DNA from: Candidatus Oscillochloris fontis
GTDB taxonomy: Bacteria > Chloroflexota > Chloroflexia > Chloroflexales > Chloroflexaceae
Direction of reading: 5' to 3'
Assembly: GCF_004138135.1 (NCBI RefSeq)
Contig: NZ_RYFD01000003.1
Span: forward strand, 1 to 64,000
DNA: 64,000 bases
The notes below the pieces were generated by a model that saw only the letters and a program-made list of their open reading frames with translations, ran no database searches and was not told where the DNA came from. Shown piece by piece: positions 1 to 64,000 of this stretch. The first letter of the stretch is position 1; each line of letters begins with the position of its first letter. Made by a program: the position numbers and the translations under genes.

Positions 1-81
1 CGCTACGGGCGACGCAAGGAGCATGATCTGGCACGAAAGACCGTCTTTATCCGTACATACGTACTGCGTAAGGTGAGTTAG
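1..81 (+). CDS. 3' end of an unidentified gene (partial)
   Basis: Frame 1 is open from the left edge to a TAG stop at 79-81 and gives 26 residues ending in TYVLRKVS. The tail is rich in Arg and Lys. A strong promoter for the next gene begins only 12 bases after the stop, which fits a gene end. The stretch is too short to identify a family, and chance openness over 27 codons cannot be excluded. Confidence 0.4.
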   Translation, partial: RYGRRKEHDLARKTVFIRTYVLRKVS

Positions 82-92
82 TAGCTCTATTC

Positions 93-121
93 TTGACCTG
101 AGCCTAGCCCAAAGCTATAAT
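93..121 (+). promoter_or_regulatory. sigma-70-type promoter for the exported PPC protein
   Basis: TTGACC (93-98) and a perfect TATAAT (116-121) are separated by 17 bases. Transcription would start near 128, about 39 bases before the ATG at 167. GAGGAG at about 149 could serve as the ribosome binding site, although it is rather far from the ATG. Confidence 0.75.
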
Positions 122-166
122 GCGGCTAAACCCTGTTTACAGTCCTATGAGGAGCATGGTATCGCC

Positions 167-1579
167 ATGAAACAATCATTGCATATTCGTAATGTGAGCA
201 TCGCAGCCTTGCTCACACTCGTGCTCTTCATCGGCGCACAGTTCTGGAGTGCGACCCCAGTTCAGGCGCAGACGGCCAACCTCCAAGTGCTCAACTCGCC
301 CCAAATAGTTATGCCAGGAACCACCGGACGTTTCAACTTCAACCTCAACAATACGGGTGTACAACAGACCTTTACGCTCACCACAGCCACCTCCGGCGGA
401 GTGATTGCGACCTTTCCCACCGGGAACCAGGTTGTGGTTGGTGTCCCAATCACGGATGTCGCATTTAATGTTGATGTCTTCGTGCCTGCGACAGCGGTTC
501 CTGGAACCCAACTCGTTCAGACAATCAATGCCGCTTCGGGAACCCTCATCGTCTCCACCTTCTTCACGGTTACGGTTGGTGGTGCGACCCCAACCCCTAG
601 CGCCACACTGACACCGACGGCGGTTAGTTCGACCACCCCGACCAAGGGGGTGGTGTGTGTGGATGGTTTCGAACCCGACAACAATCCGGCATCTTCCAAG
701 GTCATTGATGTTAATACGGTTCAGCAACATACGATCTGCCCCGTTGATGACGAGGACTGGCTGATCTTCGGCGGTGTGGCGGGTAAGGTCTATACAATTG
801 ATGTCTCGCGCCAAGATCCGGGGATCGATCTGACCCTCGAACTCTTTGATGCCAACCTGACGAGCATCGCCTTCAACGATGACTTCTATAATCGTGTGCC
901 GACAAACCCCAATCCGGGCGATACCAAACCGCGTATCACCATCCGCATCCCTGCCGATGGGGTCTACTACGTTAAGGTGCGCGACGCGGCTGGACGGGGT
1001 GGGGTCAACTATATTTACGATATTGCCCTGATTGATGAGAGTTATGGCCCGACACCGACCATGGTGCGTGCGATCTGCCAGGATCTCTTCGAGCCAGATG
1101 GCTTGCCTGAACAAGCGCGCCTGATCACCTCCAATGAGATGCACGAGTCGCACCGGCTCTGCCCCGAAGGCGATGCGGATTGGGTGATGTTCTTCGCCAA
1201 GGCGAGTAAGCGCTATATCATCTTCACCGATACGCGGCGCTATGCGTCGCCCTCAGTCAATGGCGAGACCCAAGCCGGGGCCGATACGGTGATGATCCTC
1301 ACCGACCGCGATGGGGTCAGTGTGATTGACATGAATGACGACATCGCCGGTGGCAGTTCGCTCGACTCCCAGATCGAGTTTGTGCCTGAGGTGGATGGAT
1401 TCTACTTTGTACAGGTAAAGAATGTGGGCGATATTGGCAACCAGTTCATTCGCTACGATCTGACCCTTGTCCTCTGTACCCCTGGGCAGACGAACTGTGG
1501 ACGGGGGAATGTGAACACGACGCAGCCGGTCAATCCGATCACACCTTTGCCAACCGGAACCCCCGATGATGGGGTGTAG
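167..1579 (+). CDS. exported protein with two PPC-like (pre-peptidase C-terminal) domains
   Basis: A 470-residue protein with a clear Sec signal peptide (basic MKQSLHIR, hydrophobic core, cleavage near VQAQ at residue 35). Residues about 36-138 form a beta-rich CARDB/NEW3-like domain. A Pro/Thr linker (about 140-160) leads to two repeated modules, each opening with an FEPD motif (GFEPDNNP near 168 and DLFEPDGLP near 308) followed by a D-x-DW motif (DEDWLIF, DADWVMF). This is the pattern of PPC domains, usually found at the C terminus of secreted peptidases. No peptidase domain is present, so this is probably a surface or matrix protein, not an enzyme. It has its own promoter, and the next gene starts 18 bases after its stop. 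Confidence 0.88.
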   Translation: MKQSLHIRNVSIAALLTLVLFIGAQFWSATPVQAQTANLQVLNSPQIVMPGTTGRFNFNLNNTGVQQTFTLTTATSGGVIATFPTGNQVVVGVPITDVAFNVDVFVPATAVPGTQLVQTINAASGTLIVSTFFTVTVGGATPTPSATLTPTAVSSTTPTKGVVCVDGFEPDNNPASSKVIDVNTVQQHTICPVDDEDWLIFGGVAGKVYTIDVSRQDPGIDLTLELFDANLTSIAFNDDFYNRVPTNPNPGDTKPRITIRIPADGVYYVKVRDAAGRGGVNYIYDIALIDESYGPTPTMVRAICQDLFEPDGLPEQARLITSNEMHESHRLCPEGDADWVMFFAKASKRYIIFTDTRRYASPSVNGETQAGADTVMILTDRDGVSVIDMNDDIAGGSSLDSQIEFVPEVDGFYFVQVKNVGDIGNQFIRYDLTLVLCTPGQTNCGRGNVNTTQPVNPITPLPTGTPDDGV

Positions 1580-1597
1580 TAGCGAGTCTCATGGATC

Positions 1598-2776
1598 GTG
1601 AGTAATCATCTCCGCACCGAGGCTCGATTAATCATCCGCCATCTGAGTGAGATTGGCCCTCGCTTGGCTGGTTCGCCCCAAGAGGCGACGGTGGCGGCGT
1701 TCGTCAATGCGCGTCTGCGCCATACTGGTATGGGGGTGAGCACCAACCCGCTCCGGCTCACGCCCCGCCACCAGCGGACGTATGCACTGGCGGCGGCGGC
1801 GGGGTTGGTGGCGGCACTGACTGCGCTGGTGCTACCCATACCCGCGCTCATATTGGCATTGCTGGGCCTCCTCCTCTTGATCGTTAATCAGATCGTTGGC
1901 CCCCTTGTCCATATGGGCAAGCAACTTCTCAGCCAGACGATTGTCGGTAACCGGGCGATCTTCTGCGCTCATAGTTCTGCGCTTGGCCCCCCACCTCCAC
2001 GCTGGCGAGTGGTACTCCTCGCCCCACTCGATACCACCATGGCCCCACCATCCCGTTGGGATCTCGTTGGCCGCGTGGTGGCCCTGTTCGTCGTGGTGCT
2101 GGCCGCCCTGCTCGATCTGCTCCTGCCTGCACGCGGCTGGGTGTTGCTCAGTATCCCCGCCAGCCTGCTACTGGTCATCCAGATCCTCGCTTTACTGCGC
2201 GAACCCCAACCCGCCCCCGGTGATGCCGATACCGGCGCCCTCGCCACCCTGCTTCTCAGCACCCAACACCTACGCGATATGCAACGGGTTGAGGTGTGGG
2301 CAATTGCCGTCGGAGCTAGTGCGCTCGATCCCGCCGGGATCGAAGAGGTGCTGCGTATCTATCCCTTTGATCCCAACCATACCCTGCTGATCAGCCTTGA
2401 ACATGTGGGAAGTGGCACCCTGCACTACGCGCTCAGTCAGTCCGCCACCAGCCACCCCCTACTCACCCGTGCCACCACGTTTCTCCACCACCATTCCCAA
2501 CTAGCTCCGTTGCCCCAAAGTGTATTTCGTCACCATCTCGACAAGCAACGTCTGCCCCATCTCACCCTCTTCAGTACCATCCCCGACCGCCCCGATCCCG
2601 ATCTGTCTCTCCATGTCGCCGAGATGGTAGCGGGGATCATCGCGCAGATCGAGCAGGAAGAACTGCCCTCATCCGCTACTCGACCCGTCGTGGACGGTAC
2701 TGCACCGCCTCCGCCAGATGGGCTGCACCGATCTGTTCCACCCCGGCCAGATCGGCAATCGAACGGGCCAGTTTGA
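1598..2776 (+). CDS. membrane protein, degenerate M28-peptidase relative (pseudoenzyme)
   Basis: A 392-residue protein starting at GTG with no strong Shine-Dalgarno. It aligns by eye along its length with the intact M28 protein at 11986-13176: IGPRLAG matches IGPRPAG, VVLLAPLDT matches VVLLGHTDT, DADTGALATLL matches GANDNASAVACLL, and LISLEHVG matches FVDLEMVG. The metal-binding His, the catalytic Glu pair and the Asp of VDLE are replaced, so peptidase activity is unlikely. Hydrophobic segments occupy about residues 64-103 and 155-190. The last about 34 codons run antisense over the 3' end of comM (101-base tail-to-tail overlap) and give a Pro/Arg-rich low-complexity tail. The intact reading frame argues for a maintained non-catalytic role. 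Confidence 0.75.
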   Translation: MSNHLRTEARLIIRHLSEIGPRLAGSPQEATVAAFVNARLRHTGMGVSTNPLRLTPRHQRTYALAAAAGLVAALTALVLPIPALILALLGLLLLIVNQIVGPLVHMGKQLLSQTIVGNRAIFCAHSSALGPPPPRWRVVLLAPLDTTMAPPSRWDLVGRVVALFVVVLAALLDLLLPARGWVLLSIPASLLLVIQILALLREPQPAPGDADTGALATLLLSTQHLRDMQRVEVWAIAVGASALDPAGIEEVLRIYPFDPNHTLLISLEHVGSGTLHYALSQSATSHPLLTRATTFLHHHSQLAPLPQSVFRHHLDKQRLPHLTLFSTIPDRPDPDLSLHVAEMVAGIIAQIEQEELPSSATRPVVDGTAPPPPDGLHRSVPPRPDRQSNGPV

Positions 2777-4196
2777 GTACCCGGTGGTAGCCACGTGCCG
2801 AGAGGTTGAGTTGGCGCACCGCCGCCTTCATCAGGCTCTGACCGGCCCCATCAAGGCGACAATACTCGCGGATCTCGCCCGCCCCCATGTCGGCATTGGT
2901 CAGGCAGCGCGAATGGCTGCGAAAGCGCTGGGTTTGGCGTTCGCGGGCGGCCAGCACGCGGCTACGAATGTGGCTACTTGGTTCACCCAAACGCTCACTA
3001 CTCAGCTTCTCGTAGTTCACCCGTGGCACATCAACATGAATATCAATCCGGTCGAGTAGCGGGCCACTGATGCGCTTCTGGTAGCGGTTGACGAGCGCCG
3101 GAGAACACGTACATGCCCGTTCAGCATCGCCATGCCAACCGCACGGACAGGGATTCATCGCCCCGATCAGCATAAAATTGGCCGGGAAGGTGACACTACC
3201 CACCGCCCGGCTCAGCGTCACCACGCGATCCTCGATGGGCTGGCGGAGTACCTCCAACTTCGATCCAAACTCCGGCAACTCGTCGAGGAAGAGCACCCCC
3301 CGATGCGCCATCGAGACCATCCCCGGCTTGACCCGACCACCCCCACCGCCGACCAAGCCCGGCTGTGAGGTGGTGTGGTGGGGCGCGCAGAAGGGTCGCT
3401 GGCGCACGAGTGGCGTATCGCGGGGGAGTTGGCCACTCACACTATAGATTTTGGTCACCTCCAGCGCCTCTTCAAGGCCCAGTGGAGGCAGAATAGAGAG
3501 CAACGCCCGTGCCATCATTGTCTTGCCCGAACCGGGTGTGCCATTCATCAGGAGATTATGACCACCGGCAGCAGCAACCTCTAAGGAGCGCTTGACATGC
3601 TCTTGGCCGCGCACATCCTGAAAATCTATCGGGAAGCGGATCTCGCCATCTTCAAAGCGAGTTTGGGCTAGGTAGGGCGGAATCGGCGTCTGAGCGCTCA
3701 GATGATCAATCAGTTCGCTCAAGGTATGCACCGGAATAATCGTTGGCCCAGCGATCAGCGCCGCCTCGGCGGCATCTTCAGCCGGAAGAAAGATCGTCTT
3801 TATCCCGTGGCTACGCGCCACAGCGGCCATCGAGAGCACCCCATCCGTATGGCGTAGGCGTCCATCAAGGCCGAGTTCGCCCAAAAAGACCGCCGCATCT
3901 ACCGGAGCCTCGATCTGCTGATCTGCCAGGAGCAACCCAACTGCCATCGGGAGATCGTAGGATGGCCCCGCCTTACGCAGATCAGCGGGAGCCAGATTGA
4001 CCGTGAGCCGCTTGAGCGGAAAGCGCAGCCCTGAATTACGGATGGCCGAACGAACCCGTTCGCGGCTCTCTTGGACGGCGGCATCACCTAGGCCAACTAC
4101 CGTAAAGGCGGGCATCCCGCCCGCAATATCTACTTCAACTTCGACTAAGACCCCCTCAAGACCAACTAACGCACAACTATAGACCCGTGCGAGCAT
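2676..4196 (-). CDS. comM: ComM/YifB-family Mg-chelatase-like AAA+ ATPase
   Basis: 506 residues, the normal length for the YifB/ComM family. The N-terminal Lon-protease-like domain (about 1-165, beginning MLARVYSCALVGLEG) is followed by an AAA+ module with Walker A GTPGSGKT (residues 219-226) and Walker B GVLFLDE (about 300-306), and a C-terminal Mg-chelatase-type domain. In transformable bacteria ComM is a hexameric helicase that promotes branch migration of incoming DNA. No other competence genes lie nearby. The stop lies inside the coding region of the convergent M28-like gene. The start at 4194-4196 is the only sensible one because the family motif begins there. Confidence 0.95.
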   Translation of the reverse strand: MLARVYSCALVGLEGVLVEVEVDIAGGMPAFTVVGLGDAAVQESRERVRSAIRNSGLRFPLKRLTVNLAPADLRKAGPSYDLPMAVGLLLADQQIEAPVDAAVFLGELGLDGRLRHTDGVLSMAAVARSHGIKTIFLPAEDAAEAALIAGPTIIPVHTLSELIDHLSAQTPIPPYLAQTRFEDGEIRFPIDFQDVRGQEHVKRSLEVAAAGGHNLLMNGTPGSGKTMMARALLSILPPLGLEEALEVTKIYSVSGQLPRDTPLVRQRPFCAPHHTTSQPGLVGGGGGRVKPGMVSMAHRGVLFLDELPEFGSKLEVLRQPIEDRVVTLSRAVGSVTFPANFMLIGAMNPCPCGWHGDAERACTCSPALVNRYQKRISGPLLDRIDIHVDVPRVNYEKLSSERLGEPSSHIRSRVLAARERQTQRFRSHSRCLTNADMGAGEIREYCRLDGAGQSLMKAAVRQLNLSARGYHRVLKLARSIADLAGVEQIGAAHLAEAVQYRPRRVE

Positions 4197-4282
4197 GATC
4201 GCCCCCAGTTCTAGGTGGTGAAGAGTGCAACGTACCTATGTACCGTAAGAACAGGGCAGAAAGATGCGTTGGATTAAAGCTG

Positions 4283-4297
4283 TGCAAAATATTTGCA
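4283..4297. promoter_or_regulatory. TGCAAA-N3-TTTGCA palindrome upstream of promoter
   Basis: A perfect 6+6 inverted repeat with a 3-base centre lies 6 bases upstream of the -35 box of the following promoter. A further TTGCAAA overlaps that -35 box (4304-4310). Together they look like a two-site operator. The regulator is unknown. Confidence 0.4.
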
Positions 4298-4303
4298 AAA
4301 CCA

Positions 4304-4332
4304 TTGCAAACTTGTGAAGAAAGGTGTATAAT
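4304..4332 (+). promoter_or_regulatory. promoter for the small Cys-rich protein
   Basis: TTGCAA (4304-4309), a 17-base spacer, and a perfect TATAAT (4327-4332). The predicted start lies near 4339, leaving a leader of about 77 bases before the ATG at 4416. Confidence 0.7.
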
Positions 4333-4415
4333 ACCCGCATCGTCTTATGGGAGCCGACGCAGGCCCCACAAACAAGCAACAGAATGACATTACAGCACCT
4401 GGAAAGGGGCCACCA

Positions 4416-4646
4416 ATGCCACTCCAGCTCACCTTATGCCGTCTATGCGCACGCAGCCGCCCCGATTTCTTGCAGATGGTCAATCAACTCGCCGCCGAGT
4501 ACCCTGGCAAGATCGAGATCATCGAACTCGACTGTATGGCCGCCTGCGACGACGCCCCATCGGTGATGGTAGCGACCAAATATTATGCCCATGTGGCACC
4601 GCAACAACTCTCTGCTATGGTGCATGAGAAGATGGAGGAGGAGTAA
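4416..4646 (+). CDS. small thioredoxin-fold [2Fe-2S] ferredoxin-like protein
   Basis: 76 residues. The ATG at 4416 is chosen because GGAAAGGGG sits just upstream; an in-frame ATG at 4347 would add 23 unlike residues. Four cysteines lie in two pairs, CRLC near the N terminus and CMAAC after a strand-helix-strand stretch ending IIELDC. This is the arrangement of thioredoxin-like ferredoxins and DUF1636-type metal proteins. The redox role and partner are inferred only. It stands alone behind a strong promoter with an adjacent palindrome, and its stop directly abuts the stop of the convergent gene. Confidence 0.8.
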   Translation: MPLQLTLCRLCARSRPDFLQMVNQLAAEYPGKIEIIELDCMAACDDAPSVMVATKYYAHVAPQQLSAMVHEKMEEE

Positions 4647-5495
4647 CTAGATCGGCTGTAAGGCTAAGGCATGGATGGATTTCTGCCGCAAAAATGCCTG
4701 GGCGGATGGCAAATAGGCTGCTGCTCGGCGCAAATAGTCAGACGAGGTTGGATTGGCCCGCGCCGCCTGCGGGCAGACGATCCCCTGATTGTGCCACGCA
4801 GCCAAGGTGCGCCAACTTACCGGCGCACCTTCTGCCGCCGCCCGATAGAGACCGCGTTCCAGATTGGCAGCCAGATACTCAATCGCCAGATCATCACGGC
4901 TAATCTCGTTGGTGATCGCCGCCAAAAGCGCCTCTGGGGTCGCATAGTCCGCCAGATCGATCTGACTACCCACCACATGTATCGGCACATAGGCGACCTG
5001 TCCATCGGCAAGTGGAAGTTCGCCGCGCAAGATCTCTATGGCCACCGAGGGGCGCAGGTTGGTCGGCCAGACACTAAAGTCGCCCCCAACCCCACTGGCA
5101 TTCACCCGTCGTTGGAGATCCTGATAGAGTGGCGTCACCACCCGCAAAGGCGCAAGATCCTCCTCAAACCAGCCAAAATGTTCGTTATAGAGGATCGTCA
5201 CCATCACCAGCGCAAACTGCCGGTCGCTCATCCCCGATAGCTCTTGGCGGTTATGCCGACTCGCCGCCGCCAGAATGGTCGGGCGAAGGTGAACCATACG
5301 TTGGGCCATCTCTGGGCGAATATATGGCTCGATACTCAGCCCCGGTGTGCGTGCCAAATTGGGGCGACTCCCATGATTCCGGCTTGAAACGGGAGTGAGT
5401 TCGGTCTCAATCGCAAACGCAACCCGCTGCCCAAAGAGATAGATGATTGCTAACGCGAGTGCAACGACCCAGCGTTGAGATATACCAATGCGCAT
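4647..5495 (-). CDS. exported protein, possibly lysozyme/transglycosylase-like
   Basis: 282 residues with an N-terminal signal sequence (hydrophobic WVVALALAIIYLFG, cleavage probably after VAFA). GAGGGGCAG upstream of the ATG is a usable ribosome binding site. The mature part contains FALVMVTILYNEHFGWFEE followed by GGDFSVWPTNLRPSVAIEIL. Together these resemble the catalytic-Glu helix and the following S-x-G-like loop of lysozyme-fold cell-wall enzymes, but the match is weak. I do not recognise a firm family. The gene is monocistronic and convergent with the ferredoxin-like gene. Confidence 0.75.
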   Translation of the reverse strand: MRIGISQRWVVALALAIIYLFGQRVAFAIETELTPVSSRNHGSRPNLARTPGLSIEPYIRPEMAQRMVHLRPTILAAASRHNRQELSGMSDRQFALVMVTILYNEHFGWFEEDLAPLRVVTPLYQDLQRRVNASGVGGDFSVWPTNLRPSVAIEILRGELPLADGQVAYVPIHVVGSQIDLADYATPEALLAAITNEISRDDLAIEYLAANLERGLYRAAAEGAPVSWRTLAAWHNQGIVCPQAARANPTSSDYLRRAAAYLPSAQAFLRQKSIHALALQPI

Positions 5496-5641
5496 AACTG
5501 CCCCTCATAGAACCTGTGCGTGGGTTGGTGGTGCAGCATCGCACAATGCACAACGCCGTCGTTTGTGCCTAACAAACGTAGAATCTACCATAAGCTAGGA
5601 CTGCTGTACATCCGCCGCTTGATGGAATGATTCTTCCACCC

Positions 5642-5671
5642 TTGACACCCTAAAGCGCCCACCCGTATAAT
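5642..5671 (+). promoter_or_regulatory. sigma-70-type promoter for the GH18 gene cluster
   Basis: A perfect TTGACA (5642-5647), an 18-base spacer and a perfect TATAAT (5666-5671). It probably drives the GH18 gene and the closely spaced TPR gene, and perhaps the hydrolase behind them. Confidence 0.8.
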
Positions 5672-5700
5672 GAAGACGCTCATCTAAGGCGTTTGGTTGC

Positions 5701-7005
5701 GTGCGCCAAAGGGCCAGAAGACGTGTATTGATGAAACTAGGTCGCTCACTCTCCTTTAGTACGATCCTCCTCAGTGTGATCTATATCGTCGCCATCCTGG
5801 TTGCCGGTGCCCTGATCGCGCAGACCTTGATCATGGCACGATCTATTCCACTGGTGCAGGCAGCCAGTACCCCTGAGGTATTGGTGGCCACCCCAACCCC
5901 GTTAACCACGGCTGCGCCACTGATTATTCTCCCTACCCCGGTTCCGCCCACGCCGCTGCCCACCATCACCGACCTTGAAACGGCTCCGGTTAACTACCAT
6001 CCCAAGAGTGGGCGCTATATTGTGGTCTGGTTACCTTACAACATGAGCGAGGGTGCCCGCGCTTCTTTCGAGGCCAATAAGGATATTATTGATGATATTA
6101 GTCCCTTCTGGTACTCGACCGATTCGAGCGGACGGATCTATGGAACCCGGAATGATGAACTTGTTCAGTTGGCCCACGCCAATAATGTGCGGATCATTCC
6201 CTCGGTACATAATGTAACTGCAAACCCCGATGCGGTTGTGCCGGTGTTGCGCGATCCGCAACGCCGTGCGCTCCATATCCAGAATATTGTGGATGAGGTG
6301 CTGGCGCGAAACTATGATGGAATTGATATTGATTATGAAGCGTTGAGTAGTTCGCTCCGTGACGACTTCTCGATTTTTATCCGCGATCTCGGTGCCGCGC
6401 TCCACGCCCATGGCAAGTTGCTCACAATTGCCGTTCATGCCAAAGATAGTGACTACGGTGGTATGGGTGGCTTTCAAGATTGGGCCGAGATTGGGCAGCA
6501 TGTTGATCAGTTGCGCATTATGACCTACGACTACCACTGGCGAGGTGGTTCGCCGGGGCCGGTCGCGCCCGCCTACTGGATCGAGTCGGTCACGGCCTAT
6601 GCACGTAGTGTGGTTGATCCATCGAAAGTGTTGTTGGGGGTGCATTTCTATGGCTACGACTGGCCACCCGATGGGCCAGCAACCCCCCGTAGTTGGAGTA
6701 TCATTCAGGATATCATTAACGAGCAGGGTGCAACCGTCAATTTTATGGAGAGCAATGCCAATGGCCGGGTTGAGGAGAGTTATTTCTCCTACCGCAGTGC
6801 TCAGGGTACTCGCCAAGTCTGGTTTATGACGCAGACCGGCTTGGCCTCAAAGATCCAGACGGTGCAGGATCTCGATCTGGCTGGAATTGCGATCTGGCAG
6901 TTGGGCTATGAGAAGCCGGAATATTGGGAGACGGTGCGCCAAAATATGGTCGAAGATCCGACCTTGATTCAACGTTCGCTCAATCCGTTGATTCCAGATC
7001 ACTAG
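5701..7005 (+). CDS. membrane-anchored GH18-family glycosidase (YaaH-like)
   Basis: 434 residues from GTG 5701; ATG 5731 is an equally possible start and lacks only ten basic residues. One N-terminal membrane anchor (about residues 18-48) and a Pro/Thr linker (about 60-90) precede a TIM-barrel of glycoside hydrolase family 18. The signature DGIDIDYE (about 206-213) has the D-x-x-D-x-D-x-E catalytic pattern with the acid Glu at the end. RIMTYDYHW and a C-terminal GIAIWQLGYE complete the fold. Relatives include spore-germination YaaH proteins that cut peptidoglycan and chitinases that cut GlcNAc polymers; the substrate is not clear. The enzyme would act outside the membrane. The next gene starts 4 bases after its stop. 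Confidence 0.92.
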   Translation: MRQRARRRVLMKLGRSLSFSTILLSVIYIVAILVAGALIAQTLIMARSIPLVQAASTPEVLVATPTPLTTAAPLIILPTPVPPTPLPTITDLETAPVNYHPKSGRYIVVWLPYNMSEGARASFEANKDIIDDISPFWYSTDSSGRIYGTRNDELVQLAHANNVRIIPSVHNVTANPDAVVPVLRDPQRRALHIQNIVDEVLARNYDGIDIDYEALSSSLRDDFSIFIRDLGAALHAHGKLLTIAVHAKDSDYGGMGGFQDWAEIGQHVDQLRIMTYDYHWRGGSPGPVAPAYWIESVTAYARSVVDPSKVLLGVHFYGYDWPPDGPATPRSWSIIQDIINEQGATVNFMESNANGRVEESYFSYRSAQGTRQVWFMTQTGLASKIQTVQDLDLAGIAIWQLGYEKPEYWETVRQNMVEDPTLIQRSLNPLIPDH

Positions 7006-7009
7006 AACT

Positions 7010-8026
7010 ATGACCTCAGAACCCGCAATCAAGGCGAATAGTAGCGAGGCGCATCAGTTCTATCAGCGCGGGCTTGCGGCTGCCCGGGGTGGCCAGAAGC
7101 GGGTTGCCGAGGGGTTGCTCATCCGTGCGGTTCGGCTCGATCCGCAGCATGAGCGCGCCTGGCTCTGGTTAAGTGCAGTTGTGGAAGATCCACAGCAGCA
7201 AGCCTTCTGCCTTGAAGCGGTGTTGGGTATTAATCCTAACAACGAACCGGCGCAACGTGGACTGCGCACGTTGAAGGAACAGAAGTTGCTTGTCGGTGCT
7301 GCTAAACCTATCACTGGCCTCAGCCAACCGCCTGCGGATGGTGCGAAACCTCTGCATAATGATCATCAGGAGTCTTGGTGGATCACTTGGCGCCGCCGCC
7401 GCCGTGACATCAGCCGCGCACGATTGTTGATCTGGCTCTTCCCACTGATGCTGGTGGGCCTGGCGATGGGCCTGAACAGCATGGTGGCGATTGCGATCAC
7501 CCCCACTGCGGCACCTGCTACGGTCATCGCGGAACCAGTGGCCGCGCTGAGTGCCCCGCCAACGCCCACAATGGTCTCGATTCTGGAAGCCGAACCGATC
7601 TCGGTCATTGAGGGCTTGACGATCTCGTACCTAGAGGCCATCGCTCCGCTCCGTACAACCCTGCGCGATGCAACACTGGCCTATCGCAATGCCACCAGCC
7701 AACCGGGAGGATCGGTGGGCTATGTGGTCTCGACTCAGCACCTCTATGCGGTAGTACAACGTGCGATCAGCGACCTCGATAAGCTACGGCCACCGCGTAC
7801 GCTCCAACAGGCCCACAACGATTACCGGCGCGGCCTTGAATTGGAACTTGAGGGGCTTGGTGCGGTGCTGGAGTTCTACAGCGGCTATGATGTGGCGAAT
7901 GCGAACCATGCTGCGCAGCGCTTCCAAGAAGCGCGGGCCTATATTGAGCGTGCGACAATCACCTTCAATGCCCATAGCCAGCACATGGCTCAGTTGAGTA
8001 GTATTGGCCCCAATACTGCACGCTAG
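7010..8026 (+). CDS. TPR-containing single-pass membrane protein
   Basis: 338 residues. Residues about 10-90 hold two tetratricopeptide-like units (AHQFYQRGLAAARGG..., then WLWLSAVVEDPQQQAFCLEAVLGINPNNEPAQRGL), a pattern common in Chloroflexota membrane proteins. One transmembrane helix follows (about 140-160, LIWLFPLMLVGLAMGLNSM). The C-terminal half would be extracytoplasmic, mostly helical, and of unknown family. It is translationally close to the GH18 gene, so the two may act together at the envelope. Confidence 0.85.
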   Translation: MTSEPAIKANSSEAHQFYQRGLAAARGGQKRVAEGLLIRAVRLDPQHERAWLWLSAVVEDPQQQAFCLEAVLGINPNNEPAQRGLRTLKEQKLLVGAAKPITGLSQPPADGAKPLHNDHQESWWITWRRRRRDISRARLLIWLFPLMLVGLAMGLNSMVAIAITPTAAPATVIAEPVAALSAPPTPTMVSILEAEPISVIEGLTISYLEAIAPLRTTLRDATLAYRNATSQPGGSVGYVVSTQHLYAVVQRAISDLDKLRPPRTLQQAHNDYRRGLELELEGLGAVLEFYSGYDVANANHAAQRFQEARAYIERATITFNAHSQHMAQLSSIGPNTAR

Positions 8027-8054
8027 ATCGTCAATAATTCCAAGGGGGTATCGT

Positions 8055-9299
8055 ATGACCCGTGTTCTCTTCATCCACGGCACGATGACCCGTTACGATG
8101 CTGATTATCTGCGCGGGTTTGCCACGATCCGTGATCGCCTTCAGTCCTGGAATCCGAGGGTTCAAGTAGATAAGTTCCCATGGGGTGAATACTGGGGCGC
8201 GGAGATGAATCCGCGCTTTCTCAGTATCCCCGGTGTAGAAGAGCGTGCGGCCCCGCTGGTGTTGGGGGCGACCTCCGATGCGTTGGACGATGCACCCGAC
8301 CCGACGGTGGCGGTGTGGGGGATGCTCTATGCCGAGCCATATGCTGAATTGGTTTTACTAAATGCCTCTCCGCCACCGGAATCCAGATCGGGAAGCAACC
8401 TGCTGCCTGCTATCCAGCAGCTTGCTGCAGATCCAGTGCCTGAGGATCTGGCCGATCTGCTACACCAAGGTGGGATCGCAGCGACCTTCCCGCGCGCACT
8501 CCAGCGTATGCTGTCAGCTACAGAGTTCTACTCCCTCCTTAGCAATGTTCCACCCGCCCACACCGATGACTACCGCAGTGCGCTGGTGCGGGCGCTGCTC
8601 GCCGATGCGATGCGCCTCGCGCTTGATGATGGAGCCTACCCGCTGCTCTTCAGCGCTGCACGGCTGCGCGACTCCATCGCTGAACGGCTGGCCCAGATCC
8701 TTGATCCTGGGGTGCCGGTGCTGGGTGGTATGCGCGATTGGCTCACCTTCCTGCCCGCCACCGCGCTGACGGAGATGCTTTTGCAGCCCTTCCGCGTTGA
8801 GTTGACCAAGGCGATCCTGGCGTTCCTCGGCGATATTCTGACCTATCAACTCCGCCGCCAAGCTATTCAACAGGCGATTGCGGCCCAGATTGGCACAACG
8901 CCAACGGTGTTGCTCGCGCATAGTCTGGGTGGGATTGCCTGTATTGATCTGCTGCTGAGCCACCCGACAATACGCCGATATGTCCCGCTGATGATTACTG
9001 CCGGTTCGCAGGTGGGGGTCATGCACGAGATTGGTGCGCTTGGCAGTTTGGGGGTGGCGCGAGCCGAACCGACCCACCTGCCCACCGGGTTCCCACCCTG
9101 GCTCAATTTCTACGACCGCAGCGATATGCTGGGCTTCCAGGCCACCACTGTCTTTGGCGGGACGATCCGCGATGTGGCGTTGAAGAGTGGCCAACCCTTC
9201 CCGCATGCCCATAACGCCTATTGGTCGAATGACCAACTCTGGGAGCATGTCGGCAGCGCCATTGAGCGCCCTGATCATATCACCATCCAGTGGCGCTAA
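8055..9299 (+). CDS. alpha/beta-hydrolase (lipase/esterase-like)
   Basis: 414 residues from the ATG at 8055, which has AAGGGGG just upstream; an in-frame ATG at 8004 has no such site and overlaps the previous gene. The N terminus VLFIHGTM gives the first strand and the oxyanion HG motif. The nucleophile elbow VLLAHSLGGIA shows the G-x-S-x-G-like core (AHSLGG). A candidate acid (YDRSDM) and His (PHAHNAYW) lie in the C-terminal third. The cytoplasmic location is inferred from the lack of a signal peptide. The substrate is unknown. A strong bidirectional terminator follows directly. Confidence 0.85.
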   Translation: MTRVLFIHGTMTRYDADYLRGFATIRDRLQSWNPRVQVDKFPWGEYWGAEMNPRFLSIPGVEERAAPLVLGATSDALDDAPDPTVAVWGMLYAEPYAELVLLNASPPPESRSGSNLLPAIQQLAADPVPEDLADLLHQGGIAATFPRALQRMLSATEFYSLLSNVPPAHTDDYRSALVRALLADAMRLALDDGAYPLLFSAARLRDSIAERLAQILDPGVPVLGGMRDWLTFLPATALTEMLLQPFRVELTKAILAFLGDILTYQLRRQAIQQAIAAQIGTTPTVLLAHSLGGIACIDLLLSHPTIRRYVPLMITAGSQVGVMHEIGALGSLGVARAEPTHLPTGFPPWLNFYDRSDMLGFQATTVFGGTIRDVALKSGQPFPHAHNAYWSNDQLWEHVGSAIERPDHITIQWR

Positions 9300-9300
9300 A

Positions 9301-9418
<118 letters not shown>

Positions 9419-9444
9419 CCGATGGGCAGATAGTTCGTGCCCAA

Positions 9445-9531
9445 TGGTGCCGAAAGCGGGACTCGAACCCGCACGGGGTCACCCCCACTACGCCCTGAAC
9501 GTAGCGCGTCTGCCAATTCCGCCACTTCGGC
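9445..9531 (-). tRNA. tRNA-Leu (anticodon CAG)
   Basis: Class II tRNA on the minus strand. The acceptor GCCGAAG pairs with TTTCGGC, the discriminator is A, and CCA is encoded. Anticodon stem CTACG/CGTAG has loop TTCAGGG, giving CAG. A long variable arm (TGGGGGTGACCCC) is typical of tRNA-Leu. It lies 26 bases upstream of tRNA-Gln and is probably cotranscribed. Confidence 0.93.
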
Positions 9532-9597
9532 AAGTGGTTTGTTCAACGTTCGGTATGATACTATGGGACGCAGGTTTTGTCAAACTCGCTGAGCTTC

Positions 9598-9733
9598 GTA
9601 ACTATTCACACTTGGGGTAAAAGAAATCTCGTATTGACGCAAAGGCGCAAGGACGCAAAGGTTTTGTTGCAGGCTTTGCGCCTCTGCGTCTTTGCCTCAA
9701 AAACTGGAAGCTAGGAGAAGTGTGAACAGTTAC
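9598..9733. repeat. family C dispersed repeat, copy 1 (TIR-bounded, MITE-like)
   Basis: 136 bp bounded by GTAACTATTCACACTT and an imperfect inverted copy ending TGTGAACAGTTAC (15 of 16 match). Inside is a GACGCAAAGGCGCAAGG-type run facing an inverted CTTTGCGCCTCTGCGTC run, so the whole unit can fold back. A second copy lies at 51847-52017. There is no coding capacity. It separates the minus-strand tRNAs from tRNA-Pro. Confidence 0.8.
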
Positions 9734-9747
9734 ACCGTTCTAGCCGT

Positions 9748-9776
9748 TTGACATTCGGGCCGGTTGCTGCTACCCT
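9748..9776 (+). promoter_or_regulatory. promoter for tRNA-Pro
   Basis: A perfect TTGACA (9748-9753), a 17-base spacer and a weak -10 TACCCT (9771-9776), ending 9 bases before the mature tRNA 5' end. Confidence 0.5.
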
Positions 9777-9785
9777 ATAGAGCAA

Positions 9786-9862
9786 CGGGGCGTGGCTCAG
9801 TCTGGTAGAGCACCGCGTTTGGGACGCGGGGGCCGGGGGTTCGAATCCCTCCGCCCCGACCA
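9786..9862 (+). tRNA. tRNA-Pro (anticodon TGG)
   Basis: Acceptor CGGGGCG pairs with CGCCCCG, the discriminator is A, and CCA is encoded (9860-9862). Anticodon stem CCGCG/CGCGG has loop TTTGGGA, giving TGG. The T-loop is TTCGAAT. Confidence 0.94.
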
Positions 9863-9986
9863 TACATCAGCGAGATCTTCGCGGGCGATTGACGCCGGTC
9901 ATCTGCGCATGGGCGCCGGTGGCCGGCGTTTATCATTCAGATAGCCAAGGAGTGTGCGCGGTGGCCCAGCCCGCACAGCCATATGT

Positions 9987-10682
9987 ATGCCCACTATCTT
10001 GATTGTTGAGGATGAACGCACCCTCGCCGAGACCCTGCGCTATAACCTGGAGCGTGAGGGCTATACGGTTGTGCTGGCGAGTGATGGGGTGCAGGGTTTA
10101 GAGTATGCCCGTCGTACACCGCCCGATCTGATTGTGTTGGATATTATGCTCCCGCGCCTAGATGGTTTTTCGGTTTGCCGCATCTTGCGCCAAGAGAGCG
10201 ATGTGCCGATCATTATGCTTACGGCGCGTCAGGACGAGGTAGATCGCATCGCGGGGCTTGAACTCGGGGCCGATGATTACATTAGCAAGCCGTTCAGCCT
10301 GGGTGAGTTCCTGGCCCGTATCCGCGCCATCATGCGCCGCTCCGAACGGCAACCGCGTGCCAGTGAGCGCGAGGTGCTCTCGGCTGGGGCACTGCGCGTG
10401 GATACCGGTAGTCGTCGGGCGTGGCGTGAACAACAGGAGTTGACGCTACCCCAAAAGGAGTTCGATCTGCTCACCTGCTTGGTGCGCAACCGGGGCATCG
10501 CACTCTCTCGCGATCTGCTGCTCGAACGGGTCTGGGGGCCAGATTTTATTGGCGATAGCCGCACCGTGGATGTGCATATCCGCTGGCTGCGCGAGAAGAT
10601 TGAACCCAACCCGGCGCAACCCTGCTACATACAGACCGTGCGCGGGGTGGGGTATCGCTTTGAGCCGCCGAGTGATGCATGA
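9987..10682 (+). CDS. OmpR/PhoB-family response regulator
   Basis: 231 residues from the ATG at 9987. An earlier in-frame GTG at 9954 would only add residues unlike a receiver N terminus. The receiver domain has acidic pocket ED (8-9), phospho-acceptor D52 (LIVLDIMLP) and K101 (YISKPF). The C-terminal winged-helix DNA-binding domain ends [11 protein letters not shown]. It is coupled by overlap to the histidine kinase gene behind it. The pair has the layout of PhoB/PhoR, but no phosphate genes are present, so the signal is unknown. Confidence 0.95.
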
Positions 10683-11844
10683 TGCGATGATAAGCCTACT
10701 CGACATCATCCTGACTCTTGCTCTACTGGCTAGTCTCGGCGGGCTCTTCTGGTGTCTGCGCCGTCCTCTATCCCGCCCCGCCCCCCAGTTGCTGCAACCG
10801 ACCGATAGCCTCGATCCCGCTGAACAGCCGCTCTTCTTCGCCGTCGCGGCAGCAGTTGATGTGGGGATGATTGTCGTGGATCAACACCGGCAACTGCGCT
10901 TTGTGAGCCAAGCGGCTATGCAGATGCTGGGGGTTCATGAGCCGATCCTCTATCTGGGCCTGATTACGATTCTGCGCGATCACCAAGCGGATGCGCTGGT
11001 GGGGGACGTGCTGACTGATGGTGAACCGCGTGAGATGACGATGCGCCCGATTTCGAGTGGGCGCACCTTGCGGCTGAACGCCTCGGCCCTCAATGGCGCG
11101 GGGGCGTTGCTGATTATCCGCGATGTCACCCAATTGAGTATGCTCGAACGCTCACGTCGCGATCTGGTGGCCAATGTAAGCCACGAGTTGCGCACGCCGC
11201 TGGCTTCGCTCAAACTGCTCGTGGAGACGGTGCAATCTGACCCACCGCCCGACGTGGCGCACCGCATGCTCGAACAGATGGCCCAGGAGATCGATTCGGT
11301 CACGCAGTTGGTGGATGAACTACATGATCTGGCCCAGATCGAGTCGGGGCGGGTCTCACTCAAACTAGCGCCGCTCCCGATTGGCCCGGTGATCGAGCGC
11401 GCCCTGGAGCGCATCCGCCCCCAAGCCGACCGCAAGGGGCTGACGTTGGGGGCCGAGATACCTCATATCGAGCAAGCGGTATTGATGGACCCCAACCGGG
11501 TGGGTCAGGTCTTGCTCAACCTGTTACATAACGCGGTCAAGTTTACTGCTGAGGGTGGAAATGTTCAGATTCGGGTGCGCCTCATCGGTGAAGATGCCGG
11601 TCAGGTCGGACCATGGTTATTAGTAAGTGTCTGTGATAGCGGCGTGGGCATCCCGGCATCGGATCTGCCGCGCATCTTTGAGCGCTTCTACAAGGTAGAT
11701 CGCGCCCGTACCCGCCATGCTGGCGGAACCGGGCTAGGTCTGGCTATTGCCAAGCATCTGATCGAGGGCCACGGCGGGCGGCTCTGGGCCGAGAGTGTGG
11801 AAGGGCGTGGCAGTACCTTCTCGTTTACTCTGCCGGTGGCATAG
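10675..11844 (+). CDS. PhoR-like sensor histidine kinase
   Basis: 390 residues from the ATG at 10675, which overlaps the regulator stop by 8 bases; ATG 10687 is an alternative start. One N-terminal membrane helix (about 6-24) precedes a PAS-like domain (about 55-155), the HisKA H-box [12 protein letters not shown] with H170, the N-box NLLHNAVKF, and G boxes DSGVGIP and [12 protein letters not shown]. All catalytic motifs are intact. With only one membrane segment and no periplasmic loop, sensing is probably cytoplasmic or via the membrane. Confidence 0.94.
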
Positions 11845-11985
11845 AGGAACATTCCACTTGACCCATTGGAAATTTGATCAATACTAAGGCTATCCATCAT
11901 TCCCTTCATTGTATTTGCCAAATTGTACAGAATCCCGATAATGATTGGGCACTCGTGCCACAACCCAGACTGAGGAGGCTCCGAA

Positions 11986-13176
11986 ATGATCGACGTCCGT
12001 GACAATGCTGTGCCGATGGTTGATCCGCTTACTGGCACGGCCCTACTCGAATATGCTTCTGCGCTCGCCTACAACATCGGCCCGCGCCCAGCAGGCCACG
12101 AGCCGGAGAACCGTGCTCGTACCTACATCCGTAAGACCCTACAGGCCATGGGGATCGAGGAGATAAAAGCGCAGCCCTTCCAGACCCCTGACACCTGGGG
12201 CTATGCGATGAGCACTCCCTTGGCCCTCTCGTTGGGGGGGTTGCTGATCAGCCGCCTGGGTTGGCCGGGGCGTTTCGTGGCCAGTTTGCTCGGTGGTACG
12301 GCGGCCTACCTCACCTGGCGCGCCGCAAGTGGCCTACGCCAACCGCTCGCCCAGTATGCACCCCAGAAGACTTCGGCCAACCTGATTGTGCGCATCCCTA
12401 GTGCAGGTCGCCCCAAGCATAAGGTGGTGTTGCTGGGCCATACCGATACGAACCGCCACCGTGATAGCTTCAGCACCGAGCGCAAGGGGATGTTGCCCCA
12501 GATGACGACCGCGCTGATGGGCTTCCAGGCCGCTGGGGCGGTGGCCCAAGTGATCGGCAACCCCTGGCTGACGCGCGCGATTGGTGTGGCACAACTTGCG
12601 GGTCTGGGGGCTATTCTGGCCGATGAGCGCGGGCCATATGTTGATGGTGCCAACGATAACGCCAGCGCGGTCGCATGTCTGCTTGGTCTGGCCAACCTCC
12701 TCAACGCCAAGCCACTTGAGCACACCGATGTCTGGATCGTCTTCACGGGCGCCGAAGAGCCGGGCTTGGTGGGTGTCCATACGTTACTTGATGAGTATGG
12801 CGACCAGTTGATGGGCGCATACTTTGTTGACCTAGAGATGGTTGGGCGCGGTCAACTAGTCTATGTGGCCGAACACAGCGGCTTCTCGACCCTGAGCAGC
12901 TACACGCCCGACCCCGAGTCGGTGGCACTGGTGGAGCGCACCGCGATTGCGCATCCGTCGTCGCGGGTCAGTGGTAAGAAACTGATGATACTTGAAGAGA
13001 TCGCCGCCGTGCGTCGCCGGGGCTACAAGGGTATCTGCCTCGTGGGCCTCGATTCGGATGGCTGGCCGGCTAACTGGCACCGTGACACCGATGCGATTGG
13101 CAACATCCATCCCGAAGCGCTGGAGCGCGCCGCACGCTTCACGTTCTCCATGCTTCAGACCCTGGACGCCGATTAG
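11986..13176 (+). CDS. M28-family metallopeptidase with internal membrane segments
   Basis: 396 residues. GAGGAGGCTCCGAA precedes the ATG. M28 zinc-ligand motifs are intact: LLGHTDT (H152), GANDNASAV (D224), FTGAEEPG (catalytic E257 and E258) and FVDLEMVG (D282). Hydrophobic stretches at about 76-112 and 172-215 interrupt the fold and may anchor it to the membrane. This is the active relative of the degenerate protein at 1598-2776. The substrate is unknown. A hairpin terminator follows. Confidence 0.9.
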   Translation: MIDVRDNAVPMVDPLTGTALLEYASALAYNIGPRPAGHEPENRARTYIRKTLQAMGIEEIKAQPFQTPDTWGYAMSTPLALSLGGLLISRLGWPGRFVASLLGGTAAYLTWRAASGLRQPLAQYAPQKTSANLIVRIPSAGRPKHKVVLLGHTDTNRHRDSFSTERKGMLPQMTTALMGFQAAGAVAQVIGNPWLTRAIGVAQLAGLGAILADERGPYVDGANDNASAVACLLGLANLLNAKPLEHTDVWIVFTGAEEPGLVGVHTLLDEYGDQLMGAYFVDLEMVGRGQLVYVAEHSGFSTLSSYTPDPESVALVERTAIAHPSSRVSGKKLMILEEIAAVRRRGYKGICLVGLDSDGWPANWHRDTDAIGNIHPEALERAARFTFSMLQTLDAD

Positions 13177-13199
13177 GACGTGTGAGGGTAACGCTGTTG

Positions 13200-13226
13200 A
13201 AGAGACGGCCCATCGGGCCGTCTCTT
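13200..13226. terminator. hairpin terminator after the M28 gene
   Basis: A perfect 12-bp stem (AGAGACGGCCC core) with a 3-base loop at 13212-13214. The downstream T content is moderate (TTGGTATTGCCTTTGTT), so termination efficiency is uncertain. Confidence 0.7.
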
Positions 13227-13230
13227 GGTA

Positions 13231-13259
13231 TTGCCTTTGTTCTTCTTCTCGGCTATCAT
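13231..13259 (+). promoter_or_regulatory. candidate promoter of the CHAT-STAND operon
   Basis: TTGCCT (13231-13236), a 17-base spacer and TATCAT (13254-13259), matching 4/6 and 5/6 of consensus. It lies just after the terminator and about 46 bases before the CHAT start codon. Confidence 0.4.
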
Positions 13260-13305
13260 TCTTTCTGAAAACTTACATAGTACCTACAGATTACCACCCC
13301 ATACT

Positions 13306-15375
13306 ATGAAATATGCCGAGCTAGAATTAACTCTGCGCAGCGTAGGCGAAAGTTATACAGCCAACCTACGTTTCTTTGCATCTGAGAATACTTCCGGTAC
13401 AGATATTGCCAAAGATGTGCAGATCAAATTTGATACGTCGACTCTGCTTGGATTGCATAATAACTGGGTTGGTTATGGACGCGAACTGACTGGACAACTC
13501 TTCGCCAACGCAAAGATGCGGGAGGCATGGGCTGAAATTCGGGGTTTTATCGCACACGATGACACACTACTGCGTCTGCGTTTACATATTGAACCGAGTG
13601 CTGATGCGTTGCATTCACTCTACTGGGAGTTGCTTCAGGATCCCAAAACATACAAGTCTCTCTGCCGCAGTGAACGCGTACTCTTGACACGCTACTTGGC
13701 GTCACACGAATTATTAGCGCCAATCACACCTCCGGATCGTAATACTCTTCGTGCTTTGGTGCTCGTCGCTAATCCCAGTGATCCAGAGCGCTATAACTTA
13801 ACCCCGCTAGATGTGGATGGCGAGATCAGCCGTGTCCGCACAGCCTTAGACCCCATCCCCACAACGGTATTGGCGCGTGTACCGCATGGTCAGGGAGCTA
13901 CACTTGAGGCACTGATTCGTACCCTGCGCATAGGTTACCCGCTCCTAAGCCTAACCTGCCATGGAAGAATGGTTGATGGCGAACCGCTTCTCTATTTCGA
14001 ACATGCCGCTGGCCATACTGACACGATCTCAGGCACAAAGCTGGTTCAACGTATCGCCGATCTTCCATCTGCGCAGCGTCCATTGTTGATCATCTTGGCC
14101 GCATGTCAGACCGCCGGAAGAGGGCAACAGTATGAGACAGAATTTCTGGCTGCGCTTGCTCCGCAGTTGGCCCGTGCTGGAGTAGGCGCGGTGATCGGGA
14201 TGCAAGGCAACGCTCCGGTAACATTGGTTGAGGCTCTTCTTCCGCAACTCCTAAGCGAACTACGCGAGAATAGCCAGATTGACCGTGCATTAGCACTGGC
14301 CCGCACCACGCTTGCCGATGATCAACCCTGGTGGATGCCGGTGCTCTTTATGCACATGCGCGATGGGCGTTTGTGGACTGAGAGTCCAACCGTTCCGCCT
14401 AATCCCGTACCGCAGGTCGCTGCGGGTCTCAATGCTCTCGTGGATCTGATCCAGAATCCAAACATTCGCACCGCCTCGACCGAATTCCGCAAGGACTTTG
14501 CTACCTCTCGTGCCCAAGTCGCTAAGGTGATCGCATTTAAGGATATTCACGATCTACTACACATCATCCAATTTCAGTGTTATATCCCATTGGAACATGA
14601 AGCGCACCATTTTCCCGATGAGGATGTAGCATGTGATAGTATCGCTGAGTATGCCTTGTCTCTTCGCCAAAAAATAAATGATATTCAAGAAGCCTTCACC
14701 CGTGCACCAGAGATTCTGGGCAAGGGGACATGGATTGCCGAATTGCGTAGTGCCGATGCGAATATACACCAAGCCTTAGCACAGCGCGATCCGGACATGT
14801 TGAAAAAAGCAATCCAGCAGATTGATCGTGTTCTAGGTCGACATGCCTCCTTCATCAATACCAACCTAACCGCCAATGCCCGTAATCTACGGTTGCAAGA
14901 CCTAGTTAAGGTTATGAACCAGATCCAGGCACATCTGCACCTTGCCAGCACTGACCATCAACGTCTGGCGCGTTTTATGGCCGGGGTTGACGCACTAAGC
15001 ATACTACATCAGCAGATCGAACAAATGATTGATGATCACGATGACTGGCAGGAAATTGACCGCCAGGTGCGCCAGATCAGCGCAATCCTGCCCCATAATA
15101 CTGATGAACTGAAATTCTCCTGGCCCTATCTGCGCGAATGCCTTAGCCGTCTGTTATTGATTGAGGCAACCTGGGTTCAGCCGTTCCAACAAGTAATGTC
15201 AGAACTCGATATGGCTCTAGAGAATCTTAGCGAGCGTTCAAAAGCGATATTTCATAGATGTAGCCGACTCATCAACGAGCGTTTCTTCAAAGTAGATGTC
15301 GATCTCAAACGACTCTGTAACCAATTACGTGAACTCGATGATCCACTCGCCGAATTGGAGAGGATGCTCACATGA
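13306..15375 (+). CDS. CHAT-domain protease with long helical C-terminal half
   Basis: 689 residues from the ATG at 13306; upstream in-frame codons lack family character. Residues about 1-150 form a beta-rich N-terminal region, followed by a caspase-like CHAT domain (about 150-365). The predicted dyad is His219 in SLTCHGRM and Cys267 in IILAACQTAG, with a closing WWMPVLFMHMRDG strand. The C-terminal half (about 380-689) is almost entirely helical, without a family I recognise, and may be an adaptor or substrate-docking region. Its stop overlaps the ATG of the nSTAND gene (ATGA), so the two are translationally coupled. Two sampled 60-base lines (13381, 13441) have 24 and 28 G/C, against 38 in a line of the preceding gene (12661), suggesting foreign origin. 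Likely effector of a STAND-controlled defence or cell-death module (inference). Confidence 0.9.
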   Translation: MKYAELELTLRSVGESYTANLRFFASENTSGTDIAKDVQIKFDTSTLLGLHNNWVGYGRELTGQLFANAKMREAWAEIRGFIAHDDTLLRLRLHIEPSADALHSLYWELLQDPKTYKSLCRSERVLLTRYLASHELLAPITPPDRNTLRALVLVANPSDPERYNLTPLDVDGEISRVRTALDPIPTTVLARVPHGQGATLEALIRTLRIGYPLLSLTCHGRMVDGEPLLYFEHAAGHTDTISGTKLVQRIADLPSAQRPLLIILAACQTAGRGQQYETEFLAALAPQLARAGVGAVIGMQGNAPVTLVEALLPQLLSELRENSQIDRALALARTTLADDQPWWMPVLFMHMRDGRLWTESPTVPPNPVPQVAAGLNALVDLIQNPNIRTASTEFRKDFATSRAQVAKVIAFKDIHDLLHIIQFQCYIPLEHEAHHFPDEDVACDSIAEYALSLRQKINDIQEAFTRAPEILGKGTWIAELRSADANIHQALAQRDPDMLKKAIQQIDRVLGRHASFINTNLTANARNLRLQDLVKVMNQIQAHLHLASTDHQRLARFMAGVDALSILHQQIEQMIDDHDDWQEIDRQVRQISAILPHNTDELKFSWPYLRECLSRLLLIEATWVQPFQQVMSELDMALENLSERSKAIFHRCSRLINERFFKVDVDLKRLCNQLRELDDPLAELERMLT

Positions 15376-18300
15376 GTGCCAAACCAAGCACCACCGAGCC
15401 TTTCACCTCACTAACGGCACTGCGCACCGCCCATGTCGATCTGCTCAAACGCCATCGGGCCAACGGAGAGACACCTGAACTGCTAACAGCAGTTGGGGAG
15501 TTCTTGGAACGCAGTCGTTCGACCGGGGCCATCTTGGCCGAGGATGAGGAACGTTGGACGGCTCAGAGTCTGATTGATTACTGGACCACGAGCCTCTATC
15601 GCGCTGGTAACCCAACCCCAAATTATGTTCTGGTCGAGTTCGATCCCGACCAAGCACCGGCGCTTCCCGACTCGGTGTGTCCCTACATGGGCTTAGATGC
15701 CTTCGAAAAAGATCATGCCCCCCTCTTCTTTGGGCGACATCGGGTTATAGCTGATCTGGTCGAAAAGTTGCGTGAACAGCGGCTGGTCGCGATTGTTGGG
15801 CCTTCGGGTAGTGGGAAATCATCGCTGGTACGCGCAGGGTTACTGCCGAAGCTCCTTGAAGATGCCATACCAGGGAGTGCCAATTGGCAGATTCTGCCGC
15901 CGATGGTACCTGGCTCCGATCCCAAGGCTGCGCTTGATCGCACATTGGCGCTCTCTGTGGATGCCGATACGCCATTACTCCTAGTGATCGATCAGTTTGA
16001 GGAGATCTTTACCCTCTGCACCAATGAGGATGACCGACAGATATTTCTGAATCATTTGCTGACACTGTCTACCCAGACAACTCCCCCACACCGAGTTGTG
16101 CTGACCATGCGCAGCGATTTTGAGAACTCAATTACCCGCGCCGCAACACTTGAAGCCCTCTACCAGGATGGCAAGGTGGTACTCCCACCCATGACCGCCA
16201 GTGATCTACGCGAGGCGATTGAGCGACCAGCCGAGCAGGTGGGCTTGAAGTTTGAGGCGGGACTCGTGGATGCCCTGCTCGGTGATATCCTTGGTGAACC
16301 CGCTGCACTGCCCTTGCTTCAATACAGCCTACTCAAACTCTGGGAAGCACGTGAACGCAATCGAGTCACACTGAATGCCTACAAACATGTGGGCGGCGGA
16401 CGACTGGCTTTGGCGCGAGGTGCCGATGCGGTCTACAATAGTCTCATCCCTGAAGATCAAGTAGCAGCCAAGCGGATTCTGCTACGCCTAGTGCGCCTCG
16501 GAGAGGGCTTAGAGGTAACTAGTAATCGTATCCAGCGCACAGATCTTGATCGTGGTGGTGAAGATCCTGGGCGTATTGAACGGGTTGTGCAGAAGTTGGT
16601 CGCCGCCCGCCTATTGCGCCTAAGCGCTGGTGAAAACCCCGAAGATACGCAGATCGAGATCGCCCATGAAGCGTTAGTGCGCAACTGGGCAACCTTCATC
16701 GAGTGGCTGGAGGATGAACGCCACGATCTCCGCCAGCGCCAGCGTTTGCGAAGTGCGGCTGAACAGTGGCACCACATGGGCCAAGATGCAAGTGCCCTGC
16801 TGTCTGGTCGGCTATTGGAGCAAGCCCAGCACTATACCGATCTCAACCCACAGGAATGCGCATTTGTGGATGCAGGCGTTGCCGCCGAGGAGGCCAAAGT
16901 ACGCCGCGAGGCCCGCACAAACCGGTTGATTCGCATCTTGTTAGTGGTAACCAGCATAGCCAGCGTGATAGCAATCATGTTTGCGGTGCAAGTAAACTTG
17001 GCACGTGCAGATGTCGAGCAGCAGCGCAAAATTGTAGATATCCAGCGCCTCGCCTTTGCTGCCCAGATCCAATCCCGCGAGAACCCGGAGGTTGGTGTCC
17101 TGCTCGCTTATGAGGCAAATGTCGGTAATGATAATCCCATCACGAACCAGGCTCTCCGTGAGGCTATCAGTGCGATATCCTGGCAACCCACACCCCTTTT
17201 GGGCCACACAAATTGGGTCAATAGCGCGGTCTTCAGCCCCGATGGAAGTCGTATCCTCACCACTTCTTGGGATAACACCGCACGGCTCTGGGATCATAGC
17301 GGACAACTCCTTGTTACCTTCTCCGGCCATACAGAGGGAGTGAATTATGCCGTCTTTAGCCCTGACGGAAAACATATTCTCACTGCCTCGGTGGATGGGA
17401 CTGCGCGCTTGTGGGATGTTAGCGGTCAACACCTAGTCACCCTTTCTGGACATACAGATAGTGTCACGCACGCCATCTTCAGCCCTGACGGGACACGCAT
17501 TCTGACCGCTTCTTTGGATACTACCGCCCGTCTATGGGATCTTAATGGCGAACTTCTGGCCACCCTCTCCGAACATACAGAACTTGTCAGCAGCATCGCT
17601 TTCAGCCCCGATGGTACTCGCATCCTCACCGCTTCGTGGGACGATACTGCGCGGTTGTGGGATACTAATGGGCAACACCTCGCCACCCTCTCTGGGCATC
17701 GCATTGGGGTTATGAGTGCAGTCTTCAGCCCCGATGGTACTCGCATCCTCACCGCTTCTTGGGACGGTACTGCACGGTTATGGGATACCAATGGGCAACA
17801 TCTTGTCACCCTCTCTGGGCATACCAATCCACTTAGCAGCGCAGTCTTCAGCCCTGATGGCACCCGCATCCTCACTGCCTCGGAGGATGGCACCGCCCGG
17901 CTTTGGGATACAGATGGTCAACTCATCACTATCCTCTCAGGCCATACTGATAGCGTTACAAGCACCACCTTTAGCCCTGACGGTAGGCATATTCTGACCG
18001 CATCTAGGGACACTACCGCTCGACTCTGGAATGAGACGGATCAGCCTCTTGCTACCCTCACAGGCCATACCGGAGCCGTCAATGACGCCATATATAGCCC
18101 AGATGGCCAGTCCATATTCACGGTCTCAAATGATACAACTGCCCGGTTGTGGGATGCTCATGGGATCCCTCTTGTTCTACTCAAGCATGAAGGTGCAGTA
18201 TATAAACCAATCTTCAACGCGGATGGTACCCGTATCCTCACCGCCTCGTTTGACAAAACCGCCCGCCTGTGGGATACCAACGGACAACTTCTCGCCACGC

Positions 18301-19163
18301 TCTCTGGCCATACCGATATTGTCAAACAGGCGGTCTTTAGTCCAGATGAGACGAGAATTCTCACCGCTTCGGAGGATGGAACCGCACGGCTGTGGGATAT
18401 TGATGGCCAACTCCTCATTACTCTTGCAGAACACACTGCTACTGTCACCAGCGCCGTCTTTAGCCCCGATGGGACACGTATTCTGACAGCATCAAGAGAT
18501 CAGACAGCTCGCCTGTGGGACGCCAACGGGCAAACCATCGCCACTCTCGCTGATCATACAGACGATGTTACTAGCGCAGTGTTTAGTCCTAATGGCAGCC
18601 GCATTCTCACCGCCTCGTTTGATAACACTGCCCGCCTGTGGGACGCCAACGGAAAACTAATTGCCATCCTCGCTGATCATACGGGTTGGGTCACCAGCGC
18701 AATCTTCAGCCCCGATGGGACGCATATCCTCACTGCCTCAGATGATAACACCGCCCGCCTCTGGGATAGTAATGGAGAGTTAATCACCATCCTCTCTGGA
18801 CATACAAGCGATGTTACCAGCGCAGTCTTCAGCCCCGATGGGACGCATATCCTGACGGCATCAAGAGATCTGACAGCACGCCTGTGGGATGCCAACGGGC
18901 AACCGCTTACCACGTTCACTGGCCATACAGGCCCTATCTGGAGCGCAGTCTTTAGTCCCGATGGTTCACGCATCCTCACCGCCTCAGCGGACGGGACGGC
19001 ACGGCAATACCTAGTAACAAGTGAAGATCTGCGGCGTGCCGCAGCGTGTCGGGTGGGTCGCGGGTTGACCGAGGAGGAGATCGTGCTCTTCCAAGTGCCT
19101 ACGCCACTGGCTTTCGACTTTGCGCAGCGCGAGTGCCCACCAGTCTACTCGTGGCAGCGGTAG
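15372..19163 (+). CDS. nSTAND ATPase with one membrane helix and 15 WD40 repeats
   Basis: 1263 residues. An N-terminal helical domain (about 10-75; LTALRTAHVDLLKRH...IDYWTTSLYRAG) looks like an effector-associated adaptor domain. The nSTAND NTPase follows: CPYMGLDAF and FFGR, Walker A GPSGSGKSS (143-151), Walker B LLLVIDQFEE (about 202-211), and a winged-helix part to about 480 (QIEIAHEALVRNW). One membrane helix lies at about 519-541, then a short coiled segment. Fifteen WD40 repeats of 41 residues (one of 40) begin at residue 611, with consensus AVFSPDGTRILTAS..TARLWD. A 46-residue tail has two Cys. STAND proteins are ligand-triggered oligomerising switches; here the WD40 propeller(s) would sense and the ATPase would activate the adjoining CHAT protease. 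The coupling is seen; the function is inferred. Confidence 0.93.
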   Translation: MSAKPSTTEPFTSLTALRTAHVDLLKRHRANGETPELLTAVGEFLERSRSTGAILAEDEERWTAQSLIDYWTTSLYRAGNPTPNYVLVEFDPDQAPALPDSVCPYMGLDAFEKDHAPLFFGRHRVIADLVEKLREQRLVAIVGPSGSGKSSLVRAGLLPKLLEDAIPGSANWQILPPMVPGSDPKAALDRTLALSVDADTPLLLVIDQFEEIFTLCTNEDDRQIFLNHLLTLSTQTTPPHRVVLTMRSDFENSITRAATLEALYQDGKVVLPPMTASDLREAIERPAEQVGLKFEAGLVDALLGDILGEPAALPLLQYSLLKLWEARERNRVTLNAYKHVGGGRLALARGADAVYNSLIPEDQVAAKRILLRLVRLGEGLEVTSNRIQRTDLDRGGEDPGRIERVVQKLVAARLLRLSAGENPEDTQIEIAHEALVRNWATFIEWLEDERHDLRQRQRLRSAAEQWHHMGQDASALLSGRLLEQAQHYTDLNPQECAFVDAGVAAEEAKVRREARTNRLIRILLVVTSIASVIAIMFAVQVNLARADVEQQRKIVDIQRLAFAAQIQSRENPEVGVLLAYEANVGNDNPITNQALREAISAISWQPTPLLGHTNWVNSAVFSPDGSRILTTSWDNTARLWDHSGQLLVTFSGHTEGVNYAVFSPDGKHILTASVDGTARLWDVSGQHLVTLSGHTDSVTHAIFSPDGTRILTASLDTTARLWDLNGELLATLSEHTELVSSIAFSPDGTRILTASWDDTARLWDTNGQHLATLSGHRIGVMSAVFSPDGTRILTASWDGTARLWDTNGQHLVTLSGHTNPLSSAVFSPDGTRILTASEDGTARLWDTDGQLITILSGHTDSVTSTTFSPDGRHILTASRDTTARLWNETDQPLATLTGHTGAVNDAIYSPDGQSIFTVSNDTTARLWDAHGIPLVLLKHEGAVYKPIFNADGTRILTASFDKTARLWDTNGQLLATLSGHTDIVKQAVFSPDETRILTASEDGTARLWDIDGQLLITLAEHTATVTSAVFSPDGTRILTASRDQTARLWDANGQTIATLADHTDDVTSAVFSPNGSRILTASFDNTARLWDANGKLIAILADHTGWVTSAIFSPDGTHILTASDDNTARLWDSNGELITILSGHTSDVTSAVFSPDGTHILTASRDLTARLWDANGQPLTTFTGHTGPIWSAVFSPDGSRILTASADGTARQYLVTSEDLRRAAACRVGRGLTEEEIVLFQVPTPLAFDFAQRECPPVYSWQR
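17202..19043 (+). repeat. tandem 123-bp repeats encoding WD40 units (15 copies)
   Basis: Fifteen in-frame units of 123 bp (unit 9 is 120 bp), nearly identical at both protein and DNA level; phrases such as TTCAGCCCCGATGG and CTCACCGCCTC recur unit after unit. Variation concentrates at the start of each blade (after GHT) and just before TARLWD. This suggests recent amplification and a rapidly changing sensing surface. Confidence 0.95.
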
Positions 19164-19260
19164 TGGCATCTTTCTGGATACTGCTATCGCATTGTGTAGC
19201 GGCAGATGGCCTTACCCCTTAGACAATTCGTATGGTATTATCTCTGCACATATCACCAAC

Positions 19261-19334
19261 GTAGGGGCGAAGCAGCGCCCTCCAACCTAGTTTGTGTTCC
19301 CCTGCTATGATAGAGGGCGCTACTTCGCCCCTAC
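19261..19334. repeat. family B dispersed repeat, copy I
   Basis: 74 bp bounded by GTAGGGGCGAAGCAGCGCCC and its inverted partner ending TACTTCGCCCCTAC, around an asymmetric core (TTTGTGTTCCCCTGC). Related copies lie at 23142, 32132 and 59786. It is non-coding and lies between the STAND gene and the M20 gene. Confidence 0.8.
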
Positions 19335-19358
19335 AGGGTTCCGTAGAAGGATCTTCCT

Positions 19359-20543
19359 ATGCTCCAAGCTGCTCACCTCCTCCAGCATGAACTGATCCGC
19401 CTACGGCGCGATATTCATGCCCACCCCGAACTGAGTTTTACTGAGACCCGTACTGCGGCACTCGTCGCCGAGACGCTGTTGGAGATCGGAGGCTTACGGG
19501 TGCGCACGGGTGTCGGGCGCACCGGGGTGGTGGCGGATCTGGGTGATGATGCGGGGCCAACGATTGCCATCCGCGCCGATATGGACGCGCTGCCGATCCT
19601 GGAGGCGGTGGAGCAGCCCTATGCCTCGACCATCCCTGGGGTGATGCACGCCTGCGGCCATGACGCGCATACCGCCATCCTGCTCGGTACCGCCCACCTG
19701 CTGCGTGAACGCTTTGCCGTGGAGGGGCTGCGCGGGCGGGTGCGCTTCCTCTTTCAGCCCTCCGAGGAGGCGTGGGATGCCGAAGGGAAGAGCGGTGCCC
19801 CGCGTATGATTGACGATGGCGCACTCGAAGGGGTTGATGCGGTCATTGCGCTGCATGTGGATTCGATGCTCCCACTGGGCCAGGTGACGATCCGTTCGGG
19901 TTGGAATACCGCCGCCGTGGATGACTTTGCGGGAGTGTTGGTAGGAACGGGTGGCCATGGTGCCGCCCCCCACGAGGGTAACGATACGGTACAGATGTTG
20001 GCGGCGGTGATCAATGCGCTCTACTGTATCAAGTCACGTCGCATTGACCCGGTACAGCCAGGGGTCTTGAGTATCGGAATGGTTCACGGCGGCAATGCCA
20101 CCAACGTCATCCCGGCGGAGATGGCGCTTGCCGGGACGTTGCGTAGCTACAGTGAGGATGTGCGCAACCGGCTGGCAGCCGAGGTGGAACGCGCCTTCGG
20201 GGTTGCCCGCGCTTTGGGCGGCGAGTATCGCCTGACGATTACCCGTGGTTATCCGGCAGGTTGGAACGACCCCAAGGTCGCCGGGTGGATCGAAGCGGTC
20301 TGCCGTGATATGCTGGGCGAAGCGGCGTTTGATCGCTCACCCGCCGGGCTAGGTGCCGAGGACTTCGCCTATATGTGCCAGCAAGCCCCTGGTGCGATGT
20401 TCATGCTGGGGGCCGCGATCAATGATGGGGTGGCACGTGCCCATCATACCCCGATCTTTGATGTTGATGAGCGTTGCTTGCCGCTAGGTGCCGCGCTGCT
20501 TGCTGAGACTGCGTTGCGTTTTCTGCGTGGCGATCTGAAGTAG
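19359..20543 (+). CDS. M20-family amidohydrolase (hippurate / N-acyl-amino-acid hydrolase type)
   Basis: 394 residues; AGAAGGATC upstream of the ATG is the likely ribosome binding site. M20D motifs are clear: HPELSFTETRTA at the N terminus, MDALPI, HACGHDAHTAILLG (metal ligands), FQPSEE with the catalytic Glu pair, the dimerisation domain opening GGHGAAPHEGNDTVQ, and a C-terminal AHHTPIFDVDE with the last metal His. Such enzymes split acyl-amino acids (hippurate, N-acetyl or indole-acetyl conjugates) using two metal ions. The exact substrate cannot be read from sequence. It may be cotranscribed with the phosphatase 21 bases downstream. Confidence 0.92.
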   Translation: MLQAAHLLQHELIRLRRDIHAHPELSFTETRTAALVAETLLEIGGLRVRTGVGRTGVVADLGDDAGPTIAIRADMDALPILEAVEQPYASTIPGVMHACGHDAHTAILLGTAHLLRERFAVEGLRGRVRFLFQPSEEAWDAEGKSGAPRMIDDGALEGVDAVIALHVDSMLPLGQVTIRSGWNTAAVDDFAGVLVGTGGHGAAPHEGNDTVQMLAAVINALYCIKSRRIDPVQPGVLSIGMVHGGNATNVIPAEMALAGTLRSYSEDVRNRLAAEVERAFGVARALGGEYRLTITRGYPAGWNDPKVAGWIEAVCRDMLGEAAFDRSPAGLGAEDFAYMCQQAPGAMFMLGAAINDGVARAHHTPIFDVDERCLPLGAALLAETALRFLRGDLK

Positions 20544-20564
20544 ACATGACACACGGGAGGATGA

Positions 20565-21044
20565 ATGTCTGCGCCTACTCCTATTACGGTGCTCTTTGTC
20601 TGTATGGGCAATATTTGTCGCTCCCCCATGGCCGAGGCGGTCTTTCGGCATCTGGTGCAGGAAGCGGGCTTAACCGAACAGATCGTGATCGATTCGGCGG
20701 GGACGGGTGGCTGGCACGCGGGCGAACCTCCCCACCAGGGCACACTGGCGGTTCTGCAACGCCATGGGATTAGTGCCGATGGTCAGGTGGCGCGCCAGAT
20801 CACCAAGGCCGATTTTGGCAACTTCACCTATATTGTGGCCATGGATGCCGATAATCTGCGCGACCTGCGGATGCATGATCCCAGAGGCTGTCGGACGCGC
20901 CTGTTGCTCGATTATGCGCCGACGACTCGTACCCGCGAAGTTCCCGACCCCTACTACAATGGGCGTTTCGATGAGGTGTATGCGCTGGTCACTGCGGGGT
21001 GCCAGGGATTGTTGGCCGAAATACGCCGGGAGCATGGACTCTGA
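20565..21044 (+). CDS. low-molecular-weight protein-tyrosine-phosphatase-like enzyme
   Basis: 159 residues, the normal length. ACGGGAGGATGA precedes the ATG. The P-loop CMGNICRS (C13 nucleophile, R19) and the general-acid DPYYNG loop near the C terminus are intact. Its TGA shares one base with the ATG of the fructosamine-kinase gene (TGATG), so the two are translationally coupled. In mammals LMW-PTP-A dephosphorylates ribulosamine 5-phosphates on proteins, and bacterial FN3K relatives often neighbour such phosphatases. The likely job here is therefore protein deglycation, not tyrosine signalling (inference). Confidence 0.94.
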   Translation: MSAPTPITVLFVCMGNICRSPMAEAVFRHLVQEAGLTEQIVIDSAGTGGWHAGEPPHQGTLAVLQRHGISADGQVARQITKADFGNFTYIVAMDADNLRDLRMHDPRGCRTRLLLDYAPTTRTREVPDPYYNGRFDEVYALVTAGCQGLLAEIRREHGL

Positions 21045-21925
21045 TGGGGCTGCCAGTTACCCTGCGCAGCCAGATCGAGGCCATCCTGGCGTGTCCAATA
21101 AGCGAGATTGAACCCCTTGGCCAGAGTTTCGGCTCGCGCTTGATGCGCCTGAGCACCCCCCAGGGTCGCTTTGCGCTCAAGTGGGCCAGCCACCCGCTGC
21201 CCAATGCGATGTCCGCCGAAGCTCAAGGGCTGCGCACGTTGGCTCAAGCGGCGGCACTGGCCATTCCTGACGTGATCTGTGTGGTTGATCCGGCCCCACC
21301 CGATGGCTATGCCTTCCTGCTCACACGTTGGCTTGATAGCGCTGGTGCGCGTGTGGACATGGCCGCGTTGGGTGAGCAGTTGGCGCTGCTTCATCGCACC
21401 AGTGCCCGCGCCTATGGCCTTGATCACGATAACTATATTGGTGGTAATCCCCAATATAACGCTTGGATGGATGCATGGCCGCGTTTTTTTGTTGAACGCC
21501 GACTCCAGCCCCAAATCGAACTCGCTGCTCAACAGGGCTACCTCCCCATGAGCCGCCACCACAAGCTGGATCGTCTTCTGGCTCGGATTGAGGATCTGCT
21601 CACCGATGTTGACCGTCAACCCGCGCTCCTGCACGGCGATCTGTGGGGTGGCAATGTCATCCCGGCAGATCCGCAGGGCCGCCCCGGCCTCATCGATCCG
21701 GCGGTTTATTATGGCGACCGCGAAGCCGAATTGGCCTTCACCGAACTCTTTGGTGGCTTTGGCCCTGTCTTCTACCAAGCCTACCAGCGCACATGGCCTT
21801 TGCCATCTGGCTATGCTGAACGCCGTGACCTCTACAACCTCTACCACCTTCTCAATCACCTCAACCTCTTTGGCACTGGCTATGCCTTTCAGGTCGATCA
21901 GATTATCCAGCGCTATGCCGGGTAG
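21044..21925 (+). CDS. fructosamine/ribulosamine 3-kinase family protein
   Basis: 293 residues from the ATG at 21044. The FN3K family resembles aminoglycoside phosphotransferases: the glycine-loop region is LGQSFGSRLMRL, LLTRWLDS marks the hinge, LLHGDLWGGNVI is the catalytic loop, and LIDPAVYYGDREAELAF is the metal-binding Asp segment. The enzyme phosphorylates ketosamines on glycated proteins so that the sugar is lost. It pairs with the overlapping LMW phosphatase, which could generate its ribulosamine substrate. Confidence 0.93.
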   Translation: MGLPVTLRSQIEAILACPISEIEPLGQSFGSRLMRLSTPQGRFALKWASHPLPNAMSAEAQGLRTLAQAAALAIPDVICVVDPAPPDGYAFLLTRWLDSAGARVDMAALGEQLALLHRTSARAYGLDHDNYIGGNPQYNAWMDAWPRFFVERRLQPQIELAAQQGYLPMSRHHKLDRLLARIEDLLTDVDRQPALLHGDLWGGNVIPADPQGRPGLIDPAVYYGDREAELAFTELFGGFGPVFYQAYQRTWPLPSGYAERRDLYNLYHLLNHLNLFGTGYAFQVDQIIQRYAG

Positions 21926-21939
21926 TACCAGGAGATAGG

Positions 21940-23145
21940 ATGCTACCATCGGACTTCGCGACTGAAAGAGCACCCATGAGACTATCGGATAACCATGAGC
22001 GCATGACCCGGCTGCGGATGGGGCGTACCGACCTGCTCTTTGCAAGCCCACCCGGTCTACCCGAACTCCCGGCGGGAAATGAGGTGATGGCGCTGTGTGC
22101 AGGGTTACTTGCCCCCGCTGCCGATGAGCGAATCCTGCTGCTCGGCTGTAACCACGGTGCGTTGGGGGTTGTATTGGCTCGATCTGCCTGTCATGGCCAG
22201 GTCATTCTGAGTGACCCCAACCTGATCGCGCTTCAGGCGGCCCAACGCACGCTTGAGATCAACCACATCCCCAATGCGGCGGTCAATGTGGAAACCAGCC
22301 TGTTGCCGAGCTTGGCTGGGCAGTTAGATCGGGTGATTATTCTGGCTCCACAGAGCCGCGCCCTTGCCCGCCGCTGGTTGGTTGAGACGTTGGCTCTTTT
22401 ACGCCCCGGCGGAACCCTGAATATTGCCGGAGCCAACCGGGGCGGTATCCAGAGCCAAATGAATGATGCGAGTAGCCTGTTTGGCCCGCTTATTCCCTTG
22501 GGGATCGGTAAAGGTTGTCGGGTATGTCAGGCGCAACGCCCCGCCCAACCGCCGCCGCCTCCCGACTGGGCGCACCAGGAGGGTATTGCGGTGGGAACCT
22601 GGCATACCTTCGTGGCGAACCTTCCTACTGGTCTACGAACACTCCATAGCCTGCCTGGGGTCTTTAGTTACGAACACCTTGATCCCGGCACCGATCTCCT
22701 CTTGCGTAGCCTACCGCTGCCACCCGGAGGCCGCGTGCTGGATGTCGGCTGTGGCTATGGGCCAATCGGGTTAGCCGCCGCTGCGGCCGGGGCCGCATGG
22801 GTGGATATGATTGATGTCAATATGCTCGCCGTCGCTGCGGCGCGCTTCAATGCCCAACGCTACAAGCTCAAAGGGGCGGTCTTCGCTGCTGATGGTCTGG
22901 ATGTTGTGGCTGAACGTACCTACGATTTAATCCTCAGCAATCCCCCCTTCCATAGCGGAAGTAAGATTGATACTAGCGCCACTGCGGCGATGATGGCGCA
23001 TAGCCGGAGCCTCTTACAGCCCAATAGACGTTTGGCGCTGGTAGCGAATCGCTTTCTGCCCTATGAGCATATGCTGGAAAACTCCTTCTCACGGGTGACG
23101 CGGCTGGCAGAGGATCGCAGCTATCAGGTATTTGTCTGTCAGTAG
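21940..23145 (+). CDS. RsmC/RlmG-type rRNA (guanine-N2) methyltransferase
   Basis: 401 residues; AGGAG lies 5 bases before the ATG, and an in-frame ATG at 21976 is an alternative. Two Rossmann-like halves are seen. The N-terminal half keeps a degenerate SAM-site (ILLLGCNHGALGVVLA) and lacks the NPPF motif. The C-terminal half has the active SAM motif VLDVGCGYGPIGLAAA and the N-(D/P)PP motif LILSNPPFHSG. This doubled architecture is that of RsmC/RlmG enzymes that methylate rRNA guanines. The length is a little above the E. coli proteins. The TAG stop lies inside a family B repeat. Confidence 0.9.
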   Translation: MLPSDFATERAPMRLSDNHERMTRLRMGRTDLLFASPPGLPELPAGNEVMALCAGLLAPAADERILLLGCNHGALGVVLARSACHGQVILSDPNLIALQAAQRTLEINHIPNAAVNVETSLLPSLAGQLDRVIILAPQSRALARRWLVETLALLRPGGTLNIAGANRGGIQSQMNDASSLFGPLIPLGIGKGCRVCQAQRPAQPPPPPDWAHQEGIAVGTWHTFVANLPTGLRTLHSLPGVFSYEHLDPGTDLLLRSLPLPPGGRVLDVGCGYGPIGLAAAAAGAAWVDMIDVNMLAVAAARFNAQRYKLKGAVFAADGLDVVAERTYDLILSNPPFHSGSKIDTSATAAMMAHSRSLLQPNRRLALVANRFLPYEHMLENSFSRVTRLAEDRSYQVFVCQ

Positions 23146-23190
23146 GGGCAAAGCATCGCCTCGCAGTCCAGCTAGATGCTTCGCCCCTAC
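23142..23190. repeat. family B dispersed repeat, copy II (short)
   Basis: 49 bp with GTAGGGGCAAAGCATCGCC at the left and GATGCTTCGCCCCTAC at the right, lacking the longer internal core. The first TAG is the stop codon of the methyltransferase gene. Confidence 0.75.
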
Positions 23191-23223
23191 AAGATGAATG
23201 GATCGTTGTCACCCAAGACCCAT

Positions 23224-23664
23224 TCATGCCTCACGCCAAAAAATATAGTGCGGCCCGGTGCCGGGAGACATAAACTCTTCCCCATAGACCGCAAAGCCCT
23301 GAGCGGTGTAAAATGACATGGCGGAACTGCGCCCATTGCACCAAATCACCTCACCACCATGCTGGTGTACGTGGGCCACACAGGCCGCAACTAAGGCCGC
23401 TCCATACCCTTGGCGCTGTACTTCGCGCAGCGTGGCCATACCCCGTAAACGCCATCCAGGCCGTTGCGGAGCTGCTGGACATGCCTCCGGGCTGATGCTG
23501 GCAATCCCTACTAGCCGATCATCCTGAAAGGCTCCCACATGCAACGCCAGCGGATGATCGTCACCCGGATAGACCAACTCCGCAAGGCGCATAAAGGGTC
23601 GCAAGACCCGCTGACGCAACGGGCGTGTCTGGGCCGCACTGATCGGGCGAATGTCGTGCTGCAT
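23224..23664 (-). CDS. GNAT-family N-acetyltransferase
   Basis: 146 residues from the ATG at 23664, chosen because GGAGGAG stands 6 bases upstream; an earlier in-frame start would add a Ser/Arg-rich peptide. The core GNAT motif A is visible as MATLREVQRQGYGAALVAACVAHV (the pyrophosphate-binding R-x-x-G-x-G/A is QRQGYGAAL), followed by IWCNGRSSAMSFYTAQGF, the motif B arm. The substrate is unknown. The gene is divergent from the CCA-adding enzyme. Confidence 0.92.
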   Translation of the reverse strand: MQHDIRPISAAQTRPLRQRVLRPFMRLAELVYPGDDHPLALHVGAFQDDRLVGIASISPEACPAAPQRPGWRLRGMATLREVQRQGYGAALVAACVAHVHQHGGEVIWCNGRSSAMSFYTAQGFAVYGEEFMSPGTGPHYIFWREA

Positions 23665-23728
23665 ACTCCTCCGGGTGGTGCTACCGCTTCGCTCTCTCAC
23701 TATTATTATAGATCATTGAGATATACAT

Positions 23729-25294
23729 ATGATACCTCCAACCCTATTGCCCGTCCTCACCTATCTGGCCGATTTCTTTGCCCATCACCACGTACCGGTC
23801 TGGATGATTGGGGGCACGAGCCGTGATCTGATACGCGGCGTGGTTCCTACCGACGTCGATCTGGTGGTTGATGGGGATGGTATGGCACTTGCACGCACCC
23901 TCGCCGACCGGCTCGATGGCAGTTTTGTGCCCCTCGATGGCGAACACTGCACCGGGCGCACGGTCTTGCCCGCTCGTGCGAACACGCCGACTCTCTACCT
24001 CGACATTGCCCGTCTGCGTGCCCCTAGTATTGATGGTGATCTGCGGCTGCGTGACTTCAGCATCAATGCGATGGCGCTGCCACTCACCCCACACCTACTT
24101 GCTCTGTGGGCCGAACCTGACGGAGCCAACCAACTCCATACGGCCTTGCTCGATCCAACTGGTGGTTTGGCCGATCTGTATGCTGGGACCCTGCGCGCTA
24201 CTGGCCCGGCCAGCATGGCCGATGACCCGTTGCGCACGCTGCGTGCCCCGCGCTTTGCCGCGACGCTCAACCTTAGCCCCGCCCCAGAATTGGCCGCGCA
24301 GATCCGCGCTGCTGCGCCGGGGTTGGCGCGCATAGCTGGCGAACGCCTGCGCGATGAACTGTTCAAGCTGCTTGAGACACCGAGTAGCGCAGTCTGGATC
24401 GAGTACCTTGATGCATGTGGTGCGCTCACCATCCTCTTTCCCGAACTTGAAGCCGCTCGCACCTGTACGCAGCCCCGCATTCACTTCTTGCCTGTGCTGG
24501 CCCATATGCTCGAAACAGTTACCAGTTTGGAGTGGATCATCCAGGGCTTACCGCTCGCCTCCAACCTGCGCCCTCCCTTTGCCCCACGCCTGCCGGTGGC
24601 CGTGCAGACCTACCCGCACCTCAGCCGCGCCATGCCCTACGCCGATGAGTATGCGCGCCTGCTCGGTGAGATGCGCAGCAATGGGCGGCGGCGTCTGGCC
24701 CTGCTCAAACTCGCCACCCTCATCCACGATAACGCCAAACCGCAGACCAAGCAGGTCAACCCCGACGGCAAGGTGAGTTTCTACGGGCATCAGGAGCTTG
24801 GGGCTGAGGTTGCCACCCAGATCGCCAAACGGCTGCGCATGAGCCGCCAGGATAGTGCCTACATCAGTCTGATCGTGCGCGAACACATGCGTCCCGGCCA
24901 GTTACGCGCCGGTGAGGTTTTGACCCCACGCGCCGTGGTGCGTTTCTTCCGCGACACCGGCGATGCGGGGCCGGATGTTCTATTGCACGAACTTGCTGAC
25001 CATATGGCGACGCGGGGGCCAAACCTGCAACCGGAGCATTGGGAGATCCATCGCACGTGGATCAGGGAGCTTTTGGATGTCCACTGGGGTGTTCCTGTGG
25101 AGCACCGCCAACCACTAGTGCGTGGGGACGATCTGATCCGCGAGTTGAAGATTGCCCCTGGCCCAGAGATTGGGCGGTTGCTACGGGGTATTGGGGAGGC
25201 GCAGGCCAGTGGAGAGATCAGCAGCTATGCCGAGGCGATTGCACTTGCCCAGCGTATGCTGAATGAACCAGAAGAATCGACAAAGCCCGCCTAG
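23729..25294 (+). CDS. cca: CCA-adding / tRNA nucleotidyltransferase with HD domain
   Basis: 521 residues. The head has the polymerase-beta nucleotidyltransferase signature WMIGGTSRDLIRG followed by DVDLVV (the catalytic DxD), then RDFSINAMA, DPTGGLADL and DDPLRTLRA neck motifs. The C-terminal half holds an HD-type region (LATLIHDNAKP and EHMRPGQ). It repairs or completes the tRNA 3' end. The three tRNAs in this window already encode CCA, so here it would act mainly in repair or on other tRNAs. The RBS is weak. The TAG stop sits in the loop of the terminator hairpin. Confidence 0.93.
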   Translation: MIPPTLLPVLTYLADFFAHHHVPVWMIGGTSRDLIRGVVPTDVDLVVDGDGMALARTLADRLDGSFVPLDGEHCTGRTVLPARANTPTLYLDIARLRAPSIDGDLRLRDFSINAMALPLTPHLLALWAEPDGANQLHTALLDPTGGLADLYAGTLRATGPASMADDPLRTLRAPRFAATLNLSPAPELAAQIRAAAPGLARIAGERLRDELFKLLETPSSAVWIEYLDACGALTILFPELEAARTCTQPRIHFLPVLAHMLETVTSLEWIIQGLPLASNLRPPFAPRLPVAVQTYPHLSRAMPYADEYARLLGEMRSNGRRRLALLKLATLIHDNAKPQTKQVNPDGKVSFYGHQELGAEVATQIAKRLRMSRQDSAYISLIVREHMRPGQLRAGEVLTPRAVVRFFRDTGDAGPDVLLHELADHMATRGPNLQPEHWEIHRTWIRELLDVHWGVPVEHRQPLVRGDDLIRELKIAPGPEIGRLLRGIGEAQASGEISSYAEAIALAQRMLNEPEESTKPA

Positions 25295-25305
25295 GCGGGC
25301 TTTGT
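25280..25305 (+). terminator. terminator hairpin overlapping the cca stop codon
   Basis: An 11-bp perfect stem (ACAAAGCCCGC with GCGGGCTTTGT) around a CTAG loop. The stop codon TAG of the preceding gene is inside that loop. Confidence 0.75.
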
Positions 25306-25339
25306 ACCATCGAGGCAGGTGCTTCAGCCCTACGGCGTG

Positions 25340-25723
25340 CTACCGCAATACATCACGCACAATCTGTTCGAGGCGATCTAGGGGAAAGGGCTTGGGGAGG
25401 TAGTAATCAACGCGCTGCTCACGCGCCCGCTTCTCAAGCTCCGGCGTTGCATAGGCGGTAATCATCACCACACGGGTATCAGGTGACGTCTCTTTAATTG
25501 CCGCTGCGAGTTGAAGGCCATTCATGCCCGGCATATTATAGTCCGTGATCACCAGTGGAACCGGGCGCAGGGCGATTTGGGCAAGTGCCTCGGCACCACC
25601 ATTCACCGTGACAATATCGTAACCGCCCGTCAGATCACGCATCAGACGATGCAGGATTATCAGGATGTCCGGCTCGTCTTCCACCAGAACAATGGCCGGA
25701 TTGCGTCCAGAAACATCGGGCAT
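25340..25723 (-). CDS. single-domain (CheY-like) response regulator
   Basis: 127 residues, a stand-alone receiver domain with acidic pocket ED (15-16), phospho-acceptor D61 (LVITDYNMPG), switch Thr in VVMITAY and K111 (YYLPKPF). There is no output domain and no adjoining kinase, so it probably acts by protein-protein contact or in a phosphorelay. It is convergent with cca. Confidence 0.93.
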   Translation of the reverse strand: MPDVSGRNPAIVLVEDEPDILIILHRLMRDLTGGYDIVTVNGGAEALAQIALRPVPLVITDYNMPGMNGLQLAAAIKETSPDTRVVMITAYATPELEKRAREQRVDYYLPKPFPLDRLEQIVRDVLR

Positions 25724-25930
25724 AGGATTGCTCCTCGATCCCCTTTACCAAAATGGGTAACGGAACAACTGGCGGAAACACCATCCCCTTAAAAAGGGGT
25801 AGTTCTATAAACGTCAGATTGTTATCCGATTGACACATAGTAGGAAGACTACTTGCCGTGTCGCGGAATACCCGTGACGGCAATTGTAACATACAGCGAT
25901 GTGAGGAGCAAGAAGATCTTTTTTGGTGCC

Positions 25931-26066
25931 AGGGCATGTGCAAAGTCACCTCCGGTGGGGGTGCAGGGGCGGCTGTGCAGCCCCAAGGACTTTGCACATG
26001 CCCTGTTTTTGGTGCTGTTTGGCGGCTGCGCCGCCAAACAGCACCAAAAACAGGGGTTTGGGGCGC
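25931..26066. repeat. family A hairpin repeat, copy A1 (most complete)
   Basis: Two consecutive long hairpins. The first is a 17-bp perfect stem AGGGCATGTGCAAAGTC (25931-25947 with 25988-26004). The second is a stem of about 25 bp, ending in TTTGGCGGC with a TGC loop (26002-26054). A TTTGGGGCG tail follows. This is most of what the 367-base gap 25724-26090 holds; the rest is the promoter region of the response regulator, with no confident boxes. Confidence 0.85.
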
Positions 26067-26090
26067 GGACGATACTTCACCCCTACGTTC

Positions 26091-26696
26091 CTACCGAAAC
26101 CAGCCTAGATAGAGCCCGGCACCAATCAGCAGCAGCGGCCCCCAGATCATGCCAGCACCAAGCAGCGCCGGGAGGTTCGCGATAGCCACCAGCACGCCCA
26201 CGGCAAAGAGCGGCACGGCTGGATAGATCGGCCATTGGCTGCGCTTGCCAAAGAGCGACCGCCCCAGGGCGAAGATGCCTAAGAAGCCCAACGCTAACCC
26301 CCACAGCACCGAGACACCGTCGGTCAAGTCAGCAAAGGTGACGCCAACACTCAGGCCACTCAGAATACAGGCCGGGATGATCAGTCCATAGCTGCGCTTC
26401 CATAAGCCGAAGAAGAAGAAACATGAGGCAATGGTCAGCAACACCATGCCACCGCTCAGATCAAGCGGCAGGGTCGCCCCGCGTGCGAAGAGCAGCACAA
26501 TCCCCAGGCCAATCAGGGCAACGGCAAGCGGATGCTTGCGCTGATCGGGCAACGCAAGACTGCCCTGGCCCGCCGGTGTGGGCGAATAGCTCATGTCGGG
26601 TGGGAGTTGGAGTTGCTGGGTCGGCAAGCCCGCCGAAGAACGCTCGGCCTGACGTACACGCGCACTGTCTTGTTCGGTATATTCGGTCTGCATCAT
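26091..26696 (-). CDS. polytopic membrane protein of unknown function
   Basis: 201 residues. A hydrophilic N-terminal region of about 50 residues (Gln/Ser/Pro-rich) precedes about six hydrophobic segments (starting PLAVALIGLGIVLLFA near residue 55 and ending at LLLIGAGLYLGWF). No family is recognised. It follows the ABC ATPase by 56 bases on the same strand, so it may be the last gene of that run, but it is too short and unlike a typical ABC-2 permease. Confidence 0.82.
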   Translation of the reverse strand: MMQTEYTEQDSARVRQAERSSAGLPTQQLQLPPDMSYSPTPAGQGSLALPDQRKHPLAVALIGLGIVLLFARGATLPLDLSGGMVLLTIASCFFFFGLWKRSYGLIIPACILSGLSVGVTFADLTDGVSVLWGLALGFLGIFALGRSLFGKRSQWPIYPAVPLFAVGVLVAIANLPALLGAGMIWGPLLLIGAGLYLGWFR

Positions 26697-26752
26697 CTTC
26701 CTCCTTCATTATTGCCGCTGTTAAGACGACACCTTGAGGAGGAAGGTTGCAG

Positions 26753-27712
26753 CTAATTAGTCCCGCCGTAGGCACTGCCTTCGGTGACACGCATAAAGAT
26801 GTCTTCCAGATTGCTCACTTGGCCAGCAAAGTGGCTTACCTGGGCACCGGACTGAACGAGATGGGTGAGCAGTGCGCTGACCATCTGGTCATCACCTTCC
26901 ACATCAATCTCGATCTGGGGTGGGGTAGCATCGGGCAAGGCGCGTACCTCCAACACATGCGACAATCCGCGTACCATCTCCGCCGCCACTGTCGGGTCAC
27001 TGAGGAGGTGTACGGTATAGGTACGGTGGGGCTGGAGCGAGCGCATGATCGTCTCGACATCGCCCGATGCGAGCAACTTACCGCGCTCAATGATCCCGAT
27101 ATGGGTACACATCTCGGCCAACTCGGTGAGGATGTGCGAGCTGATCATGATCGTCTTGCCCATGCTGCGTAGCTCCTTGAGCAGCTCGCGCAGTTCCACC
27201 CGCGCACGCGGATCGAGGCCACTGGCTGGCTCATCCAGAATGAGCAAAGCTGGATCGTGCAGCATGGTGCGAGCTAGGCTGAGCCGCTGCTTCATACCAC
27301 GTGACAGCCCCATCACATCGGCATCGCGCTTGTGGCTGAGATCGACCAGCGCCAGCAGATCGTCAATCAGTTTGGGGCGGCGGGCGGCGGGGATCTCATA
27401 CGCAGCGGCAAAAAAATCCAGGTATTCCCACGACTTCATCGCGTCGTAGACCCCAAAGAAGTCGGGCATGAAGCCTACCGAACGCCGCACCGCCAAGCGA
27501 TCCTTGACCACCGCGTGGCCGGCGACCCACGCCTCACCCGCGCTCGGCAGGAGCAGGGTAGTCAGAATCCGCATCGTGGTGGTCTTGCCAGCGCCATTCG
27601 GCCCAATAAAGCCATACACCGCCCCCTGTGGGATCTGAAGATTCAGATGATCCAGGGCGATGTTATTGCCGTAGCGCCGGGTGAGATCTTTGGTCTCAAC
27701 AATGATGGTCAT
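26753..27712 (-). CDS. ABC transporter ATP-binding protein (ABC-2/GldA-like)
   Basis: 319 residues from the ATG at 27712 (MTIIVETKDLTRRYG); an upstream ATG at 27733 overlaps the preceding gene. Walker A GPNGAGKT (37-44), signature LSRGMKQRLSLA, Walker B LLILDEPASGLDP and switch His ISSHIL are intact. A C-terminal extension of about 90 residues is typical of ABC-2 exporter ATPases (CcmA/GldA type). No recognisable ABC permease is present in the run; the partner may be the large exported protein upstream, the small membrane protein downstream, or a distant permease. Confidence 0.94.
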   Translation of the reverse strand: MTIIVETKDLTRRYGNNIALDHLNLQIPQGAVYGFIGPNGAGKTTTMRILTTLLLPSAGEAWVAGHAVVKDRLAVRRSVGFMPDFFGVYDAMKSWEYLDFFAAAYEIPAARRPKLIDDLLALVDLSHKRDADVMGLSRGMKQRLSLARTMLHDPALLILDEPASGLDPRARVELRELLKELRSMGKTIMISSHILTELAEMCTHIGIIERGKLLASGDVETIMRSLQPHRTYTVHLLSDPTVAAEMVRGLSHVLEVRALPDATPPQIEIDVEGDDQMVSALLTHLVQSGAQVSHFAGQVSNLEDIFMRVTEGSAYGGTN

Positions 27713-27722
27713 AGTATAGTGT

Positions 27723-29639
27723 TCACCCACCAAGCCGAATCAGATGCAGGGTCATCCCCTGTTGAATATTCGGGTCGCCATCAACCGCCACCTCTAGGGC
27801 CGGAGCCATACTCCACGCCAAGAGATAGACCGCATCTGGATCGGGGATACCCTGCGCCCCGCTCCAACTTGGCCCACCGAGCGCAAAGCGATCATAGTTG
27901 AACATGGTGTACAAGACCAGATCGCGATTAAAGAGTCCTTCAGAATCATTGGTGTCATAGTTATAATCGGGGAAGTTCTGCATATTCAGTGGCAATGTCA
28001 CCTCGGCCATTTGCCCAGGTGCGAGATCGCCTAGTTCTTCCGCCATTGTTCCGCGCACAATCTGGGCATCATAGAGCGTCTCATCACTTAGATTGGTGAT
28101 GGTTCCGCGCACTTGGCTGGCAACACGTTCGATCTGACTGGCAACAGCGGGAGTCTGCGCTACATGCTGTTCAACCAACAGGGTGCGTAACGAAGAGACA
28201 TCCACGAGCAAATCGGGGACATACACCCCTTCTTCGCCCACCGTCACCGGCACGTGCTTGAAGGTGTAGTTCTCGAAGCTTCCTGGCGAGACAAGCGCTT
28301 CGGCGGCAACATTGATGTTGTAGCTCCGGCGTTGGGGCGAAAAAACACCGACGAAGGCCGTCGCTTGCCCGCCGGGTATTCCCTCTTGACTCTGCACCAG
28401 CGCCAACTGGACGACTTGGGGCTGGATACCGCGCAGTACAAAACTGATCGCATACGAGCCAACCAGGAAGAGCGCCACCAAGGCTGGCGTCGTAATCCAT
28501 GCCAGATCAATCCGCCGCATCCGCCGCAACACCAAGAAGTTGATCGGCCCGATCACCAGAATATAGCCAGTAATCAGCAAGAAGAGAATCAGTGGTGAGG
28601 GCAGGTTGAGGGCTTCGAGTTGTAGCGACTGGCGTAGCAGATTTTCACTTTGCGAACGGAACATATAGCCGATCTGCATGCGCTGATTGGGGGCCAGAAT
28701 ACGCTCCCAGAGTTGCACTTCACCCGACCATACCCGCAACACACTCAGGTCGAAGGCGCAGAAGATCACCCGGCCAGTGCCGCGTTCAATACTGGTTATC
28801 AGGTTTTGCGCATCCAGATTGACCGCCTGGGGGCGCAATGTCACCTGATGCGCGGTAAGCCCGGCCAGCGCCGAACTCAGGCCACGCATCCCGGCGAGGC
28901 GTTCGAGACCATCAACCGGAACCGCACTCTGTATATCATTACTCAGCGTAACTGGTAGTAGCGGATCGAACGCATCGTTGATCGGGCGCGCATCGGTACC
29001 ACCACTCACCAGCAGCGTGCCACCAAGCTGCACCCAATGCTCCAAGGCAGCCCGTTGGCGCTCATTCAACGTGGCAACCAGATCATGGATGACGATCACA
29101 TCCAAACCACCGAGCACCATCGGATCATCCGGCATAAGTTCGGGCGACAAGTGGCTCAAATAGGTCGGGTATCCGGGTACGAACTCGGCACTACTCAGGC
29201 TATTGAGCAGCGTCAGATCGCTACTCAACACACCCACCAGCACCGCACTGGTATCAATCGGGGTGAGGCGCACCGTCTGACTGAGCCGGGATTGCCCATC
29301 CACCATCAGATGCACCTCGGCCACTCGTTGGTGGTTGTTGGTGACAACCGGGAGCAACACCTCCTTGCGTGCCCCGCGTGGCAGATCGATCAGATAGCGG
29401 AAAGATGGCTCTTGCTCACCAGTAAACGTCCACTCCAAACTCCCGCGCAGATCGCCGCCATCATTGGCAACCACCATCCGTACCGGGAACCAGTGGCTCA
29501 CATGGTACTGGCCCAATCCATCATACCCAACCTGAATAGCGAGGGTAAGGGCCGGATTCGTCTGCGCCGCCAGTGACCCGACGGGCAGCAGGACGAAGAG
29601 CGTGAGCAAAAAGAGTAGGATACGCGGCAGTCTGAGCAC
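27723..29639 (-). CDS. large exported/membrane protein with GATase-like region
   Basis: 638 residues. An N-terminal signal peptide (LLFLLTLFVLLPVGSLAAQ) is followed by a beta-rich extracytoplasmic region. A class-I-glutamine-amidotransferase-like Rossmann segment (about 180-235, VIVIHDLVATLNERQRAALE then GGTLLVSGG) lies in the middle, and two membrane helices at about 345-400 (PLILFLLITGYILVIGPINFL; ALVALFLVGSYAISF). Similar layouts occur beside ABC-2/GldA-type ATPases, where such proteins may couple envelope events to the transporter. There are 10 bases to the ATPase gene. The function is not known. Confidence 0.86.
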   Translation of the reverse strand: MLRLPRILLFLLTLFVLLPVGSLAAQTNPALTLAIQVGYDGLGQYHVSHWFPVRMVVANDGGDLRGSLEWTFTGEQEPSFRYLIDLPRGARKEVLLPVVTNNHQRVAEVHLMVDGQSRLSQTVRLTPIDTSAVLVGVLSSDLTLLNSLSSAEFVPGYPTYLSHLSPELMPDDPMVLGGLDVIVIHDLVATLNERQRAALEHWVQLGGTLLVSGGTDARPINDAFDPLLPVTLSNDIQSAVPVDGLERLAGMRGLSSALAGLTAHQVTLRPQAVNLDAQNLITSIERGTGRVIFCAFDLSVLRVWSGEVQLWERILAPNQRMQIGYMFRSQSENLLRQSLQLEALNLPSPLILFLLITGYILVIGPINFLVLRRMRRIDLAWITTPALVALFLVGSYAISFVLRGIQPQVVQLALVQSQEGIPGGQATAFVGVFSPQRRSYNINVAAEALVSPGSFENYTFKHVPVTVGEEGVYVPDLLVDVSSLRTLLVEQHVAQTPAVASQIERVASQVRGTITNLSDETLYDAQIVRGTMAEELGDLAPGQMAEVTLPLNMQNFPDYNYDTNDSEGLFNRDLVLYTMFNYDRFALGGPSWSGAQGIPDPDAVYLLAWSMAPALEVAVDGDPNIQQGMTLHLIRLGG

Positions 29640-29648
29640 AAGATCCCC

Positions 29649-31169
29649 TTACGACGCCGCAGGCGGCACATTCAGTTCTTGATGGCGCTGCTGTGCGTCA
29701 TGGTAATATTTCAGTAGCGTGAGCGTATCATTGAACGCCCGCTCCTTCTCATTCCGCTTAAAAGCCACCTGATAGTCATTGATCTTCTGTACCACATCAC
29801 GTGGGCGCGGCACACGGTCAAAGGTAAACTTGCCACCACCACCAGCCGTCTCAAGCACCACATTCCCATAGCCGAGCAGGTTACTAATGAAGGAGGTCTC
29901 GAACGAGACATTCGTCACCGCGCCCAAACTCGCCTGCCGCCGATCTTCCGGGCCAAAGGGCTTCTTCTCAATATCAATCACATTGGTCTGGTTAAGAATG
30001 TAGAGATCATTGCGATAATCTTCGATCTCCCACGCGCCCCAGGCGACAAAGAAGATGATCAAGACGACCGAGAGCACCGTCGAGAGCAGCGCACTCATCA
30101 GCAAGAAATTGGCCGCAATGGCAATACTCAACATCCCACCAAAAAGCAACAGCACCGGGCCGATCTGTGCTTTGAGGCCAAAGATCCAGTGGGCGCGCCA
30201 CGTAATCGTGCCGTTATCTTCGTTGATCTCCGGGTTTTCGGGGAAGAACCATTGCAGAAAGCGTACCCCGTTCGAGATCTTAATGTCCTTCTTGAAGACC
30301 CGCTTTTCAGGCTTAGCATTATAGACCCGCGTCTCGATCATGCGGTTGAAGTCCTCTTCGCTGCGTTGTTTGCGATAGGAATTCACCTCATCCATGATCT
30401 TTTTCTGCATAGTCCGGGGATTGGAAGCCGAATCAAAGGCGATCTGGCCACCAATACGCGCCGATTTGACAATGATCGTCCCAAATCCGAGCCAATGCTG
30501 GCTGTAGCTCTTGGTGGCTGCAACCACATCCTGAATATCCTCAATGAAGATCTGTTCTTGGGAGCGACGCTCAATCAGCTTAGGGATAAAAACCTGATCG
30601 TTATCATAGACCACACGCTTATTGGTCAGAATAAGTTCATCATTGAGCCAGTCATAGGTGGTGAAGAAGGTGAACAAGAGGCTCAGACCGGTGAAAATAT
30701 AGAGAACAATATTGATGAAATCAAACGTTTGGCGCACAAACATGGCCGAATCGACATAGAAGAGGCGTCCGCCATTATAGCGATAATAGATCAAGAGCAG
30801 TAAAACGCCTCCCGCACCAAGAATGATATTCCGGGTACGCAGATCCTCTTTTTTAGCCTTAGCATTACCCGAAGTCCGCACCCAGAGTGTCGTCCAGAGC
30901 AACAGGAGCAGGGCTTCAATGCTAATCAGGAGCCAATTAAAGAAATCGAGGCCGACCGGCTCACCGGCATCAGTGACGAGAAAGCCCCCGCCGATACTAC
31001 GATAGAAGGCGAGGCCCGCAAAAAATGCAATTCCAAGCACAGGGCCAATCAAACGGCTCAGCAGAACAATCCAGTGGCGTCCGGTGACATGGAGGATATG
31101 TTCACCCTCGCCCAGATCGAGTGCTTCGGAGGCATCCTCAAGCAGCAGATCCTTCAGGAAGTGCAGCAT
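29649..31169 (-). CDS. membrane protein with two bacterial PH domains (bPH2)
   Basis: 506 residues from the ATG at 31169, with GAGGAG correctly spaced upstream. Several hydrophobic segments (about 38-60, 80-100, 113-133, 150-172) precede a first bPH2-type domain (LILTNKRVVYD ... QHWLGFGTIIVKSA). Two more membrane segments near 325-375 lead to a second PH-like domain (LYILNQTNVIDIEK ... LLGYGNVVLETAGG). Each PH domain shows the GFG/GYG-plus-I/V-rich strand typical of YdbS/YdbT-like proteins. The role is unknown; these domains are thought to act at membranes. It sits between cmk and the exported protein in a tight run (9-base gap downstream). Confidence 0.9.
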   Translation of the reverse strand: MLHFLKDLLLEDASEALDLGEGEHILHVTGRHWIVLLSRLIGPVLGIAFFAGLAFYRSIGGGFLVTDAGEPVGLDFFNWLLISIEALLLLLWTTLWVRTSGNAKAKKEDLRTRNIILGAGGVLLLLIYYRYNGGRLFYVDSAMFVRQTFDFINIVLYIFTGLSLLFTFFTTYDWLNDELILTNKRVVYDNDQVFIPKLIERRSQEQIFIEDIQDVVAATKSYSQHWLGFGTIIVKSARIGGQIAFDSASNPRTMQKKIMDEVNSYRKQRSEEDFNRMIETRVYNAKPEKRVFKKDIKISNGVRFLQWFFPENPEINEDNGTITWRAHWIFGLKAQIGPVLLLFGGMLSIAIAANFLLMSALLSTVLSVVLIIFFVAWGAWEIEDYRNDLYILNQTNVIDIEKKPFGPEDRRQASLGAVTNVSFETSFISNLLGYGNVVLETAGGGGKFTFDRVPRPRDVVQKINDYQVAFKRNEKERAFNDTLTLLKYYHDAQQRHQELNVPPAAS

Positions 31170-31217
31170 ACATCGGCTCCTCAACTAGCTCTTCGCCTAG
31201 CTTCCCGGAAGATCAGA

Positions 31218-31886
31218 TCAGCCATGGCGGGTGATATAGTCCATGATCCACGCCACCTCAGCCTCAGGCGAAAGGCCATCATTCTGCAACAGAACCGCAT
31301 CAGCAGCGGGGCGCAGGACGTGGGCATCAAGGTCATCACGACGGGCGATAGCGGAGCGTACAAGATCGAGGGGCTGAGCAGCACCCCCGGAGTGTTCCTG
31401 GGTACGACGGCGGGCGCGCTCATCAAGCGAGGCTTCCAGGTAGATCTTGAGTGGCGCATCGGGCATCACCACCGTACCAGCATCGCGCCCGACCATCACC
31501 ACATGGCCGCGCTGGCCGATCTGCTGTTGCTGGCGGATCAGTTCGCGGCGCACGCCTGGGTAGCGTGCCACCAGCGAGACACCACGTTCCACCTCTGGGC
31601 TACGGATGTCCCACGTCACATCCTGGCCATCGGTGAGCACCGTATACTGGCGCCCATCGGCCTGAGTTGGTGGCACGACCTCGATCTCCACCTGCTGGGC
31701 CAGCGCCTCAACAGGTTCAGCCTGGGCCAGATCGAGGCCGACGCGCAACGCCACCAGAGTGAGTGCCCGATACATGACACCGGTATCAAAGTAGAGATAG
31801 CCGAGGCGCTCGGCCAAGAGCGCACCCAGGGTACTCTTTCCGGCTCCAGCCGGGCCATCAATGGTGATTACCAGCGGTTGCGACAT
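31218..31886 (-). CDS. cmk: cytidylate kinase
   Basis: 222 residues, the usual length for bacterial CMP kinase. P-loop IDGPAGAGKST at residues about 9-19, FDTGVMYRALT, the NMP-binding insert with DVTWDIRSPEVE, and lid-region Arg residues (RRRTQEHSG) are all visible. The enzyme phosphorylates CMP/dCMP for nucleotide and lipid synthesis. It is first in the minus-strand run with the PH-domain protein, with a recognisable promoter upstream. Confidence 0.95.
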   Translation of the reverse strand: MSQPLVITIDGPAGAGKSTLGALLAERLGYLYFDTGVMYRALTLVALRVGLDLAQAEPVEALAQQVEIEVVPPTQADGRQYTVLTDGQDVTWDIRSPEVERGVSLVARYPGVRRELIRQQQQIGQRGHVVMVGRDAGTVVMPDAPLKIYLEASLDERARRRTQEHSGGAAQPLDLVRSAIARRDDLDAHVLRPAADAVLLQNDGLSPEAEVAWIMDYITRHG

Positions 31887-31931
31887 AGGGGTTCAATGGA
31901 GTTCACAGAGCATACGACGATAACACGCCGT

Positions 31932-31961
31932 ATTGTAGCATGCGGCGCGTATAGGTGACAA
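31932..31961 (-). promoter_or_regulatory. promoter for the cmk run
   Basis: On the minus strand, TTGTCA (31956-31961) and TACAAT (31932-31937) are separated by 18 bases, giving a leader of about 40 bases before cmk. Confidence 0.5.
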
Positions 31962-31985
31962 GATCCGCGATCATCTCGTTAGGTA

Positions 31986-32121
31986 GGGCATGTGCCGGTG
32001 GGGGTCGGGGGTGGCTGCGCCACCCCCGCAGAATTTTTTTATGGTGTTTTGGCGGCTTCGCCGCCAAAACACCATAAAAAATGGGGCTTGGGGTGCAGCC
32101 CCAAGGACTCTGCACATGCCC
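31986..32121. repeat. family A hairpin repeat, copy A2
   Basis: Bounded by GGGCATGTGC and GCACATGCCC. Inside are a CGGGGGTGGC hairpin (32006-32028), a 22-bp perfect stem ending in GTTTTGGCGGC with a TTC loop (32035-32056 with 32060-32081), and a GGGGCT..AGCCCC hairpin. With the adjoining family B copy it fills the 313-base gap 31887-32199. Confidence 0.85.
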
Positions 32122-32131
32122 GATCATTCCG

Positions 32132-32203
32132 CAGGGACAAAGTATCGCCCTCCAAGGAGCAGGGGAACCCGAACGCGGTTGGCGGGCGATGCTTCGCCCC
32201 TAC
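32132..32203. repeat. family B dispersed repeat, copy III (inverted core)
   Basis: Left end CAGGGACAAAGTATCGCCC, right end GGGCGATGCTTCGCCCCTAC. The core AGCAGGGGAACCCGAAC is the reverse complement of the core in copy I, so this copy is inserted in the opposite orientation. The right end supplies the stop codon of the minus-strand gene at 32200. Confidence 0.75.
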
Positions 32204-32871
32204 CCCCCCACCGCGTGCATGATCAACTCCTCGGTTGAAACCCGCCCCGGCTGGGTCGTGTCACCGGAACGAGGCAACAAGCGACCAAAGAGGCTCCCGC
32301 GTGGCCCGGAGGTGGAAGGATGGGTCTCAGTGGCCGGTTCGGTACGTAGCTCCACCAACCGATCCTGGATCATCTGGGCCACCACCTCCGCCACGTCAAT
32401 CTCAGTCCACCCCAGATCCGCAATGATCTCGGCCAGTGTATGCAGACCATTAATGCGATCCAGTACTTGGTGGTGGAACGGCCCCACCCGCCGCAATGCT
32501 GCCTCGAATGAGACCACCAAGACCGGGATCAGTGCTAATGAGGGCACACGCGGGCGAATGTCGTGCCAACGCTGCGCAAGGCTTTGGGCGATACGAATAT
32601 GCTCATCAACATCCCCCCAGATCGACTCGCTGTTGGAGGTGATATCACTGACAAAACTGAACGTAGCCTGATTGACTTCAAAGAGCTTGATAAGCGCGGG
32701 ATGACCGATGTTCTCGGCAATATCACAGTGATAGAGGGTTCCATCACGGAAGTAGAGGTGCCCATCCACTGGAGTGGCATAGATGTTGAGTGCCCCAGTG
32801 ACTGAACTGTACGAGATCATCTCGATCAGTTCATGCAGCGGGATCGTCTCAAGTGTGCCTTCAAGTTTCAC
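32200..32871 (-). CDS. DUF4388 (PatA-type) domain protein
   Basis: 223 residues. The N-terminal about 95 residues match the DUF4388 pattern (GTLETIPLHELIEMIS..SVTGALNIY, then GHLYFRDGTLYHCD and a region ending in VNQATFSF). Such domains occur in PatA-like proteins linked to regulatory GTPases and gliding or heterocyst control in other phyla. The remainder is a helical region (LIPVLVVSFEAALRRVGPF..VLDRINGLHTLAEI) resembling a winged-helix-like repeat, then a low-complexity tail. It is a stand-alone gene whose stop lies in a repeat. Confidence 0.86.
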   Translation of the reverse strand: MKLEGTLETIPLHELIEMISYSSVTGALNIYATPVDGHLYFRDGTLYHCDIAENIGHPALIKLFEVNQATFSFVSDITSNSESIWGDVDEHIRIAQSLAQRWHDIRPRVPSLALIPVLVVSFEAALRRVGPFHHQVLDRINGLHTLAEIIADLGWTEIDVAEVVAQMIQDRLVELRTEPATETHPSTSGPRGSLFGRLLPRSGDTTQPGRVSTEELIMHAVGG

Positions 32872-33054
32872 GGCTGCGTACTCCCTAACAGTAACAGTAC
32901 GATCCAGGATCGCAGAGTATTGGAGGATACGGAGACCACGTCAACCTCCTGAGTTACGTAGGAAGTATAACATGCCTTTTAGGCAGAACGAAACAGTACT
33001 TTTGGTGTTTTCTACTATGACTATGCGTACAAATTAGTGATAATTGTATAACAT

Positions 33055-33786
33055 TTAACTCTGCGCTATCAGCAGCACGAGGCTTGCGATCCGCTGCCGC
33101 AGATCATCGCGGGCGTGGCGGAAGGCCGCAAGCTGCGCCGCACCCGGCGGGGCGACGACGGGATCGGGGATGCTCCAATGCAAGATTCGCACGGCCTCTG
33201 GCCAGAACGGGCACTCCTCGCGGGCAATATCACACACCGTTACCACCACATGGGGCTGGAGGTCGGCCACCTGATCGAGTGCCTTGGGTTGCTGGTAGCC
33301 AATATCAATCCCGACCTCGGCCATGACCTGAATGGCGAGGGGTTGGATGGGGGCGGGATGGGTTCCGGCACTGCGCACGATCACGCGCCCCGCGCTGAGA
33401 TGACGCAACCAGCCTTCGGCCATCTGCGAACGGGCGCTGTTGGCACGGCAGAGGAAGAGAACGGTCATGACTGGCAGTTCCAATGGGCTACAGGGTTGCG
33501 GCAGCAGCAGATCGGCCCCGATCTGCTGGTAGATGGCCTCTAACTGGCTCAGGTGCAGGCTGTAGTAACTGGCCCGCGCATCGGCGTCGCTGCGATGTTG
33601 TTGCACCAACCCTGCCTGACGCATGATCCCCAGGTGGTACGAGACCAGATTCTGGGGTAGCCCGGTCGCGGCGATAATCTCACTCACTTGGCGATCACTC
33701 GCTCGTAGGGTCTGTATGATGCGCCAGCGGGTCTCGTCGGCAATCAGTTTGAGGGCGCTCAGGAGTAGTAATTCATCAGTCGCCAT
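33055..33786 (-). CDS. ArsR regulator fused to ArsC-type arsenate reductase
   Basis: 243 residues. Residues 1-100 form an ArsR-type winged helix (LKLIADETRWRIIQTL, then LPQNLVSYHLGIMRQAGLVQ), without the classical CVC arsenic site. Residues about 106-243 form a thioredoxin-coupled arsenate reductase/LMW-phosphatase fold with P-loop CRANSARS (C113, R119) and the redox pair C185/C192 (VCDIAREEC). All three cysteines of the S. aureus-type ArsC are present. It is divergent from gapdh-arsJ, so it probably regulates them and itself. Either the reductase part is active, or it serves as the arsenate-sensing part (inference). Confidence 0.93.
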   Translation of the reverse strand: MATDELLLLSALKLIADETRWRIIQTLRASDRQVSEIIAATGLPQNLVSYHLGIMRQAGLVQQHRSDADARASYYSLHLSQLEAIYQQIGADLLLPQPCSPLELPVMTVLFLCRANSARSQMAEGWLRHLSAGRVIVRSAGTHPAPIQPLAIQVMAEVGIDIGYQQPKALDQVADLQPHVVVTVCDIAREECPFWPEAVRILHWSIPDPVVAPPGAAQLAAFRHARDDLRQRIASLVLLIAQS

Positions 33787-33845
33787 TATTGGGTTCCTTC
33801 GTTGTTGTGAGGATTGAATATGGTAGCCGGTTGTGGGAGTGATGT

Positions 33846-33865
33846 CAATATATCAAATTATATTG
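33846..33865. promoter_or_regulatory. CAATATA-N6-TATATTG palindrome, candidate ArsR operator
   Basis: A perfect 7+7 inverted repeat with a 6-base centre in the divergent spacer, 23 bases upstream of the -35 of the gapdh-arsJ promoter and 60 bases from the regulator start. ArsR-family operators are usually AT-rich imperfect palindromes of this kind. Confidence 0.55.
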
Positions 33866-33888
33866 CTTCAATCAACCAATACAGATGC

Positions 33889-33917
33889 TTGACAAACCGA
33901 TAAGTACCGTATAGTAT
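33889..33917 (+). promoter_or_regulatory. promoter for gapdh-arsJ
   Basis: A perfect TTGACA (33889-33894), a 17-base spacer and TAGTAT (33912-33917). TATAAT at 33931-33936 is an alternative -10. AAGGGGAG before the ATG at 33954 is a strong ribosome binding site. Confidence 0.6.
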
Positions 33918-33953
33918 CAACTTAGACTGTTATAATTCAATCAAGGGGAGAAT

Positions 33954-34961
33954 ATGAGTATTCGCGTCGGCATCAACGGCTTTGGACGGATCGGGCGTTT
34001 GGCGCTGCGGGCCGCCTGGGGATGGCCGGAATTCACCTTCGCCCATATTAACGAGATCGGTGGAGATGCGGCGGTGAGTGCGCATCTGCTCAATTTTGAC
34101 TCGGTACATGGGCGTTGGCACACGCAAGCCCAGGGTGAAGGGGCACAGTTGGAGATCGCCGGACACACGATTAGCCACAGCAGCATCAAGGATGCCGGGG
34201 CTGTCCCCTGGGCGGATGCGGGGGTGGATATGGTGTTGGAGGCAAGTGGTAAGCTGCGCACGCCGGAGCAGTTGGCCGCCTACTTTCAGGCCGGGGTCAA
34301 GAAGGTGATTGTCGCGGCTCCGGTGAAGGGCGAGGCACTTAATGTGGTGATGGGAGTCAATGATGATTGGTACGACCCAGAACGGCACCATATCGTCACT
34401 GCTGCTTCGTGTACCACCAACTGTCTGGCTCCGGTGGTCAAGGTGATCCACGCGGGGATCGGGATCAAGCACGGGATGATCACGACGATCCACAGTTCGA
34501 CCAACACCCAGAGTGTGCATGATCAGGCCCACAAGGATCTGCGCCGTGCCCGTGCCTCCTCACTCTCGCTCGTGCCCACGACTACCGGCTCGGCCACCGC
34601 GATTGGCATGATCTTCCCCGAACTCCAGGGTAAACTCAATGGCCAAGCGGTGCGCGTGCCGCTGCTGAATGCCTCGCTCACCGATTGTGTCTTTGAGGTC
34701 AACCGCCCAACCTCGGTCGAGGAGGTCAATACGCTGCTCCAAAGCGCCGCCGCTGGCCCGCTGCACGGCATTCTGGCCTACGAGACGCTCCCGCTGGTCT
34801 CGATGGATTTTCTGACCAACCCGCATTCAGCAATTGTCGACTCGCTCTGCACAATGGTCACCAATGCGACCCAAGTGAAGATCTATGCCTGGTACGACAA
34901 TGAGTGGGGCTATGCGAACCGCTATGTGGAGTTAGCCCGTAAGGTAGCTGCATCACTATGA
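33954..34961 (+). CDS. gapA: arsenate-linked glyceraldehyde-3-phosphate dehydrogenase
   Basis: 335 residues, a full-length class I GAPDH: NAD-binding INGFGRIGR at the N terminus, catalytic [11 protein letters not shown] with Cys153, and C-terminal [15 protein letters not shown]. Its stop overlaps the ATG of the arsJ-like gene. In the known GAPDH-ArsJ pathway, the enzyme makes 1-arseno-3-phosphoglycerate from arsenate and glyceraldehyde-3-phosphate for export. The divergent ArsR-ArsC fusion supports this role rather than housekeeping glycolysis. Confidence 0.94.
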
Positions 34962-36223
34962 GCCAGACTAACCGCCGCAACTATGCGCTCGTCACACTGG
35001 CCTATTGGGCCGATACGCTCACTGACGGGGCAATTCGGATGCTGGTACTCTTCTTCTTTTCGCAGTTGGGCTACTCGCCCTTTGCGGTGGCTTCGCTCTT
35101 TCTCTTCTATGAGATTTTTGGCATTGTCACCAACCTGTTTGGGGGCTACCTGGGGGCGCGCTTTGGCCTCAAGATGACCCTCTTTCTGGGGCTGGGCACC
35201 CAACTGATCGCGCTGGCGTTGTTGGCTTTTGCACCACCCACATGGCTGGTGGTGCCGTATGTGATGCTGGCGCAGGCATTCTCTGGGATCGCCAAAGACT
35301 TGACCAAGATGTCCTCGAAGAGTGCGGTGAAGTTGGTGGCCGGGGAGGGCCAGGGCCAGCTCTACCGCTGGGTGAGCCTGCTCACCGGCTCGAAGAATGC
35401 GATCAAGGGCGTGGGCTTCTTTGTGGGGGCACTGCTGCTCACCCTGGTCGGCTTCCAGATCGCTCTGCGTATCCTGGCTGGGTTAGTGTTGGTGGCGCTG
35501 CTCGTGGCGCTGCTGGGTATGCGCGGCGACCTGGGCACGCCGGATAAGCAGGCCAAGTTCCGCCAGATCTTCTCGCCCAACCGGGCGGTGAATATGTTGG
35601 CGGCGGCACGCATCTTCCTCTTTGCGGCGCGTGATGTCTGGTTCGTGGTCGGCTTGCCGGTCTTTTTTGTGAGTGTGCTGGGCTGGGATTTTTGGTTGGC
35701 GGGCGGTTTTATGGCGCTCTGGACGATTGGGTATGGGGTGGTGCAGGCAGCCACACCGGCGCTGTTGCGGCGCGGGGTAGCAGGCCAGGGCGAACCGGAC
35801 GGGCGCACTGCTACCCGGCTGGCCTTTGGCTTGGCGATCTTCCCCTTGGGGATCGCGGTGGCGCTCCAGGCAGGTGTCAGCCCCACCTGGGTGATCGTGC
35901 TGGGGTTATTGGCCTTCGGGGCGATCTTTGCGCTCAACTCAGCCGTGCATAGCTACCTGATTTTGGCCTATACCGACAGCAACAAGGTGGCGATGCAGGT
36001 CGGATTCTACTACATGGCCAACGCGCTGGGGCGGCTGGTGGGCACGGTCTTGTCGGGGCTGCTCTATCAACTCGGCGTGATGAGCGGGCCATACGGGGGC
36101 TTGGTGGCATGTCTGGGGGCATCGCTGCTCTTTGTGCTGCTGGCGGGGCTGATTTCGCGCTGGTTGCCGAGCCAAATGGCCCCGCGTACCCGCCCGATTG
36201 TGTTGGGGGATCTGGGGGAGTAA
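34958..36223 (+). CDS. arsJ: ArsJ-type MFS exporter of organoarsenical
   Basis: 421 residues, a 12-helix MFS-like protein. The N-terminal stretch [24 protein letters not shown] and the segment [18 protein letters not shown] are distinctive of ArsJ permeases. Overlap with gapdh (ATGA) implies tight coupling. The predicted role is export of 1-arseno-3-phosphoglycerate, which breaks down outside the cell. No arsB or acr3 arsenite pump is seen in this window. Confidence 0.93.
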
Positions 36224-36246
36224 TCAAGTGTTAACGCGAATAGGTT

Positions 36247-36318
36247 CTGGGGGCGAGGGCAAGATGCCCTCGCCCCCAGGTATGGTGTGTTTTGGCGGCT
36301 ACGCCGCCAAAACACACC
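36247..36318. repeat. family A hairpin repeat, copy A3
   Basis: Two perfect hairpins: a 15-bp stem CTGGGGGCGAGGGCA (36247-36279), then a 16-bp stem GGTGTGTTTTGGCGGC with a TAC loop (36284-36318). It lies between the convergent arsJ and acyltransferase genes and can serve as a terminator for both. Confidence 0.85.
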
Positions 36319-36346
36319 AAAAAAGTTCTTCGGGGGCGGAGCGCAA

Positions 36347-37642
36347 TTAGAAGATTGACGTGCGTTCGGCCAAGCGCGTATTGATCGTCTCCTGGATCGT
36401 ATCGCGCACCCGCTCGGCGAGAGAGAGCACCGTCAGTGGGTCATCGGCACCACGTGGGCCATACTCCTCGGTGGAGATCGGCGGGCAGAAGGTGATGTTC
36501 CAGCGCGTCGGCAGCGGAATCGTACCCAGCAGGCCCAGCCAGGGGAAGAAGGGGGTGATCGGGAAGTAGGGGAACCCGAGCATCTTGGCGATCGACTCGG
36601 CGTTGTGCAACATCGGGTAGATCTCTTCGGCCCCCACCACCGCCACCGGTACAATCGGGGCACCGGTGCGCAGTGCGACCTGGATGAATCCACCGCGCCC
36701 GAAGCGTGCCAGCTTGTAGCGATCCTTGTAGAGCTTGCCCACGCCCTTAATGCCTTCGGGGAAGACACACACCAACTCGTCATTTTCGAGCAGGCGCACC
36801 GCATTCTCTGGCAGGCCGGGCACCTGGCCGGTAGCAGCCAGCGCGGGGGCAATGAAGGGGAGGGTGGTAAACCAGTGCAGGTGCAGGCTGCGCACCACCC
36901 GCCCCACCCGTTCCGGGTGTTCACTGGCGACTGCCGAGGCAATCATGGCCCCATCCCAGGGCAACACGCCGCTATGGTTAGCCACCAGCAGCGCACGCCC
37001 CTCCGCCGGGACATGCTCAAGCCCCTGGGCCTGCACCCGCCACCACGTATGGTACATAAACGAGACAAACGGGCGCACAATCTCGATAATGTCAGGATCA
37101 AGCCCGTAGGGGTCAATCGTATACTCCCCCCGCGCCCGGCGCTTGATGAATTCCACCTGCTCCTGCACCTGATACTGGAGCACCATCCCGACGCCCTTCC
37201 AGAAATCTGGATCAAGGTAATCGCGTAGGTCGGTGCCGCCCAGCATCTCATTCACCTTATTGACCTGCTCTTCAGTCATGCGGCGCATGTTCTCGCCAAC
37301 CAGACTAAGCAGACCAGCGGCAATATCGGCTGTAGAAGAGGCATGCGGATCGGCCTGTGCGCCACGGTTACGCACCTCCAACTCGACCTCGAAGAGATCC
37401 TCGCTGGGTTGGGTACTCCACGCCGAAGCCGGGTTGGGTAGCGGTGGTGGAGGCGGCGCGGCTGGCTCCTCGACATGTGGTGGTTCCACAGCCTCGCTAC
37501 TCGTCTGTTTACGACTACGCCGCTTGTTGGGCACCGCAGGCTTCGACTCCTCTGCCGCAGGTGCATTGCTCACGTCAATCTCAACGGACTCCGGCGGAGT
37601 TGGCGAAGAACCGGCCACCTCAATCTCAATCGGCTCTGACAC
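36347..37642 (-). CDS. PlsC-like acyltransferase with disordered N-terminal region
   Basis: 431 residues. The first about 100 are Pro/Glu/Ala-rich and probably disordered. The catalytic domain (about 190-410) has LVANHSGVLPWDGAM, an NHSG...D variant of the acyltransferase H-x-D motif, and FPEGIKGVGK, the substrate-binding motif III. APIVPVAVVGAEE is motif IV. The variant spacing is seen in a subfamily of lysophospholipid/diacylglycerol-type acyltransferases. The acceptor is unknown. It starts only 3 bases after the epimerase stop, so the two are likely coexpressed. Confidence 0.9.
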   Translation of the reverse strand: MSEPIEIEVAGSSPTPPESVEIDVSNAPAAEESKPAVPNKRRSRKQTSSEAVEPPHVEEPAAPPPPPLPNPASAWSTQPSEDLFEVELEVRNRGAQADPHASSTADIAAGLLSLVGENMRRMTEEQVNKVNEMLGGTDLRDYLDPDFWKGVGMVLQYQVQEQVEFIKRRARGEYTIDPYGLDPDIIEIVRPFVSFMYHTWWRVQAQGLEHVPAEGRALLVANHSGVLPWDGAMIASAVASEHPERVGRVVRSLHLHWFTTLPFIAPALAATGQVPGLPENAVRLLENDELVCVFPEGIKGVGKLYKDRYKLARFGRGGFIQVALRTGAPIVPVAVVGAEEIYPMLHNAESIAKMLGFPYFPITPFFPWLGLLGTIPLPTRWNITFCPPISTEEYGPRGADDPLTVLSLAERVRDTIQETINTRLAERTSIF

Positions 37643-37645
37643 AGA

Positions 37646-38635
37646 CTACCTCTTTCGGCTAAGGAATGCACGCAGGGCCGCCTCAGAAGCTTCGCGATCC
37701 AGCGGAGCATGCCCTTTCTGGTGCGTCGCACTGATCGAGTCGGCGACACCATCCTGAGGTGCCCAACCCATCTCTTGTTTGGCCCGGTGGGTATCAACCA
37801 CACATGGATGGCGCAAGAAGTTGACATCAACCGGCCAGGGGTGGGTTTGATCGCGGCTGACATCACGCTTCGAGCGCACAATCATGGACTCGATGGTCGG
37901 CGAGGGTAACTGGCCAGAGAGGCGGATGGCCTGCGAAATACAGACCGCATCATCAGCGGCGAGGTTATACGGGCCAGCGCACGGGTTGAGGGCAAAGTGG
38001 GCTAGCGCCTCCACCGCATCATTGATACTGAGCAACTGAATGACCGGATCGAACCCGATCAGCATGCGCGGCCACGGCTGGGAGAAGTAGTCCATGAGCG
38101 GCGACCAGCCACCCACCAACGGGGCCATGCGGAGCGAAGCCACCCGTATCTCGTGGTGCTGCTCGGCAAACTCGGCCATAAAGATCTCAACCTCAGCCAG
38201 ATCGCGCAAAAAGCCGCGCAGACCGCTATGGGCGACGGGGCGGCGTTCATCAATCATCATGGGGTTAAGCGGGCTCGCCCCATAGACCCAACTGTGGCTA
38301 CGCACCACCACCTGCTGCACCCCCGCCCGCAAGCAGGCACCCAACAGATCCATCGTCCCGATCACATTCTGCTGGACAGCCGCCTCGCGACTCGTGACAG
38401 GAGCCTCAGTACCAGCAAAATCTATCTGGACAACCGTATCAATCTGCTCGGCCTCTAGCAACTCAACCAGTTGCAAGCCGTTCAGGTGGGCCAACAACCA
38501 TTCAGTTCGACCCAGCGAAGCCACCGGCTCATAGCGGGTCAGACCGATGACGGCAATATCATCATACTCGCACAGACGGCGGGCTACCCGTGCGCCGAGT
38601 ACCCCACCAACCCCATTGATCAGCACTCTTCTCAT
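37646..38635 (-). CDS. NAD(P)-dependent epimerase/dehydratase (extended SDR)
   Basis: 329 residues from the ATG at 38635, where the nucleotide-binding motif MRRVLINGVGGVLGARVARRL begins; upstream codons give a Ser/Arg peptide and overlap lysS. The Gly motif is an unusual G-x-G-G-x-x-G form. The expected active-site region is VRSHSWVYGASP; the canonical Y-x-x-x-K is not clearly seen, so catalysis may differ from standard sugar epimerases. It is followed closely by the acyltransferase gene. Confidence 0.88.
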   Translation of the reverse strand: MRRVLINGVGGVLGARVARRLCEYDDIAVIGLTRYEPVASLGRTEWLLAHLNGLQLVELLEAEQIDTVVQIDFAGTEAPVTSREAAVQQNVIGTMDLLGACLRAGVQQVVVRSHSWVYGASPLNPMMIDERRPVAHSGLRGFLRDLAEVEIFMAEFAEQHHEIRVASLRMAPLVGGWSPLMDYFSQPWPRMLIGFDPVIQLLSINDAVEALAHFALNPCAGPYNLAADDAVCISQAIRLSGQLPSPTIESMIVRSKRDVSRDQTHPWPVDVNFLRHPCVVDTHRAKQEMGWAPQDGVADSISATHQKGHAPLDREASEAALRAFLSRKR

Positions 38636-38693
38636 GCTCTGGCCTCTACATGGTCGCGGTCGGGCATCGGCACGGACGGACAATCCAGCGCGA

Positions 38694-40163
38694 CTAATCG
38701 CGCTGGCGCATATGGGGGAAGAGGAGTACCTCACGGATAGATGGCTGGTCGGTGAGTACCATCACCAGCCGATCAATCCCAATCCCCAGGCCACCCGTGG
38801 GCGGCATACCATACATCAACGCATTGATATAATCGGCATCCATTTGGTGCGCCTCATCATCACCAGCGGCAAAGTCCTTCAACTGATCCAAGAAGCGCTG
38901 CTCCTGGTCGAAGGGATCATTCAGCTCGCTAAAGGCGTTGCCGATCTCCATACCCACAATAAACGCCTCGAAGCGCTCGGTGAAGGCGGGCTGTTCGGGC
39001 TTCCGCTTGGCGAGTGGCGACAACTCCACCGGATAATCAATAATAAAGGTCGGTTGAATGAGCAGGGGCTGGACATACGCACTAAAGATCTCATCCACCT
39101 GCTTGGCCCAGGTTCCCTTGCGCTCCACCTTCAGGTTCGCGGCAGACATCGCGGCATGCAGCGCATCAATCGTATGGATCTGAGCAATATCAATCCCCGT
39201 CTGCTCAAGGATCGCCTGCGCCATCGAGATACGCGGCCAGGGCTGGCCAAAATCAAGCTGGTGGCCCTGGTAGGGTACGAGCGTGCCACCCGTGACAGCC
39301 GTCGCAATCTCGCGCAACATCTCCTCAACCAGATCCATGACATCGCGGTAATCGGCAAATGCCTGATAGCACTCCATCATGGTGAATTCAGGATTATGGC
39401 TGCGATCCACGCCCTCGTTGCGGAAGTTCTTACTGATCTCGTAGACACCGGGAAAGCCACCCACAATCAGGCGTTTGAGATAGAGTTCGGTGGCGATGCG
39501 CAGGTAGAGATTCTGGCCAAGCTGGTTATGGTAGGTCGTGAAGGGCCGCGCCGCCGCCCCGCCATAGATCGGCTGGAGGACTGGCGTCTCCACCTCCACA
39601 AAGCCACGCGCATCAAGGACGGCTCGCATCGTACTAATCGCACGGGCGCGGGCACGGAAGATCTCGCGGCGCTCGCTATTCACGATCAGATCGAGGTAGC
39701 GCTGGCGATGGCGCTCTTCAACATCACTCAAACCGGCCCACTTTTCGGGCGGCGGATTGATCGCCTTCGCCAGAATGGTGATCGAACGCACAAAGATCGA
39801 GCGTTCACCCTTCTGAGTCAGGCGCAAAAGACCAGCGACCTCAATAATATCGAAGGTATCGAGCTCATCACGGAAGCGCAGGAAAGACTCATCGCCCACT
39901 TCAGCGCGACTGATCCAGAGCTGGATCGTACCGCTCCCGTCTTCAATATGGGCAAAGGCAATCTTCCCCATCACCCGACGCGCCCCAACAATGCGGCCAG
40001 CCAGCGTCAGCGGGGACTCAGACGCAGCCAGCGCATCAAAATCAGCGAGGGCAGCAGCGACAGAATGGGTGCGGGTGCTTCGCGTCGGATACGGGTTCAG
40101 ACCGGCGGCACGCAGACGTTCAAGCTTCGCCTGGCGCTGGGCCTGTAAATCATTCAGCTCCAT
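38694..40163 (-). CDS. lysS: lysyl-tRNA synthetase, class II
   Basis: 489 residues from the ATG at 40163 ([21 protein letters not shown]), the family's normal N terminus. The OB-fold anticodon-binding domain ([22 protein letters not shown]) is followed by class II motif 2 ([20 protein letters not shown]) and motif 3 ([15 protein letters not shown]). It attaches lysine to tRNA-Lys in the cytoplasm. It follows greA on the same strand; a family A hairpin lies between them and may reduce readthrough. Confidence 0.97.
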
Positions 40164-40235
40164 GGTGACCCTATAGTGCGCGGCGTTACGGGCCGCATGC
40201 GGCTCTATTGGTCTATTATACCATTGAAGGAACAT

Positions 40236-40391
40236 GTAGGGGCGCGACACGCCCCTATAGGGAGGGGGTTCGGGGGAGGCTTCGCCTCCCCCGAAGATCT
40301 TTATTTTGTTGTGTTTTGGCGGCTGCGCCGCCAAAACACAACAAAAAACTAGGATTTGGGGCGTAGCCCCAAGGACTTTGCGCATGCCCTG
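40236..40391. repeat. family A hairpin repeat, copy A4
   Basis: Contains a GTAGGGGCG..CGCCCCTA hairpin, a GGGGGAGGC..GCCTCCCCC hairpin, a 20-bp stem TTTTGTTGTGTTTTGGCGGC with a TGC loop (40304-40346), a GGGGCGTAGCCCC hairpin, and the end motif CTTTGCGCATGCCC. It lies between greA and lysS. Confidence 0.85.
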
Positions 40392-40415
40392 GGAGCGGCG
40401 CAACTGCGCCGCCCC

Positions 40416-40898
40416 CTACTTCACCTTAATAATAGTGAGCTTCATGACGCCTGATGGAGTCTGCACCGTCACCTTATTGCGGGCACGCTTACCAAGCAAC
40501 GCGGCCCCAATCGGCGACTCATTGGAGATACGGCCCTGACGCGGGTTTGCCTCGGCACTACCCACAATCGTCCACGTCTCTTCTTCGTTATCATCCTCAA
40601 GGCGCACCGTCACTGAAGAACCAACGCGAACTTCACCATTACCATGGTATTCTTCGTCAATCAGTTCAGCGCGCGAGAGAATATGCTTCACCTCACGAAT
40701 ACGGCCTTCGAGGAGCGCCTGAGCCTTCTTCGCGTCCTCGTATTCGCCACTTTCGGAAATATCGCCTAGCTCTTTAGCTGCCGCAATCCGTTCGGCAATA
40801 TGCTTACGCTCAACCGTAGTTAATTCTTCCAACTCGGCTTCAAGCTTTGCACGGCCCTCACGAGTCAGGTATGTTGGCTTGTCTGTCATCGTCGTCAA
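40416..40898 (-). CDS. greA: transcription elongation factor GreA
   Basis: 160 residues. The N-terminal coiled coil (YLTREGRAKLEAELEEL..ISESGEYEDAKKAQALLEGRI) carries the acidic tip GDISESGEYE that enters the RNA polymerase secondary channel to stimulate transcript cleavage. The C-terminal FKBP-like domain has SPIGAALLGKRARN. An in-frame ATG three codons later (MTDKPTYLT) is an alternative start. A strong promoter and a leader terminator precede the gene. Confidence 0.97.
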   Translation of the reverse strand: MTTMTDKPTYLTREGRAKLEAELEELTTVERKHIAERIAAAKELGDISESGEYEDAKKAQALLEGRIREVKHILSRAELIDEEYHGNGEVRVGSSVTVRLEDDNEEETWTIVGSAEANPRQGRISNESPIGAALLGKRARNKVTVQTPSGVMKLTIIKVK

Positions 40899-40965
40899 TG
40901 CCTTCTGCTGTGGGTCGCCAAGGGGAGCTACAGCGTGGGAGAGCCGGGTGGCCCTGCTCCCAGGG

Positions 40966-41004
40966 CGATAGAAAAAAGAAGAACTGAGAGCGAGACTCTC
41001 AGTT
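40966..41004 (-). terminator. leader terminator / attenuator upstream of greA
   Basis: On the minus strand, a perfect 9-bp stem AACTGAGAG/CTCTCAGTT with a 5-base loop (40982-41004) is followed by CTTCTTTTTTCTATC, a classic intrinsic terminator. It lies between the greA promoter and the greA start. Transcripts could end here as a leader RNA of about 80 nt. Confidence 0.7.
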
Positions 41005-41059
41005 AGGGCGTGGGTCTCAGACTACATCGCCTGCATAACATAGACCCCCGTCGGGGGCG

Positions 41060-41088
41060 ATTATACGAGAGAATGGCTGGTTTGTAAA
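41060..41088 (-). promoter_or_regulatory. greA promoter
   Basis: On the minus strand, TTTACA (41083-41088), 17 bases, then a perfect TATAAT (41060-41065). Transcription would start near 41053 with a CCCCCGACGGGGG hairpin at the very 5' end of the leader. Confidence 0.75.
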
Positions 41089-41104
41089 GCTCCCCCAAAC
41101 AAAC

Positions 41105-41133
41105 TTGTGCGCCCCTACAGAATTGGGTACAAT
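41105..41133 (+). promoter_or_regulatory. promoter for the VanW gene
   Basis: TTGTGC (41105-41110), 17 bases, TACAAT (41128-41133). It diverges from the greA promoter. A 9-bp inverted repeat ACCGCCGCG/CGCGGCGGT (41147-41178) lies in the leader. Confidence 0.55.
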
Positions 41134-41204
41134 GTCTAGCAGAAGAACCGCCGCGCCGCCGAGTACCCACGCGGCGGTGGTACGTCCCAGCAGACAGCCT
41201 CGTT

Positions 41205-43109
41205 ATGCCGGATTATTATCAGGAGTATGGGCCGATCCGCCGTCGCCGCACGCATTACCCGCCTCGTCCCGATGACGACGACGAGCCACCACCCGATCCA
41301 CCCCGCCAGCCCCGTCGTCCTCCACGACGGGTGACTCGCCGCCGTCGTCCGGCGTGGCTCAATGTGGTGGGCGCTCTTTTCGGCGTGGCCCTCGTTCTGC
41401 TCTCCATCCCCTATCTGATCGCGCTGCTCTATCGCGGGGTGGCCTTTCCGGGGGTCTCGGTGCAGGGCGAGTCGGTGGCGGGGCAGTCGGTGGCGGCGTT
41501 GAGTGCCGATCTGAGCCAGCGCTATGCCGGGTTCCTCAATCAGCCGGTGACACTGGCGTATGCCGGGGCGGTGTGGCGTCCGACGTTGGCCGAACTTGGG
41601 CTGGGGTTCGATCCGGCGCTCTTGGCGGATCAGGCAGTGGGGGTCGGGCGGCGCGGTGATCCGATAACGCGCATGCGCGAGTTGTGGCAGATCTTCCGCA
41701 CTGGGGTGGATCTTACGCCGCGTATTTTGGTGGATCAGCGCCAGCTCCAGACCTATGTGTTGCAAGTGGCCAGTGAGGTGGAACGCGCACCCCAGGATGC
41801 GGCGCTCAGTATCGCTGGGGCCAAGGTGGTGGGTATTCCCAGTACCCCCGGTATCCAGGTCTTGGTTGATGCGACCGCCAATGATGTCCTGCTCGCCGCC
41901 CAGTCGCTCGCGCCCCAAGAGGTGATCATCCGTACCCGCAATCTCAATCCGATTGTGGGGGATGCGGCGCTGGTGCGTGTGCAGGCGCAGGTGGTAGATC
42001 TGCTGCAAAGCCCGCTCGAACTGGTACGCGGTGAGCAACGTTGGGTCTGGCCTGCTGAGAAACTGGCCGAGTTACTGCGCGTTGAGGCCCACGGTGCGGA
42101 TCTGATTGTGCGTGTGGATGCCGATCTGCTGGCCCATGCGGTGGAGGGCTTGGCGCAGGTGGTGGATACGGGCACCGCCGAGCCACGCCTGCGTTTTAGT
42201 GGTGGCCAGGTGCGGATTGTGCAGGAGGGTATACCGGGTTGGCGACTACGCCAGGAAGAAGCGTCCGAGGCGATTGGGGCGCTGCTCATGCAGGCATCGC
42301 CGGTGACGCGCACGCTCGATCTGCCCGTGGATGAACTGATGCCCCAGATCACAACGGCAACCCTGGATAATCTGGGGATTGTCGAGTTGGTAAGCGAGGG
42401 CCGCAGTAGTTTTAGTGGCTCGGCGGAGTATCGTATCACCAACATTCGGGCTGGTGCGGCCCGTATGGATGGAGTGCTGATCGCACCCGATGAGGAGTTC
42501 TCCTTCAACCGCCAACTAGGTGAGGTGAATGCTGAGAATGGTTTTGTTGAAGGCTATGCGATCATCGGCAACCGTACCCAGCTTGAATGGGGTGGTGGTG
42601 TGTGCCAGGATTCGACCACCGTCTTCCGTGCGGCCTTCTGGGCGGGCTTACCGATTACCGAGCGCCATGCCCACGCCTTCTATATTAGTTGGTATGATGC
42701 CTTTGGACTCGGTGCGCAAGGGAATGGCCAGGGGATGGACGCCGCGATCTATACCGGGGTCAACGACCTGAAATTTGTGAATGATACTGGCCACTGGCTC
42801 CTCATGCAGACCGAAGTGGACGAGGGCAATCAGATCTTGACGGTGCGCCTCTATGGAACCCGGCCTGAGCGCGAGGTGCGCCTTGAAGGCCCGTTCATTA
42901 CGAATGAGGAGCGTGCGCCAAGTGCGCCGGTCTATATTGATGATCCGAGTCTGCCATCGGGGACGATCCGCCAGAGTGATACGGCGCGGGGTGGGCGTGA
43001 CATTAGCGTCGAGCGGGTGATTATTGAGGATGGGGTGGAGGTGCGGCGCGACACCTTCTTCACCCGTTTTCGAGCCTGGCCGAATATCTTTTTGCGCGGA
43101 ACCGGCTAA
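41205..43109 (+). CDS. VanW-family protein with PG-binding-like repeats
   Basis: 634 residues. A basic, Pro-rich cytoplasmic N terminus (about 1-50), one membrane helix (about 52-78), two peptidoglycan-binding-4-like domains, then the VanW domain (about 400-560) with SFNRQLGEVNAENGFVEGYAI, GGGVCQDSTTVFRAA and ERHAHAFYISWY. A short G5-like/beta tail ends the protein. VanW proteins are cell-envelope proteins, some near vancomycin-resistance genes, but without a proven activity. The kinase gene follows 8 bases after the stop. Confidence 0.92.
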   Translation: MPDYYQEYGPIRRRRTHYPPRPDDDDEPPPDPPRQPRRPPRRVTRRRRPAWLNVVGALFGVALVLLSIPYLIALLYRGVAFPGVSVQGESVAGQSVAALSADLSQRYAGFLNQPVTLAYAGAVWRPTLAELGLGFDPALLADQAVGVGRRGDPITRMRELWQIFRTGVDLTPRILVDQRQLQTYVLQVASEVERAPQDAALSIAGAKVVGIPSTPGIQVLVDATANDVLLAAQSLAPQEVIIRTRNLNPIVGDAALVRVQAQVVDLLQSPLELVRGEQRWVWPAEKLAELLRVEAHGADLIVRVDADLLAHAVEGLAQVVDTGTAEPRLRFSGGQVRIVQEGIPGWRLRQEEASEAIGALLMQASPVTRTLDLPVDELMPQITTATLDNLGIVELVSEGRSSFSGSAEYRITNIRAGAARMDGVLIAPDEEFSFNRQLGEVNAENGFVEGYAIIGNRTQLEWGGGVCQDSTTVFRAAFWAGLPITERHAHAFYISWYDAFGLGAQGNGQGMDAAIYTGVNDLKFVNDTGHWLLMQTEVDEGNQILTVRLYGTRPEREVRLEGPFITNEERAPSAPVYIDDPSLPSGTIRQSDTARGGRDISVERVIIEDGVEVRRDTFFTRFRAWPNIFLRGTG

Positions 43110-43117
43110 TAACCATT

Positions 43118-45631
43118 ATGATCACCTGCCCAGCGTGTGGACATCACAATCCACCCGGATCGCGCTTCTGCAACGCCTGTGGCTCACGGGTGGTACCGGC
43201 TGATGCCCTGGGTCTGCCCGCATTGCCCGCGCTCCCCGCAGTGCGCCCGGCAGCCCTGGCACCCGCACCCGATGCGGAACTCTTGCCCGGTGCGCGGATT
43301 GGGCCGGGGGGGCGCTATCTGGTTGAGCGTGCGGTGGGGCGGGGTGGGTTTGGCCAAGCCTATCTGGTGCGGGATCAGCAACTGGGGCGCTTCTGTGTGG
43401 CTAAACGCCAGGTGCCCAATCCGGCTTGGAGTGCGCGTATTCGTGAACAAGCCTATAGCAACTTCCGCCGCGAGGCGCAGTTGTTGAGTACCCTCAATAC
43501 CCCCGGCCATCCTAATATCCCGGAGATCTTCGAGTACCTGCCCGAACTGCACTGTCTGGTGATGAAGTATGTCGAGGGCCGCGATCTGGGTTGGGTGCTG
43601 AATGGGCGCGGTGGCAAGTTGCCACTCGATGAGGGCTTGGCGATCATCCGCGAGGTCTGTTCGGCGTTGGCCTACATGCATAGTCGTAGCCCGGAGCCGG
43701 TGCTGCACCGCGATATTAAGCCCTCTAATATTCTGATTGATAGCGAGGGGCGGGTGTGGGTGATTGATTTTGGGCTTTCAAAGGCGACCCCGGTGGAGAG
43801 TAGCCTGATCAATACCGAAGAGAGCCAAATGGCGGGCACCTTTGGCTTTACCCCGCCCGAACAGTGGCGTGGTGAGGCAGTGCCGCGCTCCGACATCTAT
43901 GCGCTCTGTGCAACCCTCCACATGACCATCAGCGGCTTTCAGCCCACCATGAACCGCGATGACATGGACAATTTTTTGGCCGGTACGTATGCCCCCTTCC
44001 CACCAGTGCGCAGCCTTGATCCTAGTATCCCGCCCCTGGTTGAGGCGATCATCCGCAAGGGCATGGCCTTCGACCCCAACCAGCGCCCAACCGCCGCGCA
44101 GCTCCTCGGTGCCCTCGACACGATCCTGAACCCCAAAGCCCGCGCCGACCTCCAATCGCCCGATGGGGCTGCACTGGCCGATGAACCCGCCCTGGCTCAA
44201 TGGGCCGAGGAGCATTGGGATGCCGCCGCGCTCTGGTTGTATGGCAGCCTAGCCGATCAGGTGACGCGGCTCTGGGGTAAGAATCGCCTCGCTGCGGATA
44301 TACGAGACATCACCGAGCGCAATGCAACAGATCAGCATGCTGGGTTAGATGAACTGCTCGCGCTGCTCGATCCTGAAGGTTTTGGCGCAACACCACCACA
44401 ACTCATTGCGGATCGGCAAAGTATTGACTTCGGCCAACTGGGGCCGGAGGATCGACGCGAGTTGGTGTTGCACCTAACAAACAACGGGCGGCGCTATGTG
44501 CGGGTTGAAATACTTGTGCCACGCTGGGTGCTCTCTAGCAGTTTGACGGTATCGCTCCCGCCAGGACGCCAACAACGTATCCGCATCACCGCCGATATGC
44601 GCCGGACTAATGATGCCGGTCGCCTGCGCGATACGTTGATCATGCGGGATCGTTCGGGAACTGCCTTCCAGATTGAACTTGAAGCACGGCTCTCACGCTG
44701 GGGCGCGGTGTTGCAGATGATCAGCAGAACCCGGCGGGTCAACTGGGAGAGTGGTGAGGTACGCCAGATCCGTCAGATTGTCGCCCACCGCAGCGGGGTT
44801 TGGGCACTCGATGTTAGCCCCGATGGCCGCCAGATCGCATCGGGGGGGTGGGATCAGCGGGTGCGCCTGTGGCGTAGCGCCGACGGAATGGCCGAGGATG
44901 TACTGGAAGACCACGGCGGCAATGTGCTCTCGGTCGCCTATAGCCACGATGGGCGCTTCTTACTGGCAGGTGGCAACTCAGACCAGATCAAGCTCTGGGC
45001 GGTGCGTAACCGGCGCGTCATCCAGACGATCAATAGTAAGCAGGGCTACCAAGAGAGCGTCTTTTTTAGTAGTGATGGCCAACTCTTGATCGCCCATGGC
45101 GGCGATGGCAGTATTGGCGTATGGCGGCTGCGCGATGGCTCTTTGGTGCAGCACTTCCAACCCAACGTGGGCGGCCAGACGATCAGCCTGCATCGTGATG
45201 GGCGGAGTGTGGCGATCGGCTGTGCCGATAGTAGCGTGCGCCTGTGGACAATTGGCGAGAACAAACCATCAGACACCCTCTCTGGTCAGCGCGGGGGAAT
45301 TAACTGCGTCGTCTATAGCAATAGCGGGGGGCTGCTGGTTGCCGGTGATGGTTCCGGGGTGGTGCGGATCTGGGACATGGACAGCCACCGTGTACGCCAG
45401 GAGTTGCGCGGGCATCAGAACGCGGTACGCTCGGTGGCCATTCACCCTGATGGGCAGACCGTGGCATCGGCGGGGGTAGACAGCACGATTCGGATCTGGC
45501 GGGTCAGTGATGGGGCCACACTCCAGGTATTGAGTGGGCATATCGGGAGTATCCTACGGGTCAACTTCAGCCACGATGGCGATTTCCTGATCTCGGGTGG
45601 GGTAGATGGAACGATCCGCATGTGGCAGTGA
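43118..45631 (+). CDS. zinc-ribbon Ser/Thr kinase with Ig-like domain and seven WD40 repeats
   Basis: 837 residues. N-terminal double-CxxC zinc ribbon (CPACGHHNPPGSRFCNAC). A protein kinase domain (about 65-330) has GRGGFGQAYLV, catalytic HRDIKPSNIL and DFGLS. An immunoglobulin-like beta domain (about 430-525; IDFGQL...ELVLHLTNNGRRYVRVEI) follows, then seven WD40 repeats forming one propeller (about 550-837). There is no transmembrane helix, so the protein is cytoplasmic. The WD40 blades here are divergent, unlike the near-identical ones of the STAND protein. It is probably cotranscribed with the VanW gene, suggesting envelope-linked signalling. Confidence 0.94.
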   Translation: MITCPACGHHNPPGSRFCNACGSRVVPADALGLPALPALPAVRPAALAPAPDAELLPGARIGPGGRYLVERAVGRGGFGQAYLVRDQQLGRFCVAKRQVPNPAWSARIREQAYSNFRREAQLLSTLNTPGHPNIPEIFEYLPELHCLVMKYVEGRDLGWVLNGRGGKLPLDEGLAIIREVCSALAYMHSRSPEPVLHRDIKPSNILIDSEGRVWVIDFGLSKATPVESSLINTEESQMAGTFGFTPPEQWRGEAVPRSDIYALCATLHMTISGFQPTMNRDDMDNFLAGTYAPFPPVRSLDPSIPPLVEAIIRKGMAFDPNQRPTAAQLLGALDTILNPKARADLQSPDGAALADEPALAQWAEEHWDAAALWLYGSLADQVTRLWGKNRLAADIRDITERNATDQHAGLDELLALLDPEGFGATPPQLIADRQSIDFGQLGPEDRRELVLHLTNNGRRYVRVEILVPRWVLSSSLTVSLPPGRQQRIRITADMRRTNDAGRLRDTLIMRDRSGTAFQIELEARLSRWGAVLQMISRTRRVNWESGEVRQIRQIVAHRSGVWALDVSPDGRQIASGGWDQRVRLWRSADGMAEDVLEDHGGNVLSVAYSHDGRFLLAGGNSDQIKLWAVRNRRVIQTINSKQGYQESVFFSSDGQLLIAHGGDGSIGVWRLRDGSLVQHFQPNVGGQTISLHRDGRSVAIGCADSSVRLWTIGENKPSDTLSGQRGGINCVVYSNSGGLLVAGDGSGVVRIWDMDSHRVRQELRGHQNAVRSVAIHPDGQTVASAGVDSTIRIWRVSDGATLQVLSGHIGSILRVNFSHDGDFLISGGVDGTIRMWQ

Positions 45632-45671
45632 TTTTGCATTTTCAATGCTGGCTTGGTACACTACCCACAAC

Positions 45672-45808
45672 GCCCCTTGGGGCTACGCCCCAAACCCCAA
45701 TTTTTGTGGTGTTTTGGCGGCTTCGCCGCCAAAACACCACAAAAAAAGATCTTCGGGGGCGGCGAAGCTGCCCCCGCCTCCCACCGGAGGTGACTTTGCA
45801 CATGCCCT
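45672..45808. repeat. family A hairpin repeat, copy A5
   Basis: CCCCTTGGGGCTACGCCCC at the left, a 21-bp perfect stem ending GTTTTGGCGGC with a TTC loop (45701-45745), a GGGGGCGGC..GCCCCC hairpin, and CTTTGCACATGCCC at the right end. It is the same element as A1/A4 in the inverted orientation. Confidence 0.85.
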
Positions 45809-45859
45809 GTAAGAGAAAAAAGCGGGTTTGGGACGCAGCCCCAAGCAAGGATAGAAGCC

Positions 45860-46354
45860 ATGGACGATGACGAATTGCCGATCCCAGAAGAAGAATCCAC
45901 GAACGTCGAACTGGCTCGGCTCGCCCGTGAAGCCATCGCGGCCCAAGCGGGTGAGATTGACATGCAAGCGGCACGCCAGCGCTGTCAGCGGGTGATCGAT
46001 CTCTACAGTGCTGGGCAGATCGTCAATGGGGCCGATTACTTCCATGCAGCATGGGTCATGCTCTGTGGCGAGACACAAGGCCACTACCATATGGCACGGG
46101 TATTAGCACGGCAAGCAACCGAGCAAGGGGAAGAGCGCGCATGGAGTCTGCGGGCGATGGCCTGGGATCGCTGGTTGGTGGCGAGTGGCAAGCCACAACG
46201 CTTCGGCACACAGATCATCAAGCAGGGCGGGCGCTGGTCGTTAGGGCCGGTTGACCCCGACATGAGTGATCTGGAGCGCGCAATGTATGGAGTACCACCG
46301 CTGTATGTACAGCATCAGAATGCTGAGCAGTTACAGCGGCGCGAAGAGGGCTAA
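45860..46354 (+). CDS. hypothetical protein, DUF6624-like
   Basis: 164 residues, acidic N terminus, mostly helical. The segment AWSLRAMAWDRWLVASGKPQRFGTQI resembles the R-x-x-x-x-x-G-x-P-Q-x-Y/F-G-T-Q motif of DUF6624 proteins, whose role is unknown. It overlaps the stop of the convergent MarR gene by 4 bases. No ribosome binding site stands out (AGAAGCC). Confidence 0.75.
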   Translation: MDDDELPIPEEESTNVELARLAREAIAAQAGEIDMQAARQRCQRVIDLYSAGQIVNGADYFHAAWVMLCGETQGHYHMARVLARQATEQGEERAWSLRAMAWDRWLVASGKPQRFGTQIIKQGGRWSLGPVDPDMSDLERAMYGVPPLYVQHQNAEQLQRREEG

Positions 46355-46845
46355 TGCTGATCGTCGCTCGGTTCGGCTACGGGTTGATCGAGCAGCCCAT
46401 CAAAGAGGGTCTGGAGTAGATGACGTAGTTGCGCAACTTCATGAGGGGCGAGAGTGCGCATGCGGCGGCTCACCCCGGCGTGGTGACGTGGCTTAATGCG
46501 ACGGAGCTTCTCGGCACCCGCAGCAGTCAGACAGATCAGGCTCACCCGCCGATCTTGGGGGTCGGGACGGCGTTCGACATAGCCCTTACTCGCCAACCGC
46601 TCAACGATCCCGGTCAGGTTACTGTTATCACACAACATACGGCTACTAATCGTACTTAGGGGCATCCCTTCAGGGGTTGCATAATTGAGGATCATAAACT
46701 GGGGTACGGTCAGATCCTCGCGCCGCAGGTCGTAGCGGTTGTAGGTGTCCATCATCAGATTAACTTGGCGCAGGAGTGTGTAAGCCTCAAGCTCAGGCTC
46801 GGCAGCCATAACATCTGAACTAGAGATGTCAGGTAGGATACTCAT
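46351..46845 (-). CDS. MarR-family transcriptional regulator
   Basis: 164 residues with a winged helix: LTVPQFMILNYATPEGMPLSTISSRMLCDNSNLTGIVERLASKGYVERRPDPQDRR is the MarR DNA-binding core with the wing at DPQDRRV. MarR proteins bind as dimers to palindromes and often respond to small phenolic ligands. It is divergent from the 8-TM protein (47005), its probable target along with itself; the 159-base spacer is AT-rich, but I could not define a convincing palindrome. Confidence 0.93.
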   Translation of the reverse strand: MSILPDISSSDVMAAEPELEAYTLLRQVNLMMDTYNRYDLRREDLTVPQFMILNYATPEGMPLSTISSRMLCDNSNLTGIVERLASKGYVERRPDPQDRRVSLICLTAAGAEKLRRIKPRHHAGVSRRMRTLAPHEVAQLRHLLQTLFDGLLDQPVAEPSDDQH

Positions 46846-47004
46846 AACCGATCCTTATGATGAACGGACAAGAACAACACGGAATCACTAAATATAGATG
46901 GCGATATAATTCCCACCACAAAAACTATAGCATGGCCACTACATGATGTCAACCGCGTGTCTTAGTCATGCACAGGAAAACTGTGCATTTTACGGTCAAT
47001 ACAC

Positions 47005-47862
47005 ATGACACCCACTGCACAACCGCGTTATGATCGCATCGTCTCGCTGATCTTTGTCATCCTGATCGGGCTCGCCGTCATCTTTTTGGTAGACGGCAAC
47101 CCCAACACGTTACGGATCGTATTGGGCGGAGATCTTCCGACCATCACGCTCTCGTGGTTTTTGGTAGCCTCGTTGGTAGTGATCACCAGTGCGGGAGCCG
47201 ATCTCTTAGCACGTTCGCACCCGCAGATGCAAAACCGCCGCTTACCGACGATCACGTTAGGGAGGCTACGGCTAGAGGTCGCACCGACCTTCTGGATTCT
47301 GCCCTCGTTCAGTGTGATCGCCTCATTTGCGTTCTTCCGCCTGTTTAGCGGAGCGCTGCAAGGAGCCGCCTTTGCGCTCGCGATCTTAGCCGCAGGTGGA
47401 TCGCTGATCACGGTACTGCTGGCGCAACACTACGCGCTGGATCGTCGCCCAGAGGTGAGCCAGCGTGCCCAGATGGTGATCAATGGGATTGGCTACCTAC
47501 TTGCCTTTGGCTGCTTCAGCGCCGTCGCCTACACCCGCTATCGTACCCTCTACTCCGCCAGCCTGATCGGGATCAGTGCAACGCTAATCGCCTACGCCCT
47601 GCTGGCGTGGCTACCCCGTCCTGGTTCGCTACTCACCTCGGCCCTGGTCGGGTTCACCGTCGCGGAAGCGATCTGGCCCCTCAATTACTGGGCCACCACC
47701 TTCTTGATCGCCGGGACACTCTTGTTGGTGATCTTCTATGTGACGGTAAGCCTGCTCCAGCACTATGCCCTAGAGCGCCTTCAGCGCCGCTTGGTGCTCG
47801 AATATAGCCTCTTAGGCGGCGGTCTCTTCTGTGCCATTGTGTATGCAACGCTACGCTTATAG
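47005..47862 (+). CDS. polytopic membrane protein (DUF5656-like)
   Basis: 285 residues with about eight hydrophobic helices spaced throughout (from IVSLIFVILIGLAVIFLV at residue 12 to YSLLGGGLFCAIVYATLRL at the end). There are no motifs of known transporters. Length and pattern resemble DUF5656 proteins of Chloroflexota. Divergent MarR suggests regulated expression. The next gene, a sensor-like protein, follows after 89 bases. Confidence 0.85.
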   Translation: MTPTAQPRYDRIVSLIFVILIGLAVIFLVDGNPNTLRIVLGGDLPTITLSWFLVASLVVITSAGADLLARSHPQMQNRRLPTITLGRLRLEVAPTFWILPSFSVIASFAFFRLFSGALQGAAFALAILAAGGSLITVLLAQHYALDRRPEVSQRAQMVINGIGYLLAFGCFSAVAYTRYRTLYSASLIGISATLIAYALLAWLPRPGSLLTSALVGFTVAEAIWPLNYWATTFLIAGTLLLVIFYVTVSLLQHYALERLQRRLVLEYSLLGGGLFCAIVYATLRL

Positions 47863-47951
47863 GGTTGCCGCACCCCTGTTTTTTTGCTACACTGATTGCA
47901 AGATAATGTTGATCTCGCGTGCCGTTGGTCTCCACCCGAAAGGGAGCATCA

Positions 47952-49073
47952 GTGAATATCCCATCCGATACGTGGCACACCAGATCACAGAATGACACCC
48001 TCTTCTGGGTGTATCGCTGGTTGGCCTGGGTCATCGCGGGATTAACGCTCACCCTACCTGCCGAGCCACTGCTCAGATTGCCACGTGATGCCGGATTGTG
48101 GGGGTTATTGGGGGTGCTAACCATTGGGGTCACGGCGTTCGCACATGTGTATGTGCGACTGATGCAAGAGCGTCCGATCACCCTTGTGCTGGACTTTTTG
48201 CTAGGGTTCTCCTTTATTTGGCTGAGTGAGGGAAACATCTTACCCTTCTTGCCCTATGCGCTGGGGGTGATCGTCCTACCGGCGCTGCTGTGGGGATGGC
48301 GCGGCGCACTAGGGACGGCGGCCAGTTTTGTTGTCATCGATCTGCTCGGAATGCAGATCTTGGGTCTCCTCGGTACCTACGGATGGTTTGAGTTGGCCCT
48401 GCGGGCCAGCATCCCAGTGGCCTTTGCCTTGATCTGGTTGATGGTAGGGCAGCGCCGCAGCAAACATGACGATCTCCCACAAGGTAGCGACTGGGACTCG
48501 GCGTTGTACCCCACCCCGGCCTTCCTTAGTTTCCAAATGAATCAGATCCCGCCGATCACCCCACTCATCGCTCCAAGCGACCCGACCATGATTTCGCCAC
48601 CTCCAGTCCGTCCAGCGAGTATCCAAACCCCGCATGAGTCGGTGAGCCGTTCTGGTATGTTCACAGCCACGGTTGGCGAGCATATCGCCTTCCCGACCGC
48701 AATTGAGCACCTCGTGCTGGGAACCAACCGTCAGAGTGAGGTTGATCTCCAACTCACCACCTTGGGCCACATTCGTCCACTCACCAACGCCCAACAGAGT
48801 GTGATGCTGCGGGTCGCCCAAGAGGCGTTGTTGAATATTCAGCACCATGCCCATGCCCAACATGCGACGCTCACACTTGAATATGAACCGCAGACGCTCA
48901 CGCTGATGGTGCAGGATGATGGGGTGGGCCTCCTCGATGGCACCTACGAGCGTCCGGGGATGCACGCCCTACGCGCCCTGCGCTACCGCTTGGCCGAGCT
49001 TGATGGTCAGTTGCTGGTGACAGAACAGAGCAGCGGCGGGGTGGTGTTAGAGGCACGGATTCCGTTGGAGTAG
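47952..49073 (+). CDS. membrane sensor-like protein with HATPase domain, no phospho-His box
   Basis: 373 residues from GTG 47952, which has GGGAGC upstream; an earlier in-frame GTG at 47919 lacks one. Five or six membrane helices (about 20-165) recall DesK/NarX-type sensors. The C-terminal ATPase domain has an N box (AQEALLNIQHHA) and a G box (DDGVGLLDG), with a second G box reduced to GMHALRALRYRL. The HisKA_3 dimerisation helix with its catalytic His is not seen between the helices and the ATPase; that region is a Pro-rich linker. No response regulator adjoins it. Confidence 0.82.
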   Translation: MNIPSDTWHTRSQNDTLFWVYRWLAWVIAGLTLTLPAEPLLRLPRDAGLWGLLGVLTIGVTAFAHVYVRLMQERPITLVLDFLLGFSFIWLSEGNILPFLPYALGVIVLPALLWGWRGALGTAASFVVIDLLGMQILGLLGTYGWFELALRASIPVAFALIWLMVGQRRSKHDDLPQGSDWDSALYPTPAFLSFQMNQIPPITPLIAPSDPTMISPPPVRPASIQTPHESVSRSGMFTATVGEHIAFPTAIEHLVLGTNRQSEVDLQLTTLGHIRPLTNAQQSVMLRVAQEALLNIQHHAHAQHATLTLEYEPQTLTLMVQDDGVGLLDGTYERPGMHALRALRYRLAELDGQLLVTEQSSGGVVLEARIPLE

Positions 49074-49123
49074 GGGGTAACCTCTAAAATCATCGTCATG
49101 GAGCGCATACAAGGAGTTGGCCT

Positions 49124-49390
49124 ATGTCGGCGGATTTTTCGGATTGCTCCCCAGCTACGACGGCCCTGCTGATCGCGCACTGGCGTGCGGCCCCGACATG
49201 GCAGAAGCTGAACTACATCAACGAACTGAACGAGTCGCTCAAGCTGCTGGCGCTGAGCGACCTCCGCCGACGCCACCCGACTGAGTCGGATGCGCAGCTC
49301 CAGCGCCGTCTGGCGACGCGCTGGCTGGGCGCCGATCTGGCCGATCAGGTGTACGGATCTATCGGCGAGGACAGTGATGCAGCCCACTGA
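49124..49390 (+). CDS. small helical protein, possible antitoxin partner
   Basis: 88 residues; AAGGAGTTGGCCT precedes the ATG. Helical and charged, with the recognisable order WQKLNYINELNESLKLLALSDLRRRHP...LQRRLATRWLGADLADQVYG. Similar short proteins precede nucleotidyltransferase genes in other genomes, as far as I recall. Its stop overlaps the downstream nucleotidyltransferase start by 14 bases. The function is unknown. Confidence 0.8.
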   Translation: MSADFSDCSPATTALLIAHWRAAPTWQKLNYINELNESLKLLALSDLRRRHPTESDAQLQRRLATRWLGADLADQVYGSIGEDSDAAH

Positions 49391-50030
49391 TGTGCTGCTC
49401 CTGGTCACCGACGCGCTGGAGACACTTGGGGTGACGTACTGTGTTGGCGGCTCGTTTGCCAGTTCGACCTATGGCGAGCCGCGAGCCACCCGCGATGTGG
49501 ACATCCTCGCTTCGTTGCCAGCGGCCAAGGCCGGGCTCTTTACCGCCCGGATCGCACCAGAGTTCTTCGTACAGATCAGCGATCTCCGTGATGCCATCGC
49601 GCTGGCCCCGACACTCCACGATGATCCCTTGCATCGAGCCTCGTGTAACCTCGTGCATCGCACCAGCTTCTTCCGGGTCGATCTGTTCATTGCGTCAGGT
49701 CGTCCGTATGAGCTCGCGCAATTCGCGCGGCGCGTTCCCCAGACGGTCGCGCTCAACCCGGAGCGTCGCGCGTACTTTGTGAGCCCGGAAGATATTATCC
49801 TGATCAAGCTGGACTGGTATCGTATGGCGCAGGGTGCCTTGGAACGCCAGTGGATCGATGTGCAGTCGGTGCTCACCACCCAGGGGAGCACCCTCGACAT
49901 CGCGTACCTGCGCCACTGGGCCGCGCAACTGGCGCTCGCCGACCTCCTCGACGCCGCCCTGCGCAGGGCACCGCCCCCACGGCTGACGCCACCAGACGAT
50001 GATTCATCGCAGATGCGGCTGGATATCTGA
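49377..50030 (+). CDS. nucleotidyltransferase of the AbiEii/DUF6036 type
   Basis: 217 residues from the ATG at 49377, inside the end of the upstream gene. The nucleotidyltransferase core VGGSFASSTYGEPRATRDVDIL has the GGS...D-x-D arrangement of polymerase-beta-fold enzymes. A later Lys (IILIKLDWYR) corresponds to the conserved K of this group. The protein resembles toxins of AbiE-like and MNT systems, which transfer nucleotides to tRNA or partner proteins. Together with the small upstream gene it makes a compact two-gene cassette. Confidence 0.88.
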   Translation: MQPTDVLLLVTDALETLGVTYCVGGSFASSTYGEPRATRDVDILASLPAAKAGLFTARIAPEFFVQISDLRDAIALAPTLHDDPLHRASCNLVHRTSFFRVDLFIASGRPYELAQFARRVPQTVALNPERRAYFVSPEDIILIKLDWYRMAQGALERQWIDVQSVLTTQGSTLDIAYLRHWAAQLALADLLDAALRRAPPPRLTPPDDDSSQMRLDI

Positions 50031-50036
50031 AGGTTC

Positions 50037-50071
50037 ACTTTGCACATGCCATGGCGGGGCATGTGCAAAGT
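50037..50071. repeat. family A fragment, copy A6
   Basis: A perfect 14-bp stem ACTTTGCACATGCC with GGCATGTGCAAAGT and a 7-base loop. It is the end motif of family A folded on itself, without the GGCGGC hairpin. It follows the nucleotidyltransferase stop by 6 bases and could act as its terminator. Confidence 0.8.
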
Positions 50072-50100
50072 CCTTGGGTTGCACCCCGCCCCCCCACCGC

Positions 50101-50128
50101 TTGAAGCCAGCCCGCAGTATGCTACACT
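50101..50128 (+). promoter_or_regulatory. candidate promoter for ettA
   Basis: TTGAAG (50101-50106), a 16-base spacer, TACACT (50123-50128). Confidence 0.4.
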
Positions 50129-50171
50129 GTGGACTCAGGAATGAGCCTCAGATATGCAGGGGAATGTGCTC

Positions 50172-51845
50172 GTGAGCGACACCAAAGTTATCTATTCAAT
50201 GATCCGGGTGAGTAAGATTCACCCGCCCAACAAACAGGTGCTTAAGGATATTAGTCTCTCCTACTTCTATGGGGCCAAGATCGGGGTGATCGGGGCCAAT
50301 GGGTCGGGGAAGAGTTCGCTGCTGCGCATCCTCGCCGGGGTAGATACCGATTTTATTGGTGAGACGGTGATCTCGCCGGGGTTTACGGTTGGTTTCTTGG
50401 AGCAGGAACCGCAGCTTGACCCTAACAAGACGGTGCGCGAGATTGTTGAGGAGGGGGCAGCGGAAGTTGTCGAGTTGCATCGGCGCTATGAGGCGATTAA
50501 CGAGAAGTTTGCCGAACCCGACGCTGATTATGATGTGCTGTTGGCCGAACAGGCCGAGGTGCAGGAGAAGCTCGACCATCTCGATGGCTGGGATATTGAT
50601 AGTAAGCTCGATCTGGCGATGGATGCGCTGCGCTGCCCGCCTAGTGATGCTGCTATCGCCATCCTCTCCGGCGGTGAACGCCGCCGTGTCGCCCTCTGTC
50701 GCCTCTTGCTCCAGGCTCCCGACATTCTGCTGTTAGATGAGCCAACCAACCACCTCGATGCTGAGTCGGTGGCGTGGTTGGAACGCCATTTGCAGGAGTA
50801 TAAGGGTACGGTGATTGCCGTTACCCACGACCGCCACTTCTTGAATAATGTGGCCGGCTGGATCTTGGAACTAGAGCGCGGAGTCGGTATTCCCTGGCGC
50901 GGCAACTATTCAAGCTGGTTGGAGCAGAAGAAGCAGCGCCTCGCCAGCGATGAGAAGAGTGAGAGCCAGCGCCAAAAGGCGTTGCAGCGCGAGATGGAGT
51001 GGATCAGTATGGCCCCCAAGGGCCGCCACGCCAAGAGTAAGGCGCGGATCAGTGCCTATGAGCGCTTGCTCAATGCCAGCCAGGATGCCCAAGAGCGTGA
51101 GTTGGAGATCTTTGTTCCGCCCGGCCCGCGCCTAGGTGATATTGTTATCCGCGCTGAGGGGGTGGCCAAAGCCTTTGGCGAGCGCCTGCTCTACGATAAC
51201 CTGACCTTCGAGTTGCCCCCCGGTGGGATCGTAGGCATTATTGGCCCCAACGGGGCTGGTAAGACGACGCTCTTCCGCATGGTGGTGGGCCAGGATACGC
51301 CCGATGCGGGAGTCCTTCAGGTTGGTTCGACTGTGACCTTGGGCTATGTGGATCAGAGCCGCGATGATCTCGACGCCCAGAAGACGGTGTGGGAGGAGAT
51401 TTCGGGCGGCCACGACATTATCATGTTGGGCAATCGGCAGGTCAACTCACGCGCCTATGTCTCACGCTTCAACTTTGCCGGTTCGGATCAGCAGAAGTTG
51501 GTGGGCACGCTTTCGGGTGGTGAACGCAACCGCGTCCATCTGGCCAAGATCCTCAAGTCGGGGGCGAATGTGTTGCTGCTCGACGAGCCGACCAACGACC
51601 TGGATGTGCATACGTTACGTGCCTTGGAGGAGGGTCTGGAGAACTTCGCCGGGTGTGCGGTGATCATCTCGCACGACCGCTGGTTCCTGGATCGCGTCGC
51701 GACCCACATCCTGGCCTTTGAGGGCGACAGCCAAGCCTTCTGGTTCCCCGGCAGTTACTCGGAGTATGTGGCCGACTACCGGCGGCGCAAAGGGGTGGAT
51801 GCCGAGCGACCGCATCGGATCACCTATAAGAAGTTGGTGCGCTAA
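50172..51845 (+). CDS. ettA: energy-dependent translational throttle protein EttA (ABC-F)
   Basis: 557 residues from GTG 50172, which has AGGGGAA upstream; ATG 50154 would add six residues but has no ribosome binding site. Two ABC domains are present with Walker A GANGSGKSS and GPNGAGKTT, signatures LSGGERRRVAL and LSGGERNRVHL, and Walker B LLLDEPTNHLD and LLLDEPTNDLD. Arm and P-site-tRNA-interaction linker regions follow the first domain. MIRVSKIHPPNKQVLKDISLSY is the EttA-type N terminus. ABC-F factors act on the ribosomal E site and gate translation by ATP/ADP ratio. Confidence 0.96.
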   Translation: MSDTKVIYSMIRVSKIHPPNKQVLKDISLSYFYGAKIGVIGANGSGKSSLLRILAGVDTDFIGETVISPGFTVGFLEQEPQLDPNKTVREIVEEGAAEVVELHRRYEAINEKFAEPDADYDVLLAEQAEVQEKLDHLDGWDIDSKLDLAMDALRCPPSDAAIAILSGGERRRVALCRLLLQAPDILLLDEPTNHLDAESVAWLERHLQEYKGTVIAVTHDRHFLNNVAGWILELERGVGIPWRGNYSSWLEQKKQRLASDEKSESQRQKALQREMEWISMAPKGRHAKSKARISAYERLLNASQDAQERELEIFVPPGPRLGDIVIRAEGVAKAFGERLLYDNLTFELPPGGIVGIIGPNGAGKTTLFRMVVGQDTPDAGVLQVGSTVTLGYVDQSRDDLDAQKTVWEEISGGHDIIMLGNRQVNSRAYVSRFNFAGSDQQKLVGTLSGGERNRVHLAKILKSGANVLLLDEPTNDLDVHTLRALEEGLENFAGCAVIISHDRWFLDRVATHILAFEGDSQAFWFPGSYSEYVADYRRRKGVDAERPHRITYKKLVR

Positions 51846-51846
51846 C

Positions 51847-52017
51847 GTAACTATTCACACTTGGGGTAAAGGAAGCTTCTGATTGACGCTAAGGCGCAAA
51901 GGCGCAAAGGCGCGAAGGTTTTATTGAAGGCTTTGCGCCTCTGCGTCTTTGCGTCAAAACCGGAATGCTAGGAGAACTGTGAACAGTTACGAAGCGAGGA
52001 GAAGTGTGAACAGTTAC
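51847..52017. repeat. family C dispersed repeat, copy 2 with duplicated right end
   Basis: It starts GTAACTATTCACACTT and reaches a first right terminus GTGAACAGTTAC at 51990, then a second right terminus AAGTGTGAACAGTTAC at 52017. The inner GCGCAAAGGCGCAAAGG run is longer than in copy 1 (9598-9733). It begins 1 base after the ettA stop. Confidence 0.8.
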
Positions 52018-52042
52018 GCACTAACGGGATGAGAGAACAAGA

Positions 52043-52978
52043 ATGAGTGAGACAAAACGGGTCATCCTCACCGGCGCGACCGGGGTGATCGGACGGCGGC
52101 TCTTTATGGCCCTGGTGATGAAGGGCTATGAGGTGGTAATCTTCTCGCGCAGCCCGCAGAAGGCACGCGAACAGTTACCGGGCGCAGCGGACTATGTACG
52201 TTGGGCACCGACCACCACGGGGGCGTGGGCAGCGAGCATCAACGGGGCGTATGGGGTGATCCACCTCGCGGGTGCGCCGATTGCCGAGGGCATTTTGGGG
52301 CAGCGTTGGGTGCCTTCGATCAAGGCGAATATCTACGACAGCCGCATTATCGGCACGCGGGGGATTGTCGAGGCGATCAGCACGGCCAGCAACCGGCCCC
52401 AGGTGCTGCTCTCGGCTTCCGGGGTGGGCTACTACGGCTTCCGCGACTCGACCGCGCTGGATGAGCAGGCCAGCCCCGGTAGCGACTTCTTGGCCAAGGT
52501 GTGTGTGGACTGGGAACGCGAGGCGCTGCGGGCGCAGGAGTTTGGGGTACGGGTGGCATGTATGCGTACCGGCCTCGTGCTTGATCCAGACAATGGCGTG
52601 TTGCCGCAGATCATGCAGCCCTTCAAACTGCGGGTAGGCGGGCCAGTCCTACCGGGAACCCAATACTACTCGTGGATCCACCCGGATGATCTGGTGGGTA
52701 TCTACCTGTTGGCGTTGGAACATGAAGGCGCGAGTGGGCCGATCAATGCGGTGGCCCCATCGCCCCAGACCAACCGCAGCTTCAGTTCGACCCTCGGCAA
52801 AGTGATGGGGTCGCCCTCATGGATGCCGGTACCGGAGTTCAGCCTGCGGGTGCTGCTCGGTGAGATGGCCGATCTGGTGGTGCATGGGCAGCGCGCCCTG
52901 CCCAAGAAGGCCCAGGCACTTGGGTACCATTTTCGCTACCCACAGTTGGAACCGGCGTTGCGCAACCTGATTGGATGA
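52043..52978 (+). CDS. TIGR01777-type epimerase-like protein (SDR39U1/YfcH family)
   Basis: 311 residues. Rossmann motif TGATGVIGRRLF at residues about 9-20, then VIHLAGAPIAEG and RVACMRTGLVLDPDNGVLPQI, hallmarks of the SDR39U1/YfcH group. The C-terminal segment LGYHFRYPQLEPALRNL is the usual end of this family. The physiological reaction is unknown; NADP binding is expected. Confidence 0.93.
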   Translation: MSETKRVILTGATGVIGRRLFMALVMKGYEVVIFSRSPQKAREQLPGAADYVRWAPTTTGAWAASINGAYGVIHLAGAPIAEGILGQRWVPSIKANIYDSRIIGTRGIVEAISTASNRPQVLLSASGVGYYGFRDSTALDEQASPGSDFLAKVCVDWEREALRAQEFGVRVACMRTGLVLDPDNGVLPQIMQPFKLRVGGPVLPGTQYYSWIHPDDLVGIYLLALEHEGASGPINAVAPSPQTNRSFSSTLGKVMGSPSWMPVPEFSLRVLLGEMADLVVHGQRALPKKAQALGYHFRYPQLEPALRNLIG

Positions 52979-52988
52979 TGGGAAGGTA

Positions 52989-53039
52989 CTTTCTGTGGGT
53001 CGTTTTGGTGGTTGCGCCGCTAAAACGACCCACAGAAAG
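52989..53039. repeat. family A hairpin, diverged copy A7
   Basis: An 18-bp perfect outer stem (CTTTCTGTGGGTCGTTTT with its complement at 53022-53039) and a weaker GGTGG/CCGC inner part. It has the same architecture as the other copies but a different outer sequence. It lies between the SDR gene and arsR. Confidence 0.75.
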
Positions 53040-53051
53040 CTATGAGGAGAA

Positions 53052-53411
53052 ATGATGCCCCCCGATCACGACCCGGAGCGCCCCAATGGCTGCTGCAACC
53101 CTGGGATGGCCCCGCGCATCAGTGCCGAGTTGGCCCAACATCTGAGTGCCGACTTGTGTATCCTGGGGCACCCAATTCGGCTCCAGATTCTCGATATGCT
53201 CGCCCAACGCTCTGGGCATGTCTGTGTGTGTGATCTTGAGGCCGCGCTGCCCGTCAAACAACCGACGATCTCCCACCACCTCAAGTTGCTGCGCGAAGCA
53301 GGGCTGATTGATGTGGAGCGGCGTGGATTGTGGGCGTATTATTTTGTGCGTAGTGAAGCGCTCGATAGCCTCCGTGAACGCTTGGTATACCACCTCAGCC
53401 AGTTACGGTAG
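53052..53411 (+). CDS. arsR: ArsR/SmtB-family metalloregulator with CVC metal site
   Basis: 119 residues; GAGGAGAA precedes the first ATG. The winged-helix core LGHPIRLQILDML ... VCVCDLEAALPVKQPTISHHLKLLREAGLIDVERRG has CVCDL in the alpha-3 helix, the As(III)/Sb(III) site of ArsR. An additional CC pair occurs near the N terminus (NGCCNPG) and could supply a further thiol ligand. No resistance gene is immediately downstream, so the target is unknown; it lies 17 kb from the gapdh-arsJ cluster. Confidence 0.93.
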   Translation: MMPPDHDPERPNGCCNPGMAPRISAELAQHLSADLCILGHPIRLQILDMLAQRSGHVCVCDLEAALPVKQPTISHHLKLLREAGLIDVERRGLWAYYFVRSEALDSLRERLVYHLSQLR

Positions 53412-53468
53412 TAGCCCTTACATCCCCCGCATCACCTTCCGTAACATCATACAGGTATAATTTAACGT

Positions 53469-53509
53469 CTAGCCTGAAATATAGACATGGCCTCAGGCTA
53501 GTTTATAAT
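53469..53509 (+). promoter_or_regulatory. promoter embedded in a CTAGCCTGA inverted repeat
   Basis: A perfect 9+9 inverted repeat CTAGCCTGA/TCAGGCTAG (53469-53477 with 53493-53501) encloses TAGACA (53482-53487), with TATAAT at 53504-53509 (16-base spacer). This arrangement is typical of a repressed promoter. It probably drives the GGDEF-EAL gene 113 bases downstream. Confidence 0.5.
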
Positions 53510-53621
53510 TTGTAATAAGGAGCGGGGGGCTTCTTCGCTCATTCTTGCCTCCTACCTCAAGGCTTCCTAACACGCATTCCAACATACCCACCTGCAACCC
53601 TCTGCTAAGGGAGCTAATCGC

Positions 53622-55766
53622 ATGGATTCCGGACGCATTCTCGTCGTTGATGACCACGAACCGATCCGCAACATGATTAGCCGTCAGCTCACTCAGCAGG
53701 GCCATAATATTACCTGCGTTGCAGACGGCAAAGAGGCGTTGGCACTATTGCGCATCCAAAGCTTCGACCTCGTGTTACTCGATATGGTGATGCCTGAAGT
53801 TGATGGTGCAACGGTCTTGCGGGTGATTAAGCATGATCCCCACCTGAATGACTTACCGGTCGTGATCATCTCTGGCGATACCAATATTGATCATGTAGTT
53901 GAATGCATCCAGATGGGGGCCGAAGACTACCTCTTTAAACCATTCAACCCGCTCTTGCTACAAACCAAAGTGAGTGTTAGCTTGGCCAAAAAACGGCTCC
54001 ACGATCAGGAGCATCAGCAACGGGCCGAGTTGGAGCGCCAGATTGCCGAGCGGGCGGTGGAGTTGGAACGTTCTGAGGAGCGCTACGCGCTGGCAGCACG
54101 CGGTGCCAATGATGGGTTATGGGACTGGGATGTGCCGAATAACCATCTCTTCCTCTCGACACGTTGGAAGAGTATGCTGGGCTATCGTGAGGAGGAGATT
54201 GGCAACAACCCAAACGAGTGGATGCACCTCATCCATCCCGATGATCAGGAACTCTTTAAGGTACGGTTGGCCGCCCACTTCCGCCGTCTGCTCGATTCGT
54301 TTGAACATGAGTACCGCATCCGTAACCGTGACGGTAGCTACCGTTGGGTGCTCTGTCGTGGCTTGGCGGTGTGGGATACGAATGATCAAGTGTTACGCAT
54401 TGCGGGTTCGCAGACCGATATTAGTATGCGGCGGGCTGTTGAACAGCAACTTCAGCACGATGCGCTCCACGATCTGCTCACCGGCATGCCCAACCGGGGT
54501 CTCTTTCTTGATCGGCTGGAGCGGGCGATTACGGTGAGCCACCGCCACCCCGAACGACGTTTCGCGGTCTTCTTCATTGACCTCGATCGCTTTAAGACGA
54601 TCAATGATAGCCTCGGTCATGCCGCCGGTGACCAACTCCTGATCTCGGTCGCCCAACGCATCCAAGCCTGTCTACGCCCTAGCGATACGGTGGCACGGAT
54701 CGGGGGCGACGAGTTTACGATTCTGATCGAGGATATTACCGATTTCCAGATGATCCAGGCGATTATCGAGCGCATCCAGGCTAGTATCGCTGAGCCAATT
54801 CTGCTCAGTGGCCATCGGGCGATTAGTACTGCCAGTATTGGTGTCACCACCAGTGATCTGCAATACACGAGTGCTGCCGAGATGATCCGCGATGCGGATA
54901 CCGCTATGTACCACGCGAAAATGGGCGGTAAGGCGCGCCATGTCATCTTTACCCCAGCCATGCACGCTCAGGCGATGGAGAAGTTGCAACTTGAGAGCGA
55001 TCTGCGTGGGGCGTTGGGTGCTGGTGAGTTACGCATGCACTATCAACCGATTATGTCACTTGAGAGTGGCAAGGTGATTGGGTTTGAGGCGCTTATCCGC
55101 TGGCAACACCCCGAACGCGGCCTGCTCTACCCCGGTTCATTCCTCGATATTGCCGAAGAGACAGGGCTGATTGTGCCGATCAGTTGGTGGGTGCTGCGTA
55201 CCTCCTGTCTGGAGGCGAGTAGTTGGCAGCGCGAGTTCCCCAGCGATTCGCCACTTTCGGTGAATGTGAATCTCTCGGCGCGCCTCTTTGCCGAGCCAAG
55301 TATTGTTGACCAGATCGCCGATGTGCTGGCCGAGAGTGGTATTCCCCCTTCAAGCCTGAAACTCGAACTGATCGAGCATAGCCTGATGACCCTGAGTACC
55401 CAAACCAGCGATGTGCTGCGCCGCATCCGTGATCTGGGAGTGCAGCTCTGTATTGATGATTTCGGGACTGGTTATTCGTCACTCAGTTATTTGCATAACT
55501 TCCCGGTTAGTACGCTCAAAATTGATCGCTCCTTCATCAATCGGATGGGGCCACTCGGTGAGCAGGGTGAGATCGTGCAGACGATCATCGGCCTAGCCCG
55601 TACCCTCAACCTTGATGTGGTCGCGGAAGGGATTGAGACCGAGCAACAGTACCAGCAACTGCGCGACTTGCAGTGTGGCTTGGGTCAAGGGTTGCTCTTC
55701 GCTCCCGGTTTAGATAGCAAAGATGTGCGCATTTTATTGACGAATGCGCGTCAAAGTACGCCATAA
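53622..55766 (+). CDS. REC-PAS-GGDEF-EAL cyclic-di-GMP enzyme
   Basis: 714 residues. Receiver domain (about 5-122; phospho-acceptor in LVLLDMVMPEVDG), a coiled linker, PAS-PAC domain (about 145-275, ending RIAGSQTDISMR), GGDEF domain (about 285-450) with an intact GGDEF in VARIGGDEFTIL and an RPSD inhibitory-site motif five residues upstream, then an EAL domain (about 460-712) with GFEALIRWQHP and DDFGTGYSSLSYL. Both synthesis and breakdown of c-di-GMP look possible, controlled by phosphorylation. The cognate kinase is not adjacent. Confidence 0.95.
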   Translation: MDSGRILVVDDHEPIRNMISRQLTQQGHNITCVADGKEALALLRIQSFDLVLLDMVMPEVDGATVLRVIKHDPHLNDLPVVIISGDTNIDHVVECIQMGAEDYLFKPFNPLLLQTKVSVSLAKKRLHDQEHQQRAELERQIAERAVELERSEERYALAARGANDGLWDWDVPNNHLFLSTRWKSMLGYREEEIGNNPNEWMHLIHPDDQELFKVRLAAHFRRLLDSFEHEYRIRNRDGSYRWVLCRGLAVWDTNDQVLRIAGSQTDISMRRAVEQQLQHDALHDLLTGMPNRGLFLDRLERAITVSHRHPERRFAVFFIDLDRFKTINDSLGHAAGDQLLISVAQRIQACLRPSDTVARIGGDEFTILIEDITDFQMIQAIIERIQASIAEPILLSGHRAISTASIGVTTSDLQYTSAAEMIRDADTAMYHAKMGGKARHVIFTPAMHAQAMEKLQLESDLRGALGAGELRMHYQPIMSLESGKVIGFEALIRWQHPERGLLYPGSFLDIAEETGLIVPISWWVLRTSCLEASSWQREFPSDSPLSVNVNLSARLFAEPSIVDQIADVLAESGIPPSSLKLELIEHSLMTLSTQTSDVLRRIRDLGVQLCIDDFGTGYSSLSYLHNFPVSTLKIDRSFINRMGPLGEQGEIVQTIIGLARTLNLDVVAEGIETEQQYQQLRDLQCGLGQGLLFAPGLDSKDVRILLTNARQSTP

Positions 55767-55866
55767 TCTGATTCTCGGCTATACTTGGCGCGGTAGATGG
55801 CCGGAACTGCTCGTCATCCACATCTATCCACATACTATCCACAATTGAGAGGTTATAGGCATCCGC

Positions 55867-56931
55867 ATGACCAACGATTCTCGCCAGGTCGCGAACCTGC
55901 ATGTCCGCGATCTGACGCCCTTTCAAGCTCCGCGCCAACTGAAAGAACTGCTACCCCTCAACGATGCGGTGGCCAAGACGGTGGCGGAGGCGCGCACAAC
56001 CATCCGACGTATTCTGCATGGTGAGGACTCGCGCCTGATCGTCGTGGTTGGCCCCTGTTCGATCCACGACACCCACGCGGCGCTCGATTATGCGCAGCGG
56101 CTGGTGAAACTCCAAGCCGATCTGAGCGACCAACTCTTCCTGGTGATGCGTACCTACCTGGAGAAACCGCGCACGACCGTGGGCTGGCGCGGGCTGATCA
56201 ACGATCCCCATCTGGATGGCAGCTTCGATATGGCAACTGGGTTGACTATCGCCCGCCGCCTGTTGTTGGAAATTAACGCCATGGGGATGCCGGTGGCGAC
56301 CGAGATGCTCGATACGATTAGCCCGCAGTATATTGATGACCAGATTAGTCTGGGGACTATCGGGGCGCGCACGACCGAGGCGCAGACGCACCGTGCGCTG
56401 GCCAGTGGGGTTTCGATGCCGGTGGGCTTCAAGAACGGCACCGACGGGGGCATTCAGGTGGCGGTGAATGCGTGTGTCTCAGCGGCAGGCCAGCACAGTT
56501 TCTTGGGTATTGATGATCACGGCCAGGGGTCGGTGGTGCGCACCACCGGCAACCCCGACAGCTTCGTTATCCTGCGTGGTGGGCGTGCGGAGCCGAATTA
56601 CCACGAGGAGTATGTGGTGCAGGCCGCCCGGCTCATGCGCGAGGCGCATCGTACCCCGGCGGTGATGGTTGATTGTAGCCACGCCAATGCCAGTGGCGAT
56701 TTCCGCCGCCAAGAGGCGGTGTTGCATACGGTGGTGGATCAGGTGTTGCGCCGGGTTGGCCCGATTGTTGGCGTGATGTTGGAGAGTAATCTGGTTGAGG
56801 GCAAGCAGACGCTCACGGCGGATCGTTCCGCGTTGCGCTATGGGGTCTCGCTCACCGATGGTTGTGTCGGGTGGGAGACGACCGAGCGCTTGCTGCACGA
56901 GGCGCACCTAGCGCTGGCCGGGCGGAGATGA
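55867..56931 (+). CDS. aroF: 3-deoxy-7-phosphoheptulonate (DAHP) synthase, class I AroF/G/H type
   Basis: 354 residues. VVGPCSIHD, KPRTTVGWRG, GARTTEAQTHR, GFKNGTDG and DCSHANASGDF are the phosphoenolpyruvate-, sugar- and metal-binding motifs of class I DAHP synthase. It makes the first step of the shikimate pathway from PEP and erythrose 4-phosphate. The N-terminal part is long enough for amino-acid feedback control, but which one cannot be told by eye. The 100-base gap upstream shows no clear attenuator. Confidence 0.95.
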   Translation: MTNDSRQVANLHVRDLTPFQAPRQLKELLPLNDAVAKTVAEARTTIRRILHGEDSRLIVVVGPCSIHDTHAALDYAQRLVKLQADLSDQLFLVMRTYLEKPRTTVGWRGLINDPHLDGSFDMATGLTIARRLLLEINAMGMPVATEMLDTISPQYIDDQISLGTIGARTTEAQTHRALASGVSMPVGFKNGTDGGIQVAVNACVSAAGQHSFLGIDDHGQGSVVRTTGNPDSFVILRGGRAEPNYHEEYVVQAARLMREAHRTPAVMVDCSHANASGDFRRQEAVLHTVVDQVLRRVGPIVGVMLESNLVEGKQTLTADRSALRYGVSLTDGCVGWETTERLLHEAHLALAGRR

Positions 56932-56972
56932 TCATGACGGGGCGCGTCGCGACGCGCCCCTACGCCGTGATG
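56927..56972. terminator. bidirectional terminator between aroF and the TSUP gene
   Basis: A perfect 22-bp palindrome GGGGCGCGTCG/CGACGCGCCCC (56939-56960), extended by a near-perfect outer stem (ATCATGACGG against CCGTGATGAT). The stop codon of the minus-strand TSUP gene lies at its right shoulder. Confidence 0.7.
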
Positions 56973-57688
56973 ATCGCCAGCAGACCGGCGCAGAAGGCCA
57001 CCCCCAGCGCCACGCGGCGGAAGAAGAGATCGGGGAGCCAGGTGCCCAGATGAACACCGACCATATTGCCGATGATGGCGATGGGGAGCCAGATCATGCC
57101 ACGCGGGATGAGGGCTGCCTCGAAAGGCGCACCTTGGGTGGCCAACACGGTCAGGGTGATGGTGTTGGCGAGGATGAAGAAGAGTGCGAGGCTGGCCTGA
57201 AACCGCTTGGGCGAAACGCGGTCGCGGGTGAGTAGCAGCACCGCCGGAATACCGTTCAGCGAGGTTGTCACCCCCATGAAGCCGCCCAGGAACCCGGCTA
57301 GGCCGGTGGCTCCAGGGATGGGCGCTGGGGGTGGACGATTCATGCTGCGGATGAGGAGGACTACCGCGATCAGCACCACCACCCCGGCGACGATCTTGAT
57401 CGGGCGTGGCTCAATGCGCCCCAGAACCCATGCGCCCAGTAAGATGCCGGGAATGCTGCTTAGAACGAGCCAGAAGACGCGCTGGAGATCAATATGGCGG
57501 CGCAGCCGGTAGGCCACGACAATCCGGGTTGTGGTGGCTAAGCAGAGGTTGATGATCACGATGATCGGCAGTGGTAAGCCGAGGATGAGCAGCAGGGGTG
57601 TTGAGACGAGGGCAAAGCCAAAGCCGGTGATCCCACCGAGCAGCGCGGCTCCGAGGATAACTAGCCCGCCGATCAGGGTGGTCATCAC
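56960..57688 (-). CDS. TauE/SafE (TSUP) family membrane exporter
   Basis: 242 residues with about eight hydrophobic helices and the family pattern GGITGFGFALVSTPLLLILGLP in the first repeat and GLAGFLGGFMGVTTSLNGIP in the second. TSUP proteins move sulfite, sulfoacetate or other organic anions; the substrate is unknown. Its ATG overlaps the stop of the upstream GT4 gene (4 bases). Confidence 0.92.
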   Translation of the reverse strand: MMTTLIGGLVILGAALLGGITGFGFALVSTPLLLILGLPLPIIVIINLCLATTTRIVVAYRLRRHIDLQRVFWLVLSSIPGILLGAWVLGRIEPRPIKIVAGVVVLIAVVLLIRSMNRPPPAPIPGATGLAGFLGGFMGVTTSLNGIPAVLLLTRDRVSPKRFQASLALFFILANTITLTVLATQGAPFEAALIPRGMIWLPIAIIGNMVGVHLGTWLPDLFFRRVALGVAFCAGLLAIITA

Positions 57689-58944
57689 GGTCGCTCCTTG
57701 TGCAAGTGTGCATACAGTTCCTCGTACTGCGGCACCAGCAGCGGCACCGCGTAGCGCTGACGCGCCAGATCGCGGGCGGTCGCACCGAGCCGCCGCGCCT
57801 CCTCCGGGTGGGTGAGGAGATCGGCGAGGCGCTGCGCGAAGTGTTGCGGGGTGGCCGCCAACGCCCCGTTCAGCCCGTCGCAGATGATGTCGGGGGTGCC
57901 GCCGGTGGGCATGGCCAGGATCGGGGTACCCACGCTGGTGGCTTCGAGCAGGACACGGCTCAACGGCTCGCCCCAGGATGAGGGGAAGAGCAGCAGATCA
58001 GCACGCGCCATCAGCCGCAGCACCTCATCATGCCCGGCCCAATCGAGGAACTGCACCGCTACCCCCAGGCGGCCTAGTTCCTGCGCCAGCCAACCACGCA
58101 ACCCACCATCCCCGGCCACCAGCAGCGTATAGGTAGGCAGCGGCCCCCCCCGCAACTCGCGGAAGATCGCTGGGAGTAATCCGGCTCCTTTGTTGGCCTC
58201 CAACTTGCCCACAAAGAGCAGCATTGGCCCCTCGACCTGCACGTGGCTCGGCGTGGCCAGTGTGGCGGCGAGGGCGTCATGATCTACCATGTGCGGCAGC
58301 ACATGGATGCGCTCCGGCGGCACGATCCCGCGCAGACGGCGGGCGATGTAGGTGCTACAGGCGATTACCGCGTCGGCCTGAGCGAGAAAGGCGGCGCGGC
58401 GGCGCAGGTGAGCCAGCATATAGGGAATCGCGGGCAGCGCGAGTACCCCCCGCAATGGCCCCAAGCGTGCCGGGAGGTCGGTGGCCAAACTGGCCCAACT
58501 CGCCACCGGGTGCGGAATGCGATCCCCGTGCAACCCGGTCGCAAAATAGTCCCACGGCCAGTGGTCGCGCACCGTCACCACCACCGGCACGTTCAGCCGC
58601 CGCCCGGCCAACACCGCTGCCGGGGCCACCTGGACGTGCTGGGCGTGGATGACATCGGGCTGACCGACGGTCGCCGCCACAATTGCGTTCGCCAGTGGCT
58701 TCCAGAACTTTTCGTGGCGGAAGTAGTTCTGGATGATCGGCAGGCGCGGCGCACTGTAGCCCACCCGCAAGGCCGGGACACCCAGCGCATCATAGGCGCT
58801 GATCCCGCGCCCGCCGCGATCCGGCACTACCGCCTTGATGCGGTGGCCGCGTGCTTGGAGCGCCAGCGCTAAGGCGTGGCTGCTCCAGGCCGCTCCGCCC
58901 TTGCCGCTGGGTGGAAAGACATCGCTCGGAATAATGATCTGCAT
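57685..58944 (-). CDS. GT4-family glycosyltransferase
   Basis: 419 residues from the ATG at 58944 (MQIIIPSDVFPPSGKGGAAW), the typical N-terminal strand with the acceptor loop G-K-G-G. The C-terminal GT-B half has LLFVGKLEANKGAGLLP and FPSSWGEPLSRVLLEATSVGTPILA, the GT4 donor-sugar-binding E-x7-E region. It transfers a nucleotide-activated sugar to an unknown acceptor. It overlaps both neighbours by a few bases (TAATG with the M23 gene), so M23 - GT4 - TSUP is one translational unit. Confidence 0.93.
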   Translation of the reverse strand: MQIIIPSDVFPPSGKGGAAWSSHALALALQARGHRIKAVVPDRGGRGISAYDALGVPALRVGYSAPRLPIIQNYFRHEKFWKPLANAIVAATVGQPDVIHAQHVQVAPAAVLAGRRLNVPVVVTVRDHWPWDYFATGLHGDRIPHPVASWASLATDLPARLGPLRGVLALPAIPYMLAHLRRRAAFLAQADAVIACSTYIARRLRGIVPPERIHVLPHMVDHDALAATLATPSHVQVEGPMLLFVGKLEANKGAGLLPAIFRELRGGPLPTYTLLVAGDGGLRGWLAQELGRLGVAVQFLDWAGHDEVLRLMARADLLLFPSSWGEPLSRVLLEATSVGTPILAMPTGGTPDIICDGLNGALAATPQHFAQRLADLLTHPEEARRLGATARDLARQRYAVPLLVPQYEELYAHLHKERP

Positions 58945-59744
58945 TAGGGTAGCACCGGGGTCATATTCTCCCCACGCTGCCATGCCTTCAGGTAGGGGAA
59001 GGGCGAGATCTGCCCGCGCCGTACCTGCCAATCGTCGGGGGTGGTGGGGCGCGAGATACCAAAATGCACATGCGGCGGGGTGTTGCGCGCATTGCCGCTC
59101 TTACCCGTCAATCCGAGCAGTTGCCCCGCCTCGACCCGCACCCCCGGCGCGATGCCCTCGGCCAGCGCCGAGAGGTGCGAGCCGTAGTAGCGCACACCGT
59201 CATCACCGATCATAGCGACCGAGATGCCCCCCCGAAGCGCAGGATCATCATTGGCCGGAGACCACCGATCCTCTGGGCTGGTAAAGTCAATCACCCCCGA
59301 TGTCGGAGCCACAAAGCGGCTGCCCTCGGCACAGAAGATGTCGGTGGCCGGGTAGTCGTGGTGGCTCGAACCATAATCCACCTTAGCCCCTTGCACCGGG
59401 AAGACATAGCTCAGTTGCTCCGTCTCTGGAGGTAACAGATCGTCATTCACCACCAGAATCGGGGTCGCATCGGATGTAGGCGCTGGCAGCGGCGTAACCA
59501 CCTGGGCCGCGATGAGGGTGGCGGTAGTGGCGGGTGTTGCCGTGGGTAGCGCGATGGTCGGGCTGGGGTTAGCCGTGGCTGTCGCCGTCGCCGTAGGCAG
59601 CGGAGTGGAGGTTGGTGGCGTAGTGGGCGTCAGCGTCGCCACTGGTGTTGGTGTCGCTGTCGGTACCTGGGCCGTGCTGGGCGTACAGGCGCTCAACAGC
59701 ACGAGCAGTACGAGTAACCAGGGGCTGCGGCGGATGGATGACAT
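58944..59744 (-). CDS. M23-family peptidase-like lipoprotein
   Basis: 266 residues from the ATG at 59744; an ATG at 59780 and a TTG near 59755 behind AAGGAGA are alternatives. Lipoprotein signal LLVLLVLLSAC gives a lipid-anchored Cys near residue 19. A long Pro/Thr linker precedes the LytM domain: HHDYPATDIFCAEGSRF carries the first His/Asp metal ligands and PPHVHFGI the H-x-H. Metal ligands appear intact. The likely target is cell-wall peptide cross-links. First of the three-gene run with GT4 and TSUP. Confidence 0.9.
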   Translation of the reverse strand: MSSIRRSPWLLVLLVLLSACTPSTAQVPTATPTPVATLTPTTPPTSTPLPTATATATANPSPTIALPTATPATTATLIAAQVVTPLPAPTSDATPILVVNDDLLPPETEQLSYVFPVQGAKVDYGSSHHDYPATDIFCAEGSRFVAPTSGVIDFTSPEDRWSPANDDPALRGGISVAMIGDDGVRYYGSHLSALAEGIAPGVRVEAGQLLGLTGKSGNARNTPPHVHFGISRPTTPDDWQVRRGQISPFPYLKAWQRGENMTPVLP

Positions 59745-59785
59745 GATCGGCAGCAAGGTGGAGATCTCCTTATGGTTCATGCGAT

Positions 59786-59860
59786 GTAGAGGCGAAGCAT
59801 CGCCCACAAAGTGTAGTCTGTGTTCCCCAGGTCATATGGCAAGCGATGCTTCGCCCCTAC
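59786..59860. repeat. family B dispersed repeat, copy IV
   Basis: 75 bp bounded by GTAGAGGCGAAGCATCGCCC and GCGATGCTTCGCCCCTAC, with the core TGTAGTCTGTGTTCCCC in the same orientation as copy I. It lies between the two minus-strand genes. Confidence 0.8.
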
Positions 59861-59871
59861 GTGACGGCACG

Positions 59872-61650
59872 TCACGGTAACGGCATCTGCCCCATGATCA
59901 CAATCTCACTAATCGGTGTAAAATCGCGCCCGCCCTCTGGTGGCACAATAGTCGTCTCCAGAATGACCAAGCGCACATAGCTACTCAGCACCGGCTTGGG
60001 CAGGCGGATGCTTTGCAGACTGGGATCATCATTGAACATGGCTCTCACATTACTCCCGTCACTAAACTCCAGACCGATCTTGACCACGCGCCGGTTCTGC
60101 CAGAAGCGGTTGGTGCCATCGGTCGGATCAACCTTGGCATAGCCGGGAATGACCTGCACCTCGCTAATCAGCATCGGGGCACCCAGTTCCAACTGTAGCC
60201 CCTGGCCAATCCCATCGCCCTCGACGCGCCAGGCGGTATCGGCATAGCCATCTACCACATTCCATGGTGAATAGGAGATCGGATTGCCCGCCGCATCAAT
60301 GCCATCGGGTGCGGCATCACTGGCTACAATGTCATAGGGGAAGAGTTGCTCAACCGGGCCATACTGGGGGCCACTAGGGGTGGTGGCGGTGGCACCAGCG
60401 ACACCCGACGATGGCCCGGCGGGGCTACTGGTCGCCCCCGTCTGCACCGCACCAGCCGTGGGTGCTCGGTCATCGGTGGGGGTGGGAGTTGCGGTTGGCC
60501 GGGGGGTACGGGTCGCACTTACGGCCACACTCGTCGGCGCGGCTCCTGGCCCACCATCACGGATCACAAACCAGAATATCCCGCCACCCGTAGCCAGCAG
60601 CACAACCAGTCCGACGATGATCGGTAGGACGGCGCAGCCGCGCCGCTGCGCCCGTGGTGTCGATTCCAGGGGCAGCGCAAAGGCGGGTGGAGGTGGAGGG
60701 GCAGCGCGGGGCAGGGGCGGCGGGGCCGCCGGGCTCGCCTGCACCACGGTGGGATCGTAGCCCCTCGGTTGCACCAGCGTCGGCCCGACATTCGCCACCG
60801 GCCCGGCCCGCATGATCTGGGTCAGGTCGCGGCGCATCGCCGCCGCACTCGGCGGGCGGTTGCGCTGATCGAGTTGCATGCCATGGGCGACCCAGGCAGC
60901 CAGCACATGCGGCACCTGCGGGTTGATCTGCGTGAGGAGGTGCAATGGATCGGGTTGGCCGGAGGCGGTGGCTCCCAGACGTTGCAGCACATCGGGTGGT
61001 GGTGCAGCGGCCAGCAGATGGTAGATCGTGGCTGCCAGGGCATAGAGATCGCTTACCGGGCCGGTGCCACTGCCCTGCACCTGCTCCAACGGCGCATAGT
61101 TGGGGGTATAGGCCAAGATACTGGCCGTGTTGGCTGATTGCACATTGGCATAGCCCTTGGCCAAACCAAAATCGAGCAGCACGATCTCGCCCGTCGGGGT
61201 CAGTTTGAGGTTCTGGGGCTTAATGTCGCGGTGGATGATCGGCGGATTCTGGCCGTGCAGATACTCCAACACCGCGAGGCACTGATCGGCCCAGCGCATC
61301 ACCTCTTCGACCGGGAAGGGCTGGCCGCGCTGGGTGAGCAGGTGGCCCAGATCATTGCCGGGAATATACTCCATCACCAAAAACTGGCCCTGCGCATCAG
61401 CAAAGAAGTCGGAGACCTTGGGCAAGGCGGGATGGCGCAGACTCGCCAGAATACGCGCCTCGCGCTCGAAGGCCGTGGACACATTGGCCCCCGTCACCGT
61501 CATCTGCTTGAGGGCGACTGTGGCTCCCAAACGCTGATCAACCGCCTCATAGACCGCCCCCATGCCGCCGCGCCCAATGGTGCGGGTAATCATGTAGCGT
61601 TGGTTGATCAGGGTATTTGCAGGGAACTCGGCTGGATTCTGGGTTTGCAT
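59872..61650 (-). CDS. membrane Ser/Thr protein kinase with C-terminal discoidin-like domain
   Basis: 592 residues. PknB-type kinase domain (about 18-280): GRGGMGAVYEA, catalytic HRDIKPQNLKL, DFGLAKG. A Pro-rich juxtamembrane region leads to one transmembrane helix (about 345-367, VLPIIVGLVVLLATGGGIFWFV). Outside lies a Thr/Pro linker and a discoidin/F5-8-type beta-sandwich (about 440-592; SPWNVVDGYADTAWRVEGDGIGQGLQLELG), commonly glycan-binding. A sugar- or wall-linked signal may control the kinase (inference). Confidence 0.94.
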   Translation of the reverse strand: MQTQNPAEFPANTLINQRYMITRTIGRGGMGAVYEAVDQRLGATVALKQMTVTGANVSTAFEREARILASLRHPALPKVSDFFADAQGQFLVMEYIPGNDLGHLLTQRGQPFPVEEVMRWADQCLAVLEYLHGQNPPIIHRDIKPQNLKLTPTGEIVLLDFGLAKGYANVQSANTASILAYTPNYAPLEQVQGSGTGPVSDLYALAATIYHLLAAAPPPDVLQRLGATASGQPDPLHLLTQINPQVPHVLAAWVAHGMQLDQRNRPPSAAAMRRDLTQIMRAGPVANVGPTLVQPRGYDPTVVQASPAAPPPLPRAAPPPPPAFALPLESTPRAQRRGCAVLPIIVGLVVLLATGGGIFWFVIRDGGPGAAPTSVAVSATRTPRPTATPTPTDDRAPTAGAVQTGATSSPAGPSSGVAGATATTPSGPQYGPVEQLFPYDIVASDAAPDGIDAAGNPISYSPWNVVDGYADTAWRVEGDGIGQGLQLELGAPMLISEVQVIPGYAKVDPTDGTNRFWQNRRVVKIGLEFSDGSNVRAMFNDDPSLQSIRLPKPVLSSYVRLVILETTIVPPEGGRDFTPISEIVIMGQMPLP

Positions 61651-61687
61651 GATTGCGCCTCCCTGTATGTCAACTTCTCACCTCTGG

Positions 61688-61857
61688 TGGGGGGGGGCGG
61701 GGGGCGGCTGCACCCCGATACCCCTCAAGCTAAGGGGATTTCGGCTTGGGGCTACGCCCCAAACCCATGGTTTTGCTGGTGCGGTTGGCCGCAAAGCGGC
61801 CAACCGCACCAGCAAAACACTCTTTTTCGTGGGGGCCTGCGGCCCCCACACCCCTGC
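61688..61857. repeat. family A hairpin repeat, copy A8, with G-tracts
   Basis: G9 (61689-61697), then G6, then a GGGGCTACGCCCC hairpin, a 22-bp perfect stem ending GCGGTTGGCCGC with an AAA loop (61771-61792 with 61796-61817), and a GGGGGCCTGCGGCCCCC hairpin. The core is GGCCGC where other copies have GGCGGC. It occupies most of the 266-base gap between the kinase and the dehydrogenase gene. Confidence 0.8.
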
Positions 61858-61916
61858 TGTGGTAGAGACGGGTATAATGGAGAAGAACAGCCCCCCACCA
61901 GATAAAGGAAATCCCT

Positions 61917-63071
61917 ATGCAGGAATTTTTCGAGTTTGGAATTGGCACCCGTGTCCTGTATAAACATGGCCTTGCCCATGAGCTTGGTTCGGTGATCGAA
62001 GAACTCGGTGCGCAGCGCCCCTTCATTATCGCCGATAAAGGCGTGGTTGGTGCAGGTCTGATCGAGCCAATCCTCACTGGAATCAACGCGCACTCTGAAG
62101 TGGCTGGCATCTTCGATGCGGTTCCCGCCAACTCCTCGGTGAGTGTGGTGATGGAATGCGCCGCCGCTGCCAGTGCTGCCGCCGCCGACCTGATCATCGC
62201 GATTGGTGGGGGTAGCCCGCTCGACACCGCCAAGGCGGTGCGGATCATCCTCACCTTCGGCGGGCATCTGCTCGACTACCAGGGCTACAATGTCATCCCC
62301 GACCGGCTCATCCCCATGATTGCCATCCCCACCACCAGCGGTACGGGCAGCGAAGTGACGCCCTACGCGGTCATCCGCGACGAGGAGCAGGATCTGAAAC
62401 TGAGTTTCGCCAGCCGCTACCTATTACCCGATGTCGCCATTCTCGACCCGCTCCTGACCCGCACGCTCCCGCCGATGCTCACGGCGGCCACCGGGATTGA
62501 CGCGCTCTCGCACGCTATCGAGACCTTCGTCTCGACCGAGAACAGCCCCTTCAGCGACGGCCTAGCACTGACGGCGATCAACCTGATCGGCACGCACCTC
62601 CGCACCGCAGTACAGCAGGGCGAGAACATGGAGGCACGCAGCCAGATGCTCATCGCCGCGTGCATGGCCGGAATGGCGTGTGCCAACAGCTACTTTGGCG
62701 TCATCCACGCCATGGCCCACGCGGTCGGCGGCAAGTTCCATGCCCATCATGGTACCGCGATCTCGATCTGTATGCCACACGGGATGCGCTTTAACAGCGA
62801 GGTCGAACCGGAACGCTACTTGCGCATCGCCCAGGCACTCGGCGTCAGCCGCGAGGGGCGCAGCGACGCCGAGGTGATCGCCGCCGGGATCGCGGCAGTC
62901 GCAGCGCTCGCGCATGACTGCGGGTTGCCCAGCCGCCTGCGCGATATCGGCGTGCCTGAGGACGCGCTACCCGATCTGGCCGCCACCGCCGCGATTGACG
63001 GGGCCATCTTCCATAACCCACGTGAGGCCAGTGAGGATGAGGTGTTGGCATTGTTGCAGGCCGCGTGGTGA
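61917..63071 (+). CDS. iron-containing alcohol dehydrogenase
   Basis: 384 residues, the family's usual length; AAAGGAAATCCCT precedes the ATG. NAD-binding GGGSPLDTAKA, TTSGTGSEVT, then metal-binding segments GIDALSHAIETF and VIHAMAHAVGGKFHAHHGTA with the Asp and three His expected for the Fe(II) or Zn site. It oxidises alcohols or reduces aldehydes or ketones with NAD(P); the substrate is unknown. It is convergent with the last gene. Confidence 0.95.
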   Translation: MQEFFEFGIGTRVLYKHGLAHELGSVIEELGAQRPFIIADKGVVGAGLIEPILTGINAHSEVAGIFDAVPANSSVSVVMECAAAASAAAADLIIAIGGGSPLDTAKAVRIILTFGGHLLDYQGYNVIPDRLIPMIAIPTTSGTGSEVTPYAVIRDEEQDLKLSFASRYLLPDVAILDPLLTRTLPPMLTAATGIDALSHAIETFVSTENSPFSDGLALTAINLIGTHLRTAVQQGENMEARSQMLIAACMAGMACANSYFGVIHAMAHAVGGKFHAHHGTAISICMPHGMRFNSEVEPERYLRIAQALGVSREGRSDAEVIAAGIAAVAALAHDCGLPSRLRDIGVPEDALPDLAATAAIDGAIFHNPREASEDEVLALLQAAW

Positions 63072-63083
63072 TGGGGTGGTGAT

Positions 63084-63125
63084 GGGTGGTGTAGCGACGC
63101 AAGATATTGCGTCGCTACACCACCC
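63084..63125. terminator. bidirectional terminator hairpin
   Basis: A perfect 19-bp stem (GGGTGGTGTAGCGACGCAA at 63084-63102 with 63107-63125) and a GATA loop between two convergent genes. The stop codon of the minus-strand gene lies in the right arm. Confidence 0.8.
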
Positions 63126-64000
63126 GACCCGCATCAACCGCACCTGTCACATGCACCCCCTGGCTCAAGATCACCCCCCGCGTACAGAGTTGGGTACGGC
63201 TGAGCAACCCCGCCATCGCGGCGGTGGGGCGGAGTTCGCTGAAGTGCTGCACAGGCAAGTGCGCCATGGGCGCAACCGAGGCCAGATCATCAAGCCAACT
63301 ACTCTCCACGCGGCTCCCCGCCCCCACATGCGCCCCGGCCCCGATCACCGAGTCCTGCACACGCGCACCATCATCTACGTGGGCTCCCGGCTCCAGACAA
63401 CTGGTCTCGACACGGCATCCGGCCCCGATCACACAGTCATCCCCGATCACCACCGGGCCAATAATGCGGCTCCCCGCCCCTACCCGTGCGCGCCCGATCT
63501 GCACCCAGCCACTGATCTGCACCCCCGGATCTAATTGGGCCTGCGGGTCAATCTGGCTGCGCCACGCCGCCCGCCGCGCCAACAAGAACTGCGCCGCACT
63601 CAGCGCCTCCCAGGGCGTACCAATTGGCACCCAGAAACCACTACAGATGTGGTAACCCACGGGGCGCTGCGCCGCCAACAGCCCGATCAGGTCGGTCAGT
63701 TCATACTCACCACGTGGCGAGGGCTGGATCTGCTCCAACGCCGCAAAGGAATCCGCATCAAGGTGGTAGATGCCGGGGTTGGCCAACGCATCGGGCGGCG
63801 GATGATCGGGCTTCTCCCAGATGCTGCGCACATGCCCATCCACAATCTGGAGTACCCCAAAGGATCGCGCATCCTCCACCCGCAGACCAGCGAGGCAGGG
63901 CAGGCTGCTACACACCCCCACCAGATCATCATGGGCGATCAGGTTGTCGCCATAGAGCAAAAAGAACGGCTCGTCCAGCGCACCAACCGCCCGCAATGCC
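63115..64000 (-). CDS. sugar-1-phosphate nucleotidyltransferase with LbH repeats (5' cut by window)
   Basis: About 295 residues are visible; the N terminus with its G-x-G-T-R motif lies beyond the window edge. The NTP-transferase part has FFLLYGDN (metal/sugar site), SIWEKPDHPP and NPGIYHLDAD. The C-terminal half is a left-handed beta-helix of hexapeptide repeats (IGRARVGAGSRIIGPVVIGDDCVIGAG). This is the layout of glucose-1-phosphate thymidylyl/uridylyltransferase-like or bifunctional GlmU-like enzymes. The exact nucleotide and sugar cannot be told. Confidence 0.9.
   Translation of the reverse strand, partial: ALRAVGALDEPFFLLYGDNLIAHDDLVGVCSSLPCLAGLRVEDARSFGVLQIVDGHVRSIWEKPDHPPPDALANPGIYHLDADSFAALEQIQPSPRGEYELTDLIGLLAAQRPVGYHICSGFWVPIGTPWEALSAAQFLLARRAAWRSQIDPQAQLDPGVQISGWVQIGRARVGAGSRIIGPVVIGDDCVIGAGCRVETSCLEPGAHVDDGARVQDSVIGAGAHVGAGSRVESSWLDDLASVAPMAHLPVQHFSELRPTAAMAGLLSRTQLCTRGVILSQGVHVTGAVDAGRVV

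Follow-up and report, generated by a model that had tools for sequence, protein, structure and literature searches.

On the minus strand of the window (the whole 64,000-nucleotide stretch of DNA analysed here) lies greA, which encodes a protein of 157 amino acids with the Pfam domains PF01272 and PF03449. GreA of this green non-sulfur bacterium, which is closest to Oscillochloris, is 41% identical to E. coli GreA, and the acidic tip residues D and E, which are needed for cleavage, are kept and are the same in both proteins. The gene upstream of greA is divergent and VanW-like, and among the relatives tested it stands beside greA in this genome only. Downstream, lysS adjoins greA in most relatives whose contig extends that far. 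The greA leader contains a promoter, a predicted terminator and a structured element adjacent to the ribosome-binding site (RBS), arranged as follows:

41083..41088, minus strand: -35 hexamer TTTACA of the greA promoter (window sequence and comparison across the order)
41060..41065, minus strand: -10 hexamer TATAAT (window sequence and leader comparison)
41009..41050, minus strand: 5' domain stem-loop, outer helix GGGUCU/AGACCC and inner helix CAGGC/GUCUG (predicted fold, with counterparts in relatives)
40982..41004, minus strand: leader terminator hairpin AACUGAGAG-UCUCG-CUCUCAGUU (sequence and pairing conserved upstream of greA)
40971..40980, minus strand: U-rich tail UUCUUUUUUC, the expected 3' end of a short RNA (sequence; U-rich tail kept in relatives)
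40907..40968, minus strand: RBS-adjacent element (compensatory changes; the same fold predicted for the window)
40968-40964/40919-40915, minus strand: helix P0 of this element (compensatory changes beyond shuffles)
40960-40956/40928-40924, minus strand: helix P1 (compensatory changes beyond shuffles)
40955-40950/40945-40940, minus strand: helix P2 (compensatory changes beyond shuffles)
40934-40930/40911-40907, minus strand: possible pseudoknot of the element (pairing not beyond shuffles)
40901..40904, minus strand: likely (inferred) Shine-Dalgarno AAGG, a few nt past the possible pseudoknot strand
40416..40889, minus strand: greA coding sequence

The promoter that the sequence-only reading placed ahead of greA, TTTACA-17-TATAAT on the minus strand, is present at 41088-41060 and agrees with the sigma-70 consensus at 11 of 12 positions, with a 17-nt spacer. 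It is the best of 6 promoter-like sites within 6 kb, where 2.3 are expected at a threshold of at least 9/12. Among the 56 leaders of the order with a readable greA promoter, the -35/-10 spacing is 17 in 54, and the -35 box reads TTTACA in 39, TAGACA or TGGACA in 13 and TTGACA in none; the one-base departure from TTGACA seems itself to be kept. Judging from the position of the -10 box, transcription is expected to start at the purines 41052/41051. A CCCCCGACGGGGG hairpin, which the same reading took as the 5' part of the system, does exist at 41057-41045 (minus strand), probably straddling the transcription start. With +1 expected at 41052/41051 its left arm would be mostly untranscribed, and no such hairpin is seen in the greA leaders of relatives, so that it drops out of the proposed system.

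A conserved divergent promoter on the plus strand (TTGACG-17-TAGGAT or TACGAT) lies just upstream of the greA -35 box in a number of relatives (L002-L006, L017-L032). The corresponding part of the window (41089-41200) is without it; there, different sequence precedes the -35 box and the VanW-like gene takes the promoter's place. This synteny break ends at the greA promoter, which indicates that the unit of promoter, leader and greA survived a rearrangement just upstream.

The perfect 9-bp hairpin and U-rich tail that had been read ahead of the greA start are confirmed at 41004-40972. In the DNA, stem AACTGAGAG (41004-40996), loop TCTCG (40995-40991) and stem CTCTCAGTT (40990-40982) are followed on the 3' side by a C and then by TTCTTTTTTC at 40980-40971, and about 82 nt separate the end of the U-tract from the greA ATG (40889). 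A short RNA would be expected to run from about 41052 to 40972, roughly 80 nt. Terminator-like patterns turn up here no less often than chance predicts (6 found against 4.4 expected), so the significance of this one comes from its conservation, the pattern count alone giving none. The hairpin was also considered as a 3' terminator of the upstream gene and rejected, since that neighbour is divergent and unique to this genome's neighbourhood.

How widely is the hairpin kept? A greA gene was located in 40 of the 41 family genomes (Chloroflexaceae) and in 76 of 82 of the order, and 69 leaders were examined. The sequence-only reading had staked its proposal on conservation of the hairpin in relatives, and AACUGAGAG-loop-CUCUCAGUU is found upstream of greA in 65 of these 69 leaders, unlike the remainder of the leader, which can scarcely be aligned between families. 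The stem of the order is CUGAGAG/CUCUCAG with few changes, closed by a loop of 2 to 6 nt, and 98.4% of its cells are paired, compared with 38-54% once one side is shifted by one position. Three pairs have changed on both sides, a figure reached by 1 of 500 shuffles, and four other covariation measures are matched by 38 to 90 of 500; covariation is limited here because the stem hardly varies. The exact 14-base core occurs in 30 of the 41 family genomes, and in 28 of these 30 the greA leader is its only site. A relaxed hairpin pattern matches 59 of the 82 genomes of the order, and only one of its sites there is not at greA; in the other orders of the class it matches 1 of 76 genomes, at a place other than greA.

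A near-perfect palindrome just downstream of a promoter could in principle serve as an operator at which a dimeric repressor of greA binds the DNA, a hardly credible reading for this inverted repeat. The loop that varies within the order, and more widely in other classes, and the G-U pairs common in the stem speak against it, as does the T-tract, which in every case lies on the strand of greA. Among the leaders of the order, those of Roseiflexus and its relatives (L045-L049, L070) have the hairpin 240-284 nt ahead of greA; their U-tracts are weaker, and another long stretch of pairing (GCCGC..GCGGC) precedes the start codon. Several leader tails in this group are weak terminators (UCGUUUCAUUU).

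Beyond the order, a covariance model (R1) trained on the order's leaders alone was run on 201 Chloroflexota genomes. Outside the class, 12 genomes from scattered lineages have a match directly upstream of greA on the correct strand, and about 15 other matches, nearly all weaker, fall at places other than greA and look like ordinary terminators. Both features to be looked for in a GraL-type leader attenuator, conservation and placement tied to greA, were thus found in the searches of the order and the phylum. In all four genomes of one sister order the hairpin at greA has a longer stem, GGAACUGAGGG..CCCUCAGUU, which differs from that of the order by a compensatory change. There and in most of the other-class matches, the hairpin begins only some 10 to 30 nt past the -10 box, which would make the RNA some 40-50 nt long, close in size to the GraL RNAs of the E. 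coli greA leader. The CUGAG hairpin was found at the best greA of 0 of 30 other-class genomes, a hand-picked set that happened to omit the genomes with R1 matches. Many genomes of other classes are without the hairpin, which is therefore not essential to greA across the phylum. On a tree of 88 GreA proteins (a rough bootstrap with many weak forks), the hairpin label needs 8 changes compared with 26.7 for shuffled labels, a strong clustering that points to inheritance along particular lineages of GreA. The trait may have arisen once, long ago, with later losses, or may have been gained a few times.

In the window the RNA is predicted to fold into a 5' stem-loop (41050-41009), with a z of -2.7 jointly with the terminator. 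A two-helix 5' domain of this kind can be drawn in 16 leaders (the window and 15 other Chloroflexaceae), with some compensatory changes; it is distributed through the family apart from Chloroflexus and a few others, and was not recognised in leaders outside the Chloroflexaceae. A paired domain directly before the terminator could be the sensor of a metabolite- or protein-sensing attenuator, competing with the terminator, and greA leaders elsewhere have been drawn with antiterminators (PMC2965389). However, the pre-terminator segment pairs with the terminator arms no better than shuffled sequence (3.8 vs 4.2 shuffled and 4.4 vs 4.8 bp, n=57). This argues against an antiterminator of the classic kind, a candidate rejected because its helices are no longer than those formed with shuffled sequence. 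In other classes there is hardly any room for one between promoter and hairpin. The terminator is kept outside the family whereas the 5' domain is not seen there, and the leader has no Rfam match at gathering score, only noise at E >= 6, so that a known riboswitch, T-box or other Rfam family was discarded as well. A sensing attenuator is accordingly very improbable.

A second structured region lies between the terminator and the ATG, where three nested helices are common to 21 Chloroflexaceae sequences; AGGC(A) is nearly invariant in the greA leaders of the family. Compensatory cells number 17 in P0 (0 of 2000 shuffles as high), 3 in P1 (1 of 2000) and 12 in P2 (0 of 2000), in a count over structure-aware segments assigned by hand, which favours the structure. 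An automatic column count agrees, with 15 compensatory cells and 0 of 500 shuffles as high. The pseudoknot GCUGU/ACAGC just ahead of the Shine-Dalgarno can form in most sequences; since 179 of 2000 shuffles score equally well, it is kept as possible only. A model of the element matched the greA leader in each Chloroflexaceae genome that has the element, and its search of the genomes found no other gene set with it. A weaker second match (E 1e-4) lies away from greA in a Viridilinea genome (G039:C35:22054-22141). Like RBS-proximal regulatory RNAs (translational riboswitches, r-protein operators), the element has a covarying stem-loop and, immediately ahead of the Shine-Dalgarno, a possible pseudoknot; unlike them it is tied to greA alone and has no Rfam match, and its pseudoknot lacks statistical support. 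It probably adds translational control in the Chloroflexaceae.

The sequence-only reading had likened this leader to E. coli GraL. The layout bears this out: a strong promoter, a short 5' segment, an intrinsic terminator in the greA 5' UTR before the start codon, and a long stretch from terminator to ATG. The short RNA expected here is similar in size to the GraL RNAs (37-59 nt; PMC6829880). The likeness does not extend to sequence, as the E. coli terminator, GACCUGGG..CCCGGGUC, is unrelated to AACUGAGAG..CUCUCAGUU, and homology between them was rejected when the E. coli leader, examined directly, proved to have no ACUGAG stem. There are two promoters at E. coli greA and one is seen here, and the RBS-adjacent element is not described for GraL in the passages of PMC6829880 that were consulted. 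Of the suggestion that the arrangement is convergent or ancient, ancient holds within Chloroflexota only; across phyla the layout is alike and the terminator sequence is not.

Attenuators in greA and rnk leaders have been described in Proteobacteria, bacilli and Clostridia, every cluster showing a clear antiterminator (Naville and Gautheret 2010, PMC2965389), and their gene family ranked seventh for attenuation (PMC2965389). The leader described here shares with these a premature terminator upstream of greA and differs from them in that no antiterminator was found. Chloroflexota are not mentioned in the text of PMC2965389, and a literature search found no Chloroflexota greA leaders, transcript data or transcript ends. 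New with respect to known greA leaders are the phylum, the sequence-conserved terminator, the lack of a detectable antiterminator and, in one family, the extra covarying element beside the RBS.

The strong conservation of promoter and terminator supports a real regulatory leader. The likeliest reading, with a probability of roughly 0.6, is a greA leader attenuator working like E. coli GraL, most likely through negative feedback by GreA. Transcription would start near 41052, and most polymerases would halt in the U-tract that follows the ACUGAGAG hairpin, setting free an RNA about 80 nt long, and a minority would read through into greA mRNA (possibly greA-lysS). The frequency of read-through by RNA polymerase would set greA output. 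A scan of the window sequence found no promoter-like site between the terminator and the greA ATG. With the upstream gene divergent as well, expression of greA should depend on read-through. Because no antiterminator was found, control would most likely be exerted through the behaviour of RNA polymerase at the hairpin and U-tract. The most probable input is GreA, the gene's own product: its RNA cleavage raises termination at the E. coli leader, and a negative feedback loop would result. In E. coli, catalytically active GreA is needed for autoregulation and GraL levels follow GreA (PMC6829880); feedback by GreA on its own leader here is suggested by the analogy in layout.

The terminator could instead be fixed, ending a constant share of transcripts so that greA expression stays low despite a strong promoter, without any signal as input. 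The near-consensus promoter with a terminator directly after it, the failure to find an antiterminator and the absence of a recognised sensor domain outside the Chloroflexaceae would all fit. But a weaker promoter would achieve the same output, a constant terminator needs no such long-lasting conservation of stem sequence, and two extra structured domains suggest regulation, which makes this dosage-setting role unlikely. Is the short RNA then the main product, a trans-acting sRNA whose hairpin or 5' segment pairs with targets, with greA made by read-through or from another promoter? E. coli GraL acts in trans too (PMC6829880), and the hairpin sequence is conserved beyond the needs of termination. 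Against this, the part of the short RNA outside the hairpin varies from family to family and in other classes is a very short stretch, the hairpin remains tied to greA, and the window offers no promoter-like site between hairpin and gene, so that a principal role in trans is quite improbable.

GraL-like attenuation by the leader, the preferred reading, leaves one feature to be accounted for: the conservation of the hairpin in sequence, beyond its pairing, is not explained by simple termination. Could the stem itself be what is read? In E. coli the sequence of the GraL hairpin itself matters (PMC6829880). A tentative and on balance doubtful extension is that the stem ACUGAG/CUCAGU is read by RNA polymerase with GreA (or another factor), GreA sensing its own level without an antiterminator, and that in the Chloroflexaceae the second, RBS-adjacent RNA element adds translational feedback. 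If true, RNA alone would regulate greA at two consecutive steps, and this form of control would be old within Chloroflexota. Even for E. coli there is no settled account of how GreA regulates its own gene: the authors of PMC6829880 describe the loop as hard to classify and look for a missing factor. The Chloroflexota leader provides a comparative handle, its conservation showing which bases matter and supplying natural variants, and the RBS-adjacent element is a covarying RNA without an Rfam match that is tied to one gene.

Other inverted repeats occur around the gene. A long perfect palindrome, TTTTGTTGTGTTTTGGCGGC..GCCGCCAAAACACAACAAAA, lies between greA and lysS (window 40300-40350), L014 has a similar one near greA, and the hairpin CGGGGGAGGC..GCCTCCCCCG is shared by L001 and L016. 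These palindromes of the greA region suggest a mobile palindromic repeat or bidirectional terminators.
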